Of a stretch of DNA of 64,000 nucleotides, positions 1 through 64,000 are shown piece after piece. Position 1 is the stretch's first letter; each line of letters opens with the position of its first letter. The stretch is from NCBI GenBank assembly GCA_024628785.1, contig CP102405.1:62001-126000 (forward strand), given 5' to 3'. Both the position numbers and the translations under genes were made by a program. The stretch comes from Fusobacteria bacterium ZRK30 (GTDB lineage: Bacteria; Fusobacteriota; Fusobacteriia; Fusobacteriales; Fusobacteriaceae). The notes beneath the pieces are model-generated. The model was not told where the DNA came from. It searched no databases and saw nothing but the letters and a program-made list of their open reading frames with translations.

Positions 1-477
1 TTTAGCTGATCTATCCAGGTTTGCCGTAGGTTCATCCAACATCAACAGTTTTGGAGAAAATGAGAGTGCCCTTACAATTGCAACTTTCTGGGTTTCCCCG
101 CTGGAAAGTTTAGAAGCTTCCTTATTTTTTAATCCATTTAAATTAAATATATCTAAAAGAGCTGACATACTCTTCTCTATATTTGCTCTTTTTCTGATCT
201 TCAACGGGTATGCAATATTTTTATAGACATCTCCTTTGAGCATATATGGGTTTGCATCTACCAATGAGATCTCATCTTCTGTAAAAGAGTCACCTATTTT
301 ACCCTGATAGTCCTTATCTACCTTGGCTAAAATATTTAACAGGGTAGATTTCCCTGCTCCGTTTTCTCCAAGCAGATAACTAATCCCGCCATGTTTAAAC
401 GTAAGTTCAGGAATATTTAAAATCTCTTTCCTGTTAAATTTTTTTTTTAAACCTCTAATCTGAATATCCTTTATCAT
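1..477 (-). CDS. tupC: Tungstate ABC transporter ATP-binding protein (partial, C-terminus beyond left edge)
   Basis: ATPase subunit that powers tungstate (or molybdate) import at the inner membrane. Only the first 159 codons lie in the window; the frame is still open at base 1. The Walker A motif GENGAGKST is near residues 37-45, the ABC signature LSSGETQK near 123-130, and the Walker B region LLMLDEPTANLD follows close to the window edge. The ATG at 477 lies 2 bases after the tupB stop, so the two are co-transcribed and probably translationally coupled. The tungstate assignment comes from the TupB-like permease and the adjacent moa genes; the ATPase alone could equally be called ModC or another anion ATPase. 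Confidence 0.85.
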   Translation of the reverse strand, partial: MIKDIQIRGLKKKFNRKEILNIPELTFKHGGISYLLGENGAGKSTLLNILAKVDKDYQGKIGDSFTEDEISLVDANPYMLKGDVYKNIAYPLKIRKRANIEKSMSALLDIFNLNGLKNKEASKLSSGETQKVAIVRALSFSPKLLMLDEPTANLDRSAK

Positions 478-479
478 GA

Positions 480-1175
480 CTAGTTATTCACCTCGATCTT
501 ATGAACATATATGAAATTGTTAATTAAAAATGTAATCCCCAATAATATTATCCCTAAGGCTATTCCTGTAGAATAATCTCCCATTGAGTTTAACATAGAG
601 ATAGAGGTCGTCATCACTCTGGTAGAACCCTTAAGGTTCCCTCCTACAATCATTACTGCCCCTACCTCTGTTATCGCACGAGAAAAGCAAGTTATAACTA
701 TTATCAGCAGCTCATCTTTCAGCTCAAATAGGATTAAAAATAACCTGTCTTTTCTCCTGCCGCCCAGTATTTTTCCTACCCTGTTTATTTTTCGTGCCTT
801 GGACCGGCTCAGTGTATAGGTCAGACTGAGACACAGAGGCAGGATTAAAAATGACTGGGCTATTACAATAGCTGTAGGTGTATACAGTAGTTCTAAAAAA
901 CCAAATACTGAGTTTCTAGATAAAATTAAAGCTACTATCAAACCTACTACTACTGACGGAACTCCCATCAAAGAGAATATTGTTCTGGCAAAAAAAACTT
1001 CTCCTTTAAATTTTTTCAGCCCCAACTTTAATCCTATAGGTATAAATATAACTGAAATTATTGTTGTTGAAATAAAGGCAACCCCTATTGAAAGGAAAAT
1101 AACTTCATACAACTCCTTATTTAAAGAAATTATCAGTTGAAATGCCCTTATAAATCCATTTAATATATAATCCAT
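480..1175 (-). CDS. tupB: Tungstate ABC transporter permease
   Basis: Inner-membrane channel subunit of a TupABC-type tungstate importer. It is 231 residues, a normal length, with about five hydrophobic segments and an ABC-permease coupling loop around residues 135-150. The stretch ITEVGAVMIVGGN followed by KGSTRVMTT is typical of TupB permeases. It lies directly upstream of the ATPase gene and downstream of moaA and moaB on the same strand, which suggests a tungsten or molybdenum cofactor locus. The usual order is tupA-tupB-tupC, but no periplasmic binding protein gene is found here. Specificity for tungstate over molybdate is inferred from family resemblance. Confidence 0.88.
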   Translation of the reverse strand: MDYILNGFIRAFQLIISLNKELYEVIFLSIGVAFISTTIISVIFIPIGLKLGLKKFKGEVFFARTIFSLMGVPSVVVGLIVALILSRNSVFGFLELLYTPTAIVIAQSFLILPLCLSLTYTLSRSKARKINRVGKILGGRRKDRLFLILFELKDELLIIVITCFSRAITEVGAVMIVGGNLKGSTRVMTTSISMLNSMGDYSTGIALGIILLGITFLINNFIYVHKIEVNN

Positions 1176-1210
1176 ATTTTTTCCTTTTAAGTTTACTTCA
1201 CAATAAATAA

Positions 1211-1240
1211 GCAGCGTAACGCTGCATCCAGATAATCGTT
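1211..1240 (+). repeat. Short hairpin repeat, copy 1
   Basis: The hairpin GCAGCG-TAA-CGCTGC is followed by ATCCAGATAA. Compared with the common stem GCAACG/CGTTGC, one base on each side has changed so that pairing is kept. It lies in the gap between the tupB start and the moaA stop. Only the 5' half of the element is recognisable; the right boundary is approximate. Confidence 0.7.
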
Positions 1241-1373
1241 AATCAAAGATTTGGTAAATTTTAGATTATATATTCGACTTGTACAACTTAACTTTAATTA
1301 TAAATTTTCTTTAAATTTTTTCTAAAATTAAAATATATTGTCTATTTTAAAGAAAAAAGAGCTGTTTACTCAA

Positions 1374-2312
1374 TTAACCACCTATACTTACCATATTTTT
1401 TTTTATATATTTTTTTTCATCTAACTTATGTTCTTTCGGTTTTTCCCCCATAATTTCTTTTAGGGCTCCCATAGGATCTTTCTCAGCCAAAACCTCTAAC
1501 AGGTCATACTCTGTATCAGAATGTAAACACAGTTTTAACTTACCCTCAGAAGTTATCCTTATCCTATTGCAGGTAGAACAAAATTTATTTGAATTAGGAG
1601 ATATAAATCCTATCTCTCCCTTTGAACCTGATGTTTTATAAATTTTAGCTATATTTTCTTCCCTGTAAAATTTTAATTCCCTGTATTTTTTTATAACTTC
1701 TGCTTCTGAATAATGTTTCCCCTTACCCCACTCTATATTATCTCCCATTGTCATCAATTCAATAAACCTTACCTGAACTTCCCGATCTTTGGTAAATTTT
1801 ATAAACTCTCCTATTTCATCACTGTTGAAATCATTGATTAAAACACAATTTATCTTTACAGGAACCATATTCAACTCTTCTAATTTATCTATAGACAATA
1901 AAATTTTACCTAAACCATCTACCCCTGTTATACCTTTAAATTTCTCCCTTTTAAATGTATCCAGGCTTAAGTTTACCCTGTCTAGTCCCGCTTTTTTTAA
2001 CTCATCTAATTTATCTGATAACAACAGCCCATTGCTGGTCATGGCAATCTCTTCTATCCCATCTATCCCCTTTATTCCCCTAACTATCTCTATCAAATCT
2101 TTTCTTAACAGAGGTTCTCCTCCTGTTAACCTGATTTTTTTTATTCCCATTTTTGAAAATAATTTTACCAAATCAATGATCTGCTGCTGTGACATATTCT
2201 TTTCAAAACGATGTATATTATCACAGGGACTGCAGTATTTACACTTAAAATTACAACTATCTGTCAATGAAATTCTTAAGTAGTCTATATCTCTACTATA
2301 TGAATCTAACAT
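1374..2312 (-). CDS. moaA: GTP 3',8-cyclase
   Basis: Radical SAM enzyme that, with MoaC, converts GTP to cyclic pyranopterin monophosphate, the first step of molybdopterin synthesis. The N-terminal radical-SAM cysteines are C20, C24 and C27 (CNFKCKYC), and LTGGEPLLR follows near residue 65. A second 4Fe-4S cluster site (FCSTCNR and a third cysteine about 14 residues later) sits near residues 245-262. The protein ends in Gly-Gly as MoaA does. Its 312 residues are slightly short but complete. The gene follows moaB/mogA by 11 bases, forming one transcript with it. Confidence 0.95.
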   Translation of the reverse strand: MLDSYSRDIDYLRISLTDSCNFKCKYCSPCDNIHRFEKNMSQQQIIDLVKLFSKMGIKKIRLTGGEPLLRKDLIEIVRGIKGIDGIEEIAMTSNGLLLSDKLDELKKAGLDRVNLSLDTFKREKFKGITGVDGLGKILLSIDKLEELNMVPVKINCVLINDFNSDEIGEFIKFTKDREVQVRFIELMTMGDNIEWGKGKHYSEAEVIKKYRELKFYREENIAKIYKTSGSKGEIGFISPNSNKFCSTCNRIRITSEGKLKLCLHSDTEYDLLEVLAEKDPMGALKEIMGEKPKEHKLDEKKYIKKNMVSIGG

Positions 2313-2323
2313 ATTTCCTCCCT

Positions 2324-2812
2324 CTACTTTCTGGCACAGTCTCCTGTTTTTCTCAATAAAATTTCTAGACCGTGATCTATCGGTTCTAACATATATTCTA
2401 ATATCTCCCGTACTGCTTTAGGGCTTCCAGGAAGATTAATTATCAACGTATCCTTCCTGATTCCTGCAACACCCCTTGACAACATCCCGCGATTAGTGAT
2501 CTTCATACTAAAGGCTCTCATAGCCTCTGGTATCCCAGGTGTCAGTCTCTCTATCACTCTTAGAGTTGCTTCTGGTGTTACATCCCTTGGAGAAAACCCT
2601 GTTCCCCCTGTGGTTAAAATTAGATCTATATCTCCTCTCTCTACCACCTCTAGAAGCTTACTTTCTATAAGATCTTCTTCATCTGGAATGAGATCTGACA
2701 CAATAACTTCATATCCAAATTTTTCTACACACTCTATAATTACTTTTGTACTCAGGTCTTCCCTCTCTCCTTTAGACCCCTTGTCACTCATACAAACTAT
2801 TCCAACCCTCAT
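2324..2812 (-). CDS. moaB: Molybdopterin adenylyltransferase / MoaB-MogA family
   Basis: Activates molybdopterin by adenylation before metal insertion (MogA activity), or carries the closely related MoaB function. The family motif TTGGTGFSPRDVTPEAT is near residues 67-83 and NLPGSPKA near 127-134. The 162-residue length fits MogA/MoaB. The frame extends 7 codons further upstream to 2833, but the strong site AGGTGAGG lies just before the ATG at 2812, so that start is chosen. It is the first gene of the moaB-moaA cluster. MoaB and MogA cannot be separated reliably by eye. Confidence 0.9.
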   Translation of the reverse strand: MRVGIVCMSDKGSKGEREDLSTKVIIECVEKFGYEVIVSDLIPDEEDLIESKLLEVVERGDIDLILTTGGTGFSPRDVTPEATLRVIERLTPGIPEAMRAFSMKITNRGMLSRGVAGIRKDTLIINLPGSPKAVREILEYMLEPIDHGLEILLRKTGDCARK

Positions 2813-2869
2813 GACCTCACCTCTTCTTATCATAACATAACATTATATTCTATTTTAATTATACCAAGC

Positions 2870-2898
2870 ATAATATACCTCATTTTTATATAAATCAA
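2870..2898 (-). promoter_or_regulatory. Probable promoter for moaB-moaA
   Basis: On the minus strand TTGATT (2893-2898) is followed after 17 bases by TATTAT (2870-2875), about 60 bases before the moaB start. Spacing is ideal and both boxes are near consensus. No riboswitch-like structure was recognised in the leader. Confidence 0.5.
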
Positions 2899-3048
2899 GT
2901 TTTTTTCTAAATTGTACAATAAAATAATACAACAAAAAGACCCATAGATATTTTCTCAGTATAATGTAACTATCACTAGACATTAAAGAAATATCTATGA
3001 ATCATAAATATTTTAAAAATAACAAAATATAGGCAAAACAAATTACTC

Positions 3049-3693
3049 TTATTTTTCCCCATTCCATTCAGAATGAAAATTTTCTAAAAATTCTTCCATT
3101 ACCCTGTGCCTATTCTGGGCTTTTTTATATCCTGTTTTAGTATTCATCTTCTCCTTCAGGAGCAGCAATTTCTCATAAAAATGACTTATTGTATCTCCCT
3201 TTTCCTTTATATCGAGCTTACAATCCGGGTCATACATAACTCTTTTTTTATACCCTCCATACGCAAAAGTTCTCCCTATCCCTATGGCTCCTATGGCATC
3301 TAATCTGTCTGCATCCTGGACTATCTCACCTTCGATAGTTTCCATCTTGTGTTTATTTTTTCCTCCCTTAAAAGAGATATTATTAGTTATATAAATGACA
3401 TGATCTATTATTTTATTCTCTACTCCTAATTCCAGCAAGAAATTAGTTATGATATCTTTTCTGTCTTCATCGGTATATCCAAATTTATGATCTGCTATAT
3501 CGTGGAGGAGGGCTCCTAATTCAACCACGAAAATATCTATATTCCCCTCATATAGTGGCTTTTCCTTCTTAGCTATATCCAGTGCGTTGTTAAATACCCT
3601 TACAATATGCCACCAATCATGTCCAGATCCTTCCCCTTCTAACTTCATCTTAACAAATTCTTTAGTTTTTTCTATGATCAATTTTCTATTCAT
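3049..3693 (-). CDS. HD-domain phosphohydrolase (YedJ/YpgQ type)
   Basis: Predicted metal-dependent phosphohydrolase of the HD superfamily. With the start at 3693 the metal ligands are in HDWWH (residues 25-29), LLHDIADHKF (about 63-72) and DADRLDAIGAIG (about 124-135), which is the pattern of the YedJ/YpgQ group, some members of which hydrolyse nucleotides. It has no signal peptide. The frame can be extended to a GTG at 3708, but GGGAG sits 8 bases before the ATG at 3693. The gene stands alone, with a terminator upstream that ends the deo transcript. The in vivo substrate is unknown. Confidence 0.85.
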   Translation of the reverse strand: MNRKLIIEKTKEFVKMKLEGEGSGHDWWHIVRVFNNALDIAKKEKPLYEGNIDIFVVELGALLHDIADHKFGYTDEDRKDIITNFLLELGVENKIIDHVIYITNNISFKGGKNKHKMETIEGEIVQDADRLDAIGAIGIGRTFAYGGYKKRVMYDPDCKLDIKEKGDTISHFYEKLLLLKEKMNTKTGYKKAQNRHRVMEEFLENFHSEWNGEK

Positions 3694-3774
3694 CCTCAAC
3701 ACTCCCACAAATATTTTTTTTATATTTTATTTTAACATATTTATTTGATCTCCATATTGAAAGATAGTCTAATC

Positions 3775-3807
3775 CAAAAAAGAATACTGTAAACAGTATT
3801 CTTTTTT
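3775..3807 (-). terminator. Intrinsic terminator after deoC
   Basis: The stem AGAATACTG/CAGTATTCT with a TAAA-type loop is flanked by A and T runs on both sides, so it can work in either direction. It closes the deoA-deoC transcript. Confidence 0.85.
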
Positions 3808-3847
3808 GAGTTTTATCCTTAGATATTCACTATATAACTAAAATAGT

Positions 3848-4513
3848 TTAGTATTCTCCTTCTTTTGCTTTCCCTGTACTTACTAAGCTTACACCAGAAG
3901 ATGTTCCTAATCTAGTTACTCCCATCTCAATATATCTCATAGCAGTTTCTATATCTCTTACTCCACCAGCAGCCTTTATCTCTGCTTTATCTCCTACTAC
4001 TTCCTTCATAAGAGCTACATCTTCAAACGTAGATCCTCCTGTTCCAAATCCTGTAGAAGTCTTTACGAAATCCGCTCCTGCACTTACAGAAAGCTCACAA
4101 GCTTTTCTTTTTTCAGCATCTGTTAAATAACAGTTTTCATGGATAACTTTTAATACATGAGTTCCCATAGCTTCCTTTATTCCTCTGATTTCAGATTCTA
4201 CCTCGTCAAATTTACCGTCTTTTAAGAACCCGACATTAAGTACCATGTCGATCTCATCTGCTCCATCTTCAATACATTTTTTAGTTTCAAATATTTTTGC
4301 ATCTTTAGACATAGCTCCTAAAGGGAAACCTATTACTGCAGCAATTTTTACATCTGATCCCTCTAATTCTTTCTTAGCTAAAGGTACATAAGACCCGTTT
4401 ACACATACTGAAAAGAAGTTATATTCACGAGCTTCCTTACATAATTTAATTATATCTGCCTCTGTAGTCGTTGCCTTTAATACTGTATGATCTATATACT
4501 TATTTATTTCCAT
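3848..4513 (-). CDS. deoC: Deoxyribose-phosphate aldolase
   Basis: Cleaves 2-deoxyribose 5-phosphate into glyceraldehyde 3-phosphate and acetaldehyde, the last step in using the sugar of deoxynucleosides. The 221-residue protein is full length for the bacterial DeoC class. Visible signatures are DHTVLKATTTE at the N-terminus, the Schiff-base lysine in DFVKTSTGFGTGG near residue 150, and the conserved KAAGGVRD near 180. AAGGAG lies 9 bases before the ATG. It follows deoA by about 107 bases on the same strand, so the two make a catabolic pair. Confidence 0.97.
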   Translation of the reverse strand: MEINKYIDHTVLKATTTEADIIKLCKEAREYNFFSVCVNGSYVPLAKKELEGSDVKIAAVIGFPLGAMSKDAKIFETKKCIEDGADEIDMVLNVGFLKDGKFDEVESEIRGIKEAMGTHVLKVIHENCYLTDAEKRKACELSVSAGADFVKTSTGFGTGGSTFEDVALMKEVVGDKAEIKAAGGVRDIETAMRYIEMGVTRLGTSSGVSLVSTGKAKEGEY

Positions 4514-4620
4514 ATTTTTTATCTCCTTTTAAATTTTATTTTATTCACCTTATATTCTTTCTGTCCAAAATTTTACCCTTTTTCCTTTTTCTTTTCAACC
4601 TTTTTATTTCTATCTAATGC

Positions 4621-5922
4621 TTATCCGATCATATCTAATATTGTCGGTATTTTTTCTACTTTTTCCTTAGAGAATACAAAAGCTCCCCTTAAAGTTTCTA
4701 TGATCTCATCTCTCATATTGTTTTGATGGTATAGAGTTAAAATAGCTTCTCCTGTCTCAAATTGATCTCCTACTTTTTTATGCATTATCAATCCAACTGA
4801 ATGATCGATTATATCTTCCTTTGTAGCTCTTCCTGCTCCCAACATCATTGCAGCCTTACCTATTTTTTCAGCATCTATATGCTTTATATATCCACTTTCT
4901 TCTACATTAAATTCAAAAGTTTCAGTAGCTATATTAAGTAACGAATAGTCATCACAGATATCTGGATTTCCGCCGCTTCCTTTTACGAATTTTTTCAGCA
5001 TCTCAAGAGCTTTCCCATTTTTTATAACTTCTTTTACCTTTTCGATACCTTCTTCCAATGTTTTTACATCACCTTTTAAGATAAGCGCCTGAGCTCCCAA
5101 TACTTCTACCAGGTAAGTGAAATCTTCCGGGCCGTTCCCTTTTAGAGTTTCTACAGCTTCTACTATTTCTAGTGAGTTCCCTACTGCATTTCCCAATGGT
5201 TCATCCATATTAGTAAGCATACATACGATATTTCTATCAAATGCCTTCCCTAAATCATACATTGTCTGGGCTAATTTACGTGCCTCAGCAAGATCCTTCA
5301 TAAATGCTCCGGATCCTACCTTTACATCTAAAATTATTGCATCTGCATGAACTGCCAGTTTTTTACTCATTATAGAGCTGGCAATAAGTGGAATACTCGA
5401 TACAGTAGCCGTAACATCTCTCAACGCATAAAGTTTTTTATCCAAAGGAACTATTGTGTCTGCCTGTCCCATAAGTCCTGTTCCTGTTTCATTTACTATC
5501 TTTATCAACTCTTCCTTTGAATTGCTGAATTTAAACCCTTTGATCGATTCAAATTTATCTATAGTTCCACCAGTATGACCCAGCCCCTTACCAGATAATT
5601 TCGCTGTTCCCATTCCCAGAGCACCAAATATAGGAGCTAAAGCGATAGTTGTCTTATCTCCTACCCCTCCTGTAGAATGTTTGTCTATCAAGAATTTCTC
5701 CACACCAGGAAAATCTATTGTATCTCCTGAATCTATCATAGTTTCTGTAAATACCTTCAATTCCTCTGTCGTCATCCCGTTAAAGTAAACAGCCATTAAA
5801 AAAGATGCAATTTGATAATCAGGTACTTCTCCCGCCTGATAATTTTCTAATAAAAATCTTATTTCCTCATCGGTTAAAATTTCTTTTTCCCTTTTCTTTT
5901 GGATAATGTCAACTATTCTCAT
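4621..5922 (-). CDS. deoA: Pyrimidine-nucleoside (thymidine) phosphorylase
   Basis: Phosphorolyses thymidine, deoxyuridine and perhaps uridine to the base and (deoxy)ribose 1-phosphate. The 433-residue length is normal. The family signature GTGGTIDKFESIKG is near residues 116-129, preceded by DKHSTGGVGDKT (83-94), which forms the phosphate site. The C-terminal alpha/beta domain includes GAGRATKED. GGGAGG sits 6 bases before the ATG. It is the first gene of deoA-deoC and diverges from a CRP-family regulator gene, an arrangement that suggests local control. Whether it is Pdp or strict DeoA cannot be told from the sequence. Confidence 0.95.
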   Translation of the reverse strand: MRIVDIIQKKREKEILTDEEIRFLLENYQAGEVPDYQIASFLMAVYFNGMTTEELKVFTETMIDSGDTIDFPGVEKFLIDKHSTGGVGDKTTIALAPIFGALGMGTAKLSGKGLGHTGGTIDKFESIKGFKFSNSKEELIKIVNETGTGLMGQADTIVPLDKKLYALRDVTATVSSIPLIASSIMSKKLAVHADAIILDVKVGSGAFMKDLAEARKLAQTMYDLGKAFDRNIVCMLTNMDEPLGNAVGNSLEIVEAVETLKGNGPEDFTYLVEVLGAQALILKGDVKTLEEGIEKVKEVIKNGKALEMLKKFVKGSGGNPDICDDYSLLNIATETFEFNVEESGYIKHIDAEKIGKAAMMLGAGRATKEDIIDHSVGLIMHKKVGDQFETGEAILTLYHQNNMRDEIIETLRGAFVFSKEKVEKIPTILDMIG

Positions 5923-6004
5923 TTTTAGCCTCCCATATAATACAACTATACCTATATATTATAACTTATATTTTCTTATTTCCTCTTAAATCACCATTAT
6001 TATT

Positions 6005-6033
6005 TTGATTTTCTTCTAAAAATATGATATAAA
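6005..6033 (+). promoter_or_regulatory. Promoter of the first YeiL-like regulator gene
   Basis: TTGATT (6005-6010), a 17-base spacer, then TATAAA (6028-6033), about 50 bases before the ATG at 6082. It lies in the deoA/regulator divergent gap. Confidence 0.5.
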
Positions 6034-6081
6034 ATTTTATAAGTTAATTATAGGACAGGTGGCAGAAATGGAGGGAAATCA

Positions 6082-6738
6082 ATGAAAAGCAATCTAATTA
6101 TAGAAAAATTTATCAATATATATAAATTGAACAACTTGTTTTCTAAAGAAAATATCAATTTATTTAAATTGAAAAAATATTCCAAAGGAGAAAATATAAT
6201 CAACGCCAAAGATGAAGTAAAACACATATATTTCATCGTATCTGGAGGAGTTGATATCCACTCTTTTTTAGCCAGCGGCAGGAGCATCTTCATCAATAAA
6301 TTATCTCCCCCGGAAATATTTGGAGATGTAGAGTATTTAGGAGAAACTACCATGTTGTTTGATGTGGCTGCTAACTCTAATAATACTATTATTATGAGTA
6401 TCTCATTTAAAGCCATTGAAGCGCATTTGAGTAATAATTCCCAGCTATGGAGATTTTTAGGGGTGGCTTCTACCCGAAAATTATTAAAAACAAACAGAGC
6501 TATCCTTCTAAAGGAAGGATTTAATCTGAAAAACATATTAGCCCTTCACTTGGTTAAAAACGATCACCTTATTAATTTCAAATCTTTAAATGAACTATCC
6601 AAAGAATTAAATGTCAGTTATCGTAATCTAACCAGGATAATAAAATTTTTCACAGATTCAGGAATAATAAAAAAAGATCGAAAAAGTATCATTACCTTAG
6701 ATAAGGATGCTATAAAAAGATATTCTAAAGAGATATAA
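6082..6738 (+). CDS. CRP/FNR-family transcriptional regulator, YeiL-like (copy 1)
   Basis: Predicted DNA-binding regulator of 218 residues. The N-terminal cyclic-nucleotide-binding-type barrel (about residues 15-130) contains IYFIVSGGVDIHS and PEIFGDVEYLG; the C-terminal winged helix (about 165-205) contains SLNELSKELNVSYRNLTRII. No FNR-type N-terminal cysteine cluster is present. GGAGG lies 7 bases before the ATG. It diverges from deoA-deoC, so control of deoxynucleoside use is a reasonable inference. It resembles the second regulator at 9692-10375 in size and layout. A hairpin repeat follows the stop within 3 bases. Confidence 0.88.
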   Translation: MKSNLIIEKFINIYKLNNLFSKENINLFKLKKYSKGENIINAKDEVKHIYFIVSGGVDIHSFLASGRSIFINKLSPPEIFGDVEYLGETTMLFDVAANSNNTIIMSISFKAIEAHLSNNSQLWRFLGVASTRKLLKTNRAILLKEGFNLKNILALHLVKNDHLINFKSLNELSKELNVSYRNLTRIIKFFTDSGIIKKDRKSIITLDKDAIKRYSKEI

Positions 6739-6740
6739 AA

Positions 6741-6822
6741 GTAATGTGACACTGCATCTAGACCCTTACTAATTCTGGTATCAGGTTTATATATTAATCC
6801 CTTTTAGACTCCCTTAAAGAAT
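6741..6822 (+). repeat. Short hairpin repeat, copy 2 (degenerate)
   Basis: GTAATG-TGA-CACTGC followed by ATCTAGA begins 3 bases after a stop codon and runs to a terminator at 6823. The stem is weaker than in the best copies, with one mismatch and one G-T pair. Only the 5' box is clearly related to the others; the right end is set by the terminator. Confidence 0.55.
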
Positions 6823-6856
6823 AAAAAACTAGGATTTTTTAAATCCTAGTTTTTTA
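6823..6856. terminator. Bidirectional intrinsic terminator
   Basis: AAAAAACTAGGATTT and AAATCCTAGTTTTTT pair perfectly around a short T loop, with A and T runs on both sides. It serves the regulator gene on the left and the SHOCT gene on the right. Confidence 0.9.
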
Positions 6857-6871
6857 TATCTCTTTTATCTT

Positions 6872-7126
6872 TTAATCTCTTAATTTTTGTTTTATGTCCT
6901 GATATTCTTCCCTTGTAATCTCACCATTAACGTACCTTTTCTTTAGTATTTCCATACAATTTTCATCCTTATTCCCTCTGAAGCTTCCTACTCTTCCAAA
7001 AGAAAATTTTCTAAATATCGATACTATTGATACAACAATCAATATCCAGAATATAAACATAAATATTCCATGGCCAAAAAACATCGAATTTCCAAAACTA
7101 AAACCTAATCCACAACTATTTATCAT
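6872..7126 (-). CDS. Small membrane protein with SHOCT domain
   Basis: An 84-residue protein with one hydrophobic segment (about residues 17-38) and a C-terminal SHOCT motif (about 57-84: MEILKKRYVNGEITREEY). SHOCT domains are short helical pieces at protein ends, usually involved in oligomerisation; no catalytic role is known. The N-terminus is rich in Gly and Phe. AGGAGG lies 8 bases before the ATG. It is followed on the shared strand by the bidirectional terminator and preceded by the MarR gene, with which it may be co-transcribed. The function is unknown. Confidence 0.8.
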   Translation of the reverse strand: MINSCGLGFSFGNSMFFGHGIFMFIFWILIVVSIVSIFRKFSFGRVGSFRGNKDENCMEILKKRYVNGEITREEYQDIKQKLRD

Positions 7127-7205
7127 TACTCTCTCCTCCTATTTTTCACTCTAAAATTGTATTATAGTTATGTGAAAATTGAGTGAAGTTCTCATTTAAA
7201 ATCTT

Positions 7206-7679
7206 TTATTTTTTTATTTCTTTTAATTTATGCATCTCTTTTTGCAGGTGGTCATTTGATCTTTCCAAAAACTTTAAGATAGTGCTTTGTTCCTCTCCAG
7301 TAAAGGCTGAATAAAAATTCATCTCTCTGTGTTTTGCTGTTTCATGAGATTTCTTATGATCTAAATAAACCTCCATTCCCTTTGAAGTTAATTTAAAATA
7401 CACCTCTTTTTTATTCCCTTCCTCCTTGAAGCTGGTTATAAATTCTTTCTTTATTAATTTTCTTGTAATCTTAGTAATCCCCCCCCTGGTCATCCTCATT
7501 GTATTTGACAGTAAAGTAACATTTGGAGCTTCCAGCTTTTCAATATTATCTATACAGTGGATCTCTGACAGCGAAAGGTCCCAGTTCTTATTTTTATTTG
7601 ATAGATCGTTGTATACCTCTGCCTTTTCTAAAAATTCAGATATTTTTTCAAATATAAGTTCCTCTTTCATTTTTTCCAT
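7206..7679 (-). CDS. MarR-family transcriptional regulator
   Basis: Winged-helix regulator of about 157 residues. The DNA-binding core is seen in LSEIHCIDNIEKL (about residues 37-49), NVTLLSNTMRMTRGGITKITRKLIK split over the recognition helix, and the wing KEEGNKKEVYFKLTSKG. The longer frame starts at 7685, but AGGAGG is only 1 base from that ATG and 7 bases from the ATG at 7679, so the latter is chosen. It lies between the SHOCT gene and the cyclase-family gene, all on the same strand; its regulon may be these neighbours. The ligand is unknown. Confidence 0.87.
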   Translation of the reverse strand: MEKMKEELIFEKISEFLEKAEVYNDLSNKNKNWDLSLSEIHCIDNIEKLEAPNVTLLSNTMRMTRGGITKITRKLIKKEFITSFKEEGNKKEVYFKLTSKGMEVYLDHKKSHETAKHREMNFYSAFTGEEQSTILKFLERSNDHLQKEMHKLKEIKK

Positions 7680-7756
7680 ATTCATTCCTCCTATCTATAT
7701 CAAGGCTCATAAAGGTTATCCCTGTAACTTCAATCTTCCTGAAATCACCTCTTTCA

Positions 7757-8308
7757 CTACCCTAAAACTTCTATTTCTACCGGGATAGCTGTAGCCCCTT
7801 CTTTTTGATTCCATTCTAACTTCAATTGAATTATACTAGAAACCTTATCTAAATTAGTCATATTTTCAATTACATAGGTTCCTTTAGTCTCTGTATATTC
7901 ATCTATCTTTCGATGATCTCTTCCATGTTGAATTCCATGAAGATCTATCCCTATAAATTTTACTCCTCTGTCTATGAGTGAATCTACCGCTTCATCTGTC
8001 AAAAATGGTGCACCTTTTAAATTTAAATATTTCTCCGTCCCATAACCGAATTTTTCCATAAAACCAGTTCTAAAAATAACAAAATCCTCTTTTTCAACTT
8101 CAATTTTTTCTACTCTTTCATAATCTATGATATCCAAATCTCTGACATCAACAACCACTCCTCTACACAGCTTTAAAGACAGATCTAAATCAGAATAGTT
8201 ATACACATCTATATGGGTCCCTATATGTCTCGCCTGATGCTCGTCCTGCTTTTCAGCCCACGCTCTAAGTTTTTCCGGCATTTCAACAGTTTTTAAATTT
8301 AATTTCAT
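7757..8308 (-). CDS. Cyclase family protein (kynurenine formamidase-like)
   Basis: Metal-dependent hydrolase-like protein of 183 residues in the cyclase/KynB family (PF04199). The metal-binding signature HIGTHIDVYNY lies near residues 26-36, and FRTGF and IGIDLHGIQHGRDHR follow. The open frame extends to 8413, but AAGGAGG is 7 bases before the ATG at 8308 and the extra 35 residues look unlike protein. Family members act on formylkynurenine, isatin and other amides or lactones; no tryptophan-degradation genes lie nearby, so the substrate is open. It stands between the MarR gene and the BMP lipoprotein gene. Confidence 0.85.
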   Translation of the reverse strand: MKLNLKTVEMPEKLRAWAEKQDEHQARHIGTHIDVYNYSDLDLSLKLCRGVVVDVRDLDIIDYERVEKIEVEKEDFVIFRTGFMEKFGYGTEKYLNLKGAPFLTDEAVDSLIDRGVKFIGIDLHGIQHGRDHRKIDEYTETKGTYVIENMTNLDKVSSIIQLKLEWNQKEGATAIPVEIEVLG

Positions 8309-8387
8309 AACTCTACCTCCTTTTTGTTTACAAGGAAACAATACCACTTCTTTTGTTTCTTTGTCAACAAAAAGTTTTTGTAATAAA

Positions 8388-8411
8388 AAACCCTCCAAAA
8401 TTGAAGGGTTC
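8388..8411 (-). terminator. Intrinsic terminator after the BMP lipoprotein gene
   Basis: On the minus strand AACCCTTC and GGAGGGTT pair around AATTTT and are followed by a run of T, a few bases after the lipoprotein stop codon. Confidence 0.85.
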
Positions 8412-8416
8412 AAAAC

Positions 8417-9424
8417 TTATTTTATTTTAATCTTTCCTGAGATTAAGTCTTTCTTTATTTGTTCTAATTTAGCTAAATTTTCCTCTCCTATTAGTTCTTT
8501 AGAAAATTCAAAGTTAGTAGTTCCCATTCCATTTTCTTTTAATCCTAAGACAACTGTTCCACCTTTAAAGTTTCCAGCTAATCCCTCTGAAGCTGCATTA
8601 AATACAGATATGTCCACTCTTTTTAAGATTGAAGTTAAGATTTTTCCCTCTACTTCTCCATCCTGGTTTGAATCTACACCAATTCCATATAGGTCTTCTC
8701 TTCCTTTTATAGCTTCCATAACTCCTCTACCAGATCCACCTGCTACTGTAAATATAACATCTACACCGTTTTCTGCCATTGAGATAGCTAATTCCTTTGC
8801 TCTAGCAGGGTCATTGAATGGATTACTTCCACCAACATATATATCCTTTACTTCAACATTTGGATCCATATAAAGTGCTCCCTGCTCATAACCTTCATAA
8901 AAACTCTTTATTACCGGAGCCTCTACCGATCCTATAAATCCTAATGAATGATTTTTACTTACCATTTGCCCTAAAGCTCCTGCTAAGAAAGATCCCTCTT
9001 TTTGATTAAAGATTATAGATTTTACATTTGGAAGATCTACAACTGAATCTATAAGTACAAAATTACTTCCTGGATACTCTTTAGCTACCTTTTCAATACC
9101 TTTTTCAGCATCAAAACTTACAGCAATTATAAGGTCATAGTTTGCTTCTGCAAATTCAGTAAGGAATTGATCAAATTCTGAAAGTGTTGTAGGCTCTACA
9201 TATTTAACTTTTACTCCTAACTCTTTTTCCGCTTTTAAAAGACCTTCATAAGCTGAATCACTGAAAGATTTATCTCCTAATCCACCTAAACCAAGTACTA
9301 TTCCTACTTTATAATCAACTTTTTTTACCCCTTCATTTCCTGCGTTCTTAGAATCCTCTCCCTTTCCACAAGCAGTCAATAAGATCAAGCTTAAACCCAT
9401 TAAAAATAATATTATTCTTTTCAT
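8417..9424 (-). CDS. BMP-family (nucleoside-type) ABC substrate-binding lipoprotein
   Basis: Periplasm-facing solute-binding lipoprotein of the Bmp/Med/PnrA family, whose studied members bind purine nucleosides. It is 335 residues with a lipoprotein signal peptide ending in the lipobox LTAC (mature Cys near residue 19). Internal features include GLGGLGDKSFSDSAYEG, which is typical of the family, and FTVAGGSGRGVMEAI. AGGAGG lies 8 bases before the ATG. No ATPase or permease gene accompanies it, so it must work with a transporter encoded elsewhere. A guanine riboswitch sits about 100 bases upstream, which supports a purine ligand. Confidence 0.92.
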   Translation of the reverse strand: MKRIILFLMGLSLILLTACGKGEDSKNAGNEGVKKVDYKVGIVLGLGGLGDKSFSDSAYEGLLKAEKELGVKVKYVEPTTLSEFDQFLTEFAEANYDLIIAVSFDAEKGIEKVAKEYPGSNFVLIDSVVDLPNVKSIIFNQKEGSFLAGALGQMVSKNHSLGFIGSVEAPVIKSFYEGYEQGALYMDPNVEVKDIYVGGSNPFNDPARAKELAISMAENGVDVIFTVAGGSGRGVMEAIKGREDLYGIGVDSNQDGEVEGKILTSILKRVDISVFNAASEGLAGNFKGGTVVLGLKENGMGTTNFEFSKELIGEENLAKLEQIKKDLISGKIKIK

Positions 9425-9488
9425 CTTTTCATTCCTCCTAATTTTTAAACAACATCAACAATATCTTATTTCTATATGTAAAAACTAA

Positions 9489-9516
9489 AAACAGCTTACC
9501 AAAAAGTAAACTGCTC
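9489..9516 (-). terminator. Riboswitch-controlled terminator
   Basis: On the minus strand CAGTTTAC pairs with GTAAGCTG (one G-T pair, extendable by three weak pairs) around TTTTTG, followed by TTTTTAGTTTTT. Its 5' arm overlaps the 3' arm (9505-9510) of an alternative hairpin that pairs with 9521-9526. It is the expression platform of the guanine riboswitch. Confidence 0.75.
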
Positions 9517-9523
9517 GCAATTT

Positions 9524-9587
9524 ACTCATAGTGGCTAATTTAGGTTAGCCGTAGAAACTTTTGTCCATATCACAAATTTATATGAGT
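9524..9587 (-). ncRNA. Guanine-class purine riboswitch aptamer
   Basis: The minus strand matches the purine riboswitch fold. P1 is ACTCATA/TATGAGT, 7 perfect pairs. P2 is TTTGT/ACAAA with loop GATATGG. J2/3 is AGTTTCTAC. P3 is GGCTAA/TTAGCC with loop CCTAAA. The base just before the 3' P1 strand is C, which by the known specificity rule means guanine (or hypoxanthine) rather than adenine; the T in J2/3 argues against the deoxyguanosine variant. Loop 3 is one base shorter than in the classic xpt example. It leads into the BMP lipoprotein gene. Confidence 0.9.
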
Positions 9588-9691
9588 TGATTTATTTTTT
9601 TATGGTAATATGATAGTATAATAGCATAAATAAAAATAGGTCCTATGTCCTTTTTTACCCATGAAATTAATTTAAAAGAGAGGTGTAGTCG

Positions 9692-10375
9692 ATGAAAATC
9701 ATTAATAGTCCCAATTTATTAAAAAAATATATTGAATTATATAATATCAACTCCATTTTTTCAAATAACCTTGAAAAATATATGACCCTCTACCAATTTA
9801 AAAAGAATGAACATCTGTTTACCTCCTCTGAAAAGGTAAATTATTTCTATCTATTGGTTGCCGGAGGTACAAAAATCGTTTTAAACTTGGAGAATGGAAA
9901 GTCACTCCTAATTGATTACAGTAAACCCTTGGAGATGTTAGGAGAGATGGAGATCATTAATAATCCATATTCAAAATATGATATTATTGCTACTGAAGAT
10001 ACTACCGTAATCGGTATTGGCATGAATATTTTTTCAAAGTTAATTGCCAATGATCCGATATTTTGGAAGTACCTGTACAGTTCTACCCTGAATAAATTAC
10101 AGGCTACTGTTAATTCAAATATTATTTCCTCCTCCTATAGTTTTGAGCATGTTTTGGCCAATTACCTTATCAACCATGCTGTAGAAAAGGGAGATGAAAT
10201 CTCCATAGAATCTATCAGTTTTAACGATCTGTCCCAGCTTTTAGGAACCAGTTACAGACATCTCAACAGAGTTTTAAAAAAATTCATTGAGCAGGGGTTG
10301 ATAAAGAAAGACAAAAGAAGGATAGTCATTACAGACTATGAAAAATTAAGTGAGTATTATATAGAACTATATTAA
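9692..10375 (+). CDS. CRP/FNR-family transcriptional regulator, YeiL-like (copy 2)
   Basis: A 227-residue regulator with the same layout as the one at 6082-6738. The N-terminal sensor barrel includes VNYFYLLVAGGTKIVL and PLEMLGEMEII, and the C-terminal winged helix includes SFNDLSQLLGTSYRHLNRVL. No cysteine cluster for iron-sulfur binding is seen. GAGAGGTG lies about 9 bases before the ATG. It diverges from the riboswitch-controlled nucleoside-type lipoprotein gene, so both copies of this regulator sit head to head with nucleoside genes. Its effector is unknown; many members of this group lack a cAMP site. Confidence 0.87.
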   Translation: MKIINSPNLLKKYIELYNINSIFSNNLEKYMTLYQFKKNEHLFTSSEKVNYFYLLVAGGTKIVLNLENGKSLLIDYSKPLEMLGEMEIINNPYSKYDIIATEDTTVIGIGMNIFSKLIANDPIFWKYLYSSTLNKLQATVNSNIISSSYSFEHVLANYLINHAVEKGDEISIESISFNDLSQLLGTSYRHLNRVLKKFIEQGLIKKDKRRIVITDYEKLSEYYIELY

Positions 10376-10399
10376 AAAAAGAGCGAAAGCTCTTTTTTT
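10374..10399. terminator. Bidirectional intrinsic terminator with GNRA loop
   Basis: AAAAAAGAGC and GCTCTTTTTT pair around GAAA, a stable tetraloop. It is shared by the convergent regulator and 136-residue protein genes, and overlaps the regulator's stop codon. Confidence 0.9.
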
Positions 10400-10810
10400 T
10401 TACATATTTTTTACATCATATTTCATATTTACGATATCTGCTTTAATAGCAGGAACTATCTCTTTCCAGATAATTTTCTTTTCTGCTGCAAACTCTTTTT
10501 TCATCTTGTTTATTTTTTCAAATAGTGATAGATAGATCTCTCTGACTTTTTTATTTCTAAGGTCTGTCTTATATACCTTGTCAAACTCTATTAAGATATT
10601 ATCTACACAACCTTCATTTACAAAATTTTCCCCATCATAACTGGTTTTAAAAAGCATCAACATAAATTTATATCCAAATTTTGCTTTATCCAGTTTGCAG
10701 TATTTTAAAGTGTAAATATCTCCATCTGCAATTACATTTGAAATAAATCTTCCATCTATATGATCAGCTACCTTCTCCTTTATTTTTAATACATGATTTT
10801 CATTTTCCAT
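10400..10810 (-). CDS. Hypothetical protein, 136 residues
   Basis: Not recognised. The protein is charged and lysine-rich (over 30 acidic and basic residues), without a signal peptide or membrane segment, and predicted mainly helical in its C-terminal half (about residues 80-130) with a mixed N-terminal half. AGGAG lies 10 bases before the ATG, and a strong terminator follows the stop, so it is a real single-gene unit. It is convergent with the YeiL-like gene and lies downstream of pgm with a terminator between. No motif suggests an enzymatic activity. Confidence 0.7.
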   Translation of the reverse strand: MENENHVLKIKEKVADHIDGRFISNVIADGDIYTLKYCKLDKAKFGYKFMLMLFKTSYDGENFVNEGCVDNILIEFDKVYKTDLRNKKVREIYLSLFEKINKMKKEFAAEKKIIWKEIVPAIKADIVNMKYDVKNM

Positions 10811-10872
10811 TGTCTTTCAACTCCTAAATATTTTTTATATTACATTCTACCATATGATCCATTAAAACAACT

Positions 10873-10909
10873 AAAAAGAAAGGAGAATCCGCAAACTCCC
10901 CTTTCTTTT
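10873..10909 (-). terminator. Intrinsic terminator after pgm
   Basis: AAAAGAAAGG pairs with CCTTTCTTTT, with an inner GAG/CTC-type stem. The minus strand ends in a T-rich tail about 80 bases after the pgm stop codon. Confidence 0.75.
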
Positions 10910-10986
10910 CAACTATATATTTTTAGTTATCATTTTTTACTTAATTTTAAAAAATTATAAAATCAACATTAAGAAATTAAGAGGGT

Positions 10987-12714
10987 CTATAACCCCTTTG
11001 TAAACTCCCCGAATTCCACCATAGTCTCTTCTAATTTCTTTTCCGCCTCTGACTTACTGTCTGATTTTACAGCAAAATAATATTTTATTTTTGGCTCAGT
11101 TCCAGATGGTCTGGCTGTTATATATGTTCCATCAGCTAAAACAAATTGGAGTACATTAGATTTTGGAAGATCTAATTTGATCTCTGTACAAGCTGTCTTA
11201 TCACATTCTATCTGTAATTGAAAATCTCTTACCACTACAACATCTTGGCCTAACAGTTGTTTAGGAGTATTTTCTCTTAGAGTTTTCATGATATTTGTGA
11301 TTTGTTCTGCTCCATCTTTTCCACCCATAGTTATTGCAGTGATTCCTTCTCTATACCATCCATATTTATCATACATCTTATCTAATTCTGCTGGGATATC
11401 TGTCCCAATAGATTCATAATAGGCTGCCATCTCAGATAAGATCATAGTAGTTACAATAGCGTCTTTATCTCTGGCATGGGTCCCTATGAGATATCCGTAA
11501 GATTCTTCAAATCCGAATACATAACTTCCATCTAAGACTCCGTCTTCAAATTGTTTAATTTTTTCTCCTATAAATTTAAACCCAGTTAACGTTCTGTACA
11601 TCTTTACTCCATGAGCTTTTGCTACTTCATCCAGCATAGGAGTCGATACTACAGTAGAAATTACTGCACCATTAGAAGGGATATCTTTTTTAAATTTCAA
11701 GATATATTCCATCAGTAATAATCCTACCTGGTTTCCATTTGGATATGACCAGTTACCTTTTTTATCTTTTACTGCTATCCCCAATCTGTCTGCATCGGGG
11801 TCATTTGCCATTACAATAGATGAACCTTTTTCGTCAGCTAATTCAATTCCCAATTTAAATACTGCTGGGTCTTCAGGATTTGCATATCCCACTGTAGGGA
11901 ATGTCCCGTCAGGCATCTCTTGACTCGACACTGTGTATACAGATTTAAACCCGCATTCATCCAATATTCTTTGTACAGGAACTCTTCCTGTTCCGTGTAG
12001 CGGAGTATATACAATCTTATAATCTGCTTTGTTCGGGATATCAGTTATAATCTGCTCAGTCTTTACAACTTCCATATATTTATCGTCTAAATCTTTTCCT
12101 ACTATAGTCAACAATCCCTTGGATTTAGCTTCCTCTTCAGAGATAAGTTTAATATCTCCCAGATCTTTAACATTTTTAACACCATTTACTATTCCGCTGG
12201 CATGAGGTTCTACACATTGAGCCCCGTCATTCCAATAAACTTTATATCCGTTGTACTCTACCGGATTATGTGATGCAGTTACTACTACACCTGCCTGGGT
12301 TCCTAACTCTCTTACTGCAAATGATAGTTCCGGAGTAGATCTAAGGGATTCAAATAAATATGCAGGAATTCCATTGGCAGCCAAAACCAAAGCTGTATTC
12401 AACGAATACTCTACCGACCCGATCCTGCAGTCATAAGCTATCACAACACCTTTTTTTCTTACAGCCTCTGCATCTACTTCTAATAGATAATTTGCAAACC
12501 CCTGAGTCGCTTTTCTTATCATATATTTATTCATTCTGTTGATTCCGTTTCCTCTAACTCCTCTTAATCCTCCTGTACCGAATGCTAATTCAGTATAAAA
12601 CCTTTCCTCTATCTCTTTTTCATCTCCCTTTATAGAAGCTAATTCTTCCCTATCCTCTTTATCTATATGTGGTGAATTTAACCATATTTCATATTGTTTC
12701 ATATAATCTTTCAT
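10987..12714 (-). CDS. pgcA: Phosphoglucomutase / phosphomannomutase
   Basis: Alpha-D-phosphohexomutase that interconverts glucose 1- and 6-phosphate (or the mannose forms), feeding envelope sugar synthesis and glycogen. The protein is 575 residues, the size of the PgcA/PGM2 group. The catalytic phosphoserine loop is TASHNPVEYNGYKVYW (about residues 143-158), the metal loop ANDPDADRLG (about 302-311), and the sugar-phosphate loop ARPSGTEPKIKYY near 535. GGAGGGG lies 4 bases before the ATG. It is a single-gene unit with its own terminator. The symbol is given by similarity of size and motifs only. Confidence 0.93.
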   Translation of the reverse strand: MKDYMKQYEIWLNSPHIDKEDREELASIKGDEKEIEERFYTELAFGTGGLRGVRGNGINRMNKYMIRKATQGFANYLLEVDAEAVRKKGVVIAYDCRIGSVEYSLNTALVLAANGIPAYLFESLRSTPELSFAVRELGTQAGVVVTASHNPVEYNGYKVYWNDGAQCVEPHASGIVNGVKNVKDLGDIKLISEEEAKSKGLLTIVGKDLDDKYMEVVKTEQIITDIPNKADYKIVYTPLHGTGRVPVQRILDECGFKSVYTVSSQEMPDGTFPTVGYANPEDPAVFKLGIELADEKGSSIVMANDPDADRLGIAVKDKKGNWSYPNGNQVGLLLMEYILKFKKDIPSNGAVISTVVSTPMLDEVAKAHGVKMYRTLTGFKFIGEKIKQFEDGVLDGSYVFGFEESYGYLIGTHARDKDAIVTTMILSEMAAYYESIGTDIPAELDKMYDKYGWYREGITAITMGGKDGAEQITNIMKTLRENTPKQLLGQDVVVVRDFQLQIECDKTACTEIKLDLPKSNVLQFVLADGTYITARPSGTEPKIKYYFAVKSDSKSEAEKKLEETMVEFGEFTKGL

Positions 12715-13285
12715 AGTTCCCCTCCAATTTTAATTTCTACTTCTAATAGATGATACTTTTTTTCCATATTTTTTTCAAGTAAGATTTTCGATTCAAATCT
12801 ACCCATCCCTTGTTTTTACCACCAATTTTTAACTCATAGAAGTTTTTAAATTTACCTTAATTATCACAAATTTTTAGAACCTCTCAACACAGAGACTCAC
12901 CGAGGTAAAATAAGAGATTCATAGAGATTTTTTAGTGTATCCCTATATCCAAGTTTTTTCTTTTTCTTGGTTTTAATCGAAGTTTATAGTCATTACACTT
13001 CAGCAATACTGTTTCTACAATGACGATTGTGACAGAGGTTATTGCTTCGTCTTCCCCATTTAGAGTTCATATTCAAAATTAATTCTAAAGTTAGAATAAA
13101 TTTTGATACTCATGAAACCTCATAACGAGGAAGTATAGTAATTTTCTTGAACTTTTTGTATCTCATTTTATTCCACATCTTAATTTTTTCTAAATAGAAC
13201 TAAATTAAGTAATCGTGAATTGAGAAACTATAAGAAGGAAGAGTTCAATTTTCTTTGATTCCTTACTCTGTACTCAATTTATCAA
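12715..13285. other. Long AT-rich intergenic region with decayed repeat-like sequence
   Basis: About 570 bases without a gene. It holds a stretch at 12879-12940 reminiscent of the ACACAGAGACTC-type repeats seen in many bacterial genomes, a stretch at 12991-13052 with GTCATTA...CAATGACG and GTGACAG...GCTTCGTC that resembles a widespread GTCATTGC/GACGAAGCAATC repeat type, and an inverted repeat AATTGAG...CTCAATT (13218-13279). None is intact and no open reading frame is convincing. The pgm promoter must lie at the left side. Confidence 0.5.
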
Positions 13286-13313
13286 TAAAAAAAGGCTGAA
13301 TAATTCAACCTTA
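13286..13313 (-). terminator. Intrinsic terminator at the end of the IMPACT gene
   Basis: On the minus strand AAGGTTGAA pairs with TTCAGCCTT (one G-T pair) around TTA, then TTTTTTT. It overlaps the stop codon. Confidence 0.85.
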
Positions 13314-13883
13314 GTTTTCTATCAATATAATTCCCCTTATTTCCTTTAACTTTAAAAGAACTTCTTCTGAGATTCTTCCCCTGTAGAGAATTTGTTCCCC
13401 GTATTCCTTGGAAAACTCCTCTTCCCCCTCTAACAGCTTATCTATCTGACTAGACCTGTCATAAGAAAATTCTATCACTATATTTATTTTGGGATTCCAT
13501 TCCACTATTCCAGCTTCTTCCACAGCTAATTTTGCAGTTTTAGCATAATTTCGAATAAGTCCCCCGGCTCCTAATTTTATCCCGCCGAAATACCTGGTAG
13601 CTACTACGACTAAATTATCCAGGCCCAGTATATTTAAGATCTCTCCCATAGGTTTCCCTGCTGTTCCGCTAGGTTCCCCATCGTCATCTACCTTGTAGTA
13701 TTCCTGACCATTTTCTAACACCTTATATGCACTGCAGTTATGCCTTGCATCTGGATGTTTTAATTTTATCTTTTTTATAAAATCCTCTGCCTCATTCTTT
13801 GTAAAAATAGGCTTGATGTACCCTATAAATCTAGATTTTTTTATCTCAAACTCTATTACACATTCTCTTTCTATTGTTTTCAT
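13311..13883 (-). CDS. yigZ: YigZ/IMPACT family protein
   Basis: A 190-residue protein of the UPF0029/IMPACT family. The family signature is DDDGEPSGTAGKP (about residues 67-79), followed by NLVVVATRYFGGIKLGAGGLIRNY split across the next strand and helix; the C-terminal ferredoxin-like domain spans about 130-190. Bacterial YigZ has been linked to ribosome or translation-related functions, and the eukaryotic relative regulates GCN2; the exact bacterial role is unsettled. AGGTGA lies 6 bases before the ATG. It follows the UPF0126 gene by 11 bases, forming a two-gene transcript. Confidence 0.92.
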   Translation of the reverse strand: MKTIERECVIEFEIKKSRFIGYIKPIFTKNEAEDFIKKIKLKHPDARHNCSAYKVLENGQEYYKVDDDGEPSGTAGKPMGEILNILGLDNLVVVATRYFGGIKLGAGGLIRNYAKTAKLAVEEAGIVEWNPKINIVIEFSYDRSSQIDKLLEGEEEFSKEYGEQILYRGRISEEVLLKLKEIRGIILIEN

Positions 13884-13894
13884 TTAATCTCACC

Positions 13895-14494
13895 TTATAG
13901 TATTTTTTTTGATAAATGAATATTATACTTGATCGTAACTACCCTTACAGCAAATATACATATAACAGCTATATTTTTTAATAACATTCTGTCTATATCT
14001 GTGTAAAGAACTAGAGTACCATAGATTGCTCCTGATACCATACAAAGAGATGCATACACATCTTCTTTAAATATATAAGGAACTTCCCTTACGAAAATAT
14101 CCCTTAATAATCCACCTACAGCTCCTGTAAGAGTGGCCATAATAGCTATTCCTAATATACCTAATCCATTATCTATCCCTTTATCTGCCCCTATTATTAC
14201 AAAGACTGCAAGACCTGCTGCATCCAATGTTTTTACTACTTTATAGTAATATTTTACCTTGTCTGAAAAATAAAATGCTAAGATGGATACTCCCAATGAA
14301 ACATATACAACCCACTCATTTTTTACTGCAAAGGGAAGTTGATTCATGATCACATCTCTTAGTACTCCTCCACCTAGCCCTGTAGTCAGACCTATTACCG
14401 CTACTCCGAATACATCTAAATTGTGTTTTCCACCCTTTAATGCCCCTGAAATTGATGATGCCATAACACCTAAAATATAAATAACTTGAAACAT
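13895..14494 (-). CDS. yicG: UPF0126 / TRIC-type cation channel family membrane protein
   Basis: A 199-residue inner-membrane protein with about six or seven hydrophobic segments arranged as two similar halves. The paired glycine motifs GLTTGLGGGVLRDV (about residues 35-48) and TLTGAVGGLLRDIF (about 119-132) mark the YicG/UPF0126 family, which is related to trimeric intracellular cation channels; some members have been implicated in glycine uptake. AGGAGG lies 4 bases before the ATG. It leads the two-gene unit with the IMPACT protein. The transported substrate cannot be read from sequence. Confidence 0.9.
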   Translation of the reverse strand: MFQVIYILGVMASSISGALKGGKHNLDVFGVAVIGLTTGLGGGVLRDVIMNQLPFAVKNEWVVYVSLGVSILAFYFSDKVKYYYKVVKTLDAAGLAVFVIIGADKGIDNGLGILGIAIMATLTGAVGGLLRDIFVREVPYIFKEDVYASLCMVSGAIYGTLVLYTDIDRMLLKNIAVICIFAVRVVTIKYNIHLSKKIL

Positions 14495-14832
14495 TTTTCC
14501 TCCTAATAAAATATAATAATTTAAGATGTAGATTGTTAAATTATAAAAAAGAGGAATTGCCCCGTTTATTCCATATTTTCTCTATTAATCTCTTCTTTTT
14601 TTCATCTTATCCGTATAAATTATCATATTTGTCCTATTTTTTCAACATATTATTAGGATGTTTTTAGATTATTTTTTTATTTTTATTTTAACAGTATATT
14701 TGAGATTTCTTTCACTTAATTTAGTTATATATTCTATATATTTCATTTGATTTTCTACCTTTTTCAGTCATTATATTCACTATGATTTCTCAAACCTTTA
14801 GTTCTTGTGAAGAGCCAGTTCTTAACTAACTT
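14495..14832. other. Intergenic region, no feature recognised
   Basis: About 340 AT-rich bases between the M50 protease gene end and the YicG-type gene start. The promoter for the latter must be here. No repeat, strong hairpin or coding remnant was seen. Confidence 0.5.
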
Positions 14833-15573
14833 TTACTGTATATACATATTTAAGATATTCACTAAAAATCCAAATATTGGGTCGATTATTTTCCATAATA
14901 TCCCCAGATAACTTAATACAATTATTATAAAAAATCCATATCTGTCTAAATTCTCGACCATATCTTTTATCCACTCTCCTCCAAGGCTCCATAGGATCTT
15001 TGAACCATCTAAAGGCGGAATAGGTAAAAGATTAAATATTCCTAAAACTAAGTTTATCCTGATTAAATAAACTGTCGCCATATGAACTATATCATTCGTC
15101 ATATATATTTCCGGAAAAAATTTAATTATACTGGCACCTAAAAAAGCCAGTGTAAAATTTACCACTACTCCAGCTATAGATACCATGAAAACACTAAATT
15201 CTCCCTTTTTTAAGTTTCTGTAGTTTACAGGAACTGGTTTAGCCCAACCTATAACAAAGGAAGATCCCATCAAGATCAATCCGATAGGTAGTAACATTCC
15301 CAAGGGGTCTATATGCTTTATAGGATTTAATGTTAAACGCCCCATCACTTTTGCTGTAGGATCTCCATTTAGATAAGCTGTCACTCCATGAGCTAATTCA
15401 TGCAATATTATAGATATCATAAGGATTCCAATCATAATAAGTATCATTGGTGTTTTTATCAAACGCCCTGTCATAAACACCAATAATAACCCTGCCAGAC
15501 CTCCGTAGATAATCTTGGTAGATCTGGGCATATCTTTGTTTACATATTTAAAATTTTCAAAAAACTCTTTCAT
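14833..15573 (-). CDS. Site-2 protease family (M50) membrane metalloprotease
   Basis: Intramembrane zinc metalloprotease of 246 residues. The zinc motif HELAH lies in IILHELAHGVTAYLNGD (about residues 60-76), and the second motif NLLPIPPLDGSKIL (about 178-191) supplies the third ligand Asp. Six hydrophobic segments are visible and no PDZ domain is present, as in the short YwhC-like subgroup. These enzymes usually cleave membrane proteins in regulatory cascades, but no anti-sigma factor or other substrate is coded nearby. AAGGAG lies 7 bases before the ATG. A repeat copy lies between this gene and comEC. Confidence 0.92.
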   Translation of the reverse strand: MKEFFENFKYVNKDMPRSTKIIYGGLAGLLLVFMTGRLIKTPMILIMIGILMISIILHELAHGVTAYLNGDPTAKVMGRLTLNPIKHIDPLGMLLPIGLILMGSSFVIGWAKPVPVNYRNLKKGEFSVFMVSIAGVVVNFTLAFLGASIIKFFPEIYMTNDIVHMATVYLIRINLVLGIFNLLPIPPLDGSKILWSLGGEWIKDMVENLDRYGFFIIIVLSYLGILWKIIDPIFGFLVNILNMYIQ

Positions 15574-15615
15574 ATTTTAACTCCTTTTTATTCTCACTTT
15601 ACATCACTTAAAAAA

Positions 15616-15651
15616 GTAATATGACGTTGTATCCAGAGAGGCACAATCTAG
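15616..15651 (+). repeat. Short hairpin repeat, copy 3
   Basis: GTAATA-TGA-CGTTGT followed by ATCCAGAGAGGCACAATCTAG closely matches the first 40 bases of the copies at 31086 and 51971, although the stem here has decayed. It is the only copy with neighbours both on the opposite strand besides copy 1. Confidence 0.7.
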
Positions 15652-15682
15652 TTTATGATATTCTTTTTTCATTCTATAGATT

Positions 15683-17335
15683 TTATCTTTCGCTCTCTTT
15701 TATCTTTATCTTTCCCTTTTCATTTATAAAGTATTCATCTTCTAACCTTATTCCCTCACCCTTATTTAATATCGTGTTTTCTGCACCAGGATAAGCCTTC
15801 TTTAACTCCTCATTTTTCATCTCATAGGAGGTCACTATATAATCCAATTTATTTATCCTGTTGTCTTTCAGCAAAAGGAGATCTCTCCTTTCTGGTCTCT
15901 TATTCAAAAATAATACTTTATTGGGAGTACTCCTATAGTTCATCCACTTCAAATCTAATTTTTCTATCCTCTGAGGTGGTACTAGAAATATTAAGGGGAT
16001 TACCCCTAAAGATATATACCAGTATCTTCTTATTTTTTCCCTTTTAAAGAGGATGAATAACAGTATTATAACATATAAGAAGATATATAATAATAAGGAG
16101 ATTTTAGCATAAAACATCAAAGTTAAAAACGGAATTTTAGAAAATATATCTATTATAAAGATCAAAAATTTATAGGACATATATCCAATTGGGATCAATA
16201 GTTTTTCCAATCCTATAAAGGATAGTAAGAGAGATATAAATAATATCAGTACCGTGACCGACCCCAGTGGGATAACTATTAAATTCGGGATAAAGGAAAA
16301 TAAGGGCAAAACTCTAAAATAATATAAAAATATAGGTATCAAAATAATTTGGATGGAAAAACTCAATATAAGAAAATTAACAACCTTATATTTCATTAAT
16401 TTTTTAGGTAAGATCTCTCCTAAATACCCCTTGACTTTGGGATCTAAAAACAATATTCCTGAAAGGGCCAGATAGGACATTTGGTAGGAGATACTTCTGA
16501 CAGCATAGGGGTTGATAAAATTAGAAACTATAAAAGCCACCATCAATGCTTTTATCATCTCCCTCTCCTCATAAAAAATTTTAGCAGCCAAATATAATAT
16601 CCCCATAATATAGGCCCGCTGAACTGAGGGAGTAAATCCCACTCCATAACAATAAGCTGTAAGGATTACTCCTGCCAGCCCATACCTTATCTGGTAGGGC
16701 AGCCTTTTTAACAAAAATAGTATGGAAACTATTATTATTCCTATATGAAGCCCTGATATTACAAGAATATGTGAAGTTCCTGTATAGTTAAATTTTTTTC
16801 TTATCTCTTCAGATATTCCCTCTTTCCTTCCTAATAGAACTGCCTTGGTAAAATTTTGAAATTCATAAGAAAAATCAGACCCCAGTTTATCTACTCTGTT
16901 GTTTAAAAAATCTCTGATCCTGGTCTCTATCTTTTCCTCTTTTAATATAGACATTTCGACCCTGTTATTTTCTATTTTATTTATTCTTCCTAGAGTTTTA
17001 TAGGATCCCTCCTCTAAAAACTTATCTAAAACAGGGTAATAGCTGACCTTCAAATATTTTTCATCCGCTTTTATTATCTTAGCTCTATCTGAGATCACTT
17101 CTATCTGAAATTCATAGATTTTATCTGCACTCAACTTTTCCATGGTTCTTAAAGTGTAATTTCCATACAAATATATCGTCATCCCCATCAAAACCAATGC
17201 TAAGATCTTATCTTTTCTCTTAAAATAAACTCCCAGGATAAATAAAAGGGAACAAAGCAATGCTTCCCTCCCTCCTAAAAAATTGACTACAGATACAAAT
17301 ATTGCATTTAAGAAAAATATCATATTTATATCCAT
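15683..17335 (-). CDS. comEC: ComEC/Rec2-type DNA uptake channel, lacking the metallo-beta-lactamase domain
   Basis: Inner-membrane channel for single-stranded DNA during natural transformation. It is 550 residues. An N-terminal pair of membrane segments precedes a small soluble region (about residues 65-150); the Competence domain starts near 170 with GTSHILVISGLHIGI and continues through about eight membrane segments (SPSVQRAYIMG-like motif near 235). The C-terminus is only about 100 soluble residues after the last membrane segment, too short for the usual beta-lactamase-like domain, and shows no HxHxDH motif. GGGGGAG lies 5 bases before the ATG. It follows dgt by 17 bases. Confidence 0.88.
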   Translation of the reverse strand: MDINMIFFLNAIFVSVVNFLGGREALLCSLLFILGVYFKRKDKILALVLMGMTIYLYGNYTLRTMEKLSADKIYEFQIEVISDRAKIIKADEKYLKVSYYPVLDKFLEEGSYKTLGRINKIENNRVEMSILKEEKIETRIRDFLNNRVDKLGSDFSYEFQNFTKAVLLGRKEGISEEIRKKFNYTGTSHILVISGLHIGIIIVSILFLLKRLPYQIRYGLAGVILTAYCYGVGFTPSVQRAYIMGILYLAAKIFYEEREMIKALMVAFIVSNFINPYAVRSISYQMSYLALSGILFLDPKVKGYLGEILPKKLMKYKVVNFLILSFSIQIILIPIFLYYFRVLPLFSFIPNLIVIPLGSVTVLILFISLLLSFIGLEKLLIPIGYMSYKFLIFIIDIFSKIPFLTLMFYAKISLLLYIFLYVIILLFILFKREKIRRYWYISLGVIPLIFLVPPQRIEKLDLKWMNYRSTPNKVLFLNKRPERRDLLLLKDNRINKLDYIVTSYEMKNEELKKAYPGAENTILNKGEGIRLEDEYFINEKGKIKIKESER

Positions 17336-17352
17336 GAGATCTCCCCCTTATT

Positions 17353-18735
17353 CTAATATTTTATTGCTGTAATAGCCTGATACAGATCCAAAGCGTAACT
17401 GTCTGTCATCCCGCAGACAAAGTCCGTTACCAGGTGCAGTTCATTGTATAATTTATTCTCAGTATCTGGATATTTCTTCATTAAAAATCTATAATTACTG
17501 GAGATTAGTCGAAATAGTTTTTGTTCCTTGGTTCCTATTATTTCCCTGTTAGGTGAAGCCACAGCATCTGTAAACTCCTTCAATAAAACCCTGATTATTG
17601 CATCTCCTGCAACCTCTAACTTTATTACTTCCTTTTCGCTGATCAATATCTCTAAGAGCTCACGAAAAGCATACTCTACCCAGCATGCCTTTGAATTTTT
17701 TAAAAGTTCACCTCTGTAATTTCCTTCCATAATCTCACTGTAATACTCTATAAAAGTATCCACAACCGAATCCATCATAAAATTTTGTAACTTCTTCCTC
17801 GCCACTTGGATAGCTATCTCAAATGGTTTAGGATAATCTGAATCGACCTCTATAACCTCTAAACTCTTCAATATCTCTTTTTCTTTTTCACTGGTTATAT
17901 CACAATATTTAAATAATTTTTCCTTGATAATCTCCAGTCCTAAAACACCTTTTTTACATCCATCCTCAATATCCGCTATTGTATATGCAATATCATCTGC
18001 TGCTTCTAATAGGTAAACCAGCGGGTATCGTACTATCTCATTCTCCTTGTTTTTTATCTCCAAAGTATCAAATATTTTTTCAAAGGATTCCTTTTCACTG
18101 GAGAAATATCCAAATTTTTTATAACTGGGATCTTCATTTTTTATACATCCCTCTGTAGAGGATCTGGGATATTTTATTATTGTGGCCAAAGTTTGAAATG
18201 AAAGGTTCAGTCCGTTTTCATCTCTTAAATATTGAAGTTTTTTTAGGAGCCTGAAAGCCTGGGCATTCCCTTCGAATTTTTCAAAATCATACCGTTCCTC
18301 TAACGACCATGGATATCCGTAAAAATCAACATTATTTTCAAATTTTTCTTCAAAATATTTAGTGTAAAAATCATGGATGATAAATTCCCCATAATGACCA
18401 AAGGGAGGGTTCCCTATGTCATGTACCAGAGATGCAGCCTTTAAAATACTTTCAATCATCCCTTTCTTCTCTTTGGGCAATTCCTCCATCTCTACCAGCT
18501 TTTTCTCCACTTTGTTTCCTATTATTTGTGCTATTGTAGATACCTCTATGGAGTGAGTCAGCCTTGTTCTGACAAAATCATTGCTCTCCAAAGGGTATAT
18601 CTGAGTCTTATTCTGCAACCTTCTAAAAGCTGAGCTGAAGATGATCTTAGAAGAATCTTTCTTTAATTCCTCCAATTGGTTGTCTACATCTTTATTCCTA
18701 AAATATTCCACATCCAGTAATTTTTCCCATTTCAT
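17353..18735 (-). CDS. dgt: Deoxyguanosinetriphosphate triphosphohydrolase-like protein
   Basis: HD-superfamily enzyme that hydrolyses dGTP or other dNTPs to the nucleoside and triphosphate, helping set dNTP pools. It is about 460 residues. RRLQNKTQIYPLE (about residues 37-49) is family-typical, the histidines are in RLTHSIEVSTIAQ (about 58-70) and LVHDIGNPPFGHYGE (about 105-119), and DDIAYTIADIEDG follows near 247. The frame opens at 18744, but AAAAGG directly abuts that ATG and is 9 bases from the ATG at 18735, which is preferred. It is transcribed with comEC downstream and the DUF805 genes upstream. Confidence 0.93.
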   Translation of the reverse strand: MKWEKLLDVEYFRNKDVDNQLEELKKDSSKIIFSSAFRRLQNKTQIYPLESNDFVRTRLTHSIEVSTIAQIIGNKVEKKLVEMEELPKEKKGMIESILKAASLVHDIGNPPFGHYGEFIIHDFYTKYFEEKFENNVDFYGYPWSLEERYDFEKFEGNAQAFRLLKKLQYLRDENGLNLSFQTLATIIKYPRSSTEGCIKNEDPSYKKFGYFSSEKESFEKIFDTLEIKNKENEIVRYPLVYLLEAADDIAYTIADIEDGCKKGVLGLEIIKEKLFKYCDITSEKEKEILKSLEVIEVDSDYPKPFEIAIQVARKKLQNFMMDSVVDTFIEYYSEIMEGNYRGELLKNSKACWVEYAFRELLEILISEKEVIKLEVAGDAIIRVLLKEFTDAVASPNREIIGTKEQKLFRLISSNYRFLMKKYPDTENKLYNELHLVTDFVCGMTDSYALDLYQAITAIKY

Positions 18736-18765
18736 AGTATCCATCCTTTTGTAATTTATATTTCA

Positions 18766-19122
18766 TTAAAATCTTGTTTCCCTCAGACACTCTCCATACT
18801 GATTTGGCCCTTCCTCTCCCTCTTTAACCATTAAAATCAAGAACCATATCCAGCCTATTAATGGAATCAGTATAACCAGCTGCATCCATCCGCTCTTTCC
18901 TATGTCGTGTAATCTTCTTATGGTCACTGCAATTCCCGGGATAAATATAAACAATGCATATATTCCTGAAAGAATTCCACTTTCAGGAGTTATCACCTGT
19001 TCCACTGTAGCCAATGCTATATTTATTGCAAAATTGACCAATACGAACATCCAGTATTCTCTCCTGTCAGCTCTTCCATAAAAATCTTTATACTGCCTCA
19101 ATACCTTTAAATAATAGTTCAT
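18766..19122 (-). CDS. DUF805 membrane protein (copy 1)
   Basis: A 118-residue inner-membrane protein with about four hydrophobic segments. The conserved N-terminal YFYGRADRREYW-type stretch (here YKDFYGRADRREYWMF, about residues 11-26) and the RRLHDIGKSGW motif (about 68-78) define DUF805. No function is established for this family. It lies 12 bases after a similar gene on the same strand, so the two look like a tandem duplication. GGGAGGG lies 6 bases before the ATG. The unit probably reads on into dgt and comEC. Confidence 0.88.
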   Translation of the reverse strand: MNYYLKVLRQYKDFYGRADRREYWMFVLVNFAINIALATVEQVITPESGILSGIYALFIFIPGIAVTIRRLHDIGKSGWMQLVILIPLIGWIWFLILMVKEGEEGPNQYGECLRETRF

Positions 19123-19134
19123 TTTTACCCTCCC

Positions 19135-19467
19135 TTAATCTTCATATTCTCCTACTACAAACCCGGGTCTTGCCAATTGTATCAAAACCCATATAGGCCC
19201 CACTATGGGTATCAAACCTATAGCTTGCCACCAACCGCTTTTACCGACATCATGTAACCTTCTACAATGAAGTGCTATTACAGGAGTCCAAATAAACAAT
19301 ATATATAGACTCTTTAAAAAATGTTGATCACCATACAGGAAATTATCCACAACGGATATTGCCAAAAATATAATACAACTAATCAAGGTAAACATCCAAT
19401 ATCCTTTCCTCGTTGTAAACCCTTCGTAATCTCTCCAACGTTTAAAAACATCAAAATAATAGTTCAT
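19135..19467 (-). CDS. DUF805 membrane protein (copy 2)
   Basis: A 110-residue paralogue of the preceding protein with the same order of features: MNYYFDVFKRWRDYEGF at the start, about four hydrophobic segments, and CRRLHDVGKSGWWQ (about residues 68-81). The C-terminus is shorter and ends acidic. AGGAGG sits 6 bases before the ATG. It is the first gene of a likely DUF805-DUF805-dgt-comEC transcript. Divergence between the copies is large enough that the duplication is not recent. Confidence 0.87.
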   Translation of the reverse strand: MNYYFDVFKRWRDYEGFTTRKGYWMFTLISCIIFLAISVVDNFLYGDQHFLKSLYILFIWTPVIALHCRRLHDVGKSGWWQAIGLIPIVGPIWVLIQLARPGFVVGEYED

Positions 19468-19649
19468 AGTTTCCTCCTTTTATTTAGTTGAGGTATGATG
19501 CTGAAACTTCTTTTATAACCTAAAAGCTTCTAATTGATTTATTACCAAAATTATCTAATTTTTCCTTTTTTTATCGCTATACTCCTAAGTTATAAAATAG
19601 ACTTTTTATAACTTATAAGCTAAACTATTTTTATAAATAAATTTTATAG

Positions 19650-19973
19650 GGGGAAAATATCGGCGGATGCGGAGTAAATAGTATCGACTGGAAAAACAAC
19701 AAAGCAGTAATCGGGATATTTATAGGAGATAAGGAATATTGGAATAAGGGATATGGCAGTGACGCCATAAATACCTTAGTTAAATTTGTATTTGAGGAGA
19801 TGAATATCAATAAGATAGCTCTCTGTGTCTACTCTTTCAACGAAAGAGCCGTCAAATGTTATGAAAAATGTGGTTTTACCCAGGAAGGTATTCTAAGGGA
19901 GGAACTTTTCAGAGAAGGGAAATATCACGATGAGATATTGATGAGTATGCTGAGAAGGGAGTATTACAAATAA
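19650..19973 (+). pseudogene. GNAT acetyltransferase remnant, N-terminus missing
   Basis: A continuous + strand frame of 107 residues without any start codon: a TAG at 19647-19649 lies in frame immediately before it, and no ATG, GTG or TTG with a ribosome site is available. The product reads GIFIGDKEYWNKGYGSDAI, then NERAVKCYEKCGFTQEG and a YHDEILMSML end, which is the C-terminal two thirds of a RimJ/RimL-type GNAT enzyme, including the acetyl-CoA loop near NKGYGSDA. About 60-70 N-terminal residues of the family are gone. The remaining codons are undamaged, so the loss looks recent. A strong terminator still follows. Confidence 0.82.
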
Positions 19974-20023
19974 AAAGAACTCCTCTCTAAGATTCAATGG
20001 AACTTTAGAGAGGAGTTCTTTTT
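19972..20023. terminator. Strong bidirectional intrinsic terminator
   Basis: AAAAAGAACTCCTCTCTAA and TTAGAGAGGAGTTCTTTTT pair perfectly over 19 positions around a 14-base loop. It served the acetyltransferase gene on the left and the zinc-ribbon gene on the right. Confidence 0.92.
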
Positions 20024-20034
20024 CATATATAAGT

Positions 20035-20286
20035 TTAATTTTTTTCTTCACCCCTTGCTTCTCTAAAAAAATAATCCAACTCTTTTTTAGACTTTAAAAC
20101 TTTGCATTTATTGCAAAAAAATTGTTGCGCCCCGCAAGAAGATAATTTTTCCAACTCTTCTCCACACACTTCACAAAGTGCTCTTTTTACAAACCTTTTT
20201 TTACAGTCTCCACAGTAACGTTCTCCTGTTCCATTATTTTTAATTATATCTCCACCACAATTTGGACATTTTGTTAATTCATCCAT
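20035..20286 (-). CDS. Small double zinc-ribbon protein
   Basis: An 83-residue protein built around several CxxC pairs: CPNCGG (residues 7-12), CGDCKKRF (26-33), CEVCGEEL (38-45), and FFCNKCKVLK (57-66), so two zinc ribbons in tandem. It resembles YfgJ-like proteins of unknown function. The C-terminus is charged and helical. AAGGAG lies about 8 bases before the ATG. It lies between two strong terminators and is probably a single-gene unit. Zinc binding is expected; nucleic acid or protein partners are unknown. Confidence 0.8.
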   Translation of the reverse strand: MDELTKCPNCGGDIIKNNGTGERYCGDCKKRFVKRALCEVCGEELEKLSSCGAQQFFCNKCKVLKSKKELDYFFREARGEEKN

Positions 20287-20325
20287 AAGTTACCACTCCT
20301 TTTTTATTTATCTTACTACAAAACC

Positions 20326-20367
20326 AAAAAAACTTCTAATTACAAATACGCAACTAGAAGTTTTTTT
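20326..20367 (-). terminator. Intrinsic terminator after nagA
   Basis: AAAAAAACTTCTA pairs with TAGAAGTTTTTTT around a 17-base loop, just after the nagA stop codon on the minus strand. Confidence 0.85.
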
Positions 20368-20370
20368 AAT

Positions 20371-21507
20371 CTATCTTTTGCTTTTTCCCTTTACTATTAC
20401 ATTAGTTAACTCTATCTTTTCATCTAAAATAACTAAATCAGCTGTATAACCAGCTGCTATTCTTCCATACCTGTCATCTATCTTCACTGCTTTAGCAGGA
20501 TAGAGAGATGCCATCCTCAGAGCTTCTTCCAAAGACACACCTACATGTTCTACCAGATTCCTGACTCCCTGATCCATAGTCAATACCGAACCGGCCAAAT
20601 TTCCCTCCTCATTTCTCAGCTGACCATCTTTATGAAAACATCTCTTTCCCTCAAACATAAATTCAGGCATATCTGTTCCTGCTGGAGAAGCAGCATCGGT
20701 TACAAGATATAACCTTTCTCCCATTATTTCCTTAGCAACCCTGACGCTTCCATAATGACAATGGAACCCATCCACTATTATCCCGGCTTCTATATCTTTC
20801 GAATCAAATATAGCTCCTACAACTCCAGGCTCCCTATGACTAAAAGAACTCATAGCATTATATAGATGAGTAGCTAAAGTGATCCCATAAGGTTTTTTTC
20901 CCATAACCTCTTCATAAGTTGCATTGGTGTGTCCAAGAGCCACATGTACTCCTCCATTTTTCAGAGTTTTAATATGTTCAGCCTTGGCATTTTCAGGTGC
21001 TAAAGTAAGGATAGTTGTCTTTGATTTAGATATTTTTTTTATAATCTCATCCGATAACACCCTTATCAAATCTTCCCTATGAGTCCCCTTTTTATTTACA
21101 GAGATATAGGGTCCCTCTATATGAAGTCCCAAAACTCCTAAACTTTCCAGATCCTCAATCTCCTCCATGACCTGAAGGGCATCCTCTATCTTTTTATCCT
21201 CACAGGTAATAAGGGTAGGAGTATACAATGTACACCCGTATTTTATATTGGTTTCATTCATTATTTTAAATGTTTCAGCCGATAAATTATCATTCACCAG
21301 AACTCCTCCACAGCCATTAAGCTGCAGATCTATAAATGCCGGGGCTATAAGATTTCCACCCATATCTTTTTTTTCTATATTTGGATATAAAATGTCTAAG
21401 TCCTCTGATTTCACTACCTCTTTTATCTTTTTCCCGTCTACAATAACTGCCCTGTTAAATACAGTTTTTTCTCCGGTAAATATTCTCCCCTTTACCAATG
21501 CGTACAT
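20371..21507 (-). CDS. nagA: N-acetylglucosamine-6-phosphate deacetylase
   Basis: Removes the acetyl group from GlcNAc-6-phosphate to give glucosamine 6-phosphate. About 378 residues, an amidohydrolase-fold enzyme. Key stretches are PAFIDLQLNGCGG (about residues 53-65), GLHIEGPYIS with the catalytic-site Glu (about 122-131), ALGHTNATYEE, ATHLYNAMSSFSHREPG (about 212-228), and LVTDAASPAGT with the catalytic Asp (about 268-278). The frame opens at 21516, but AAGGAG directly abuts that ATG and is 9 bases from the ATG at 21507. It lies downstream of nagB in one transcript. Confidence 0.95.
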   Translation of the reverse strand: MYALVKGRIFTGEKTVFNRAVIVDGKKIKEVVKSEDLDILYPNIEKKDMGGNLIAPAFIDLQLNGCGGVLVNDNLSAETFKIMNETNIKYGCTLYTPTLITCEDKKIEDALQVMEEIEDLESLGVLGLHIEGPYISVNKKGTHREDLIRVLSDEIIKKISKSKTTILTLAPENAKAEHIKTLKNGGVHVALGHTNATYEEVMGKKPYGITLATHLYNAMSSFSHREPGVVGAIFDSKDIEAGIIVDGFHCHYGSVRVAKEIMGERLYLVTDAASPAGTDMPEFMFEGKRCFHKDGQLRNEEGNLAGSVLTMDQGVRNLVEHVGVSLEEALRMASLYPAKAVKIDDRYGRIAAGYTADLVILDEKIELTNVIVKGKSKR

Positions 21508-21535
21508 ATATTTCATCTCCTTTTGAAAACTAACT

Positions 21536-22363
21536 TTATTTCACTCTATTGTATAAATCTGCAATTAATTTTTCCGAATCTAAATTTGCACTTTCGATAT
21601 CTTTAAAATATCTATAAGTTCCTACTTTTAATTCTACCGTAGCCTCTTCATCTGATACTATGATGCCTTTTTCATGCATTTGAAGAGCTGAAATTGTCCA
21701 CATATGATTGATTCCCTCTTCTACAGCCTGACGCAGTGCTCTGGCTTTATGATGACCATTTACCATGATCAAAACTTCTTTAGCATCCAGTATTGTTCCT
21801 ACTCCTACAGTCAATGAGAGTTTTGGCACCTTATTTATATCTCCGTCAAAGAACCTTGAGTTAGCTATGATGGTATCTGCTGTCAATTCCTTATCCCTTG
21901 TTCTAGAAGTAAGTGATGATCCCGGTTCATTAAATGCAATATGACCATCCGGACCAATTCCACCTAAAAATAGATCTACTCCCCCTACAGCTTTCATCTT
22001 CTCTTCAAATCTTGCACACTCAGCCTTATAATCTAAAGCCATTCCATCTAAAATATTAATATTTTCTTCCTTTATATCTATATGATTAAAAAAGTTTTCA
22101 TACATAAAGTAGTGATAACTCTGGGGGTGTTCCTTGTCTAACCCTACATATTCATCCATATTGAATGTCACTATATTTTCAAAACTGATTATCCCATCTT
22201 TATTAAATTGGATAAGCCTTTTATACATCCCTAAAGGTGTTGATCCTGTAGGCAATCCCAATACAAATGGTTTTTCGGCACTAGGTTTTGCCTCCAATAT
22301 TTTATTTGCTACATAACATGCTGCCCAGTCACCAATATTTTTTTCAGTAATTACAACTCTCAT
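21536..22363 (-). CDS. nagB: Glucosamine-6-phosphate deaminase
   Basis: Converts glucosamine 6-phosphate to fructose 6-phosphate and ammonia, joining amino-sugar use to glycolysis. The 275 residues match the long hexameric NagB class. [15 protein letters not shown] (about residues 38-52), FNMDEYVGL with the catalytic Asp (about 69-77), and [17 protein letters not shown] with the active-site His (about 137-153) are all present. GGAGGAG lies 4 bases before the ATG. It is the first gene of nagBA, divergent from the GlcNAc PTS gene, so uptake and breakdown are adjacent. Confidence 0.97.
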
Positions 22364-22397
22364 AATTTCTCCTCCGAATTTATATTTTATTTATCAA

Positions 22398-22426
22398 ATT
22401 ATAGTTTTATTTTTTACCGTTGTCAA
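22398..22426 (-). promoter_or_regulatory. Consensus sigma-70 promoter of nagBA
   Basis: TTGACA (22421-22426) and TATAAT (22398-22403) are both perfect consensus on the minus strand with a 17-base spacer, about 25 bases from the nagB ribosome site. A promoter this strong implies tight repression. Confidence 0.85.
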
Positions 22427-22472
22427 TTTTTTTTGAATAAAAAACACATTTTTTTTAAAAAAATGAATTTTT

Positions 22473-22501
22473 TTTACAAAAAGCTTGATTTTTGATATAA
22501 T
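22473..22501 (+). promoter_or_regulatory. Promoter of nagE
   Basis: TTTACA (22473-22478), a 17-base spacer, and TATAAT (22496-22501). Transcription would start near 22508, inside the first copy of a direct repeat, leaving a leader of about 195 bases. Confidence 0.75.
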
Positions 22502-22502
22502 C

Positions 22503-22554
22503 ATACTGTATTATGTTATTAAAGAGTGTTACTTAATAATATATACTGTATTAT
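22503..22554. promoter_or_regulatory. Candidate operator: direct repeat flanking an inverted repeat
   Basis: ATACTGTATTAT occurs at 22503-22514 and again at 22543-22554, exactly 40 bases apart (about four helical turns). Between them TTATTAA and TTAATAA form an inverted repeat around AGAGTGTTAC. The position over and after the nagE start site suits a repressor. No regulator gene is adjacent, so its identity is open. Confidence 0.55.
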
Positions 22555-22703
22555 ATCGCATCAATTTATTTCCTTTTAAAAAGGTATAAATTTAAGAAAA
22601 TCTTTAGTAGGAAATTGAGGGCTTACCGAGTATCTTAATCTAAGCAACAAATTTTTTAACACTATAAAAATTTTATAATTATTTAATTTCAAGGAGGAAT
22701 AAT

Positions 22704-24140
22704 ATGTTTAAGTATTTACAAAAGATTGGTAAAGCATTAATGGTTCCTGTAGCTGTACTTCCAGCAGCAGCGATATTAATGGGTATCGGATATTGGATCG
22801 ACCCTGCTGGGTGGGGAGCAAACAGTCAAGTAGCAGCTCTTTTAATCACAGCTGGTAATTCACTTATAGGTAGTATGGGGATTTTATTTGCTGTAGGTGT
22901 CGCTTTCGGAATGTCTAAGGATCAGCATGGATCTGCTGCCTTAACTGGTTTGGTTGGGTTTTTAGTTTTAACTACACTACTCAGTCCTGGAGCAGTAGCT
23001 GCACTACAAAAAATAGACATTGCCGATGTTCCTGATGCTTTTAGTAAGATCAACAACGGTAACCAATTTATTGGTATCTTAGTCGGGGTTATCTCATCTG
23101 CACTATATAATAAGTTTAATAAAGTCGAACTGCATAAGGCATTATCTTTCTTCTCTGGTAAAAGACTAGTTCCAATATTGACAGCTGCTATTATGATCCC
23201 AGTTGCATTTGTATTGATGTTTATCTGGCCGATAGTATATGGCGGACTGGTTTCTTTTGGAACTGCTGTTTCTTCAATGGGACCTGTCGGTGCCGGAATT
23301 TATGGGTTTTTCAACAGATTATTAATCCCAGTGGGATTACACCATGCCTTAAACTCTGTATTCTGGTTTGACGTAGCAGGGATCAACGACCTTGGAAACT
23401 TCTGGGCTGGAACAGGAACTAAGGGGATTACAGGTATGTATATGGGTGGATTCTTCCCGATCATGATGTTTGGATTAGTAGGAGCCGCTGCTGCATTTAT
23501 TAAAACTGCAAAACCTGAAAATAAAAGTAAAGTTGCTTCTATAATGATGGCTGCTGGATTTGCAACATTCTTTACCGGTGTTACTGAACCTATTGAATTT
23601 GCATTTATGTTCTTGGCTCCTGGTTTATATTTGATACATGCACTTCTTACTGGTGTTTCTCTATTTATCGCAGCCAGTATGCACTGGGTTGCCGGATTTG
23701 GATTTTCAGCAGGATTAGTTGACTTTATCCTGTCTTCAAGATTACCATTAGCTAATATGCCTTATATGTTAATACTTCAAGGTTTAGTATTTATGACTAT
23801 CTACTATTTTGTATTTACATTTGCTATCGTAAAATGGAATTTAAAAACTCCTGGTAGAGAAGATGAAGATGAGGATTTTGAAGAAATTGAAACTCCTACA
23901 ACTCATACTGCAACAGCTAAGTTAATCTTAGAATATCTAGGTGGAATGGAAAATCTTCTAGAAGTAGACAGTTGTGCTACCAGACTTAGATTAGAGGTTA
24001 AAGATCAAGAATTAGTTCAAGATGCTAAGATTAAGAAGATCGCTTCCGGAATACTGAAACCAGGGAAGACATCTGTTCAAATTATTATTGGACCACATGT
24101 AGAATTTGTAGCTACTGAATTAAAGAAATTAACTAAGTAA
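22704..24140 (+). CDS. nagE: PTS N-acetylglucosamine transporter, EIICB
   Basis: Phosphotransferase permease that imports GlcNAc as GlcNAc-6-phosphate, the substrate of NagA. The EIIC membrane domain covers about residues 1-385 with roughly ten membrane segments and the family stretches FKYLQKIGKALMVPVAVLP and GVTEPIEFAFMF. The EIIB domain (about 398-478) has the phosphorylated cysteine in DSCATRLRLEV (near residue 420). No EIIA domain is fused, so a free EIIA must supply phosphate. AAGGAGG lies 7 bases before the ATG. It is a single gene with its own terminator. Glucose or related sugars as substrate cannot be excluded, but the nagBA context decides. Confidence 0.92.
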   Translation: MFKYLQKIGKALMVPVAVLPAAAILMGIGYWIDPAGWGANSQVAALLITAGNSLIGSMGILFAVGVAFGMSKDQHGSAALTGLVGFLVLTTLLSPGAVAALQKIDIADVPDAFSKINNGNQFIGILVGVISSALYNKFNKVELHKALSFFSGKRLVPILTAAIMIPVAFVLMFIWPIVYGGLVSFGTAVSSMGPVGAGIYGFFNRLLIPVGLHHALNSVFWFDVAGINDLGNFWAGTGTKGITGMYMGGFFPIMMFGLVGAAAAFIKTAKPENKSKVASIMMAAGFATFFTGVTEPIEFAFMFLAPGLYLIHALLTGVSLFIAASMHWVAGFGFSAGLVDFILSSRLPLANMPYMLILQGLVFMTIYYFVFTFAIVKWNLKTPGREDEDEDFEEIETPTTHTATAKLILEYLGGMENLLEVDSCATRLRLEVKDQELVQDAKIKKIASGILKPGKTSVQIIIGPHVEFVATELKKLTK

Positions 24141-24148
24141 AATATTTA

Positions 24149-24184
24149 AATAGGGTTGGCCATTTGGTTGACCTTATTTTTTTA
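24149..24184 (+). terminator. Intrinsic terminator after nagE
   Basis: AATAGGGTTGGCC pairs with GGTTGACCTTATT through Watson-Crick and several G-T pairs around ATTT, then a T run. Confidence 0.8.
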
Positions 24185-24209
24185 TTACCTTTTATTTTTA
24201 AAAAATAAA

Positions 24210-24242
24210 AAAAAGGAACTAATCATACGATTAATTCCCTCT
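24210..24242 (-). terminator. Intrinsic terminator after gltX
   Basis: On the minus strand GGGAATTAATC pairs with GATTAGTTCC around GTAT, then a run of T. Confidence 0.85.
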
Positions 24243-24248
24243 TTATAT

Positions 24249-25760
24249 TTAATATATCTTATATTGTTCGTTCATATTTTTAATTCTAGCTAAAGTTCTT
24301 GCCTTCCCTATGATAGAGATAACGTTGTATAATTCAGCACCCTTTCCTTGACCAGTAATTACTGCTCTAAGCGGCATAAATACTTTACCAGGTCCTGTTC
24401 CCATAGCTTCTAAAGTGTCATTTAACATAGCTTTTACATCTTCTACAGTTAACTCTTCATTTGCACCTTCTAATTTTTCTACGAAATACTTTATTGCCTT
24501 TACCTCGTCTTCACCCTTTATAGCATTATGAAGTCTTTGAATAGGTTTTTTCTGCTTATTACTCATCTCTTCAGTTGTTTCAGGCAACTTGAATTCGTCT
24601 ACATAGTAGATGTCAGCTAATGCTGCTAATCCCTTCATAGTAGTTGCAGGTTCTCTCAAGATATCGATTACTCTCTCTAAAGTTTTCATCTCTTTTTCAT
24701 CTGCATTTTCAGATACGAATCCTCTTTCAACGAAGAATCTCTTAGACATCTCAGTTAATTCTGTTAAGTCTTTCATTCTCATATGCTGGTTATTTACCCA
24801 TCCTAATTTTTCTAAATCAAAGATCGGTCCTCCTAATGATACTCTTGTAATATCAAAAGTTTCTATAAATTCATCTAAAGTAAAGATCTCCTTATTTTCT
24901 CCTACAGAGTACCCCATAAGACCTAAGAAGTTTATCATTCCCTCTTTTAAATAACCCTCTTCAAGATAGTAATTTAATGATACAGGATTTTTTCTCTTAG
25001 AGATCTTTGTTCTGTCTGCATTTCTAAGTAATGGCATATGAACAAATTCAGGCATATCCCATCCAAAAGCCTTATACATTTGGATATGTTTAGGAGTAGA
25101 AGCAATCCATTCTTCCGCTCTTATAACGTGAGTTATTCCCATTAAATGATCATCTACTACGTTAGCTAAATGGTAAGTTGGGAATCCGTCACCTTTTAAT
25201 AAAATCTGGTCATCGATCTTATTGTTTTCAAATCTAACTTCCCCTCTTAAAACATCCTTTATCACAGTTTCACCGTCATATGGCATCTTAAGTCTGATTA
25301 CATATTCCTCTCCAGCTTCTAATTTAGCTGCGATCTCTTCCTCAGATAATGATCTGCAGTGACCATCATATCCAGGAGCCTTTTTCATGGCTTTTTGTCT
25401 CTCTCTTAATTTATCTAATCTGTCTCTCGTACAGAAACAGTAGTAAGCTTCTCCTTTTTCCACTAATTCAGCAGCATATTTTCCATATAAGTCAAATCTC
25501 TCAGATTGTCTATAAGGACCAAAGTCTCCACCTACGTCTGGACCTTCATCCCAACCTAGATCTAACCATCTCAAAGTATCAAATATTTGCTTTTCTGAAT
25601 CAGCAGTTGTTCTAGTCTGGTCTGTATCCTCTATTCTAAGTAGAAATGAACCTCCGTTTTTCTTAGCCATAGCTAAATTAAATAAAGCTATATAAGCTGT
25701 TCCCACATGGGGATCTCCTGTTGGAGAAGGTGCTATTCTCGTTCTAATTTCTTTACACAT
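24249..25760 (-). CDS. gltX: Glutamyl-tRNA synthetase
   Basis: Charges tRNA-Glu (and possibly tRNA-Gln, if the indirect route is used). The 503 residues are normal for the discriminating or non-discriminating class I enzyme. [14 protein letters not shown] carries the HIGH-type motif as HVGT (about residues 10-23), and the KMSKS-type loop is KISKRKNP (about 249-256). AGGAGG lies 9 bases before the ATG. It follows prfB by 19 bases and probably shares its transcript, so two translation genes are linked here. Confidence 0.95.
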
Positions 25761-25779
25761 ATCTATATTCCTCCTAAAT

Positions 25780-26878
25780 TTATTTTTTTATCCATCTCAG
25801 ATATCCAGTTATAAAGTTATCTATCTCTCCATCCATAACTGCCTTTACATTTCCACTTTCCGTATTGGTTCTGTGATCCTTTACCATGGTATATGGCTGG
25901 AATACATAGGACCTTATCTGGTTTCCCCAGCTGTTCTCAGACTGTTCTCCATGGAGTTTTTTTAGTTCATCTTCCCTTTTTTTCATCTCTATCTCTAAAA
26001 GTTTTGATTTTAGCATCTTTAAGGCTGTTTCCCTATTTTGAAGCTGTGATCTACCATTTTGACATCCAACTACTACTCCTGTTGGAAGATGGGTCATCCT
26101 TACAGCTGAATCGGTAGTATTTACATGTTGTCCTCCTGCTCCTCCTGCTCTAAATGTATCAACCTTTAGATCACTAGAAACAATCTCGATATTAATAGTA
26201 TCATCAATTTCCGGAGACACATCTATAGAGGCAAAAGATGTATGTCTTTTTTTAGCAGCGTCAAAGGGAGATATCCTTACTAATCTATGAACCCCTTTTT
26301 CACCTTTTAAGTATCCATAAGCTCTCGAGCCACTCACTAAAAGGGTAATGGACTTTATCCCTACCTGGTCACCTGCCTGATAATCAAGTTCCTCCACCTT
26401 ATACCCCTTAGAATTAAACCACCTGCTGTACATCCTATAGAGCATCTCTGCCCAGTCACAGGATTCTGTTCCTCCTGCACCTGCATGGATAGTAAAGATA
26501 GCTCCATTTTCATCATATTCGCCATCTAAAAGCAGACTGGTATCAAAATCTCCTATCTTCTTTATGAGCTTAGAAAATTTAGTCTGAAGTTCCTCAGCAA
26601 ACTCTTCTTCTCCGGCTTCTACAAATTCAATGAGTAGGTCCAATTCATCTATCCCATCAGAGATATCATTATATTCTCCTACAATCGCTTTTAAAGAATT
26701 TAAGTTTTTAATTATCTTAGAACTTTGCTTCTTGTCGTTCCAAAATCCATCTTTTAGGGTTTCACCTTCTAGTTTTTTTATCTCATCATTTTTTTTCTCT
26801 AAGTCAAAGATGCCCCCTAATTCCAGTTAATTTATCCTTAACTCCTATCATTTCCCTTCTTATCTCTAAAATATCCAT
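25780..26878 (-). CDS. prfB: Peptide chain release factor 2 (programmed +1 frameshift)
   Basis: Recognises UGA and UAA stop codons and triggers release of the finished peptide. The frame from the ATG at 26878 (AGGTGG 5 bases upstream) reads 24 codons, then meets TGA at 26804-26806 in the slip site CTTTGAC, preceded by AGGGGG, an internal Shine-Dalgarno-like sequence. A +1 shift gives 341 further residues, for a total of 365, the classic RF2 length. The second part holds the stop-codon tripeptide SPF (in [10 protein letters not shown]) and the catalytic GGQ (in [13 protein letters not shown]). Low RF2 would raise shifting and restore RF2, the known autoregulation. Confidence 0.95.
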
Positions 26879-26968
26879 ATTTACCACCTATACTCTCTAT
26901 TTTATTCAACCACAACGATCTTATATTTATCCTTTAAATTACACTTTTATTTTATTTTTATTCAGAAA

Positions 26969-26997
26969 ATTATAGCATGAAATTCCTTTATTTTCAA
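26969..26997 (-). promoter_or_regulatory. Promoter of prfB-gltX
   Basis: TTGAAA (26992-26997), a 17-base spacer and TATAAT (26969-26974) on the minus strand, about 90 bases before the prfB ATG. Confidence 0.7.
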
Positions 26998-27027
26998 TGC
27001 TGCCACCAGATCTCTAAATTATATTTT

Positions 27028-28641
27028 TTAATATAAAATTTTATTTTTCCCTGATCTTTTAGCCTTATATAGTGACTTATCAACTATCTCTATTAACCCT
27101 TCTATACTCAGACCTTCCTCATACTCCATTACTCCTCCACTCATAGTCACTTTTATTTTCTCCTTGTTATTAAAAAATTCTCGGTTTTCTATCTCCTTCC
27201 TTAGTCTTTCTCCTGCTTTAAAAGCATCTATTCTGTTTGTATTAGGCAGTATAATTAAAAATTCTTCCCCCCCATACCTGCACACTTTATCCATCCTGCT
27301 GGTTTCTTCTAGAAAAACTTTACAGACTTCCTTTAATACAGAATCTCCAAAAACATGGCCGTAAAGATCATTTATATTTTTAAAGTTATCTAAATCAAGC
27401 ATAATTATGGAAAACTCTGACTGAAACATCTTATTTTTAATTATTTCATCCTCTAAAAAAGTAGTGAGACTCTGCCTGTTGTATACTCCTGTAAGGGAGT
27501 CTATTCTGGCAATCTCCTTTAACTTAGTCTCTCTATTTTTGACATTCTTTTGTATATTTCTTACTTCTTTTGTTATTACATTCAATTCAGAATCATCGGA
27601 TATATACATCAATATCTCTTCTATATTTTTACTGTAATTTCCATTGGAAATCCCCTCTATTAAAACACTTAAATTTTTTAGATGAACCTTTAATTTTTTA
27701 GAAAATGAATTTATTATCAATAGAGATATTATGGTTCCTATCAAAGTAACGATCATTCCAACCTTTATTATACTTAAAGGGAGCTCTTTTAACTCATCTT
27801 TATATGTTCCTCCTACCATGATTAATCCTAATTCTAAAATAGGCTCTAGCCTAAAATATTTTTCACCTTCAGGTGTCTCTACATCAAATATTATAGGTTT
27901 TTTAAGCCTTATAATTTCATCTAAATAAGATTTTTCACCATTGAAATTTAAATCCATATATCTTTTTATTAAAGTTATATTTTTATCATTCACACCTTTT
28001 TCTCCGGTATCTACAACAAGTAAGCCCTTCTTATCCATGATGAACATCTTTCCTGTTTTTCCGATGGACAGATCGGACATCTTCAATTGATAATCCGAAA
28101 AATTGAGGTCCACTCCTACAACGCCTAAAACTTTTCCTTGAAAATATACGGTCTTTGCTATTGTAATTCCACTCTCTTTATTTGGAAATCTATAAATATC
28201 TGTAGTATGATAGTCTCCCTCTTCCTTTATTGCCCCTCTATACCACGGCCGACTCCTAGGGTCATATCCTTCCGGTATAAACCCTGATCCCTTTAAGGAA
28301 ATTCTCCCATATTCATCTCCATAAAATATATTTTCAACCTCTTTATTATCAGCTACTATAAGGTCCATCATCCCCTCTATGAGAACTTGAAATTCATCCT
28401 TATGGGAGGTCTCCACTTTACTGTGGATCACGAAAAACTCCAAGAGATCTAACACTGCCTCCATCTTATCGTTGATTAATTTTAACTGTTTTTTTTCTGA
28501 AGCAAAGATAAGTTCAATTTTTTCCTGCTCCCTTCTTTTAGTTTCATTTTGTGTTAAAAAAAAACTGTATATCCCCAAAAAAAAGATGGGTATTAAACAG
28601 CTAATTACTGAAATTTTAATTACACTTTTTTGTATATTCAT
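27028..28641 (-). CDS. Membrane diguanylate cyclase with Cache sensor
   Basis: Predicted to make cyclic di-GMP in response to an extracellular signal. The 537 residues start with a membrane segment (about 8-30), followed by a periplasmic Cache-type domain (about 35-280, with GDEYGRISLKGSG and DPRSRPWYRGAI typical of dCache), a second membrane segment (about 287-310), a linker, and a GGDEF domain (about 375-537). The active-site motif is GGEEF (in CRYGGEEFLIILP), intact for catalysis; DSLTGVYNRQSL begins the domain. No clear RxxD inhibitory site was seen. It follows a glycosyltransferase gene by 19 bases, which hints at control of a surface polysaccharide. Confidence 0.92.
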   Translation of the reverse strand: MNIQKSVIKISVISCLIPIFFLGIYSFFLTQNETKRREQEKIELIFASEKKQLKLINDKMEAVLDLLEFFVIHSKVETSHKDEFQVLIEGMMDLIVADNKEVENIFYGDEYGRISLKGSGFIPEGYDPRSRPWYRGAIKEEGDYHTTDIYRFPNKESGITIAKTVYFQGKVLGVVGVDLNFSDYQLKMSDLSIGKTGKMFIMDKKGLLVVDTGEKGVNDKNITLIKRYMDLNFNGEKSYLDEIIRLKKPIIFDVETPEGEKYFRLEPILELGLIMVGGTYKDELKELPLSIIKVGMIVTLIGTIISLLIINSFSKKLKVHLKNLSVLIEGISNGNYSKNIEEILMYISDDSELNVITKEVRNIQKNVKNRETKLKEIARIDSLTGVYNRQSLTTFLEDEIIKNKMFQSEFSIIMLDLDNFKNINDLYGHVFGDSVLKEVCKVFLEETSRMDKVCRYGGEEFLIILPNTNRIDAFKAGERLRKEIENREFFNNKEKIKVTMSGGVMEYEEGLSIEGLIEIVDKSLYKAKRSGKNKILY

Positions 28642-28660
28642 AGCAACCCACCTCCTTTTT

Positions 28661-30232
28661 TTATCTTAGATCGAGTAATCTTTCAGCTACTGATTCAAAA
28701 GAATATTTTTTACTTTCCATTATAAATTTTTTATTTATATTTGGTATTTTCTCTAACTTCTCTAAATTTAAATGTATTGCCTTCTCCAGATTCTTTACAA
28801 CTTCATCATCTAGATCTACTAAACTATCCTCGAAAGGAATAACTTCTTTTAATCCTGAATGGTTAAAAACTATAGGGACTAACCCCTGAGACATCCCCTC
28901 GATACTTACCATTCCAAAAGATTCTGGAAAAATAGATGGCACTACTATTATACTATGTTTTTTTATAACATGGGGCAGGGTATCGTGATCTAATTTACCT
29001 AAAAATACAACCCTGTCTATATCTATTTTTTTAGCTAATTCTAAATATTCATATAATTTCCCATCACTTTTTAATGAATTCCAGAATATTGATAGATATT
29101 TCAAGTCGCCATGTTTTTTCTCTTCTAAATAACTTCCTTTTTCTATAATAATTTCCAATAACTCTTTGTTTCCCTCTATTAATCCTCTCAATAAAATCTC
29201 TAAAGCCGGCCTAAACTTTCCATAGCCTACAATAGTAATATTTGCAGTGGGATTATTTTGAAAAATATAGGGGAGACTCATCAAGAGAATATGCACCCCT
29301 TTGGAGATTATTAATTTCCCTATGTATAGTATATTGTCTTCTCCTTTTAATTCCTCAGATAATTTCGAGTCCAGATCTCTGTCTATATCCCTGTACTCTA
29401 TCCTATCCTCTGCCTCATCTATAATTTTTTTTATCTTTTTTATATCTTCTAATTTTTTTATCTTCTCATAATTTTCATCATATATTTTTTTTAATGGTCC
29501 ATTGGAAAAAACAGTTTTCCCCTCTATAATATTTTTAAACTCTTCATCTTTTAATAACTTATTAAATTGTTCAAAATTAACACCTGAAGGAATTATTTGA
29601 AATCTGGAGTCCCTAAAAAAATCTATTTCCTCATAGATCTCACAAGATCTCCCTCTGATATATTCGCTTTGAACCACCACATTCTTAGAGTCCAAGAATC
29701 CTTCATAGGATAGCTTCATATACCTTTTGTCTCTGCTTATAATATAGTTTAATGAACTTCCATGACCAATTACTATATATGGAACCCCAGTCTTTTCCTG
29801 CACTTTTTTCATTATATAAGGGGATATGGCAAAGTGATTACAGTAGATTATATCTATCTTGGTTGTCTCTAAAAATTTTATGACAGCCTCTACATTTAGG
29901 TCTATATATCTTTTTAACTCAATATCTGTTAATTTATCAAATGTTTTAACTTTAAACCCATCATAATTATCATAGACAAATACAGGAAGGAGATCACCTA
30001 TATAGGGGGTTACCCCTACAAATCCATCCTCTTTAAATTTTGTCTTTAAAGAGATATTTTGATAGTCATCCATAATCCAATGGGAACCAACCTCTTCTAT
30101 ACCATCCCAATCTCTTTCCTGGGAAAATAGATATACATTATTCTCTTTTAAAAATTCTTTTACTATATTCAAGGCAAAAATATTACTGCCGCTACCATGC
30201 AAAAGATAACCATGCCAAAATAAAATCTCCAA
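28661..30232 (-). CDS. Glycosyltransferase family 4 protein
   Basis: Cytoplasmic sugar transferase of about 523 residues with a GT-B fold. The N-terminal part includes WHGYLLHGSGSNIFALNI near the start, and the nucleotide-sugar domain includes ILYIGKLIISKGVHILL (about 305-321) and the GT4 donor motif PSIFPESFGMVSIEGMSQG (about 441-459) with its two glutamates. A long charged insertion (about 255-300) is unusual. The start is uncertain: GGGAG lies 9 bases before a TTG at 30232 and 3 before a GTG at 30238. It is co-transcribed with the diguanylate cyclase. Donor and acceptor are unknown. Confidence 0.85.
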   Translation of the reverse strand: MEILFWHGYLLHGSGSNIFALNIVKEFLKENNVYLFSQERDWDGIEEVGSHWIMDDYQNISLKTKFKEDGFVGVTPYIGDLLPVFVYDNYDGFKVKTFDKLTDIELKRYIDLNVEAVIKFLETTKIDIIYCNHFAISPYIMKKVQEKTGVPYIVIGHGSSLNYIISRDKRYMKLSYEGFLDSKNVVVQSEYIRGRSCEIYEEIDFFRDSRFQIIPSGVNFEQFNKLLKDEEFKNIIEGKTVFSNGPLKKIYDENYEKIKKLEDIKKIKKIIDEAEDRIEYRDIDRDLDSKLSEELKGEDNILYIGKLIISKGVHILLMSLPYIFQNNPTANITIVGYGKFRPALEILLRGLIEGNKELLEIIIEKGSYLEEKKHGDLKYLSIFWNSLKSDGKLYEYLELAKKIDIDRVVFLGKLDHDTLPHVIKKHSIIVVPSIFPESFGMVSIEGMSQGLVPIVFNHSGLKEVIPFEDSLVDLDDEVVKNLEKAIHLNLEKLEKIPNINKKFIMESKKYSFESVAERLLDLR

Positions 30233-30319
30233 ATTCACCAACTCCCTTTTAATTTAATATACATTTAATTTTAAATATTACCTATACAAAAATAATTCAG
30301 AATAATAATTTAAATCATC

Positions 30320-30338
30320 ATTTGTAATATTTACAAAT
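30320..30338. promoter_or_regulatory. Palindromic operator over the repressor promoter
   Basis: ATTTGTAA-TAT-TTACAAAT is a perfect inverted repeat. It covers the -35 box of the promoter for the S24 repressor gene and lies about 90 bases from the divergent glycosyltransferase start, so one bound repressor could block both directions. Confidence 0.65.
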
Positions 30339-30350
30339 TGAGGTTATAAT
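30322..30350 (+). promoter_or_regulatory. Promoter of the S24 repressor gene
   Basis: TTGTAA (30322-30327), a 17-base spacer, TATAAT (30345-30350), about 36 bases before the ATG. Confidence 0.65.
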
Positions 30351-30385
30351 TAACTATAACAATATATAGGGAGTTGATATCTATC

Positions 30386-31081
30386 ATGACTTTTAATAAA
30401 TTTATAAAAAATAAAAGAATAGAATTAAATCTAAGTCAAAATAAATTTGCTAAATCCATTGGGATAACTCAATCTTATTTTAATAATATAGAAAGAGGTG
30501 AATTAAAAAATCCGCCCAGTGAGGACGTTTTAGAAAAAATTTCCATAGGTCTTATGTTAAATGAGGAGGAGATTGAATATCTAAAATTTTTAGCTGCTTT
30601 TGAAAGGACTCCTCAGCTCATCAAGGATGAATTGGATAGAAAAGATAAGGAGATCAGCTACCTCAGGGGAAACTCATCTATCTCTGAAAATAACTCCATC
30701 TCTATAGATGACCAGATTCCGGTCTTTGAAAGGATCAGTGCAGGCATCGGGGTTTTAGGAGATCAGGAAGTTACAGAATATATTACCCTCCCTGGGATAA
30801 GAAATCACGGTAATATTTTTGCTGTCAATGTATGGGGAGATTCTATGGAGCCTACTATTAAAGACGGTTCTATAATTATCGCTAAAAAAGAAGTTGAGGT
30901 AAGAAATGGAGATATCGGAGCTTTTTTCATAAATGATGAAGCCTTTGTAAAAAGACTAAAAGTTACAGAATCATATGTAGCTCTTATCAGTGATAATCCC
31001 AACTATCCGCCTATTTTTATAGGCCCTGGAGAAGATCTCAAAGTTGTAGGAAAGGTAGTAAAAGTTTTAAGTGATATATAA
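30386..31081 (+). CDS. LexA/CI-like repressor (XRE helix-turn-helix plus S24 peptidase domain)
   Basis: DNA-binding repressor of 231 residues. The N-terminal Cro/CI helix-turn-helix is at about residues 5-65 (LSQNKFAKSIGITQSYFNNI). The C-terminal S24 domain (about 110-231) contains the self-cleavage serine in WGDSMEPTIKDGS and the general-base lysine in AFVKRLKV. An Ala-Gly pair in RISAGIGVLG sits where LexA and CI are cut, so RecA-stimulated autocleavage is plausible. No prophage genes surround it. The ATG at 30386 is chosen over an upstream TTG that abuts GGGAG. It is divergent from the glycosyltransferase-diguanylate cyclase pair. Confidence 0.9.
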   Translation: MTFNKFIKNKRIELNLSQNKFAKSIGITQSYFNNIERGELKNPPSEDVLEKISIGLMLNEEEIEYLKFLAAFERTPQLIKDELDRKDKEISYLRGNSSISENNSISIDDQIPVFERISAGIGVLGDQEVTEYITLPGIRNHGNIFAVNVWGDSMEPTIKDGSIIIAKKEVEVRNGDIGAFFINDEAFVKRLKVTESYVALISDNPNYPPIFIGPGEDLKVVGKVVKVLSDI

Positions 31082-31085
31082 AAGA

Positions 31086-31227
31086 GCAACGTGACGTTGC
31101 ATCCAGATAGGCACAACCTAGGGTTTTATAATTTTTACCTCAAGATTCTTAGATTATATAATGACCTCTAAAATCTTAGTGATACCACTTACTGGTAGAT
31201 ATTTTAGTATAATTTCCTGGATAATAA
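31086..31227 (+). repeat. Hairpin repeat, copy 4 (full length, about 142 bases)
   Basis: The element opens with the perfect hairpin GCAACG-TGA-CGTTGC and ATCCAGATAGGCACAACC, contains a second small hairpin TACCA-CTTAC-TGGTA (about 31182-31196), and ends with TATAATTTCCTGGATAATAA. It begins 4 bases after a stop codon and runs into a terminator. Confidence 0.8.
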
Positions 31228-31261
31228 AAATGGAAGCAGAATTTCTGCTTCCATTTTTTTA
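31226..31261. terminator. Bidirectional intrinsic terminator
   Basis: AAAATGGAAGCAGAA and TTCTGCTTCCATTTT pair almost perfectly, with A and T runs outside. It closes both the repressor gene and the convergent tcyP gene. Confidence 0.92.
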
Positions 31262-31263
31262 GT

Positions 31264-32655
31264 TTATCCTCTGTTCAATACGGCCTTACCTTCACCGTCA
31301 TTGTATATCTCTTTATCTAAAGATCCTAATAATTTTGCTGTTACAACACCAGTAGCCATAGCTCCTGATACATTTAAAGCAGTTCTACCTTGATCTAAGA
31401 TAGGCTCAATAGCGATCAATAATCCAACCAATTCAATAGGTAATCCCATTATAGGCAGTACAATTAAGGCTGCTATTGTAGCTCCTCCACCGATTCCAGC
31501 TCCTCCAAGTGAAGCTATCATTACAACTATAATCAATTTTACAAAGAATGCCGGATCCAGTACATTTATACCAGTAGCAGTAGCAATCATTACAGCTAAC
31601 ATAGCTGGATATACTCCACCACAACCATTTTGTCCAACAGTAGCTCCAATTCCAGCTGACATACTTGCAATGGAATTAGGTACTCCTAATTTTTTTGTCT
31701 GGCAGTCAATATTCATTGGGATACTTCCAGCAGATGTTCTAGATGTAAAGGCAAATGTCAATACTGTCCACGCCTTCTTCAAGAAAATTATTGGCGATAC
31801 ACCACACAACATAATCATTACTAAGTGAACTCCAAACATAAGTGCTAAAGCAACATAAGTCGCTACAACGAAGTTACCTAATCTTGAAATTTCTACAAAG
31901 TTAGAACTCGCACATACCTTAGTCATTAGAGCTAAAACACCATATGGAGTAAGTCCCAATACCATCTGTACTAACTTTAATACTACAGCTTGAGCTGCAT
32001 TTACACCATTTTGAATTAATTCAAAAGTCTTCTTATCTTTCTTTTTGATCTTTCTTGTAGCTATCCCTACTAAAGCTGAGAAGATAACAACACCGATTGT
32101 TGAGTTATTTCCTGCACCAGTCATAGCTTTAAATGGGTTATCCGGAATAATTCCAACTATTTGTTTAATCAATGAAGAAGCATTACTAACATCTCCTGCT
32201 TTCCCTTCTAAGTAACTCATTCTAGCAGCTTCTTTAGCTCCTGATATTAGCCCCTCTGCACTTAGATTAAATGCTAAAGATGTAAATATAGATATAAGAG
32301 CAGCTATACCACAAGTTACCAACAATAATCCAATGATAGTCGTACTCATCTTTGCTATAGAACTATTTTCAGATTCCTCTGCATTAATAACAGATGAAGC
32401 TATAGATACCATTATTAAAGGAATAACAATCATCTTTAACAGCGAAACATATCCACTACCTATTATGTTGGTCCATTGTAATGTATTTGCAATTATCTCC
32501 GATCCCTGTCCATAAAAAACCTGCATAGATACACCAAATAATATTCCTAATCCCAATCCAGTAAACACTCTATTTGTAAATGACTTATATGATCTCTGCA
32601 TCCAAGCCAGCACATATACTAATATTGCCATAATAAGTATATTTAAAATTTGCAT
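31264..32655 (-). CDS. tcyP: L-cystine:cation symporter (TcyP/YdjN type)
   Basis: Sodium- or proton-coupled importer of the DAACS (glutamate transporter) family, 463 residues, the same length as E. coli YdjN. Family-typical stretches are SFTNRVFTGLGLGILFG near residue 25, LLKMIVIPLIMVSI near 75, TFAFTSRTSAGSIP (about 300-313, the substrate-binding serine-rich loop), and IEPILDQGRTALNVSG near 425. It has eight or so membrane segments with re-entrant loops. AGGGAGG lies about 8 bases before the ATG. It lies downstream of a rhodanese gene on the same strand, fitting a sulfur-amino-acid role. Confidence 0.9.
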   Translation of the reverse strand: MQILNILIMAILVYVLAWMQRSYKSFTNRVFTGLGLGILFGVSMQVFYGQGSEIIANTLQWTNIIGSGYVSLLKMIVIPLIMVSIASSVINAEESENSSIAKMSTTIIGLLLVTCGIAALISIFTSLAFNLSAEGLISGAKEAARMSYLEGKAGDVSNASSLIKQIVGIIPDNPFKAMTGAGNNSTIGVVIFSALVGIATRKIKKKDKKTFELIQNGVNAAQAVVLKLVQMVLGLTPYGVLALMTKVCASSNFVEISRLGNFVVATYVALALMFGVHLVMIMLCGVSPIIFLKKAWTVLTFAFTSRTSAGSIPMNIDCQTKKLGVPNSIASMSAGIGATVGQNGCGGVYPAMLAVMIATATGINVLDPAFFVKLIIVVMIASLGGAGIGGGATIAALIVLPIMGLPIELVGLLIAIEPILDQGRTALNVSGAMATGVVTAKLLGSLDKEIYNDGEGKAVLNRG

Positions 32656-32769
32656 ATATATAACCCTCCCTAAAATTTTCTACCTGATTTAAAACTTTTT
32701 TTATCTAATTTATTATGATTTCACACTTGAATTTCTTATTTTAAGTCTAACCTAGACTTTTTATTTTTA

Positions 32770-33138
32770 TCATGTACCGCATCCATCGTCATTTGCATGC
32801 CATGCATTGGTACCGTATTTCATATTAAATGATTTTTCAAATCCATATTTTCTAAGGATTTTTACAGCTTTTAATCCTTTAGCTCCCGTCGTACAGAACA
32901 CTACATATGAATCGTTTTTAGTTATCTCTTTTTTTTCTAAAAGATCCTTTACCTTCGTTTCGAATTCATTAAATTCAACGTCGATAGTTTCATCAAAGAT
33001 AGCCTCAACCTTATTTCTTTTCCTTTCATTCCTTACATCGATTACGATTGCATCATCCCCTATAAGATCTAATGCCCCATCTTTATCTACTTCCAGGTGT
33101 TTATCCCAGCCAAATAGATCACTAATAATTCCTGCCAT
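32770..33138 (-). CDS. Single-domain rhodanese-like protein
   Basis: A 122-residue sulfurtransferase-type protein. The rhodanese fold starts near residue 25 with DDAIVIDVRNERKRNK, and the active-site loop is FCTTGAKGLKAV with the catalytic cysteine near residue 83. A second cysteine is in the C-terminal tail DDGCGT. It has no signal peptide. AGGAGGG lies 5 bases before the ATG. Placement upstream of a cystine importer suggests handling of sulfane sulfur from cyst(e)ine breakdown, which is an inference. Transcription starts from a consensus promoter with a dyad operator. Confidence 0.87.
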   Translation of the reverse strand: MAGIISDLFGWDKHLEVDKDGALDLIGDDAIVIDVRNERKRNKVEAIFDETIDVEFNEFETKVKDLLEKKEITKNDSYVVFCTTGAKGLKAVKILRKYGFEKSFNMKYGTNAWHANDDGCGT

Positions 33139-33160
33139 TTTCTCCCTCCTATTTTTAAAT

Positions 33161-33182
33161 AATTATTATCGTCATAATAATT
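33161..33182. promoter_or_regulatory. Dyad operator downstream of the rhodanese promoter
   Basis: AATTATTAT-CGTC-ATAATAATT is a perfect 9-base inverted repeat, starting about 18 bases beyond the -10 box in the transcribed leader. The position suits a repressor, for example of the ArsR type that often controls sulfur-stress genes, but no regulator gene is adjacent. Confidence 0.6.
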
Positions 33183-33199
33183 TATTATTATTTACCCGC

Positions 33200-33228
33200 A
33201 TTATAAATAATTATATTTTTTTTGTCAA
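33200..33228 (-). promoter_or_regulatory. Perfect sigma-70 promoter of the rhodanese gene
   Basis: TTGACA (33223-33228) and TATAAT (33200-33205) on the minus strand with a 17-base AT-rich spacer: full consensus at all twelve positions. Confidence 0.85.
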
Positions 33229-33307
33229 CCTAAATGTTTCTTAAATATATCTTTAATTCCAAAATAAAACACTTTTAAATTTAAAACTAATATTCTTAAT
33301 ATAAAAA

Positions 33308-33343
33308 TAAAGGCCCAGAAATATAACATTTCCAGGCCTTTTT
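33308..33343 (-). terminator. Intrinsic terminator after the helicase operon
   Basis: AAAGGCCTGGAAAT pairs with ATTTCTGGGCCTTT on the minus strand around GTTAT, directly after the stop of the 592-residue gene. Confidence 0.8.
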
Positions 33344-33344
33344 C

Positions 33345-35123
33345 TTATTCTATTTCATTAAAATAACCATATTTTGACAGGATAGTTTTTACCTTACACA
33401 CATTTTCTTCCTTTATAAGGATATAAAAACCTTCTGCTTTTAAAATGTATTCTTTTAACTTACTCTCTGTTGCTAGGATCTTAAAAAATTCTTTGTCCTG
33501 TTTAACTTTAAATACTTTTATATCAGATTCATGAGTCAGGCAGTTTACTTTAGATCTCAACTCATCAAAGAAAGTTTCCCAGACCTGAGGCAGATCTTTA
33601 TAGAATTTATTTTTAAATTCTTTTATCCTTTCCTCTAATTCTTTTATTGTTAAGATTCCCTTTAAAAATCTTCCCTTATCCATCCTATACTTACTTTCAC
33701 CGATCTTAATAGATACTTTCTCTAAAAACATAGACATTATAGGAGCTGATCCAATGATAGTTATCAAAAGAAGATCTTCATCATAGACTATCTCTGCGTC
33801 TTCATTCTCTTCTGTGAATGCGTAATCGTCTGCTCTTCCCAGGACATATTCACCTAATTTAGTCAATTCTATATATTTCAATCCATCATATTTTGATAAA
33901 TAATTATTCTTTAGATACAGTCCATTATTACCGCTAGGCAAATCATAATAAAGGGTAAATAATCCCAAGCTTCCTAAAAGGAAGAATATAGATTTTACAA
34001 AGGGCTCAATGATGTATCTATGATATTCATCATACTGGGATATTCTGGTTCTTCCATAGTTGGATTCATTGATATACACATAGTCATACACATCTTTTAA
34101 CTCGATGATATCTAAAAATTCATCTCTATAAACCAGATAATTTATTATATTCGAGATACTTATGGTCTTTTCCGAAGGCAGTTCCATAATTAACTTCACT
34201 ATAGTCTGAAGTGATCTGGTTAAATTTTCTGTTTTCTTTATATTTTTTACACCCTTTAGATAGTTCAGGTATTTAGTTGTGTACTCGTACCCATCATTCT
34301 TTGTTAACTTTCCGCTAAGGAATTCATTTATAATATACTTAAATTTATCCAACTTAAAGTTTTCCGGGACAAGGTATTCATCTTTTATTAAATAAAATAA
34401 TAGTCCCATAGTTTCAGTTTTTAAATAGTCCAAATCTTTATTTTCACTGTAAAACTCTGAAATATCGCAGTATTTCTGCATATCTCTCTTACTTTCTTTG
34501 AGGAGTTTTAAGCTGGTAGAAAGTTTTATGTTTCCCTGGCTGTAAAAGTTATAGTATAAACTATATTTTTTACATATTTCCTCCTCAGAGTTATGTTTAT
34601 AAGTATATATCGGATTTTCTATCGGATGGATAAAATAATCTCTCACCTTATTTGGACAGTGAGGTCTTATTTTTCTGATAATATCATTATCTAAATATAG
34701 GTATCCAGGTCCTTCTTTAGCTATTTTATTTTTTTTATAATGAAAAAATTTATATTTATCCTTTAAATTTTCACTGGTTTCATAGGTATGGTCCTTTTCA
34801 AAGAACTCCTCTATCTGTGATTCTTCCAAGATATATTTTCCGCTCCATATGATGCTTCTAAAGATCTCTTTGACCTCCTCTTCCAGGCTGTTAAATATCT
34901 CTACAAAGGTTTCTTTTTTATAAAAAGCTTCCTCCAATAAATCTACAAATACCGATTTATTCGACGTCTCCGATAACAGGGATACCTCAAATATATCCAG
35001 ATGGAGACCAATGTGCCCATCTGCTATCCAGTCTATAAAATATTTCTTATACAAACTATAGATCCCATCTTTTGTATAAAAATTTGTAATTGAACTTTTA
35101 AATTTATCTCTGCTTATTCCCAT
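33345..35123 (-). CDS. Uncharacterised partner of SNF2 helicase, 592 residues
   Basis: Not recognised with confidence. It is a soluble, mostly helical, lysine- and glutamate-rich protein without signal peptide, membrane segment, cysteine clusters or obvious enzyme motif. The last 60 residues (IKVFKVKQDKEFFKILATE, then a helix and strand ending LSKYGYF) resemble the C-terminus of XPB/Ssl2 N-terminal-like helicase accessory domains; this is a weak impression. It starts 5 bases after the SNF2 helicase stop, with its ribosome site (AGGAG, 10 bases upstream) inside the helicase gene, so the two are tightly coupled. A role as an accessory subunit of the helicase is likely. Confidence 0.75.
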   Translation of the reverse strand: MGISRDKFKSSITNFYTKDGIYSLYKKYFIDWIADGHIGLHLDIFEVSLLSETSNKSVFVDLLEEAFYKKETFVEIFNSLEEEVKEIFRSIIWSGKYILEESQIEEFFEKDHTYETSENLKDKYKFFHYKKNKIAKEGPGYLYLDNDIIRKIRPHCPNKVRDYFIHPIENPIYTYKHNSEEEICKKYSLYYNFYSQGNIKLSTSLKLLKESKRDMQKYCDISEFYSENKDLDYLKTETMGLLFYLIKDEYLVPENFKLDKFKYIINEFLSGKLTKNDGYEYTTKYLNYLKGVKNIKKTENLTRSLQTIVKLIMELPSEKTISISNIINYLVYRDEFLDIIELKDVYDYVYINESNYGRTRISQYDEYHRYIIEPFVKSIFFLLGSLGLFTLYYDLPSGNNGLYLKNNYLSKYDGLKYIELTKLGEYVLGRADDYAFTEENEDAEIVYDEDLLLITIIGSAPIMSMFLEKVSIKIGESKYRMDKGRFLKGILTIKELEERIKEFKNKFYKDLPQVWETFFDELRSKVNCLTHESDIKVFKVKQDKEFFKILATESKLKEYILKAEGFYILIKEENVCKVKTILSKYGYFNEIE

Positions 35124-35128
35124 TTTAG

Positions 35129-37882
35129 TTACACTCCTAACATATATTCAATATCAGATTCACTTAGACTTTTAACTGCAACAGTATCTGTAGTTATAAG
35201 ACTGTTAAATAATTTATTTTTTTCCATCTGTAAACTAAGCATTTTTTCTTCTATCGTTCCTTTTGTAATAAGTTTATAAGCAAATACCGTCCTGTCCTGT
35301 CCCATACGGTAACTTCTATCTACAGCCTGGTCTTCTGCCGTCTTATTCCACCAAGGGTCATAGATAAATATCTTATCAGCAGCAGTCAGGTTCAGTCCAA
35401 CTCCTCCTGTTTTTAACGTCATGATAAATACCTTACATTCCTTTGATGTCTGGAATTTTTCCACTAATTCCTGCCTGTTTTTTGTAGCACCTGTCATAGA
35501 TATATGATTAATTCCATAATTTTCCAGTTCCTCACGTATATTATCTATAGAGTTAATATAGTTTGTAAAAACCAGAACCTTATGTCCATTTTTTACAGCT
35601 TCCAGGATATTGTTTACCAATATCTCTAACTTAGCCGATCTTACTAAACCATCACTCTTAGATTCCGGGCAGCTGGCTATTTGACGTAGTTCATTCAATG
35701 CCTGCAGGATAAATATCTGACTCTTTCCTATCCCATGTTCAGATAATTTTTGATTTATAAGGGTATAGTAGAAGTTTCTTCTCTCTTCATATAACTTTCT
35801 TTGGGGTTCATTCATCTCCACATAGAGAGTTTTTTCGATCTTATCCGGCAGATCTTTTAGTACCTGCTTTTTTATCCTTCTTAAGATAAATGGATATATT
35901 TTTTTCTTTAATTCCTCTATTATCTCTAAATCATTGTCTTTTTGAATCGGGTTAGCATAATAATTATTAAAATCTTCAATCCCGCCAAACATCTGTGGGT
36001 TTAAAAACCTGAACAATGAATAAAGTTCCCCCAGATTATTTTCCACCGGTGTTCCACTGAGAGCTAATCTTTTTTCAGAATTTAATAACATCACAGCTTT
36101 TGTTATCTGGGATGTTATATTTTTTATATTCTGGGATTCATCTAAAATTATCATCTCAAATTTTTCCTTAGTCAATAATTTAACATCATTTCTTACTGTT
36201 CCATAGGTCGTAAGAATAATATTTTTGTTTTTTACTTCATTAAAATCTCTGTTGTTTCCATAATATATACCTACAGTAAGGTCTTTACAGAATTTTTTTA
36301 TTTCATTTTCCCAGTTAAATACTAAACTTTTAGGCATGATAATAAGAGATGGCTTCGTCAGGTTTTTATGTAGATATGTATAAGCTAATATACTTATAGT
36401 CTGAATAGTTTTTCCCAGACCCATATCATCAGCCAGACATCCGCCTAATTTATTTTCAGTTATATAATACAGCCATTTATACCCGTATTCCTGATAATTT
36501 CTCAGTGTTGCATCGACCATGGCACCAGGTATATCTAAGTTATCTATCTCATTTAAACCCTCAAATATTTGCCTTCCATAGGTCATTCCATCTCCAGATA
36601 TTTTTTCTCCAATAAGCTCCTCTATTATGGGCAGATCAAAGAAAGATACCTTAACATCTTTTGATGATTTACTGTTTTTAAATAACCTTTCTAATTTTTC
36701 TATATATTTTTTGTTGATTAGTGCATTAGTTCCATCACTTAAAACAACATATGAATCTTTTTTATATTTTGAAATTATATCCAGGATAGAAAATTTTTCT
36801 CCTTCTATCTCTAGGTGGGCGTCTCCCTCTAAAAAATCAATTGAATGAGATAATTTAGCTATCAACTTAGGCTGAACAGTTTTTATCTTATATGTCTTTA
36901 ATTTTTCAGTTCCTATGAATTTATATTTAGATACCAGATTAAGGAGTTCCTTACTTATAAATTCTTTAGCTAATTTTTCATGGAGAATGATAAGGTTCTC
37001 CTCTACATAATAGCTTTCCTTTAATTTTAACTTTCTTTGGTATTTCACCAATATCTTTATTACATCTTCCATACTTTCAGACATGGTAGATATATCTATA
37101 TCACAGATTGATATTACTTTTTCCAATGAATTTAATAATACCACTGTTTTAATGTCATCTTTTTTCAACATATTATAGGTCATAGTAGATATCTCAAAAC
37201 CAAATTTAAGATACAAACTTCTGTCTTTAGAAATTTTTTCTATTATAATACGTGGGACAAAGGACTTCTTATTTAATTTTTCTACCCTATAGTCTTCATA
37301 TTCCACATTTAAATTATCAAAGTAAGAATTAGTTATAGTCAAAAATCTTTCCATCTCTTTTAGCTCTATCTGCGTATTTAGTTCCAATGCACTAAGATAG
37401 TTTTCCCCTATATCCTCGATATGATAGATCTTGTGTTTTCTTATGACATAATTTTCAGTTAAAAATTGAAAAGTTTCATACTTACCATCTAACACTAATT
37501 TAACCTCTATTTTTTCCTTAGATTTTTCCAGTTTTAGGGTTATTTGTCTTTTGTTTTCCCTAATACTTATTCCTTTAAAATCCTCTGTAACAAAGTATTT
37601 ACTCTTCCTTAACAGTTCAAATAGATGTGGGTTTTCCTCTAAATAAATTAGATTATCTTCGTTTTCCCACGATATATTAAAATAGTTATGCTCATTTATA
37701 AGTTCTAAATTAGAAATTATTTCTAAAGTATTTTTATCTGTTTGGATAGGGGTCATCGGAAGACTTATTTCATCTCCTTTTTTATCCACTATCTCTATGT
37801 AAGATTTCTTCTCAAAAAACCTCAATCTAAAATAAACTTCTACCCGTTCTTCACTTTTACTAATAAATTTATCGTACATCAT
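35129..37882 (-). CDS. SNF2-family DEAD/DEAH-like helicase/translocase
   Basis: ATP-driven double-stranded DNA translocase of about 917 residues. The first 430 or so residues are a family-specific region without recognised domains; the SNF2 core follows. Motif I is LADDMGLGKTIQ (about 484-495), motif II is DESQNI (Ser in place of the more common Ala or His), motif III LALSGTPVENNLGEL, motif V TGGVGLNLTAADK, and motif VI DQAVDRSYRMGQ. No SWIM or nuclease domain is fused. The start is at the ATG at 37882 or 37879 after GGAGAG; an upstream GTG lacks a site. It forms an operon with the 592-residue gene. Confidence 0.9.
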   Translation of the reverse strand: MMYDKFISKSEERVEVYFRLRFFEKKSYIEIVDKKGDEISLPMTPIQTDKNTLEIISNLELINEHNYFNISWENEDNLIYLEENPHLFELLRKSKYFVTEDFKGISIRENKRQITLKLEKSKEKIEVKLVLDGKYETFQFLTENYVIRKHKIYHIEDIGENYLSALELNTQIELKEMERFLTITNSYFDNLNVEYEDYRVEKLNKKSFVPRIIIEKISKDRSLYLKFGFEISTMTYNMLKKDDIKTVVLLNSLEKVISICDIDISTMSESMEDVIKILVKYQRKLKLKESYYVEENLIILHEKLAKEFISKELLNLVSKYKFIGTEKLKTYKIKTVQPKLIAKLSHSIDFLEGDAHLEIEGEKFSILDIISKYKKDSYVVLSDGTNALINKKYIEKLERLFKNSKSSKDVKVSFFDLPIIEELIGEKISGDGMTYGRQIFEGLNEIDNLDIPGAMVDATLRNYQEYGYKWLYYITENKLGGCLADDMGLGKTIQTISILAYTYLHKNLTKPSLIIMPKSLVFNWENEIKKFCKDLTVGIYYGNNRDFNEVKNKNIILTTYGTVRNDVKLLTKEKFEMIILDESQNIKNITSQITKAVMLLNSEKRLALSGTPVENNLGELYSLFRFLNPQMFGGIEDFNNYYANPIQKDNDLEIIEELKKKIYPFILRRIKKQVLKDLPDKIEKTLYVEMNEPQRKLYEERRNFYYTLINQKLSEHGIGKSQIFILQALNELRQIASCPESKSDGLVRSAKLEILVNNILEAVKNGHKVLVFTNYINSIDNIREELENYGINHISMTGATKNRQELVEKFQTSKECKVFIMTLKTGGVGLNLTAADKIFIYDPWWNKTAEDQAVDRSYRMGQDRTVFAYKLITKGTIEEKMLSLQMEKNKLFNSLITTDTVAVKSLSESDIEYMLGV

Positions 37883-37928
37883 TCTCTCCACTTTTTAAAA
37901 TTTCTAATTTAAATATCCATTAAAGCCT

Positions 37929-37957
37929 ATTATATCAAAAAATCTAAGCTTTTTCAA
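37929..37957 (-). promoter_or_regulatory. Promoter of the SNF2 operon
   Basis: TTGAAA (37952-37957), a 17-base spacer and TATAAT (37929-37934) on the minus strand, about 45 bases before the start codon. Confidence 0.7.
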
Positions 37958-38017
37958 TCCTTAAGATAATTTCAGTTCTAAATTTAAAATCTAAAAGATA
38001 ATTTAATTGATATAAAA

Positions 38018-38043
38018 AAAGAAGGGGCGTTAACCCCCTTCTA
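38018..38043 (-). terminator. Intrinsic terminator after the cupin gene
   Basis: On the minus strand AGAAGGGGG pairs with CCCCTTCT around TTAACG-type loop bases, then seven T. Confidence 0.87.
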
Positions 38044-38048
38044 AATAA

Positions 38049-38381
38049 CTACCTGGCATATTTTACAGGATGTTTTGCTCCCGGAGCTTTTATAACTATA
38101 AGCTCTAAGACTTCATCCTCTTCATTTCTAACATTCATCTTTACGTCATATGGAATTCTCAAAAGAGTCCCTTTTTCATATATTTTAGTTTTTTGATCTC
38201 CTAAAGTTATAGATAATCTTCCTCTGATAACCGTCATATTTACAACTGCGTTTGAATAGTGTAAAGGCAGCCCCTTTCCCTTTTCAAATACCATATGAAT
38301 GTAGTTTAAATCATCCTCTAAAATTAATTTTTCTACTACCGTTTTATCTTCAGTTGATATTTTAAAGATTTCTTCTATCAT
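38049..38381 (-). CDS. Small cupin-domain protein
   Basis: A 110-residue single cupin barrel. The first cupin motif is degenerate: KGKGLPLHYSNAVVNMTVIRG has one histidine (near residue 42) where the classical motif has two and a glutamate; the second motif is around GTLLRIPYDVKMNVRN, also lacking the final histidine ligand. It may therefore bind metal weakly or not at all. GGGGGA precedes the ATG. It lies 45 bases after an amino-acid permease gene on the same strand, so it may be co-transcribed. No activity can be assigned. Confidence 0.8.
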   Translation of the reverse strand: MIEEIFKISTEDKTVVEKLILEDDLNYIHMVFEKGKGLPLHYSNAVVNMTVIRGRLSITLGDQKTKIYEKGTLLRIPYDVKMNVRNEEDEVLELIVIKAPGAKHPVKYAR

Positions 38382-38426
38382 GAAATATCCCCCTATTTTG
38401 TATATATGCTATCTATTAAAAGTTAA

Positions 38427-39836
38427 TTATTTTTCTTTGAAATTCCCATCGGAATCTCTGTTTAAGATTAATTCATCTAACTCTTCCTTGGTATAATGCA
38501 CTACTTTAAGATCGTAAAATTTATAAAATGATAAACCTATAATCCCCCATACTATTACTATAATTGCTGAGGGCATGGACAGAGAACTATTCAATCCCGG
38601 CACCAATAATAAGATTAAGAAGACTATCCCGGCTATAGAACCAAATATAGATGGAAAATACACCCTATTATACTCTTCCTTGTATAGTCTATAAGAAGAT
38701 AAACTGGTATACAGATATCCGATGGAAGCTCCTACACTGGAAGTCCCCACTATCCATCCTAATACATTCCTTCCAAACCATGGTGCAATCAATGATATTC
38801 CTAAGATAAACAACACGGCATTTTTGGGAGTATGATATTTGGGATCTAATACACCAAAGAATTCAGGCAGTATCTTTCCCCTGGACATGGCAAACAATAA
38901 TCTGCTGGCAGCCATATAAAATCCATTTATTCCTGCTACAATAGCTGAAAGTAAAGCTATCCCCAGGGACCATAGTCCGATCTTACCGAAATAATATTCA
39001 ACTGTATGCCCTGTTGCCCACGTTATATTTCCATTTGCAACCTCTTCCAAAGTTATCCCAAAGCTTGTAAAAAATAAAATTGAACAATAGATTAAAGCTC
39101 CGATTAAAATAGAAAATACAGCTAATCTAGAAGCTTCTTTAGCCTCAAAATTCAGTTCCTCTGCCACCTGCGGGATACAGTCAAATCCAACAAACAACAT
39201 TGGAGCAATAGACAGCACCTTTAATATATTAGATAGACCGATCTTTTGACCTGTAAGAAAGGTAGATGTATATGAGTTATTAATACCAGCTTTTGCTATG
39301 GCCAGACTTAAAAATAAAAACACTATCCCTACCAATAAAAGCACCATTATATTTTGAAAGTTTGAGGCTAATTTTACCCCTTTAATATTTAAATAAGCAA
39401 AAAAACATAGGGCAAATATCGCTATTCCTATCTCCCCTAAATATATACTAGATCCTGCTATAGTATATAGATACCCTACCTTTAAGACTCCCGGCATTAT
39501 AAATTTCGCAACAAAAGCCAGACCTGTAGCATTAAATGGTACTAAACTTGAATATGCCAAAGTAAGAAACCACCCGCATGTCAATGCATGTTTCCAACCA
39601 AATGCATCGTAGGTAAATGCATACTCTCCTCCAGCTACTGGAAACTTATGGAGCAGGTAACCATAATTTTTTTCTATTCCAACCATTATAAGCCCCCCCA
39701 TAAGGATAGCTATAATGGAATTTATCATCCCTGCTTTTAAAAACATCGTTCCCGGAAGGATAAAAGCTCCTGTTCCTATGATTGCACCTATTGCCAAAGA
39801 TAATATATCCATCTTTTTAATTTCTTTTTTTAACAT
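38427..39836 (-). CDS. APC-family amino acid permease
   Basis: Inner-membrane transporter of about 469 residues with twelve predicted membrane segments. The amino acid-polyamine-organocation signature starts near residue 10 with LSLAIGAIIGTGAFILPG, and PVAGGEYAFTYDAFG follows near 67-81, as in the family's conserved helix 2 loop. The end is a short charged tail. The ATG at 39836 is preferred, with AGGGA 8 bases upstream; an in-frame TTG lies just before. The substrate is not evident. The following cupin gene is the only close neighbour. Confidence 0.88.
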   Translation of the reverse strand: MLKKEIKKMDILSLAIGAIIGTGAFILPGTMFLKAGMINSIIAILMGGLIMVGIEKNYGYLLHKFPVAGGEYAFTYDAFGWKHALTCGWFLTLAYSSLVPFNATGLAFVAKFIMPGVLKVGYLYTIAGSSIYLGEIGIAIFALCFFAYLNIKGVKLASNFQNIMVLLLVGIVFLFLSLAIAKAGINNSYTSTFLTGQKIGLSNILKVLSIAPMLFVGFDCIPQVAEELNFEAKEASRLAVFSILIGALIYCSILFFTSFGITLEEVANGNITWATGHTVEYYFGKIGLWSLGIALLSAIVAGINGFYMAASRLLFAMSRGKILPEFFGVLDPKYHTPKNAVLFILGISLIAPWFGRNVLGWIVGTSSVGASIGYLYTSLSSYRLYKEEYNRVYFPSIFGSIAGIVFLILLLVPGLNSSLSMPSAIIVIVWGIIGLSFYKFYDLKVVHYTKEELDELILNRDSDGNFKEK

Positions 39837-39977
39837 CAAATCAGTCCCTTTATCTCAAGATTATCATCTGTTAATACACTTCAAAACATCATATTAACAT
39901 ATAACAGCAATATAATTATATCACATTGTTTTATCGGAAAAAGAAAATTCTCAAAATATTAACCTGATATCTACCCC

Positions 39978-40946
39978 TTATTTCTCTACTTCTATTTCAA
40001 CCCTTCTATTAGTATTATGATCTTCTCCCAATGGCATCGATTCACCCTTACCTATCACTTCTACCTCTGTTTTTTCTGATATTTCCAAATAATCCGCCAC
40101 TGCCTGGGCTCTCTCTTCTGATAATTTTTGATTATATGCAGCAGACCCACGGGTATCAGTATGTCCTGTTACAGTTATTTTTTTGGCTCCTTCCACCTCT
40201 GGTTTTAATTTATCCAAATCAGCTTTAGCTTCTTCACTTAATTTACCGTCATTAAATTCAAAGTTGACTAAGATATATTTCATTACAGGTTCTACCTCTA
40301 CAACTACTGGAATCATTTCATTTTCTTCTCCAATAGACATCTCTTCAGTCATTACTGATTCATCTTCTTCTGCGAAAACTAAAGTTGCTTCACTAGGAGT
40401 CGTATCCTGCCTCATCATGTCATAAAATTCTCCCAGTTTCATTCCAAATTTTACCCCTACACTGTCATGATATCCCCTCTGATCCTCCCTTTTAAACTCA
40501 TAACCCATATTTTCATATAAAACTTCCAGATTAAAAAGTCCAATATCTCTACCAATACCGACCCCTACATAGTGTCCCCCTCTGGTATTTCCTCCGGTCA
40601 CATTGGAAGTTGCATTATATCCCCCTCTTCCAACCAGGTAGAACATCTCATCTAGCATATCGTACTTCCCTACTAAATAAAAAGGCATAGACTCATTATA
40701 TTCGTTATTGTCATCCTCTATTCTCGATCTGAATTCAGTCCCCAGTCCATAAGAATAATCATCCCCAGAAGTCCATAGATATTCCGCTCCCAAGGTCCAC
40801 CCCTGATCCATCGATCCCCCGCTGTCCCCTATATAATCTTTGGATATATTTCTCCAAACATCGTAACCAGCTTTGATCTCCAATCCCTCTGCATAGGTTG
40901 TAGTTACCAATGCCAATGCTGCCATACCAAATAAAAGTTTTTTCAT
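39978..40946 (-). CDS. OmpA-family outer-membrane protein
   Basis: Outer-membrane barrel protein of 322 residues. A signal peptide ends at about residue 19 (ATTTYAEG-type end, Ala-Glu). The central part (about 20-185) alternates as a beta barrel, for example FYLVGRGGYNAT and GGHYVGVGIGRDIG. The C-terminal OmpA domain (about 225-322) has VNFEFNDGKL, VTGHTDTRGSAAYNQKLSEE with the peptidoglycan-binding Asp and Arg, and GEDHNTNRRVEIEV. A linker of acidic residues separates the two. GGGGG precedes the ATG. It anchors the outer membrane to peptidoglycan and supports a diderm host. Confidence 0.93.
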   Translation of the reverse strand: MKKLLFGMAALALVTTTYAEGLEIKAGYDVWRNISKDYIGDSGGSMDQGWTLGAEYLWTSGDDYSYGLGTEFRSRIEDDNNEYNESMPFYLVGKYDMLDEMFYLVGRGGYNATSNVTGGNTRGGHYVGVGIGRDIGLFNLEVLYENMGYEFKREDQRGYHDSVGVKFGMKLGEFYDMMRQDTTPSEATLVFAEEDESVMTEEMSIGEENEMIPVVVEVEPVMKYILVNFEFNDGKLSEEAKADLDKLKPEVEGAKKITVTGHTDTRGSAAYNQKLSEERAQAVADYLEISEKTEVEVIGKGESMPLGEDHNTNRRVEIEVEK

Positions 40947-41164
40947 CTCTTACCCCCTTAAAAATACATATTTGTAATAATATTTACCTACCAATTTTAT
41001 CCTTAATTTCCTTTTTTCACTTTTTATTCCCTCATTTAACGAGATAAAAACTCCATCTATAATATCAATTTTTTCGACAAAAACTTACACATTATATTAT
41101 GATATATGATAAAATATAGCTTGATAGTTTTAACCTTAACCTAACATAATATAAGGAGAGCACA

Positions 41165-42196
41165 ATGAGAAAAATAAATTTAGTCCTACTTTTTTTTATC
41201 CTAACTACCATAGGATTTTCTAACCAAATTTTATTGAAAAACCTAAGGTTTAACGGTAATCCTCCACAGATGGTTATCGATGTAGAAGGAAATGTTAAGC
41301 CCAAGTATAATATTAGTTATGATGAACACAATAGATACCTCTTTGTTGAATTTTTAAATACAAGAGCTTCCTCAAATTTAAAAAACAGGATAATCAACGG
41401 AAGTTATGTTAAAAGCGTAAAAGTGAGAAAATATAAAAACTCTACCGGTGTTTTTGTATTTTTTAAAAATAATATAAATTATAGCGCTCGTTATTGGTCC
41501 AACCCTACAAGGTTTGTATTGAATTTTGATAAAAATAAAGCTAAAAAGGAATATACAATCATCGTCGATGCAGGTCACGGAGGAAAAGATCCCGGTTCCA
41601 CTGGTTTTAATAGATACCATGAAAAAGATCTTGCACTAAAAATCGCAAAATACCTTAAAACCAGTCTTCAAAAAGATTTTAATGTTATTATGACCAGATC
41701 CAATGATTCCTTTGTTAGTTTGTCCGGCAGGCCAAATATAGGAAACAAAGCTAAAGCTGACTTCTTTGTTAGTGTCCATTTGAATGCCAACAACAGTTCA
41801 CAGGCCAGTGGAGCAGATATATTTTACTTCTCCAGAACGGAATCTGATTATGCTAAAAAAGTAGCTGCATTTGAAAATAGTGTAGGAAACAAATTTGGAG
41901 AAAATGCCGATGATATAACCCTTATTATGGGACAGCTTTTCTATAAAAAAAATAAAGAAGTCTCTGCCAAGATAGCACAAAACCTTGTAAATTCTTATTC
42001 TAGAAGATTAAGGATGAAAAACAGGGGAGCTCATGGAGCTAACTTTGCAGTTCTTAGAGGATTTGACGGCCCTGGAATACTTGTAGAAGCTGGATTTATT
42101 ACAAACAGCTCAGATATAAGTAAACTGAAGCAGAGTAAATATCAGAAAATAGCTGCTGATGAGATTGCCAAGGCTATAAAACAACATTTTTATTAA
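41165..42196 (+). CDS. amiC: N-acetylmuramoyl-L-alanine amidase
   Basis: Periplasmic zinc amidase that cuts the peptide from the glycan in peptidoglycan, important in daughter-cell separation. The 343-residue protein has a signal peptide (residues 1-19, ending GFSNQ), an AMIN-like domain (about 20-120), and an Amidase_3 domain (about 130-343). The zinc ligands and catalytic residues are in VDAGHGGKDPGS, YHEKDLALKIA, SVHLNAN and the final VEAGFITN. AGGAG lies 7 bases before the ATG. It starts a run with the GerMN gene and the yqeK-rnr pair. The symbol is by domain layout. Confidence 0.92.
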   Translation: MRKINLVLLFFILTTIGFSNQILLKNLRFNGNPPQMVIDVEGNVKPKYNISYDEHNRYLFVEFLNTRASSNLKNRIINGSYVKSVKVRKYKNSTGVFVFFKNNINYSARYWSNPTRFVLNFDKNKAKKEYTIIVDAGHGGKDPGSTGFNRYHEKDLALKIAKYLKTSLQKDFNVIMTRSNDSFVSLSGRPNIGNKAKADFFVSVHLNANNSSQASGADIFYFSRTESDYAKKVAAFENSVGNKFGENADDITLIMGQLFYKKNKEVSAKIAQNLVNSYSRRLRMKNRGAHGANFAVLRGFDGPGILVEAGFITNSSDISKLKQSKYQKIAADEIAKAIKQHFY

Positions 42197-42215
42197 AATA
42201 TTAAGGAGATCAACT

Positions 42216-42785
42216 ATGAAAGATAAAAAAAGTTTAATTATCTTAGGAGGATCCATCGCCTTCCTTTTGATAAGTGGTATTTTTTTCTATAAATACGTAA
42301 CTATGGGAGACCAGATCCCCATAAAAAAAATTACTAACCACAAAAATACACAGGCGATCACCAATATTAAGATAGTAAAAATTTATACTCCCAATGATTC
42401 TTTAGACAGCCTGGTTTCATCGGATATTGAGATTATTAAGGAGGATTTTGCTTCTGAGGTAAGATCTATTTTCAATGCAATCCATGAACAGAGTAATTAT
42501 CAGATCAAAGATGAAGAGGGAAACTACTATCCATTTATGGATCCCAATATAGAACTATTAAACTCCTACCTTGTAGGCGACAAACTATACCTTAACCTCA
42601 GCTCTAATATCACCGATAATATCCGAACCAAGGAACAAGAACTACTGATCATCTACTCTTTGGTCAACACCTACACAAGTTTAGAGGGGATCAACAGGGT
42701 AAAAATCATTATCGACGACGTAGAAGTAAAAAAATTAAAATGGTATAATCTCAGAACTTTTTACACGCAAAATTTAGATATCTAG
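42216..42785 (+). CDS. GerMN-domain protein
   Basis: A 189-residue membrane-anchored protein: one N-terminal transmembrane segment (about residues 7-28) and a GerMN domain (about 50-170) with ASEVRSIFNAIHEQS, YLNLSSNITDN and ELLIIYSLVNTYTS. GerMN occurs in spore germination protein GerM but also in non-sporulating bacteria, usually near cell-wall enzymes; here the amidase gene lies 20 bases upstream. It is probably a periplasm-facing cell-envelope protein. AAGGAG lies 6 bases before the ATG. The hairpin repeat begins after its stop. Confidence 0.85.
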   Translation: MKDKKSLIILGGSIAFLLISGIFFYKYVTMGDQIPIKKITNHKNTQAITNIKIVKIYTPNDSLDSLVSSDIEIIKEDFASEVRSIFNAIHEQSNYQIKDEEGNYYPFMDPNIELLNSYLVGDKLYLNLSSNITDNIRTKEQELLIIYSLVNTYTSLEGINRVKIIIDDVEVKKLKWYNLRTFYTQNLDI

Positions 42786-42789
42786 AAAA

Positions 42790-42812
42790 ATAATGTAATG
42801 TTGGATCCGATT
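42790..42812 (+). repeat. Short hairpin repeat, copy 5 (degenerate)
   Basis: ATAATGTAATGTTGG followed by ATCCGATTAAG aligns with the start of the better copies, and it begins 5 bases after a stop codon. The stem is mostly lost. Only its placement and about 15 aligned bases support the call. Confidence 0.45.
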
Positions 42813-42893
42813 AAGTTAAACTCTAAATTTTTTATATACTTTAATCTATTTAATGATTTTTTAGACAATTAATAAAGTATAACGGAGGTTTTT

Positions 42894-43454
42894 ATGTTGA
42901 ATAAATTATATGACCATATTGAGAAGTCCCTTCCTCCTAAAAGGTATCAACATACCTTGGGAGTTATAGAAGTAGCTGTCTCTTTAGCAAAACAATATGA
43001 TATCAATGAACACCGTGCTGAGATTGCGGCTCTTCTGCATGATGTTTCTAAATGCATGACTTTGGAGGAGCTGCACTCCTATGTAGAATGTGATGAAACT
43101 TTAAAATATTATGGGACTATGGGAGAATTGCTCCATGGTTTTGCAGGAAGTGTCTATGCAAAACAGGAGTTGGGAATCTATGACGAGGATATACTGAGTG
43201 CTATCAAATATCACACTATCGGCAGGAGAGGAATGACAACCCTGGAAAAAATAATTTATATAGCCGACGCTATAGAACCTAATAGAAACTATCCTAATGT
43301 GGATTCTATTAGAGAAAAAGCAAAAACTTGTATCAACGATGCTATCCTGTTTGAAGTGGACAGGAAATTAAAGTATCTCCTAAAGGTCGACGCTCCTATC
43401 CACCCAAATACTGTGGATATGAGAAACTGTATCCTGGGAGAATTGAAGAAATAA
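42894..43454 (+). CDS. yqeK: YqeK-type HD hydrolase (symmetrical Ap4A hydrolase)
   Basis: Predicted bis(5'-nucleosyl)-tetraphosphatase that splits Ap4A symmetrically; YqeK has been shown to do this in other bacteria. It is 186 residues. Metal ligands are in RYQHTLGVIEVA (about residues 18-29), AALLHDVSKCM (about 47-57), HGFAGSVYAK and SAIKYHTIGRRGMT (about 102-115), then YIADAIEPNR. GGAGG is 5 bases before the ATG. It lies upstream of rnr with a 14-base gap, an association seen widely in Firmicutes as yqeK near RNA metabolism genes. Confidence 0.93.
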   Translation: MLNKLYDHIEKSLPPKRYQHTLGVIEVAVSLAKQYDINEHRAEIAALLHDVSKCMTLEELHSYVECDETLKYYGTMGELLHGFAGSVYAKQELGIYDEDILSAIKYHTIGRRGMTTLEKIIYIADAIEPNRNYPNVDSIREKAKTCINDAILFEVDRKLKYLLKVDAPIHPNTVDMRNCILGELKK

Positions 43455-43468
43455 AGGGAGAAAAAGTT

Positions 43469-45607
43469 ATGAATAAAAACGATGAAAAAAAAGTTTTAGA
43501 ACTTTTCAAAAAAGGAAAGGGAAAAACTTTAAGTGAGATCACATCTTATATGGATTGGTCTCCTAAATTAAAAAAACAAAATAGAGATTTTTTAGATAAA
43601 TTAGTTGAATCAGGAGATCTTATCTTAAGTAAAAGGGGCAAGTATAACACTCCTAAAAATTTAGGGTATATTACCGGTAACCTCGAGGTAATAAAGGACA
43701 GATTTGCATTTGTTGATACGGAAGATTTTGGTGTATTTATCCCTAAATCTAAATTCAACGGTGCATTTAATGGAGATCTTGTTATGGTGCAGCTTTCCAA
43801 CGAAACTACCGGAGCTAAAAAAGAGGGAGAAGTAGTAAAGATTTTAAAAAGGGAAAAAAACACCATCATCGGTATCTATCAGGCCAATGAAAGGTTTGGT
43901 TTTGTAGTTCCTACCCATTCATTTGGGAACGATATATTTGTCCCCAAAAGATTTAATGGAGGAGCCCACAATGGTGAACTGGTGGTCTGTGAGATCATAT
44001 CTTGGGGAGAGAAGGATAAAAAACCCGAGGGTAAGGTTATAGAAAGAATCGGGGATCCCTATGATACCAATAATATGATTGAAGCTCTTATCATCAGGGA
44101 GGGACTGTCTATGGACTTTTCTCCTAAACTGATTAAAAAGGCAAAGGAATTAAGCGATCAGCTCTCAGAAGAGGAGATTGCAAAAAGGCGTGACCTGAGA
44201 GATCTTCCAATCATTACCATCGATGGAGATGATGCCAAGGATCTAGATGACGCTGTCTATGTAGAAAAATTAGAGAATGGAAATTTTAAACTTATAGTAT
44301 GTATCGCCGATGTTTCTTATTATGTCCCATTTGGAAGTGCTCTGGATATGGAGGCCCGTAAAAGAGGTAACTCGGTATATCTGGTAGACAGAGTGATACC
44401 TATGTTCCCTAGGGAGATCTCAAATGGACTGTGTTCATTGAATCCCCATGAGAATAAATTTGTATTTACATGTGAGATGGAGATCGATAACAAAGGGCAG
44501 GTAATAAATCACGAAACTTATAAAGCTGTAATTTCTACCGCTCATAGGATGACCTATGGGGGAGTTAACAAGATCTTAGCTGGAGATAAAACTTATACAG
44601 AGGAATATAAAGATATAAATAAGATGGTCTTTGAGATGTTAGAGCTGTCTCATATCCTAAGAGGATTAAAATACTCCAGAGGAAGTATTGATTTTGATAT
44701 CCCAGAAGTAAGAGCTGTCTTGGGAGAGGATAAAAAAGTAGAATACCTTAAAGTTATTGAGAGAGGGGAATCTGAAAGAATTATAGAGGATTTCATGATT
44801 GCGGCCAATGAAACTGTTGCTGAAAAGATATTTTGGATGGAACTGCCATTCCTATATAGAACCCATGAAAAACCTGATCCGGACAGAATCACAGCATTAA
44901 ACGATTCCATTAAAAAGTTTGGATATAATCTTCACGGACATGAGGAGTTACATCCTGGAAAGTTCCAAAAAATAATAGAGCAGTCTAAAGAGGACGGTAA
45001 CAGCCAGATCATCCATAAACTTATCCTGATGAGTTTAAAACAAGCCAGATACACAGTAGATAATATCGGACATTTCGGATTATCTTCAAATTATTATGCA
45101 CATTTCACTTCTCCAATCAGAAGATATGCCGACCTTATGGTTCACAGAGTTATCAATGAAACTCTGACAGGCTATCCAAGTAAAAAAACTATAAAGATGT
45201 TTAAAGATGAGATGTCTGCCATTGGATCACATATCTCAAAAACAGAGAGAACAGCTATGAAATTAGAATCTGAAAGTGTAAAGATAAAAATAGTAGAATA
45301 TATGCTAGATAAAATAGGTGAGGAATATAAGAGCAGGATTATCGGGTTTAATAAAACCAAGATATTCTTTGAGACAGAGGAACATGTAGAGTGTTTCTTT
45401 GACGGAGTTAATTCTCCTAACTACTTCACCTTTGATGAAGTAAACTATACTATGACAAATGAAGATACAGGTGAGATCTTTAAATTAGGAGATAGTGTAG
45501 AAGTATCTATCGTTAGAGCTGACCTCAGTGAACTAGAAGTAGAAGTAGTTCCGGCACAATACTTAGATCAATACAGGGGACCGAGACAATACAGAAAAAA
45601 ATATTAA
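43469..45607 (+). CDS. rnr: Ribonuclease R
   Basis: Processive 3'-to-5' exoribonuclease that degrades structured RNA. The 712 residues are typical. Order: a winged-helix-like N-terminus (about 1-60), two cold-shock domains (about 65-220, with DRFAFVDTEDFGVFIPKSKF and NERFGFVVPTHSFGNDIFVP), the RNB catalytic domain (about 245-570) with TIDGDDAKDLDDAVYVE carrying the metal-binding aspartates, and a C-terminal S1 domain (about 620-700). The tail is short and basic. GGGAG precedes the ATG. It follows yqeK in one transcript; a repeat and terminator follow. Confidence 0.96.
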   Translation: MNKNDEKKVLELFKKGKGKTLSEITSYMDWSPKLKKQNRDFLDKLVESGDLILSKRGKYNTPKNLGYITGNLEVIKDRFAFVDTEDFGVFIPKSKFNGAFNGDLVMVQLSNETTGAKKEGEVVKILKREKNTIIGIYQANERFGFVVPTHSFGNDIFVPKRFNGGAHNGELVVCEIISWGEKDKKPEGKVIERIGDPYDTNNMIEALIIREGLSMDFSPKLIKKAKELSDQLSEEEIAKRRDLRDLPIITIDGDDAKDLDDAVYVEKLENGNFKLIVCIADVSYYVPFGSALDMEARKRGNSVYLVDRVIPMFPREISNGLCSLNPHENKFVFTCEMEIDNKGQVINHETYKAVISTAHRMTYGGVNKILAGDKTYTEEYKDINKMVFEMLELSHILRGLKYSRGSIDFDIPEVRAVLGEDKKVEYLKVIERGESERIIEDFMIAANETVAEKIFWMELPFLYRTHEKPDPDRITALNDSIKKFGYNLHGHEELHPGKFQKIIEQSKEDGNSQIIHKLILMSLKQARYTVDNIGHFGLSSNYYAHFTSPIRRYADLMVHRVINETLTGYPSKKTIKMFKDEMSAIGSHISKTERTAMKLESESVKIKIVEYMLDKIGEEYKSRIIGFNKTKIFFETEEHVECFFDGVNSPNYFTFDEVNYTMTNEDTGEIFKLGDSVEVSIVRADLSELEVEVVPAQYLDQYRGPRQYRKKY

Positions 45608-45611
45608 AGAG

Positions 45612-45673
45612 GCAATGTGACGTTGCAGACAGACATATTCTAGATTTTTATAAAACTTATATTTCCTAGATAA
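45612..45673 (+). repeat. Hairpin repeat, copy 6 (short form, about 62 bases)
   Basis: GCAATG-TGA-CGTTGC, with a T-G pair replacing C-G, is followed by AGACAGACATATTCTAG and ends in TATATTTCCTAGATAA. It keeps both the 5' and 3' ends of the full element but lacks its middle, so it looks like an internal deletion. It starts 5 bases after the rnr stop and abuts a terminator. Confidence 0.75.
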
Positions 45674-45707
45674 AAAAAAGGATTCCATGAGGAATCCTCT
45701 TTTTTTA
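45673..45707. terminator. Bidirectional intrinsic terminator
   Basis: AAAAAAAGGATTCC pairs with GGAATCCTCTTTTTTT around ATGA. It ends rnr on the + strand and overlaps the yebC stop codon on the minus strand. Confidence 0.9.
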
Positions 45708-46457
45708 TCCCATTATTTTTTCCATTAACTCATCTGAGATATCAAAGTTAGCGTAAACATCATTTACATCTTCATTATCTTCCAATGCTTCGTATAATTT
45801 CATAACTTTTTCAGCCATCTCTTCATCTTCTACCTTTACCATATTTTCAGGAAGCATTACTATCTCTGCTTCTTCATACTTATACCCTGCTTCAGTTAAG
45901 GCGTCTGCTACAGTTTGTAATTCAGTAGGATCAGTTAATATCTCAAATGTACCATCTTCTACAATCAGGTCTTCCGCTCCCATCTCTAGTGCTTCCATCA
46001 TAAATTCATCGGCATCTAAACCTTCAGAATTTAATATGATTTGACCTTTTTTATTGAACATCCATGCTACTGCACCGTCAGATCCCATATTTCCGCCATT
46101 TTTAGCAAAATTTGACCTTACAGATGACGCAGATCTGTTCTTGTTCTCAGTAACTACTTCTACGATAAATGCAGTCCCGCCTGGACCGTACCCTTCATAT
46201 CTGATCTCTATATATTCTACACCAGCTAATTCTCCAGTACCTTTTTTTATTGCTCTATCTATATTATCTTTTGGCATACTCTGTTTCTTTGCCTTCTCTA
46301 ATGCTAATCTTAATCTAGGGTTAAAGTTTATATCTTTTCCACCCTCTTTTGCTGCTATTGTTACCTCTTTTGCTAATTTTGTAAACAATTGAGCTCTCTT
46401 TTTATCTTGAGCTCCCTTTCTATGCTTAATATTAGACCATTTACTATGCCCTGCCAT
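45705..46457 (-). CDS. yebC: YebC/PmpR family protein
   Basis: A 250-residue member of the YebC/PmpR/TACO1 family. The signature MAGHSKWSNIKHRKGAQD is at the very N-terminus, and IEIRYEGYGPGGTAFIVEV is near residues 80-98. Members were described as transcriptional regulators; recent work on the mitochondrial and bacterial relatives points to a translation factor that helps at proline stretches. GGAGG lies 8 bases before the ATG. It is a single gene with an overlapping terminator. Confidence 0.95.
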   Translation of the reverse strand: MAGHSKWSNIKHRKGAQDKKRAQLFTKLAKEVTIAAKEGGKDINFNPRLRLALEKAKKQSMPKDNIDRAIKKGTGELAGVEYIEIRYEGYGPGGTAFIVEVVTENKNRSASSVRSNFAKNGGNMGSDGAVAWMFNKKGQIILNSEGLDADEFMMEALEMGAEDLIVEDGTFEILTDPTELQTVADALTEAGYKYEEAEIVMLPENMVKVEDEEMAEKVMKLYEALEDNEDVNDVYANFDISDELMEKIMG

Positions 46458-46671
46458 CTCAATTACCTCCGCTTATTATTTTCTTTTATATAACCTAATA
46501 ATTTTATCATATTTGGAATAAGTTATCAAATTCACTCTATATTTTATTGGTTTAGAAGGAGAAGAATCCCCCCCGACACCTTCCATTAAATAACTAAAAA
46601 AAATAAAAATTTCAAACAATATTCATGATATTATTTATTAAATAATAATTTTTTTACTTTAGGAGGACAGA

Positions 46672-47493
46672 ATGAAAAAATATTTAATTGGTGAGGTAGC
46701 CAGGCTACACAATATAACAATTGAAACTCTCAGATATTATGATAAAGAAGATTTATTTAAACCTGCGTATATTGATAAAGAAAATGGATATAGATATTAT
46801 TTTCCCGAACAATTGATTGAACTCGCAACTATTATTGAACTAAAAAATTTAGGTTTTCCATTAAAGGAGATAAAATATTACCTAAATCACAAGGATATTG
46901 AGATGACAACTAAAATTTTGAAGACACAGAAGAAAATTATTCAAGAGAATATAGATCAATTATTGGCTACACAAGATGAAATAAAAAATAAATTAAAAGC
47001 AATAAAAGGTATTAATAAAATTGATGAAACTGTAGGAAAAATAATAGAAAAATACATTCCAAAACGTAATATAATCAGCTTCTTTGGAGATTTCAAAGAA
47101 AATAGTAGTACTAATTTGGAATATATAAATTTTTCAAAGAAAGAGTATCAAAGATTTTCAGAATTTCCAAAAGAAATATTTTTAGGCTACCTCTCTGGAG
47201 TAGCTGTATCCAAAGATAATCTAATTGCTGAAAAGCATAGTATATTCAATAAGTTATTCATATTTTCAAAAGGAGATGAAGGAAACGACACAATTTCAGC
47301 TGGAAAATATGTAACCTACCTTCATAAGGGTGACTATATTCATTTAAAGAATATCTATACGGAGCTTCTAAACTATACATCTCAGCATAACTATACTATT
47401 ATAAATGGTTCCATTGAAATATCACTTATCAGTTCTGTTATCACTAAAAATCCCGATGAATTTTTAACAGAAATACAAATCCTTGTAAAATAA
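46672..47493 (+). CDS. MerR-family regulator with GyrI-like effector domain (BmrR type)
   Basis: Transcription activator/repressor of 273 residues. The winged helix is at about residues 3-72 (LIGEVARLHNITIETLRYYDKEDLFKP), a dimer coiled coil follows (about 75-120), and the C-terminal half (about 130-273) looks like the GyrI-like drug-binding domain, with GKYVTYLHKGDYIHL and the end IEISLISSVITKNPDEF. Regulators of this kind bind lipophilic cations and activate efflux genes. AGGAGG lies 5 bases before the ATG. No efflux gene is adjacent, but a MATE pump with a 19-base-spacer promoter lies 3 kb away. Confidence 0.87.
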   Translation: MKKYLIGEVARLHNITIETLRYYDKEDLFKPAYIDKENGYRYYFPEQLIELATIIELKNLGFPLKEIKYYLNHKDIEMTTKILKTQKKIIQENIDQLLATQDEIKNKLKAIKGINKIDETVGKIIEKYIPKRNIISFFGDFKENSSTNLEYINFSKKEYQRFSEFPKEIFLGYLSGVAVSKDNLIAEKHSIFNKLFIFSKGDEGNDTISAGKYVTYLHKGDYIHLKNIYTELLNYTSQHNYTIINGSIEISLISSVITKNPDEFLTEIQILVK

Positions 47494-47618
47494 ATCCTGA
47501 CTATTAGAGTAATTTTGGTGTTTATAAATAGTGTGAAAGTTCCACTATGGATCCCCAAAACTAAAAGAGAAGAAAGGCATGAAAATATAATAATTCAATG
47601 TCTTTCTATCTAACTCCC

Positions 47619-48515
47619 TTAAAACCTATAAGCTAATCTCATATTAACACCATTAAAATCTCTAGCTAAAAATGCTTCACATATGATTTCAAAATGCTCC
47701 ACAGGCTCATATCTAAATCCTATAGTAGGAGAAGTTTCAGGCCCTTCTAGATTCAAAGAATATGAAAAAGCAGGAAGAGATCCAACGGTATCTGCAGGCA
47801 TATCACCCTGTAATTCACTGTTTTTATTCATATACATAAGTCCTGCCCAAAGCTGAAATGTATTGCTTTCATTTTTTATCCCTATCCTCGGAGTAATAAT
47901 AAAGGTTTGTTTTAAAGCTCCTGTTTTATTCATTTTAGAGAATGATAAAGATCCGTTTAATCCTGTAAAGAAATTTTTATAACCCCCTGCAAGATTCATC
48001 CCTAGTCCGTAGGCTTGTCCATCATCTCCAAAATTTACACTGGTCATTTTGGTGTTTTCAAATCCTATTTTTAAGTCACCGCTAGTCCTAATATAGGCAG
48101 CATAACCAAAAACATTTAAAAATGGTAAGGGATAAAAATCTAACATTAGTCCGCTAACTTGAGCGGTTAAATCTCCATCAACTTTAAGCCCTATATCTGT
48201 AAATTCTTTTCCTCCTCCAAAGTTTATATCTAACCCTTGACCACCAGTTTCAACATTTGCAACATTCCCCATAACAGAAACTCCAAATGGAAGGGGCAAC
48301 TGTATATTTTGAGCTTCTATACTTTCCCTAAATAGAGGGAAAATTCGTTCTCTTTCTTTTTTGTTTTCAATATATTTATTATCTGTATTCTCATCAAAAT
48401 CTTTATCTAGAGGTACTTCTATATTAAATGCTTCCTCACTTATTTCTGTAGATAAATCCATCCCAACCAAGGTGGTTGTAAATAAGATGAGTAAACTTAA
48501 AGTTAATTTTTTCAT
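47619..48515 (-). CDS. Predicted outer-membrane beta-barrel protein, 298 residues
   Basis: Exported protein: a signal peptide (about residues 1-17, LTLSLLILFTTTLVG) is followed by an acidic stretch and then alternating strands typical of an outer-membrane barrel, ending in MRLAYRF, a C-terminal aromatic residue as expected for BAM-dependent insertion. The segment PLPFLNVFGYAAYIRTSGDLK and others are strand-like with periodic aromatic residues. AGGAG lies about 9 bases before the ATG. It is the last gene of a three-gene set with the barrel and the 149-residue protein. The function is not recognised; transport or adhesion is possible. Confidence 0.8.
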   Translation of the reverse strand: MKKLTLSLLILFTTTLVGMDLSTEISEEAFNIEVPLDKDFDENTDNKYIENKKERERIFPLFRESIEAQNIQLPLPFGVSVMGNVANVETGGQGLDINFGGGKEFTDIGLKVDGDLTAQVSGLMLDFYPLPFLNVFGYAAYIRTSGDLKIGFENTKMTSVNFGDDGQAYGLGMNLAGGYKNFFTGLNGSLSFSKMNKTGALKQTFIITPRIGIKNESNTFQLWAGLMYMNKNSELQGDMPADTVGSLPAFSYSLNLEGPETSPTIGFRYEPVEHFEIICEAFLARDFNGVNMRLAYRF

Positions 48516-48550
48516 ATCTTTTGTCTCCTCATTTATCTCAACTATTCTTA

Positions 48551-49852
48551 TTAAAAAGTATAATTGATCCCTAAATTTCCATAAATATTTTTTTCATTTT
48601 CTCCAAAATTATAATTAATGCCCCCATAAAAGGAAAAATTATCATTCATTTCATAATAACCTATAATAGACGTAGCTATAGCAATATAATCAGACTCATA
48701 CCCCTTGATGGTATTAGTTTTTCCTATAGGCTCTCCTTTTTTAGGCGGAAAGCCGCTAATGGGAGCTCTGTCATTAAAATTAGTTTTATTTGTTAGTTCC
48801 GAATAGGGGTCCCCAAATTCTACGAGAAGATCTACTCCAAATTCAAGATTAAATTTTCTATTGTTTTTTAGAAGAAAATCTTTCCCTATAGCGATTCCCA
48901 CAGAAGAGTTCACTGAATAAGAATCTTCACTTTCAATAGATAAGCCATTAAAGTCAGATGATGTAGTAGATTCATTAATGCTATCTTGCATTAAATAAGC
49001 AGCGTTAAATTGAAATCTAGGTGCATAATAAAATGAAGTTTTAAATTTATCTATATCGTATCTTTTGCTTATATTATTGTTTATTCCAAAATAATAATTT
49101 TCCATATCACTGGTAGCATTTTCATTCACAGAAACTCCTGGTTTATTTCCATTATAAAGTGTTGCGCTATAATATCGCTTTAAATCAGAATTGGTTTTCC
49201 CAAAATAAATCATAGAAATAAACCTTAGATTCTCTACAGTCTTATGATCTAAATAAAAACTTCCTTGAAAAAATGTATCTTCCCTAGAACTATTACTATC
49301 ATCATAATTATATTTAGATTGCCCTACATTAAAAACTCCCCCTAAACGAAGCTGTTCATGGATTTTATAATCCAGACCAAAATAGGCACTTGTAATCTCA
49401 GTCCCATACCCCAAAACATTATCATAGGGATCATCAGAAAAAGCAGACCCATCAACTCCTACATAATAAGAATGTTCTCCCTTTTCCAAGGGCTTAGCAT
49501 TTTTAATAATATTGTTATAAATAACTCCATTACTATGATCTATTAAATCATAGGTTTGTTTTGAGATAGTGGGGATAAAATCCAATCCATAGATAGCATC
49601 TCCTCCATCTGTAAATAAAGGGTCATATTTTTGTCCTACCAATGGTCTTTTAGGCTCTGACAGCCAGTTTATAGATGTCCCTTTACCACTATTTTTGGTA
49701 TCTGATAATTTAGTATTGCTAAAAAATAAAATTTTACTTCTCGACGCCTCTTCTAAAGTAGAGTTACTAATTTCTTCTCCCATGGCAATAATATTACTTA
49801 CTAATATCCCTCCAATAACTATAACTGTATTAAATACCTTTTTAAATTTCAT
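48551..49852 (-). CDS. Autotransporter-type beta-barrel protein without passenger
   Basis: A 433-residue exported protein. It has a signal peptide (residues 1-23, GILVSNIIAM end), a short linker region (about 24-115), and a barrel of roughly 280 residues (about 120-433) with repeated strands such as SYYVGVDGSAF, YFGLDYKIHEQLRLGG and FSFYGGINYNF, ending NLGINYTF. It resembles the translocation barrel of fusobacterial autotransporters, but no large passenger is fused in this frame. It overlaps the upstream 149-residue gene by 4 bases and lies 35 bases from the next barrel gene, so all three form an operon. Confidence 0.8.
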   Translation of the reverse strand: MKFKKVFNTVIVIGGILVSNIIAMGEEISNSTLEEASRSKILFFSNTKLSDTKNSGKGTSINWLSEPKRPLVGQKYDPLFTDGGDAIYGLDFIPTISKQTYDLIDHSNGVIYNNIIKNAKPLEKGEHSYYVGVDGSAFSDDPYDNVLGYGTEITSAYFGLDYKIHEQLRLGGVFNVGQSKYNYDDSNSSREDTFFQGSFYLDHKTVENLRFISMIYFGKTNSDLKRYYSATLYNGNKPGVSVNENATSDMENYYFGINNNISKRYDIDKFKTSFYYAPRFQFNAAYLMQDSINESTTSSDFNGLSIESEDSYSVNSSVGIAIGKDFLLKNNRKFNLEFGVDLLVEFGDPYSELTNKTNFNDRAPISGFPPKKGEPIGKTNTIKGYESDYIAIATSIIGYYEMNDNFSFYGGINYNFGENEKNIYGNLGINYTF

Positions 49853-50298
49853 TTTTTCACCCTTTCCTTAAAATATTCTTCCCCCAAAACTTTCATAGAC
49901 GGACTAGATTTATACTCAATTCCAATGGTAGGTACAAAGGTATTATCTAAAACATCGATCAAAAACCCTTGTTCTTTATTGATACAACTACCACCTATCC
50001 AAGTTTTATTTTTTTTAGATTCATCTATATAACCTAGATGAGAAGTGTTAGAGTAAATACCATAATCTTTTTCTTTTTCCATGTTATTATAGAGGCAGTA
50101 AAGTTCTAATCCATAGCTATCTCTATCTTGATTTAAAAAATTATTATTTATATTTCTAGAAGCTGCAATATAGTTTTTTTCATCCCCATTAATAATTTTT
50201 ACATTTTGCTCTTTTTTTACCTTCCCAGCCTCATTATTTACATCTCCACTATCAAAAATAGAGAGCCAAGATAACAATGCATATATCGCAATAAGCAT
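49849..50298 (-). CDS. Hypothetical protein, 149 residues, first gene of the barrel operon
   Basis: Not recognised. It starts with a hydrophobic segment (about residues 1-14, MLIAIYALLSWLSIF) that may act as a signal or anchor, followed by a lysine- and asparagine-rich soluble region. YGLELYCLYNN, TWIGGSCINKEQGF and TFVPTIGIEYKS look like beta strands. Two cysteines (about residues 68 and 100) might form a disulfide outside the cytoplasm. AGGAG lies about 8 bases before the ATG. Its stop overlaps the barrel gene start by 4 bases. It could be a small partner or a former passenger fragment of the barrel protein. Confidence 0.65.
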   Translation of the reverse strand: MLIAIYALLSWLSIFDSGDVNNEAGKVKKEQNVKIINGDEKNYIAASRNINNNFLNQDRDSYGLELYCLYNNMEKEKDYGIYSNTSHLGYIDESKKNKTWIGGSCINKEQGFLIDVLDNTFVPTIGIEYKSSPSMKVLGEEYFKERVKK

Positions 50299-50643
50299 AT
50301 TTTATTCTCCTTTTTACAAACCATAGATTATCAAATAAATATAATACTAAATTTCTTCCAATATATTTATAAATTGAAAAATCTCCTCAGAAAGTCTAGC
50401 ATAGAATCATAAACAAAAAAGACGTTTAACGGAATTACGACAAACTTTTTGAAGAAGTTATCCCAGTATTAAATATATTTATTTTTTTAAAACGATATAA
50501 AAAAAAATTTTTCTAAAAGAACAGAAGAAAAATAATCCTTGACCATAAACTACCTTTAGGGTTTATAATATGTTACAAATGAAATTTTTATCAATGATGT
50601 CAAACTGCTACTATAAATCTAAACATTAAAAGGGGACAAGGAC
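50299..50643. other. Divergent intergenic region between the barrel operon and the MATE gene
   Basis: 345 AT-rich bases. The right part holds the MATE promoter (50539-50569). The left part must hold the promoter of the barrel operon. A + strand frame around 50418-50512 encodes about 30 residues but has no start or family resemblance. No repeats were found. Confidence 0.5.
50539..50569 (+). promoter_or_regulatory. MATE gene promoter with MerR-type 19-base spacer
   Basis: TTGACC (50539-50544) and TATAAT (50564-50569) are separated by 19 bases containing the partial dyad CCTTTAGG and ATAAAC/GTTTAT. Extended spacers with a central dyad are characteristic of MerR-controlled promoters. Confidence 0.55.
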
Positions 50644-51957
50644 ATGAAAAAAGATATAAAAAAATTGTTTTTAAAATACACCATCCCAGGTGTTATCGGT
50701 ATGATTGTAACATCGCTATATATAGTCGTAGATGGAATATTTATAGGTAAGGCTGTGGGAAGTGACGGTTTGGCTGCTGTAAGTATGGTCGGACCTCTTA
50801 CTTCCCTGTCATTTGCATTAAATATAATGATTGCTACAGGAAGTGCCACCATAGTAGCCATAAAGATGGGAGAAAAAAAAATAGAGGAAGCCAGCAAGAT
50901 ATTCAGCTTCTTTGTACTCATGCTCATTTTAGGAGCCGGTGGAATAAGTCTTTTTACTCTGGTATTCCCAGATCAGACTGCTGTTTTTTTAGGAGCTACC
51001 GGTGATTTAAAATCCATGGTTATAGAATATATGAAGATAATCATGTATTTTAATATTTTCTATATGGGTACATATTTTTTAGAGATTTTTGTACGAACAA
51101 ATGGAAGACCGACCTATTCAATGAGTGCATTGATAATAGGCGGGATATTAAATATAATTTTAGATTATATCTGGGTTATCCAGATGGGATACGGCCTGAA
51201 GGGTGCCGCCTTTGCAACGGGAATATCCCAGACAGTTGCTTCTATAATACTTATAATTGACTTTTTTAGAAGTGACAGCCAGCTGAAATTTGTAAAACCT
51301 GATTTTTCCCTCAACCTCCTTCTTAGAGGTATTATCAACGGATCTTCAGAATTTGTAAGCGAGATCTCTTTGGGCTTTATCATATTTATGTTTAACCTCA
51401 TCATCATGAGAGAGGTTGGTAAGGTTGGAGTTTCAGCTTTCAGTATTATAAACTATGTCAACACAGTAGTTTTCGCTATTCTTTTAGGTGTTTCCCAGGG
51501 GATACAGCCAATTATAAGTTATAGTTTAGGGGCAGATGAAAGATACGTGATTAGAGGTATCTTTAACCTGGCTATAAAGACAGTTTTCATCATTGGAACT
51601 GTTGCTTTTACATCTATGTTTATATTCAGTGAGGAGATCATAGGGACTTTTTCTAAAAATAAAGAACTCCTGACATTTACCACTAAAGCTGCCAAGATCT
51701 ACTGTTTTGCTTATTTTCTAAACGGTATCAACATGGTCATGTCAGCATACTTTACAGCTATTGAAAATGCTGCACTTTCTGCTTTCATCTCAGCTCTTCG
51801 AGGAATAATATTTGTTCTCATGGGTACTGTAATCTTTCCTCTGATCTGGGGAATAGACGGTATATGGTTCACCATGCCTGTAGCAGAGGTTTTGACAGCT
51901 TTTATCGGTTATAGATACATAAAAAAATGTAAGGTATTAGATCTAAAAGCTGCCTAA
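50644..51957 (+). CDS. MATE-family multidrug/Na+ efflux transporter
   Basis: Inner-membrane exporter of the MatE family (DinF/NorM-like), 437 residues, twelve predicted membrane segments in two similar halves. Family stretches include YTIPGVIGMIVTSLYIVVDG at the N-terminus and ISQTVASIILIIDFF in the middle, and GVSQGIQPIISYSLGA (about 285-300) is a MATE hallmark. It exports cationic drugs or organic compounds using Na+ or H+. The ribosome site is GGGGAC or AAGGAC. A MerR-type promoter lies upstream and a full-length repeat downstream. Confidence 0.92.
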   Translation: MKKDIKKLFLKYTIPGVIGMIVTSLYIVVDGIFIGKAVGSDGLAAVSMVGPLTSLSFALNIMIATGSATIVAIKMGEKKIEEASKIFSFFVLMLILGAGGISLFTLVFPDQTAVFLGATGDLKSMVIEYMKIIMYFNIFYMGTYFLEIFVRTNGRPTYSMSALIIGGILNIILDYIWVIQMGYGLKGAAFATGISQTVASIILIIDFFRSDSQLKFVKPDFSLNLLLRGIINGSSEFVSEISLGFIIFMFNLIIMREVGKVGVSAFSIINYVNTVVFAILLGVSQGIQPIISYSLGADERYVIRGIFNLAIKTVFIIGTVAFTSMFIFSEEIIGTFSKNKELLTFTTKAAKIYCFAYFLNGINMVMSAYFTAIENAALSAFISALRGIIFVLMGTVIFPLIWGIDGIWFTMPVAEVLTAFIGYRYIKKCKVLDLKAA

Positions 51958-51970
51958 CGCCCATTAAAAA

Positions 51971-52121
51971 GCAACGTGACGTTGCACCCAGACAAGCACA
52001 ATTCAGGTTTTTATATTTTTTTTATTTAGTCCATAAATTTTATCTCAAAATCCTATGTTTATGTTGTAAAGTCATAGCATTTTAGTGATGCCCCTTGCGG
52101 GTATAATTTCCTAGATAATAA
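51971..52121 (+). repeat. Hairpin repeat, copy 7 (full length, about 151 bases)
   Basis: Begins GCAACG-TGA-CGTTGC then ACCCAGACAAGCACAATTCAG, carries a second hairpin TGCCC-CTTGC-GGGTA (about 52089-52103), and ends TATAATTTCCTAGATAATAA. Relative to copy 4 the second stem has changed bases on both sides. It begins 13 bases after the MATE stop and runs into a terminator. Confidence 0.8.
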
Positions 52122-52165
52122 GCAAAAGGAGGAGAATTCATTGAATTCTCCTCCTTTTGCTTATT
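52117..52165. terminator. Long perfect bidirectional terminator
   Basis: AATAAGCAAAAGGAGGAGAA and its complement pair over about 23 positions around a 3-base loop. The minus-strand gene stop codon lies inside the right arm. It overlaps the end of repeat copy 7. Confidence 0.92.
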
Positions 52166-52808
52166 TACTCACCTGTTTTATGTATCTATACATTGTAGCT
52201 TCTGAGGTTTTTAATTTCTCAGCCACCTTGGCTACGGATCCCTTTATCAAGAATACCCCTTTTAAATTTAATTTTTTAGTTATCTCTATTTTTTCCAGGT
52301 GATCCATCCTGTCTACAGAGATCCTTGAATCTGTAATAACTTCATTTATTATGGAGTCCATAATATCTTCAATGGAACTTTCAAAACGCTCCTCTTCCCT
52401 GTCCTCTACTATATTATTTCCACCATAGTTGATAAAACTCTCCATCCTTTTCTTGAGCTCCACAAAATTTGAGATATCTGTATTTATCCCAAATAAACCT
52501 ATAATATCTTCCTTTTCATCTCGAATGAAATATGTAGAAGTTTTGAGCTGTCTCCCATCCTTTGTTTTTCCGTATAGAAGCAGATATTTTTTATCACTAT
52601 TTCTATTTTCTTTTATATGTTTAAAGGAAAGATCCGCTAATGGTCCTCCTACCTTTCTTCCAGAAATATGCCCATTTTTTATAGCTATTATTGAATTATT
52701 TATATTTCTTACATCATGAAGTACAACCTCATAATTAGGACCTAAAAAATCAGCTATAAAATTAACCAGATGTATATAAGATTTTAATTTAGAATCTACC
52801 ACAATCAT
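52161..52808 (-). CDS. YheO-type PAS and helix-turn-helix regulator
   Basis: DNA-binding regulator of 215 residues. The N-terminal YheO-like PAS domain covers about residues 1-120 (FIADFLGPNYEVVLHDVRNINNS, then GHISGRKVGGPLADLS), and a C-terminal helix-turn-helix (about 165-215) ends MYRYIKQVSK. The family is widespread and some members respond to small metabolites; in many genomes they neighbour amino-acid or D-amino-acid genes. GGGGGG lies close before the ATG. It is convergent with the MATE gene. The target is unknown. Confidence 0.88.
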   Translation of the reverse strand: MIVVDSKLKSYIHLVNFIADFLGPNYEVVLHDVRNINNSIIAIKNGHISGRKVGGPLADLSFKHIKENRNSDKKYLLLYGKTKDGRQLKTSTYFIRDEKEDIIGLFGINTDISNFVELKKRMESFINYGGNNIVEDREEERFESSIEDIMDSIINEVITDSRISVDRMDHLEKIEITKKLNLKGVFLIKGSVAKVAEKLKTSEATMYRYIKQVSK

Positions 52809-52971
52809 TTCCCCCCTTAAATTTTATAATTTATTTTACCATAAAAGATTTTTTTGCCATAGAAATTAATTTATACAAAAGATTTCCCCGTGCAATAACA
52901 GTGCATATATGATATAATATATAGTATTTTAGAATGATTATTTTAGTGTAATGTAATAGAGGGAGATAAAT

Positions 52972-54810
52972 ATGTTTTTACCAACTACCAGAGAAGAGAT
53001 GGATAGATTAGGCTGGGATTCTTTAGACATAATCCTGGTTTCTGGTGATTCCTATGTAGACAGTTCATATAACGGAAGTGCCGTTATAGGGAAATATCTG
53101 TCAAAATACGGATTCAAGGTGGGAATAATTGCCCAACCAGATATAGATAACAATGAGGATATCAAAAGGTTAGGAGCCCCGAACTTATATTGGGGAATCT
53201 CTGCTGGATGTGTTGACTCCATGGTGGCCAACTATACTGCTACTAGAAAAAGAAGACAGAAAGATGACTTTACTCCAGGTGGGTTAAATAACAGACGTCC
53301 TGACAGAGCCACTATTTCATATACAAACCTTATAAAGAGAAATTTTAAGCAGACACCTAAACCAATTGTTATTGGTGGGATAGAAGCTAGTTTACGTAGA
53401 ACTGTTCACTATGATTTCTGGACAAATAAATTACGTAAATCAATATTATTCAATTCAAAAGCCGATATCCTTTCTTACGGAATGGGTGAAAAATCCATGT
53501 TAGAACTGGCTCATACCATTCAAAATGGAGATGATTACACCAATATTCGTGGGATCTGCTATATTGCAAAGGAACCCAAAGCCGGGTATTTGGAACTGCC
53601 TAGTTTCGACGAATGCAAGGCTGACAAGCACAAATTTATAGAAGCTTTTGAAAAATTTTATGTAAACAACGACCATATTACAGCTGTAGGCTTATCACAA
53701 AAACAAGATACCAGATATCTGATCCAAAATCCCCCATCAATTATTCCTTCAACTGAGGAGATGGATGAGATCTATGGATTAGAATATGAGAGAGCACTCC
53801 ATCCATACTATAAAAAGATGGGAGAAGTAAAAGCTCTTGATACTATCAAACATTCAGTTACTACCCATAGAGGTTGTTATGGTGAGTGTAATTTCTGTGC
53901 CATTGCAGTTCATCAAGGAAGAACTATTACTGAAAGAAGTATAGATTCCATCGTGAAAGAAGTAGAAGATATCTCTACAATGAAATCATTTAAAGGATAT
54001 ATCTCTGACCTTGGCGGTCCCACCGCTAATATGTATGGAATTGAGTGTCTTAAAAAGCAAAAATTAGGAGCCTGTAAAGATATCAGGTGTATGTATCCTA
54101 AAACTTGTAAGGTCTTAAATGTAAACCATAATAAACAATTGGAATTACTGGATAAAGTTAAAAAAGTAGAGGGGGTTAAAAAGGTATTTATAGCTTCTGG
54201 AATAAGATACGATCTTATTATGGATGATAATAAATGCGGTTCTCTATACCTTGAAAACTTAGTTAAAGATCATGTATCAGGACAGTTGAAGATAGCTCCT
54301 GAACATACTGAAGATGAGATCTTAGGTCTTATGGGAAAACAAGGAAAAGATATACTAAAAAGATTTAAAGATGAATTTTATAAGATCAATGACAGGTTAG
54401 GGAAAAAACAATTTTTAACTTACTATCTAATTGCTGCTCATCCAGGATGTAATGAGAGACATATGAAAGATCTTAAGAGATTTGCCAGTCACGAGTTAAA
54501 GGTTAATCCTGAACAGGTTCAAATCTTTACTCCTACCCCATCGACATATTCTACCCTTATGTATTATACTGAGATAGATCCATTTACAGGAAAGTCTATG
54601 AAGGTAGAAAAAGATACAGCTAGAAAGTATAAACAAAAAGATATTTTAATTGATAAAGACGCCAAAAATGGATATATGGGAAATTCTTATAATAAAAACC
54701 ATAAAAGCTCTAAAGGTGATACTGCCCATAGTAATGGGAAAAATAAAAAAACTAATAAACCCAAGAACAATAAGTTCAAGGGTACAAATAAATTTAAGAA
54801 GAAAAAATAA
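52972..54810 (+). CDS. ygiQ: YgiQ-family radical SAM protein
   Basis: Radical SAM enzyme of unknown substrate, 612 residues. The N-terminal YgiQ region opens MFLPTTREEMDRLGWDSLDI, and the radical-SAM cysteines are in HRGCYGECNFCAIAVHQGR (about residues 302-320, pattern CxxxCxxC). A further cysteine cluster (KLGACKDIRCMYPKTCKV, about 361-378) may carry another cluster. The C-terminal 45 residues are very rich in Lys and Asn and probably disordered. AGGGAG lies 7 bases before the ATG. It is a single gene upstream of der. Confidence 0.93.
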   Translation: MFLPTTREEMDRLGWDSLDIILVSGDSYVDSSYNGSAVIGKYLSKYGFKVGIIAQPDIDNNEDIKRLGAPNLYWGISAGCVDSMVANYTATRKRRQKDDFTPGGLNNRRPDRATISYTNLIKRNFKQTPKPIVIGGIEASLRRTVHYDFWTNKLRKSILFNSKADILSYGMGEKSMLELAHTIQNGDDYTNIRGICYIAKEPKAGYLELPSFDECKADKHKFIEAFEKFYVNNDHITAVGLSQKQDTRYLIQNPPSIIPSTEEMDEIYGLEYERALHPYYKKMGEVKALDTIKHSVTTHRGCYGECNFCAIAVHQGRTITERSIDSIVKEVEDISTMKSFKGYISDLGGPTANMYGIECLKKQKLGACKDIRCMYPKTCKVLNVNHNKQLELLDKVKKVEGVKKVFIASGIRYDLIMDDNKCGSLYLENLVKDHVSGQLKIAPEHTEDEILGLMGKQGKDILKRFKDEFYKINDRLGKKQFLTYYLIAAHPGCNERHMKDLKRFASHELKVNPEQVQIFTPTPSTYSTLMYYTEIDPFTGKSMKVEKDTARKYKQKDILIDKDAKNGYMGNSYNKNHKSSKGDTAHSNGKNKKTNKPKNNKFKGTNKFKKKK

Positions 54811-54996
54811 TTCTTCTTTCCCCTCTCCTTTTAGATAATCTATGATTATTGAGATTAAATATATTTAAAACTTAATTTCAAATCTAGATTTTTCAAAGAA
54901 CGAAACAAAGTAAAATTAGATAACTCACTCTCCCTAAAAGGAAAGAGGTGTCATTAGATAAAAGAGGGTCAAGGAGTTAATAGGAGGAAATAAATT

Positions 54997-56310
54997 ATGA
55001 AACCAATAGTTGCCATAGTTGGTAGACCAAATGTTGGAAAATCTACTCTATTTAATAAATTAGTAGGAGATAGAGTAGCTATCGTTGATAACCAGCCAGG
55101 TGTTACAAGAGACAGACTTTATAGAGAAACTGAGTGGTGTGGAACAGAATTCATCTTAGTAGATACAGGTGGATTAGAGCCTAGAAATAATGACTTTATG
55201 ATGGCCAACATCAAAAAACAAGCTGAAGTTGCTATGAACGAAGCTGACGTTATTCTATTTGTTGTAGATGGAAAAGCTGGAGTTACTGCTTTAGATGAAG
55301 AGGTAGCTTATCTGCTTAGAAAGAAAAATAAACATGTAATCTTATGTGTAAATAAGATCGATAACTTCCAAGCTCAATTAGAAGATACATATGACTTCTG
55401 GGGATTAGGATTTGAAGACCTGGCTCCTGTATCAGCAGAGCACAAGGTAAACTTAGGAGATATGTTAGATACAGTTGTAGAACATATCAATGAATTAGAG
55501 ATACCTGAAGAGGAAGAAGGAATTAAGATTGCTCTTATCGGTAGACCAAATGCCGGTAAATCATCTTTAACTAATAGATTATTAGGAGAAGAAAGAAGTA
55601 TCGTCAGTGATATCGCTGGTACTACTCGTGACTCTATTGACTCATCTTTTGAGCACAATGATGAAAAATATGTACTTATAGATACTGCTGGTATCAGAAG
55701 GAAATCAAAAATAGAAGAAGATTTAGAATATTACTCTGTACTTAGAGCAATCAAGAGTATAAAAAGAGCAGATGTTTGTTTTATGCTACTAGACGGTAAG
55801 GAAGGTCTTACCGAGCAAGACAAAAGAATCGCAGGTATTGCATACGAGGAACAAAAACCAATCGTTATCGTTGTAAATAAATGGGATATCGTTGAAAAAG
55901 AAACTAAAACTATGCACAAGATGAGAGAATTTTTAAGAGTTGAATTACCATTCTTAAGTTATGCTCCTATCGAATTTGTATCAGCTTTAACTGGTCAAAG
56001 AACGTTGAAGTTAATCGATCATGTAGACTTAATTCATGAAGAATACCATAAGAGAATTAGTACTGGATTATTAAATACAGTATTAAAAGAAGCTATGGTT
56101 CTAAACGCTCCTCCTACTAGAAAGGGTAGAGTTGTTAAAGTTAACTATTGCTCACAAGTTTCATCTGCACCTCCTAAATTTGTTATATTCTGTAACCATC
56201 CAGAATTATTACATTTCTCATATGTTAGATATATTGAGAATAAGTTTAGAGAAGCCTTTGGATTCGAAGGTTGTCCACTAAACTTCGTAGTAAACAAAAA
56301 AGGTGAGTAA
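54997..56310 (+). CDS. der: GTPase Der (EngA)
   Basis: Essential GTPase for maturation of the 50S ribosomal subunit, 437 residues. It has two G domains in tandem: the first P-loop GRPNVGKSTLFN (about 8-19) with NKID, the second GRPNAGKSSLTN (about 183-194) with NKWD, and a C-terminal KH-like domain (about 350-437) with RGRVVKVNYCSQVSSAPPKF split across its core. AGGAGG lies 8 bases before the ATG. It has its own strong terminator. Confidence 0.97.
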   Translation: MKPIVAIVGRPNVGKSTLFNKLVGDRVAIVDNQPGVTRDRLYRETEWCGTEFILVDTGGLEPRNNDFMMANIKKQAEVAMNEADVILFVVDGKAGVTALDEEVAYLLRKKNKHVILCVNKIDNFQAQLEDTYDFWGLGFEDLAPVSAEHKVNLGDMLDTVVEHINELEIPEEEEGIKIALIGRPNAGKSSLTNRLLGEERSIVSDIAGTTRDSIDSSFEHNDEKYVLIDTAGIRRKSKIEEDLEYYSVLRAIKSIKRADVCFMLLDGKEGLTEQDKRIAGIAYEEQKPIVIVVNKWDIVEKETKTMHKMREFLRVELPFLSYAPIEFVSALTGQRTLKLIDHVDLIHEEYHKRISTGLLNTVLKEAMVLNAPPTRKGRVVKVNYCSQVSSAPPKFVIFCNHPELLHFSYVRYIENKFREAFGFEGCPLNFVVNKKGE

Positions 56311-56315
56311 AAACC

Positions 56316-56353
56316 AAAAGAAATTCGAAGCCCAGGCTTCGAATTTCTTTTTT
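56316..56353. terminator. Bidirectional intrinsic terminator
   Basis: AAAAGAAATTCGAAGCC pairs with GGCTTCGAATTTCTTTT around a 2-3 base loop, between convergent der and minE. Confidence 0.92.
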
Positions 56354-56361
56354 ATAAAAGT

Positions 56362-56619
56362 TTATTTTTTTAATATATCTTTTACAGGAACATTTACTAT
56401 TAGTGCTCCCTTATTTCTATTTTCAGTCTCTACATCAAATTGAATATTGATCTCTCCCTGCTCAATCTTTATATATTTTGAGATAACTCCAATCAGTTCA
56501 TCTTTCATCTCATTTAAAACTGTATTAGAGATCAATCTCCTGTCGTGGATTAAAACTAATTTCAATCTATCTTTAGCTACCGCACTAGATTTTTTTCTTC
56601 CAAATAATTTTTCAAACAT
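56362..56619 (-). CDS. minE: Cell division topological specificity factor MinE
   Basis: Stimulates MinD ATPase and drives pole-to-pole movement of MinCD so the division ring forms at mid-cell. It is 85 residues. The N-terminal amphipathic MFEKLFGRKK binds the membrane, and the anti-MinCD helix contains AKDRLKLVLIHDRR (about 15-28). GGGGG lies 6 bases before the ATG. It is the last of minC-minD-minE, with 15 bases after minD. Confidence 0.95.
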   Translation of the reverse strand: MFEKLFGRKKSSAVAKDRLKLVLIHDRRLISNTVLNEMKDELIGVISKYIKIEQGEINIQFDVETENRNKGALIVNVPVKDILKK

Positions 56620-56633
56620 ATCTATCCCCCTGC

Positions 56634-57425
56634 CTATCTAGAAAAGAAGTTTTTTAATTTACTGGCAAAACTTCTTTTTTCATCTATATTTAAAAATGGG
56701 ATATCCTCTCCTTGTATCCTACCTGCAATATTCATATATGCTTTTCCAGAAGGTGCTAAGGCTTTTACAGTAACAGGCTCTCCTCTATTTGTAGAGATTA
56801 CTATCTCCTCATCATCAGGTACCACACCAACTATATCAAGTCCTAATATATCTACAATATCATCCATATGCAGCATATTTCCTTCATTGACAAGCTTCAT
56901 CTTTACTCTGTTGACAATAAGTTTAATCTCTCCCATCTCACTGGCTGCAAGGAGTCCTATTACCCTGTCTGCGTCCCTTATAGAAGATATCTCTGGAGTT
57001 GTTATTATTATTGCCTCATCTGCTCCTACTATGGCATTTTTAAATCCCTGCTCTATTCCAGCCGGGCAGTCAATCAATACATAGTCAAACTTTTCTTTTA
57101 ACTCAGCTACTAATTTTTGCATCATATCTGTTGAAACATCCATCTTATCATTTGTTTGAGAAGCCGGCAGTAGAAATAATTTATCATATCTCTTATCTTT
57201 TATCAGTGCCTGTTTTAACCTGCAAGTTCCCTCCATAACATCCATAGAATTATAAACTATTCTATTTTCTAACCCCAATATTACATCTAAATTTCTAAGA
57301 CCTATATCAGCATCCATCAGTACTACACTATTACCATTTTTGGCCAGACCAACTCCTAGATTGGCTGTGGTGGTTGTTTTTCCTACTCCACCTTTTCCAG
57401 ATGTAACTACATATACTTTTCCCAT
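56634..57425 (-). CDS. minD: Septum site-determining ATPase MinD
   Basis: Membrane-associated ParA-family ATPase that recruits MinC. With the start at 57425 it is 263 residues. The deviant Walker A GKGGVGKTTTTANLG is at residues 10-24, DADIGLRNLD near 38-47 and LIDCPAGIE near 117-125. The C-terminal amphipathic membrane helix FASKLKNFFSR is present. The frame opens at 57452, but AGGAGG lies 9 bases before the ATG at 57425. It follows minC by 13 bases. Confidence 0.97.
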   Translation of the reverse strand: MGKVYVVTSGKGGVGKTTTTANLGVGLAKNGNSVVLMDADIGLRNLDVILGLENRIVYNSMDVMEGTCRLKQALIKDKRYDKLFLLPASQTNDKMDVSTDMMQKLVAELKEKFDYVLIDCPAGIEQGFKNAIVGADEAIIITTPEISSIRDADRVIGLLAASEMGEIKLIVNRVKMKLVNEGNMLHMDDIVDILGLDIVGVVPDDEEIVISTNRGEPVTVKALAPSGKAYMNIAGRIQGEDIPFLNIDEKRSFASKLKNFFSR

Positions 57426-57438
57426 ATCTGAGTTCCTC

Positions 57439-58110
57439 CTAAGTTGTGACAATATTTTTCAATGATTTCCTTGTTAATTTATCTATTATTAATATATTAT
57501 TTCTTAAATAAGCTATATTATTTTTATTTCGTATAATCTGTTTACTACGAAATAATATATTACTGCTGTAATTTTTAAATAAAACTTCATCTATCTTCAA
57601 TTGAAATGGATTCATATTAGAAGCTACAATAAACGCTTCGTCATTTCCCTTTACTCCAGCATGAGCCACACCATTTAAAGTTCCTATAACTACTATGTTA
57701 CCTTCAGCTTTAACAATGGATCCTGGATTAACATCCCCTAATACCACTACATTTCCTGAATATTCCAGGATTTCTCCAGACCGCAGTGTTCCTACATGAA
57801 ATTTGGTTACCCCTTCATTTACTATATTAACTGCCTTTTCTATTTCTTTTGAACCTAACTCTTCTCCATCAGTTACAAATAAAATATTAATATCAACTGC
57901 TTCATCTACGATATTTAGCAATTCTAACTCTTCCTCTTCACTTAGCTCTCTACCTTTAAACTCAATAACTGCTTCGTAACCCGTCAATAGCTGCTTGGAT
58001 TTTTTGAGTTTTTCCACTAAATGATCCTTTAGTTCCTCGAAGGAAATATCAGGATTTAATATTATTACCAGCTTACCGTTAGATCCCTTAAATATCACAT
58101 TATTTCCCAT
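57439..58110 (-). CDS. minC: Septum site-determining protein MinC
   Basis: Inhibits FtsZ assembly away from mid-cell when bound to MinD. The 223-residue protein has an N-terminal FtsZ-interacting domain (about 1-105) and a C-terminal beta-helix domain (about 110-205) with TLRSGEILEYSGNVVVLGDV and VVIGTLNGVAHAGVKG, the conserved MinD-binding surface. AGGAAG lies a few bases before the ATG. It leads minCDE and follows a small membrane-protein gene by 44 bases. Confidence 0.95.
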   Translation of the reverse strand: MGNNVIFKGSNGKLVIILNPDISFEELKDHLVEKLKKSKQLLTGYEAVIEFKGRELSEEEELELLNIVDEAVDINILFVTDGEELGSKEIEKAVNIVNEGVTKFHVGTLRSGEILEYSGNVVVLGDVNPGSIVKAEGNIVVIGTLNGVAHAGVKGNDEAFIVASNMNPFQLKIDEVLFKNYSSNILFRSKQIIRNKNNIAYLRNNILIIDKLTRKSLKNIVTT

Positions 58111-58154
58111 ATCTTCCTGCCTTCTAGTAACAATTTATATGCTTTTTACTTTTA

Positions 58155-58529
58155 TTAACAATTATCTTCCATTTTTTTCAATGTTTTTTCAATATTTCTT
58201 ACTTTTTTATTCATCTCATTTACTCTAAACTCCAAGGAATTCAAGATCCAAAATTGGAAATGACTAACTTTTTGTGCCTCATGGATCATCCAAGCTATCT
58301 TTAATACAACCAGTAATATCGCCGCTGCAATCTCAATTTCCAAGGAGATTTTTTTTAGTACTCCTCCAAAAATAACAAGTGCAAATAATATCCCGAAAAA
58401 AGCTATATTTATTAAACTATTATTTGAATTTCCCTTACTCCCGCCAATCTGTCCAACTATGCTGCTTATCCTGTCTTTTTCTTTTTTAAAGTCGTTCAGT
58501 TCTTGCTTTAATTGATCTTCACCCTTCAT
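58155..58529 (-). CDS. Small membrane protein with coiled-coil ends, 124 residues
   Basis: Not recognised by name. An N-terminal charged helix (residues 1-28) is followed by two hydrophobic segments (about 41-59 and 64-82) and a C-terminal helical region (about 90-122) with heptad-like spacing (LEFRVNEMNKKVRNIEKTLKK). Both ends are probably cytoplasmic. GGGGGA lies before the ATG. It lies between folP (14 bases) and minC (44 bases) on the same strand, so it is likely co-expressed with the Min system. A scaffold or membrane role is a guess. Confidence 0.75.
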   Translation of the reverse strand: MKGEDQLKQELNDFKKEKDRISSIVGQIGGSKGNSNNSLINIAFFGILFALVIFGGVLKKISLEIEIAAAILLVVLKIAWMIHEAQKVSHFQFWILNSLEFRVNEMNKKVRNIEKTLKKMEDNC

Positions 58530-58543
58530 AATTCCCCCTCATT

Positions 58544-59377
58544 TCAATCCTTAATTAATTTTACAGAATCTGCCACCTTTAATGCTCTCACTGTTTCCTT
58601 AACTTCATGAACTCTGATTATAGAAGCTCCATTATAAGCCGATATTACCGCTATTGCCAGGTTACCTTCTACCCTATCCAGGGGAGGGGTTCCTAATATA
58701 TTTCCAATAAATCCTTTTCGAGAAGCACCTATTAATATAGGATACTCTAGTTTTTTAAATTCACATAATTTTTTTATAATTTCCAGGTTGTCTTCAAATG
58801 TCTTACCAAATCCAATTCCCGGGTCTAATATTATATTTTTAGGACATATTCCCGCTTTAACAGCAATCTCTATACTCTCTTCCAGACTTTCCTTAACGTC
58901 TTCTATTATATTATCATATTCAGGATTTTTCTGCATGTTTTTGGGATCTCCCTTGATATGCATAATTATAACAGAAACCCCATATTTCGCTATTACTCCA
59001 GCCATATTGGGGTCCCCTTTCAATCCTTTTATATCATTTATAATGTGTGCTCCTACTTTGATACATTCCTCAGCTACACGGGATTTATATGTATCGATAG
59101 ATATAGGGACATCTACCTCAGTAACCAGCCTTTTTATTACAGGAAGTATTCTTTTTAACTCTTCCTCTTCCTCTATATAGTCAGCTCCAGGTCTAGTCGA
59201 TTCAGCTCCTACATCGATTATGTCTACTCCCTCTTCCACCATCTTCTTGGCTCTTTTTATGGCCACTTCCACATCTGTATATGATCCGCCATCTGAAAAT
59301 GAATCAGGAGTAAGGTTTAATATACCCATGGTATAGGTTTTATTTTCAAAATCAAATTTTTTATTATTAATTAACAT
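58544..59377 (-). CDS. folP: Dihydropteroate synthase
   Basis: Joins p-aminobenzoate to dihydropterin pyrophosphate in folate synthesis; the target of sulfonamides. The 277 residues are normal. The pterin-binding signatures are GILNLTPDSFSDGG (about 18-31) and VDIIDVGAESTRPGAD (about 50-65); the later DPGIGFGKT (about 186-194) and LIGASRKGFIG (about 214-224) complete the active site. GAAGGTGG lies next to the ATG. No other folate gene is adjacent; it heads the transcript that runs into the Min genes. Confidence 0.97.
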   Translation of the reverse strand: MLINNKKFDFENKTYTMGILNLTPDSFSDGGSYTDVEVAIKRAKKMVEEGVDIIDVGAESTRPGADYIEEEEELKRILPVIKRLVTEVDVPISIDTYKSRVAEECIKVGAHIINDIKGLKGDPNMAGVIAKYGVSVIIMHIKGDPKNMQKNPEYDNIIEDVKESLEESIEIAVKAGICPKNIILDPGIGFGKTFEDNLEIIKKLCEFKKLEYPILIGASRKGFIGNILGTPPLDRVEGNLAIAVISAYNGASIIRVHEVKETVRALKVADSVKLIKD

Positions 59378-59481
59378 CCACCTTCACCCTTCCTTTAATG
59401 GTATTTCTTGTCTCCAGATTAACTTTCTAAAGTCAAAACTAATCATAAAGTGTAACTAGTAAGATACCATAATATAATACA

Positions 59482-59509
59482 AGAGATAGATTAATTAAAA
59501 TCTATCTCT
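59482..59509 (-). terminator. Probable terminator after nadE
   Basis: AGAGATAGATT pairs perfectly with AATCTATCTCT around AATTAA, about 70 bases after the nadE stop. The downstream T tract is weak (TGTATTATATT on the minus strand), so it could also be an mRNA end-stabilising stem. Confidence 0.6.
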
Positions 59510-59577
59510 ATATTCTTTTATAAAAGATCTACTTTTAAATATTTTTTCTAAATCTAATAGATATCAGAAAAATCTAC

Positions 59578-60411
59578 CTATATTCCCCAATCTCTAGGGT
59601 ATCTAAATTCTCTTTCCATAGTTCTATTGGAGATCTTAGCTATAAGAGGTAATTTTCTCTTATACTGATTGGTCTTTATCCTCCAAAGGATAGAATCTAT
59701 AGTCTTTTCAGAGTAACCTTTTTCTAATATTTCCTCTTTTGTATATCTTTCATCCACCAATAAATTAATTATTTCATCGGCTAAAAAGTATGAAAATCCC
59801 AATTCATCCTCATCAGACTGACCTTCCCAAAGATCAGCACTTGGTTTTTTTTCAATAACTTCCTTTGGAACACCCATATATTCAGACAGTTCCCAAACCT
59901 GGGTTTTCAAAAGATCACCTATGGGATTGATTGCCGAAGCTGAATCTCCCCATTGGGTACTGTAACCTAGCAAAATCTCTGTCTTATTAGAAGTTCCCAA
60001 TACCAATGATTTTTCCTTGGCTGAATAATCATATAGGATAGTCATCCTTTCACGGGCCATCTTATTTCCCTTTCTCAGATCTGAGATATCAGGTTCTTTG
60101 GCAAAATATGCATCTACCATATCTGTAATCTCTATCTTTTTAACTCTCATCCCAGTAGCTTCCACTACTCTTTGGGCATCTTCTAAACTCTCACGGCTAG
60201 AAGATTTATAGGGCATCATTATTCCCAATACATTTTCAGGTCCCAGTGCTTTTACAGCTAAGAAAGCTACTATGGCTGAATCTATTCCTCCAGATAATCC
60301 TAAAACTACCTTTTCAAATCCAGCACTTCTAACTTCTTCTCTGATAAAGTTTACCAGTATTTTTTCAGTCAATTCCATATTTAATTTTATTTTTGATTTA
60401 ATATCATTCAT
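59578..60411 (-). CDS. nadE: NH3-dependent NAD+ synthetase
   Basis: Converts nicotinic acid adenine dinucleotide to NAD+ using ammonia and ATP. The 277 residues contain only the synthetase domain; no glutaminase domain is fused. The ATP-pyrophosphatase loop is [12 protein letters not shown] (about 39-50), [16 protein letters not shown] is near 144-159, and [16 protein letters not shown] near 190-205, all family-typical. AGGAG lies 8 bases before the ATG. It follows ylqF by 11 bases and shares its transcript. Confidence 0.96.
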
Positions 60412-60422
60412 ATAAAAATCTC

Positions 60423-61298
60423 CTATTCAGACATATCCTTGTCTAATCCAAATTTACCTAATCTTTTGGCTCTATAATCACGTAGTAAAGTCAAGGCTGC
60501 CTGCTTTGTATTTACCCTGTCACCACTTAAGATCATCCTCATTCTAAGGGCAATCCTATCTAAAATAATCTCAGGGATCTCCTGCATATCTTCATCTGTC
60601 AACTTATATTTATCTTGAAGAACTTTTGATTTTCTATATCTAAGCATCTTTTTTATCAGTAGACTGGCTACCTCTTCGATAGGTAAGATCTCATCTTTTA
60701 TAGCACCTGCTATTGCTAGGTTATATCCAATCCTCTGATCTTCAAATTTAGGCCATAAAATTCCAGGAGTATCCAGTAATTCTAAACCATCTTTTATTCT
60801 AACCCACTGTTTACCTCTGGTAAATCCTGGTTTATTTCCTACACCAGTTATTTTTTTACCAACAATTCTATTGATCAATCTGGATTTTCCAACATTTGGA
60901 ATACCAGCAATCATAAGTCTTGTTTGGACCTTTCTCAAACCTTTTTTCTTCATTCTGGCAACTTTTTCTTTGGCTACTTCATCTATTATCGCAAATAAAG
61001 CTTTCATATTGTATCCAGTTTCAGCTGAAATCTCCAATACATGATCGGCTAGGTTGTTTTCCTCAAAATAATTTTTCCAGTATGCTAACTCATATTTTTC
61101 TACTAAGTCGGCCTTATTTAGAAGAACTATTCTTTTTTTCCCTTTAGCAAATGTTGCTATCTCTGGGTTTCTACTTGAAAGTGGAATTCTTGCATCTACG
61201 ATATCTAACACGATATCTATTATCTTCATATTCTCAACTATCATTTCCTTGGTCTTTTTCATATGACCAGGATACCAGTTTATTTTTGTCATTGACAT
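60423..61298 (-). CDS. ylqF: Ribosome biogenesis GTPase YlqF/RbgA
   Basis: Late 50S-assembly GTPase with circularly permuted motifs, 291 residues. [12 protein letters not shown] (about 7-18) marks the family N-terminus; the order is then [12 protein letters not shown]4 LNKADLV (about 60-66), G1 [12 protein letters not shown] (about 131-142) and G3 [10 protein letters not shown] (about 176-185). The C-terminal ANTAR-like region covers about 215-285. AAGGA is about 9 bases before the ATG. It sits in the dxs-to-nadE run of housekeeping genes. Confidence 0.95.
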
Positions 61299-61385
61299 AA
61301 TTGTTTATCCTTTCTAAATTTATTTTTAACCGTTTTCTTCCATTTTATCTACCGGCCCTCTTATTCTCAACGATGTGAATAAGAT

Positions 61386-62090
61386 CTAATCTCTTGCATA
61401 TTTATTTACTTTTTCCCTCTTTTTAGTCACTTCTTCTTCCTTTATCAAAAGAACAATCTCCCCTTTTATAGGATTTTTTTCCAATCTTTCGATTAATTCC
61501 GAAGTTTTACCCCTGATTATCTCTTCATACATCTTTGTAATCTCTCTAATTATTATTACATATCTGTCTCCAAAATATTCGTTGACTTCCTTTATGGTTT
61601 TTAAGATTCTATGGGGAGATTCATATAACACAACTACCCTTTCCTCTTTAGCCAGCTCTTTTAAAAGAGTCTGTCTCCCTTTTTTCTTGGGTAAAAATCC
61701 CTCAAAAGCAATCCTTTTCATAGATATCCCAGCTACTGAAGCTGCTGCTGTAAGTGCACTTACTCCTGCTACAGGAACTACTTTTATATCCTTATTAAGA
61801 GCAGCATCCACCACTTCATATCCAGGGTCTGAAATACAAGGTGTTCCTGCATCTGTAACCAAGGCTATATCTTTTCCCTCTAAAAGCAAGTTTATTATAT
61901 TATCAACTTGATGTCCCTTAGTATGTTCATCGTACCTGTATACTATATTTTCAATCTCAAAATGATTTAATAGTTTTTTAGTTACCCTAGTATCTTCAGC
62001 GAATATATAGTCTGCCTCTTTTAGAATTCTTACCCCTCTATAAGTCATATCCTCTAGGTTACCTATTGGAGTTGCTACAATATATAACAT
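61386..62090 (-). CDS. rsmI: 16S rRNA (cytidine(1402)-2'-O)-methyltransferase
   Basis: Methylates the ribose of C1402 in the decoding centre of 16S rRNA. The tetrapyrrole-methylase fold shows LYIVATPIGNLEDMTYRGV (about 2-20), AEDTRVTKKLL (about 35-45) and LVTDAGTPCISDPGYEVV (about 79-96). At 234 residues it lacks the C-terminal extension of the E. coli enzyme (about 286), though the catalytic domain is complete. AAGGAG lies 6 bases before the ATG. It follows tlyA by 21 bases. Confidence 0.94.
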   Translation of the reverse strand: MLYIVATPIGNLEDMTYRGVRILKEADYIFAEDTRVTKKLLNHFEIENIVYRYDEHTKGHQVDNIINLLLEGKDIALVTDAGTPCISDPGYEVVDAALNKDIKVVPVAGVSALTAAASVAGISMKRIAFEGFLPKKKGRQTLLKELAKEERVVVLYESPHRILKTIKEVNEYFGDRYVIIIREITKMYEEIIRGKTSELIERLEKNPIKGEIVLLIKEEEVTKKREKVNKYARD

Positions 62091-62111
62091 ATTTTCTCCT
62101 TTTTTAATTTT

Positions 62112-62912
62112 TTATCTTAACTTTTTACTCTCTTCTACAACTTTATCTATATCTACAGTGTTTTTAGTCTCTGCCAATGAAAATAATGAAATATATTCTA
62201 TATTTCCTTTCCCCCCTGTTATAGGAGAAAAGTCTAATTGATGTAATTTTACTCCATATTCAGCTGCACTTTCCACCACCATCTCTATGGCCATCTTGTG
62301 CTTCTTAGGATCTTTTACTATCCCACCTTTTTCGATGTTTTCACGTCCTACCTCAAATTGCGGCTTGATTAAAGCCATTAATTTAGTATCTTCATTCATA
62401 AATTTAATCAGATGGGGAATTACCTTAGTTATAGAGATAAAAGATACATCCATAACAATAAAATCTATTTCACTATTATCAATTTCTTCTAAAGTAAGAT
62501 CTTTTATATGTCTTCCCTCGATTGATTTTACCTGCTCATGTTTACGAAGTTTCCAGTCTAATTGATTGGTTCCTACATCCATCGAATAGGCAAAAGATGC
62601 ACCATGTTGAAGTGCACAATCTGTGAAGCCGCCTGTAGAAGCTCCTACATCTAGTATTTTTTTCCCTGAAAAATCAAGGTTCCATATCTTTATAGCTTTT
62701 TCTAACTTAAGCCCTCCACGACTAGCATACTTCAAAACTTCCCCTTTGATCCTAATCTCAGGGAGTTCATCGGTCCATTTTATCGCGGTACCTGCTTTCT
62801 CTATTTTTTTATTATCCACTATTACAACTCCTGCCATAATAGCTCTTTTAGCTCTTTCCCTTGTTTCAAAAAAACCCTGTTGTACCAAAAGTACATCTAA
62901 TCTCTCTTTCAT
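62112..62912 (-). CDS. tlyA: TlyA family rRNA 2'-O-methyltransferase
   Basis: Ribose methyltransferase of 266 residues acting on rRNA; often misnamed hemolysin. It has an N-terminal S4 RNA-binding domain (about 1-60, RLDVLLVQQGFFETRERAKR) and a FtsJ-like methyltransferase domain (about 60-245) with the S-adenosylmethionine loop ILDVGASTGGFTDCALQHG, then MDVSFISITKVIPHL and ALIKPQFEVGR. AGGGG lies 6 bases before the ATG in the rc reading. It lies between the HD protein gene and rsmI, so two rRNA methyltransferases are adjacent. Confidence 0.95.
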   Translation of the reverse strand: MKERLDVLLVQQGFFETRERAKRAIMAGVVIVDNKKIEKAGTAIKWTDELPEIRIKGEVLKYASRGGLKLEKAIKIWNLDFSGKKILDVGASTGGFTDCALQHGASFAYSMDVGTNQLDWKLRKHEQVKSIEGRHIKDLTLEEIDNSEIDFIVMDVSFISITKVIPHLIKFMNEDTKLMALIKPQFEVGRENIEKGGIVKDPKKHKMAIEMVVESAAEYGVKLHQLDFSPITGGKGNIEYISLFSLAETKNTVDIDKVVEESKKLR

Positions 62913-62924
62913 CTACAACCCCTT

Positions 62925-63758
62925 TTACAGATTTCTATCAAATATTTGATTATCGTTGAAATATTTGAACAATTCACATTGTTTTACCAGTGTTTCAAAT
63001 CCAAATTTATCTACTTTTTTAATTAAGTCCTTTGTCTCGGTGATCCTTTTTATAAAAAATTCATCTCCGATAATAATCTTTTTATTGGCATTATAATAAT
63101 TAAGTAATTGTTTATTTGTTTTTAATTTCAACTCTACCTTTGCTCTTTTAAGTCTGTCTTTTATAATTCCGCTGGTACAGTCTAGTTTTTCTTTGATCTC
63201 ATCCAGACTATAACCTTTGGCCATTAATTCCACTATCTTATCTGCACCAATAGGATTTATCCTATGATATTTTGCCGAGTATTCATCGGCTTTATGAACC
63301 ATAAGAGCTTCCTTAGTACTAGGAGAGACCCTCCCCCATCTACCATGGTGAGACAGTACAATATGAACTATCTTCCTCTCAGTATTAGGATCCAGGATTA
63401 ACCCGGTTTCCTCTTCCATCTTCTTTAATATACCTGTAGCTTCCTTTCTTATCCTATCAGGTTTTTTCAACATTACCTGACTATGAGATAAGATAGAATC
63501 TCCTCCTACCCTTAAACTTGCTTTTGAAGTATCATGAATTATTATTCCCACAAGCATAGCAAATAGGTCCAATTCCTCTCCTGCTCTTTTTAGATTACGA
63601 TAAGATTTCTTTAGATCTCTTATGGCAATCTCCAAAACATCATAGGTATGAGTTGTTACAGAAACCCCTAAATCTTCCATCTCTTTCAGTTGATCTATTA
63701 CCGGAAATTCCAACAATATATCTATATATTTTTTTGCTTTTCTATTAATATTTTGCAT
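62925..63758 (-). CDS. HD-domain protein with C-terminal helix-turn-helix
   Basis: A 277-residue protein joining an HD hydrolase core (about residues 25-165) to a helix-turn-helix (about 170-200). Metal-ligand candidates are TTHTYDVLEIA, GIIIHDTSKASL, LSHHGRWGRV and MVHKADEYSAKYH. The following YSLDEIKEKLDCTSGIIKDR resembles a sigma-factor or XRE helix-turn-helix. The C-terminal 75 residues are basic and helical. AAGGTG lies 6 bases before the ATG. It overlaps the end of dxs by 14 bases and precedes tlyA by 12. The substrate and any DNA or RNA target are unknown. Confidence 0.82.
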   Translation of the reverse strand: MQNINRKAKKYIDILLEFPVIDQLKEMEDLGVSVTTHTYDVLEIAIRDLKKSYRNLKRAGEELDLFAMLVGIIIHDTSKASLRVGGDSILSHSQVMLKKPDRIRKEATGILKKMEEETGLILDPNTERKIVHIVLSHHGRWGRVSPSTKEALMVHKADEYSAKYHRINPIGADKIVELMAKGYSLDEIKEKLDCTSGIIKDRLKRAKVELKLKTNKQLLNYYNANKKIIIGDEFFIKRITETKDLIKKVDKFGFETLVKQCELFKYFNDNQIFDRNL

Positions 63759-64000
63759 TTACACACCTTTCAATATCATTAACAAGAGGTCTCCCCCTAA
63801 GTCCAAATTCTTCTAAAAGTTCTCCTCTTTTACCGTGAGGTATAAAATCACACTCTATTCCCAATCTAAAGATTTTCTTGTAGATGTCCATAGAATTTGT
63901 CATCTCCAAGAGAAAACTTCCGAAGCCACTTTTTATCCGACCTTCTTCCAACGTTATTATGTTTTTATATTTTTTAAAATTTTCCTCTATATATTTTTCA
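63745..64000 (-). CDS. dxs: 1-deoxy-D-xylulose-5-phosphate synthase (partial, N-terminus beyond right edge)
   Basis: First enzyme of the methylerythritol-phosphate route to isoprenoids, joining pyruvate and glyceraldehyde 3-phosphate with thiamine diphosphate. Only the last 84 codons are here; the frame is open to base 64000. The segment TLEEGRIKSGFGSFLLE followed by FIPHGKRGELLEEFGL matches the C-terminal transketolase domain of Dxs. Its stop lies inside the start of the HD-protein gene (14-base overlap). It leads the run dxs, HD protein, tlyA, rsmI. Confidence 0.88.
   Translation of the reverse strand, partial: EKYIEENFKKYKNIITLEEGRIKSGFGSFLLEMTNSMDIYKKIFRLGIECDFIPHGKRGELLEEFGLRGRPLVNDIERCVNAKY

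Follow-up and report, generated by a model that had tools for sequence, protein, structure and literature searches.

A small modular palindromic repeat, probably mobile, sited between stop codons and terminators in Fusobacteria bacterium ZRK30 and with a head found in other phyla

Within 64,000 nucleotides of the genome of Fusobacteria bacterium ZRK30 (contig CP102405.1, positions 62,001 to 126,000; hereafter the window), the same short hairpin recurs at scattered sites, which raises the question of what kind of element it belongs to and how it came to be repeated. A sequence-only reading had listed seven sites (1211, 6741, 15616, 31086, 42790, 45612 and 51971) sharing a hairpin of the form GCAACG-TGA-CGTTGC and an ATCCAGA-like box. 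Scanning of the window with an unfiltered covariance model, built from 26 genome copies over 101 positions and given only the six head pairs as structure, returned these seven as the top matches, the next having an E value of 1.2. E values ranged from 2e-14 to 5e-5 for the matches at 51963, 31078, 45604, 1203, 15608 and 6733, and reached only 0.025 at 42782. The training set included 31086, 45612 and 51971, which therefore score highly by construction; 1203, 6733, 15608 and 42782 were outside it. Hairpin and box are intact at 31086, the same hairpin is followed by ACCCAGA at 51971, and one to three changes are found in hairpin and box at 1211 and 45612. Searched at up to three mismatches, GCAACGTGACGTTGC matched the window 8 times, strands being counted separately, where chance predicts 0.10. 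The window contains six firm copies and one decayed copy (42790) of a small non-coding, probably mobile element (Table 1). The interval first proposed for copy 4, 31086-31227, agrees with the hairpin start and tail end of the element, and copies 2, 3 and 5 are indeed decayed, copy 5 strongly so (E 5.3e-5, 3.7e-5 and 0.025).

Table 1. Copies of the element and adjoining host features, in window coordinates
Feature	Position	Strand	Evidence or remark
Copy 1, stem with paired changes GCAGCG/CGCTGC	1203..1304	+	covariance model E 1.5e-6
Copy 2, decayed; 2 nt past stop of gene 6082-6738	6733..6828	+	covariance model E 5.3e-5
Copy 3, decayed	15608..15696	+	covariance model E 3.7e-5
Host gene, HTH + Peptidase_S24 (repressor-like); stop codon at left edge of copy 4	30374..31081	+	
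Copy 4, full element, ~142 nt from hairpin to tail	31078..31231	+	covariance model E 5.6e-13
Copy 4 head palindrome GCAACG-TGA-CGTTGC	31086..31100	+	sequence; - strand reading terminator-like (hairpin + T-rich tail)
Copy 4 conserved box ATCCAGATAGGCACAACCTA 3' of hairpin	31101..31120	+	alignment of copies
Copy 4 optional inner module ACCTCAAGATTCT...TTAGTGATACCACTTACTGGTA	31137..31197	+	alignment; most copies without module
Copy 4 tail TATAATTTCCTGGATAATAA	31208..31227	+	sequence, alignment of copies
Host terminator hairpin adjoining copy 4 tail	31226..31258	+	scored terminator; G002 keeps hairpin beside much shorter version
Copy 5, strongly decayed, weak	42782..42875	+	covariance model E 0.025
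Copy 6, short form	45604..45680	+	covariance model E 5e-8
Copy 7, full element, one inner module	51963..52125	+	covariance model E 2.1e-14; same site in G002 and G007 without element
Copy 7 head palindrome; terminator-like when read on - strand	51971..51985	+	
Host inverted repeat adjoining copy 7 tail, 24-nt arms, 100% complementary	52117..52165	.	

Analysis of the whole genome (G000, 3.6 Mb) with the covariance model identified 105 copies with an E value of 0.01 or less, and 128 when the limit was relaxed to 1, far above the ten or so that the sequence-only reading had set as the least for a family. At up to three mismatches, GCAACGTGACGTTGC produced 106 forward and 104 reverse matches, against 4 and 7 for the reversed pattern; as a palindrome matches both strands, this corresponds to roughly a hundred sites. 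With copy 4 as the query, BLAST found 54 matches. All seven copies in the window face the + strand, as had been remarked, though genome-wide the model matches lie on both strands in numbers, so that the shared orientation is a local chance. The aligned copies read TAAAAAA-GCAACGTGACGTTGC-ATCCAGACAAGCACAATTCAGGTTTTTATAAT-(variable)-TATAATTTCCTAGATAATAAAAAA: a head, TAAAAAA-GCAACG-TGA-CGTTGC-ATCCAGA, a variable middle of 0-3 inner hairpin modules, and the tail TATAATTTCCTAGATAATAAAAAA. The length classes that had been suggested were found, with peaks at ~85 and ~145 nt and short forms of 42-70 nt; the 145 nt class contains the inner module TATCTCAAAATTCTATGTTTACAGAGTAAACTAATAGTATTTTGGTGATGCCCCTTGCGGGTA. 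This is a modular A-B(n)-C build, as in the BOX elements considered below.

Paired change in the stem had been taken as a sign of selection on the folded form. Across 113 copies from the genome, 90.2% of cells in the six stem pairs were paired, and both partners had changed in 25 cells, where shuffles gave 6.3 ± 2.3 (0/500 as high); sliding of the stem partner abolished the covariation signal. Pairing is thus kept through variation, and the paired change stands, while selection on a folded RNA is not established. One-sided changes compatible with the + strand (GT/TG) were about as common as those compatible with the - strand (AC/CA), and the data therefore favour a kept palindrome, in DNA or RNA, over an RNA of one strand; they do not tell an RNA from a DNA palindrome. 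A consistent global RNA fold was rejected: the whole-element fold was no better than shuffles for copy 7 (z -0.04) and modestly better for copy 4 (z -2.34). A terminal inverted repeat formed by ATCCAG/CTRGAT was rejected as well, with no covariation (390/606 cells paired against a shuffle mean of 383; 88/2000 shuffles as high).

In the host, the element occupies the gap between a stop codon and the intrinsic terminator. Copy 4 sits in this manner between the stop codon of gene 30374-31081 and the adjoining terminator; copy 6 starts 4 nt past the stop of gene 43469-45607, which encodes an RNB-domain exoribonuclease, and copy 1 is located upstream of the - strand gene 480-1175. A same-strand gene lies on the left of 57 of the 109 copies outside ORFs, and for 41 of these 57 the left end falls in the range -9 to +8 nt around that gene's stop codon; often, therefore, the A-run's TAA is itself the stop codon. 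In 51/109 copies, against 13% of controls, a stem of at least 7 pairs was present no more than 45 nt from the right end. Of the 8 nt preceding the head, at least 5 are A in 91% of copies, and the junction TAAAAAA|GCAACG is invariant. Read on the - strand, the head is a hairpin with a T-rich tail (a T-run after GCAACGTCACGTTGC) and was scored terminator-like. In relatives, copies were found directly beside older heads (L061, L066) and beside the tail of another copy (L071, L161, L182).

The search in related Fusobacteriota recovered the element in five of seven congeners; G006 (98% complete) and G001 (76% complete) were without it. G006 gave zero matches with the same covariance model and zero 19-mers with up to two mismatches, and the matches in the window's genome are therefore not an artefact of composition. 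Orthologous sites were compared where flanks were 81-97% identical. The element at site 51971 is missing in G002 and G007, and that at 45612 in G002. Site 31086 holds ~142 nt in the window's genome, ~80 nt without the inner module in G007, and a hairpin-sized ~30 nt of head only in G002; at genome position 146990 a long form in the window's genome corresponds to a short form in G007. Older copies are common to the congeners, and the hairpin of the G007 ortholog of copy 3 is less decayed (GCAACGTGACGCTGC). The early suggestion that the family is mobile and REP- or MITE-like, or else consists of RNA motifs, is supported by the copy number, the pairing kept in varying stems, the length classes, the presence in related Fusobacteriota, these empty or different sister-species sites and the lack of an Rfam match.

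The head of the element also occurs beyond the genus. Among named assemblies, TAAAAAGCAACGTGACGTTGCATCC is present in those of Propionigenium maris, with many copies, in Selenomonadaceae/Selenomonadales MAGs, and in a Clostridia and a Fusobacteriaceae MAG. The exact 19-mer head GCAACGTGACGTTGCATCC has many copies in those genomes, with 0 for the reversed-pattern control, and in the class of G100 (Negativicutes) 38 of 380 genomes are carriers, with 1-107 exact copies each; these stand together in one run of the listing and belong to a single clade of ~60 genomes. The Clostridia MAG G101 holds 45 heads with up to two mismatches; at L108, two copies 196 nt apart stand in tandem with a nearly identical 60-nt flank. 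The consensus sequences of Fusobacteriota and of G302 agree over ~25 nt (GCAACGTGACGTTGCATCCAGATAG) and then diverge. The second conserved part in G302 is a CGCG...CGCG block pair, which is invariant and so offers no covariation support. Because the Fusobacteriota and Negativicutes elements share only their first ~25 nt, common descent of the whole unit, as judged from sequence, is not proven.

In viral contigs the head was found in 33 stretches, with little more than the head present. It is read in frame in many of their ORFs, as QRDVAS or NVTLHP, often near the C-terminus, and an ORF of the window's own genome ends in KKQRDVASS. On L131, L135, L146, L130 and L148, all viral contigs, phage-like ORFs read through the head as QRDVAS, either internally or at their end; by eye, those of L135 and L146 look like terminase large subunits and that of L131 like a serine recombinase. 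In named phage and plasmid records, matches to the head were only short or imperfect. The viral copies may have another history, because they have no direct repeats (0/37) and carry little more than the head.

Direct repeats are most evident in the Negativicutes carriers, where the stretch preceding the head is found again past the element's far end, with identities of 24/24 nt (L233), 16/16 (L237), 14/14 (L238), 58/59 (L235) and 20/21 (L166). In G302, 41 of 82 copies had a repeat score of at least 10, against 1.1% of random positions, and direct repeats were present at 20/44 other loci, mainly from Negativicutes, against 2.7%. Repeat lengths in G302 were 15-66 nt, with a mean of 37, tandem arrays over 70 nt being excluded; some of the repeats lie within tandem arrays. 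The left repeat ends exactly at the head, the base at -1 being G in 68 of the 82 copies. In dozens of G302 copies the boundary at the head is exact to the nucleotide, while the right end is ragged, with no fixed motif found at that boundary. A second G302 subfamily (L280, L282, L293, L305) is without direct repeats and has CTTTTCTTTTTG as left context and a CCCGCTTTTAAAGCGGGTCTTT hairpin on the right. At L160, L233, L240 and L246, elements lie near gene starts: the gene's first codons are duplicated left of the head, and the gene restarts right of the element with its own start codon, the differences being mostly silent by eye.

The target-site duplications that the sequence-only reading had proposed to look for have a possible counterpart in the long direct repeats of other hosts; long ones were seen in only 2 of 31 copies in the window's genus. 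There, only A-runs flank the copies left and right, an ambiguous sign given that the tail has AATAAAAAA of its own. In P. maris, 6/28 copies had repeats, among them tandem copies (L161, L182) that are not target duplications. These long repeats, the cross-phylum head and the insertion at terminators were not visible to the sequence-only reading.

A transposase with matching ends, also suggested at the outset, was not found. No parent IS of this kind was seen at six neighbouring-copy loci of the window's genome or at the larger G007 site. That site, orthologous to copy 4, is 1.4 kb larger and has an IS3-family-like insert in the host terminator (L214 17741-19053). An autonomous copy was rejected at these loci, since pairs of neighbouring copies enclose ordinary genes and the larger G007 site is the IS3-like insert. 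Y1_Tnp (PF01797) was absent from the window's genome, G002, G007, the Selenomonadaceae and Clostridia carriers G100-G104 and all 12 high-copy genomes; among carriers it occurred only in P. maris (two), with a broken copy in the non-carrier G006. RVT_1 was absent from 10 of the 12 high-copy genomes and from G103, G104, G004 and G005. Carrier MAGs are incomplete, so these absences are only indicative. The reverse transcriptases that carriers do have appear, as read from their sequences, to be DRT-, DGR- or retron-like and of no shared lineage. Those at L212 ~1099-2652 (contig C2 of the window's genome, ~1458 kb), L209 and L207 read as defence-type, and in G007 and P. maris the reverse transcriptase adjoins a small membrane protein gene. 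Across the Y1_Tnp and RVT_1 searches and the neighbouring-copy loci, no known enzyme was tied to the spread of the element.

Comparison with known systems places the element near several families and inside none. MITEs are small, non-coding and numerous, with terminal inverted repeats and short target duplications of fixed length. The element is similarly small, AT-rich here, non-coding and numerous, with direct repeats in young copies, but it lacks a terminal inverted repeat, and its duplications are long and variable (in G302) and none is clear in the window's genus. REPs of the GTAG type have a GTAG/GGAG hairpin foot and a RAYT (Y1) transposase. Hairpin size, copy number and extragenic bias are alike; the foot here, however, is ATCC (GGAT on the other strand) instead of GTAG/GGAG, and most carriers are without a Y1 transposase. 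BOX elements of Streptococcus pneumoniae have the arrangement boxA-boxB(n)-boxC (PMC3049150), and the likeness to them lies in a head and a tail that enclose anything from 0 to several inner hairpin modules, in high copy number, in intergenic position and in a presumed parasitic nature. Unlike BOX, the element has a hairpin at its very head, stop codon/terminator siting, a cross-phylum head and no IS found with matching ends; no sequence resemblance was noticed in a comparison by description. SPRITE, a pneumococcal repeat resembling a Rho-independent terminator, has an 18 bp stem (PMC3049150); the element is likewise terminator-like, but with a 6-7 bp stem and, in many copies, antisense to the neighbouring gene.

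CGTC-type REPs have a CGTC tag, an 8-9 bp stem, a 4-5 nt loop and usually a CCA tail, and their survey names five phyla, without Fusobacteriota or Firmicutes (PMC3733652). With these and the Rickettsia palindromic elements (PMC3733652, PMC10969869) the element shares a short palindrome with a short unpaired tail (here ATCCA), presence in several phyla, in-frame insertion into genes, found here as QRDVAS/NVTLHP in phage-like ORFs and in an ORF of the window's genome, and no known dedicated transposase. Compared by description, it differs from CGTC REPs in having an A-run or G in place of the left CGTC tag, a stem of 6-7 bp, a loop of 1-3 nt and long direct repeats. Integron attC core sites and group II intron ends gave no fit by eye on sequence. 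No Rfam family matched the element above its gathering score, in line with the initial view that it is not a described family; a purine riboswitch lies elsewhere in the window (9509-9605, - strand, 62.5 bits, above the gathering score). Neither the palindrome nor QRDVAS was found in the open-access papers searched, although a subscription journal may carry an earlier description, and nothing on the element appeared in open-access work on Fusobacteria repeats, Lentisphaerae repeats or long target duplications.

Taken together, we consider the element to be probably a non-autonomous mobile palindrome of the REP/RPE/BOX kind, moved by an as yet unnamed activity. The family itself, its copy number, structure and siting, the differences in presence and length between genomes, and the direct repeats are observed; movement in trans, a break-and-copy step and any effect on transcription are what we infer. 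The near-invariant palindromic head would be the fixed end of the mobile unit, the remainder being variable and modular, and a trans-acting activity would insert the unit so that its head abuts the target. In Negativicutes carriers, insertion would duplicate ~15-66 nt of target, which suggests either a pair of breaks set far apart and at varying distances or a strand switch by which the target is copied again. Within the window's genus, units would settle in the A-run between stop codon and intrinsic terminator, where they would do least harm. Since the head on the other strand is again a hairpin and T-run, one copy would make a landing site like that entered. Thereafter, copies would acquire or shed inner hairpin modules, and decay. 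Tentatively, this may be an undescribed mode of transposition, in which a one-ended palindrome of ~20 nt, without Y1 transposase or reverse transcriptase, duplicates 15-66 nt and has the same recognition sequence in Fusobacteriota, Negativicutes, Clostridia and phages. If so, the identity of that sequence across these taxa means that a widely shared enzyme or host repair route must act.

Several other explanations overlap with this one, and the probabilities we attach to the set do not add up to one. Long duplications of variable length, with one end fixed and the other ragged, are the pattern of eukaryotic target-primed elements, and RNA-templated (SINE-like) retroposition would produce it if a - strand transcript ended in the hairpin and a U-tail, the 3' end of a target A-run primed on that tail, and the RNA were copied before a second break. 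The invariant TAAAAAA|GCAACG junction and the terminator-like shape of the - strand head agree with such a route; it is nonetheless unlikely, given the scarcity of RVT_1 among carriers and reverse transcriptases that appear to share no lineage, and an A-run primer is not general, because G precedes the head in most G302 copies. Long duplications of variable length and one ragged end could equally arise with no dedicated enzyme, by replication-coupled template switching at hairpins that copies a donor element and re-copies the target. The failure to find a shared enzyme and the tandem units at L158, L311 and L313 fit this, but random switching leaves unexplained a head boundary fixed to the base in dozens of copies, as well as the same 19-mer in distant phyla, and we regard it as improbable.

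Retention of the exact 19-mer across phyla, the position at stop codons and the paired stem change would also be expected of an immobile palindrome kept by the host for protein binding or RNA processing (chromosome organisation, termination or mRNA 3' ends), the post-stop position reflecting its function. This is quite improbable, because orthologous sites differ in whether they hold the element and in its length (30-142 nt) and because the distribution is patchy (0 in G006, 38/380 in Negativicutes); direct repeats, many decayed copies, tandem units and in-frame occurrences in phage-like genes also speak against it. One protein-binding palindrome may nevertheless have come into use separately in all these hosts. 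A REP-like single-stranded DNA transposition, with a RAYT/IS200-IS605 (Y1, HUH) transposase or a diverged Y1 recognising the hairpin, would account for a ~20 nt hairpin with a constant flanking box at high copy number, and for REP-like extragenic bias and tandem groups. It is very unlikely, with Y1_Tnp absent from most carriers and found broken in the element-free G006; to our knowledge, transposition of the REP kind is not expected to yield duplications of 15-66 nt.

Apart from RAYT-driven REPs, how the common short palindromic repeats of bacteria spread is an open question. The family described here offers a handle on it, through young copies with exact long repeats in G302 and its relatives and through a head that is exact across phyla, and the carriers form a clean contrast with their non-carrier congener G006. 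In genome annotation, the element accounts for predicted proteins that end in QRDVAS and, in the window's genome, for some hundred 3' ends.
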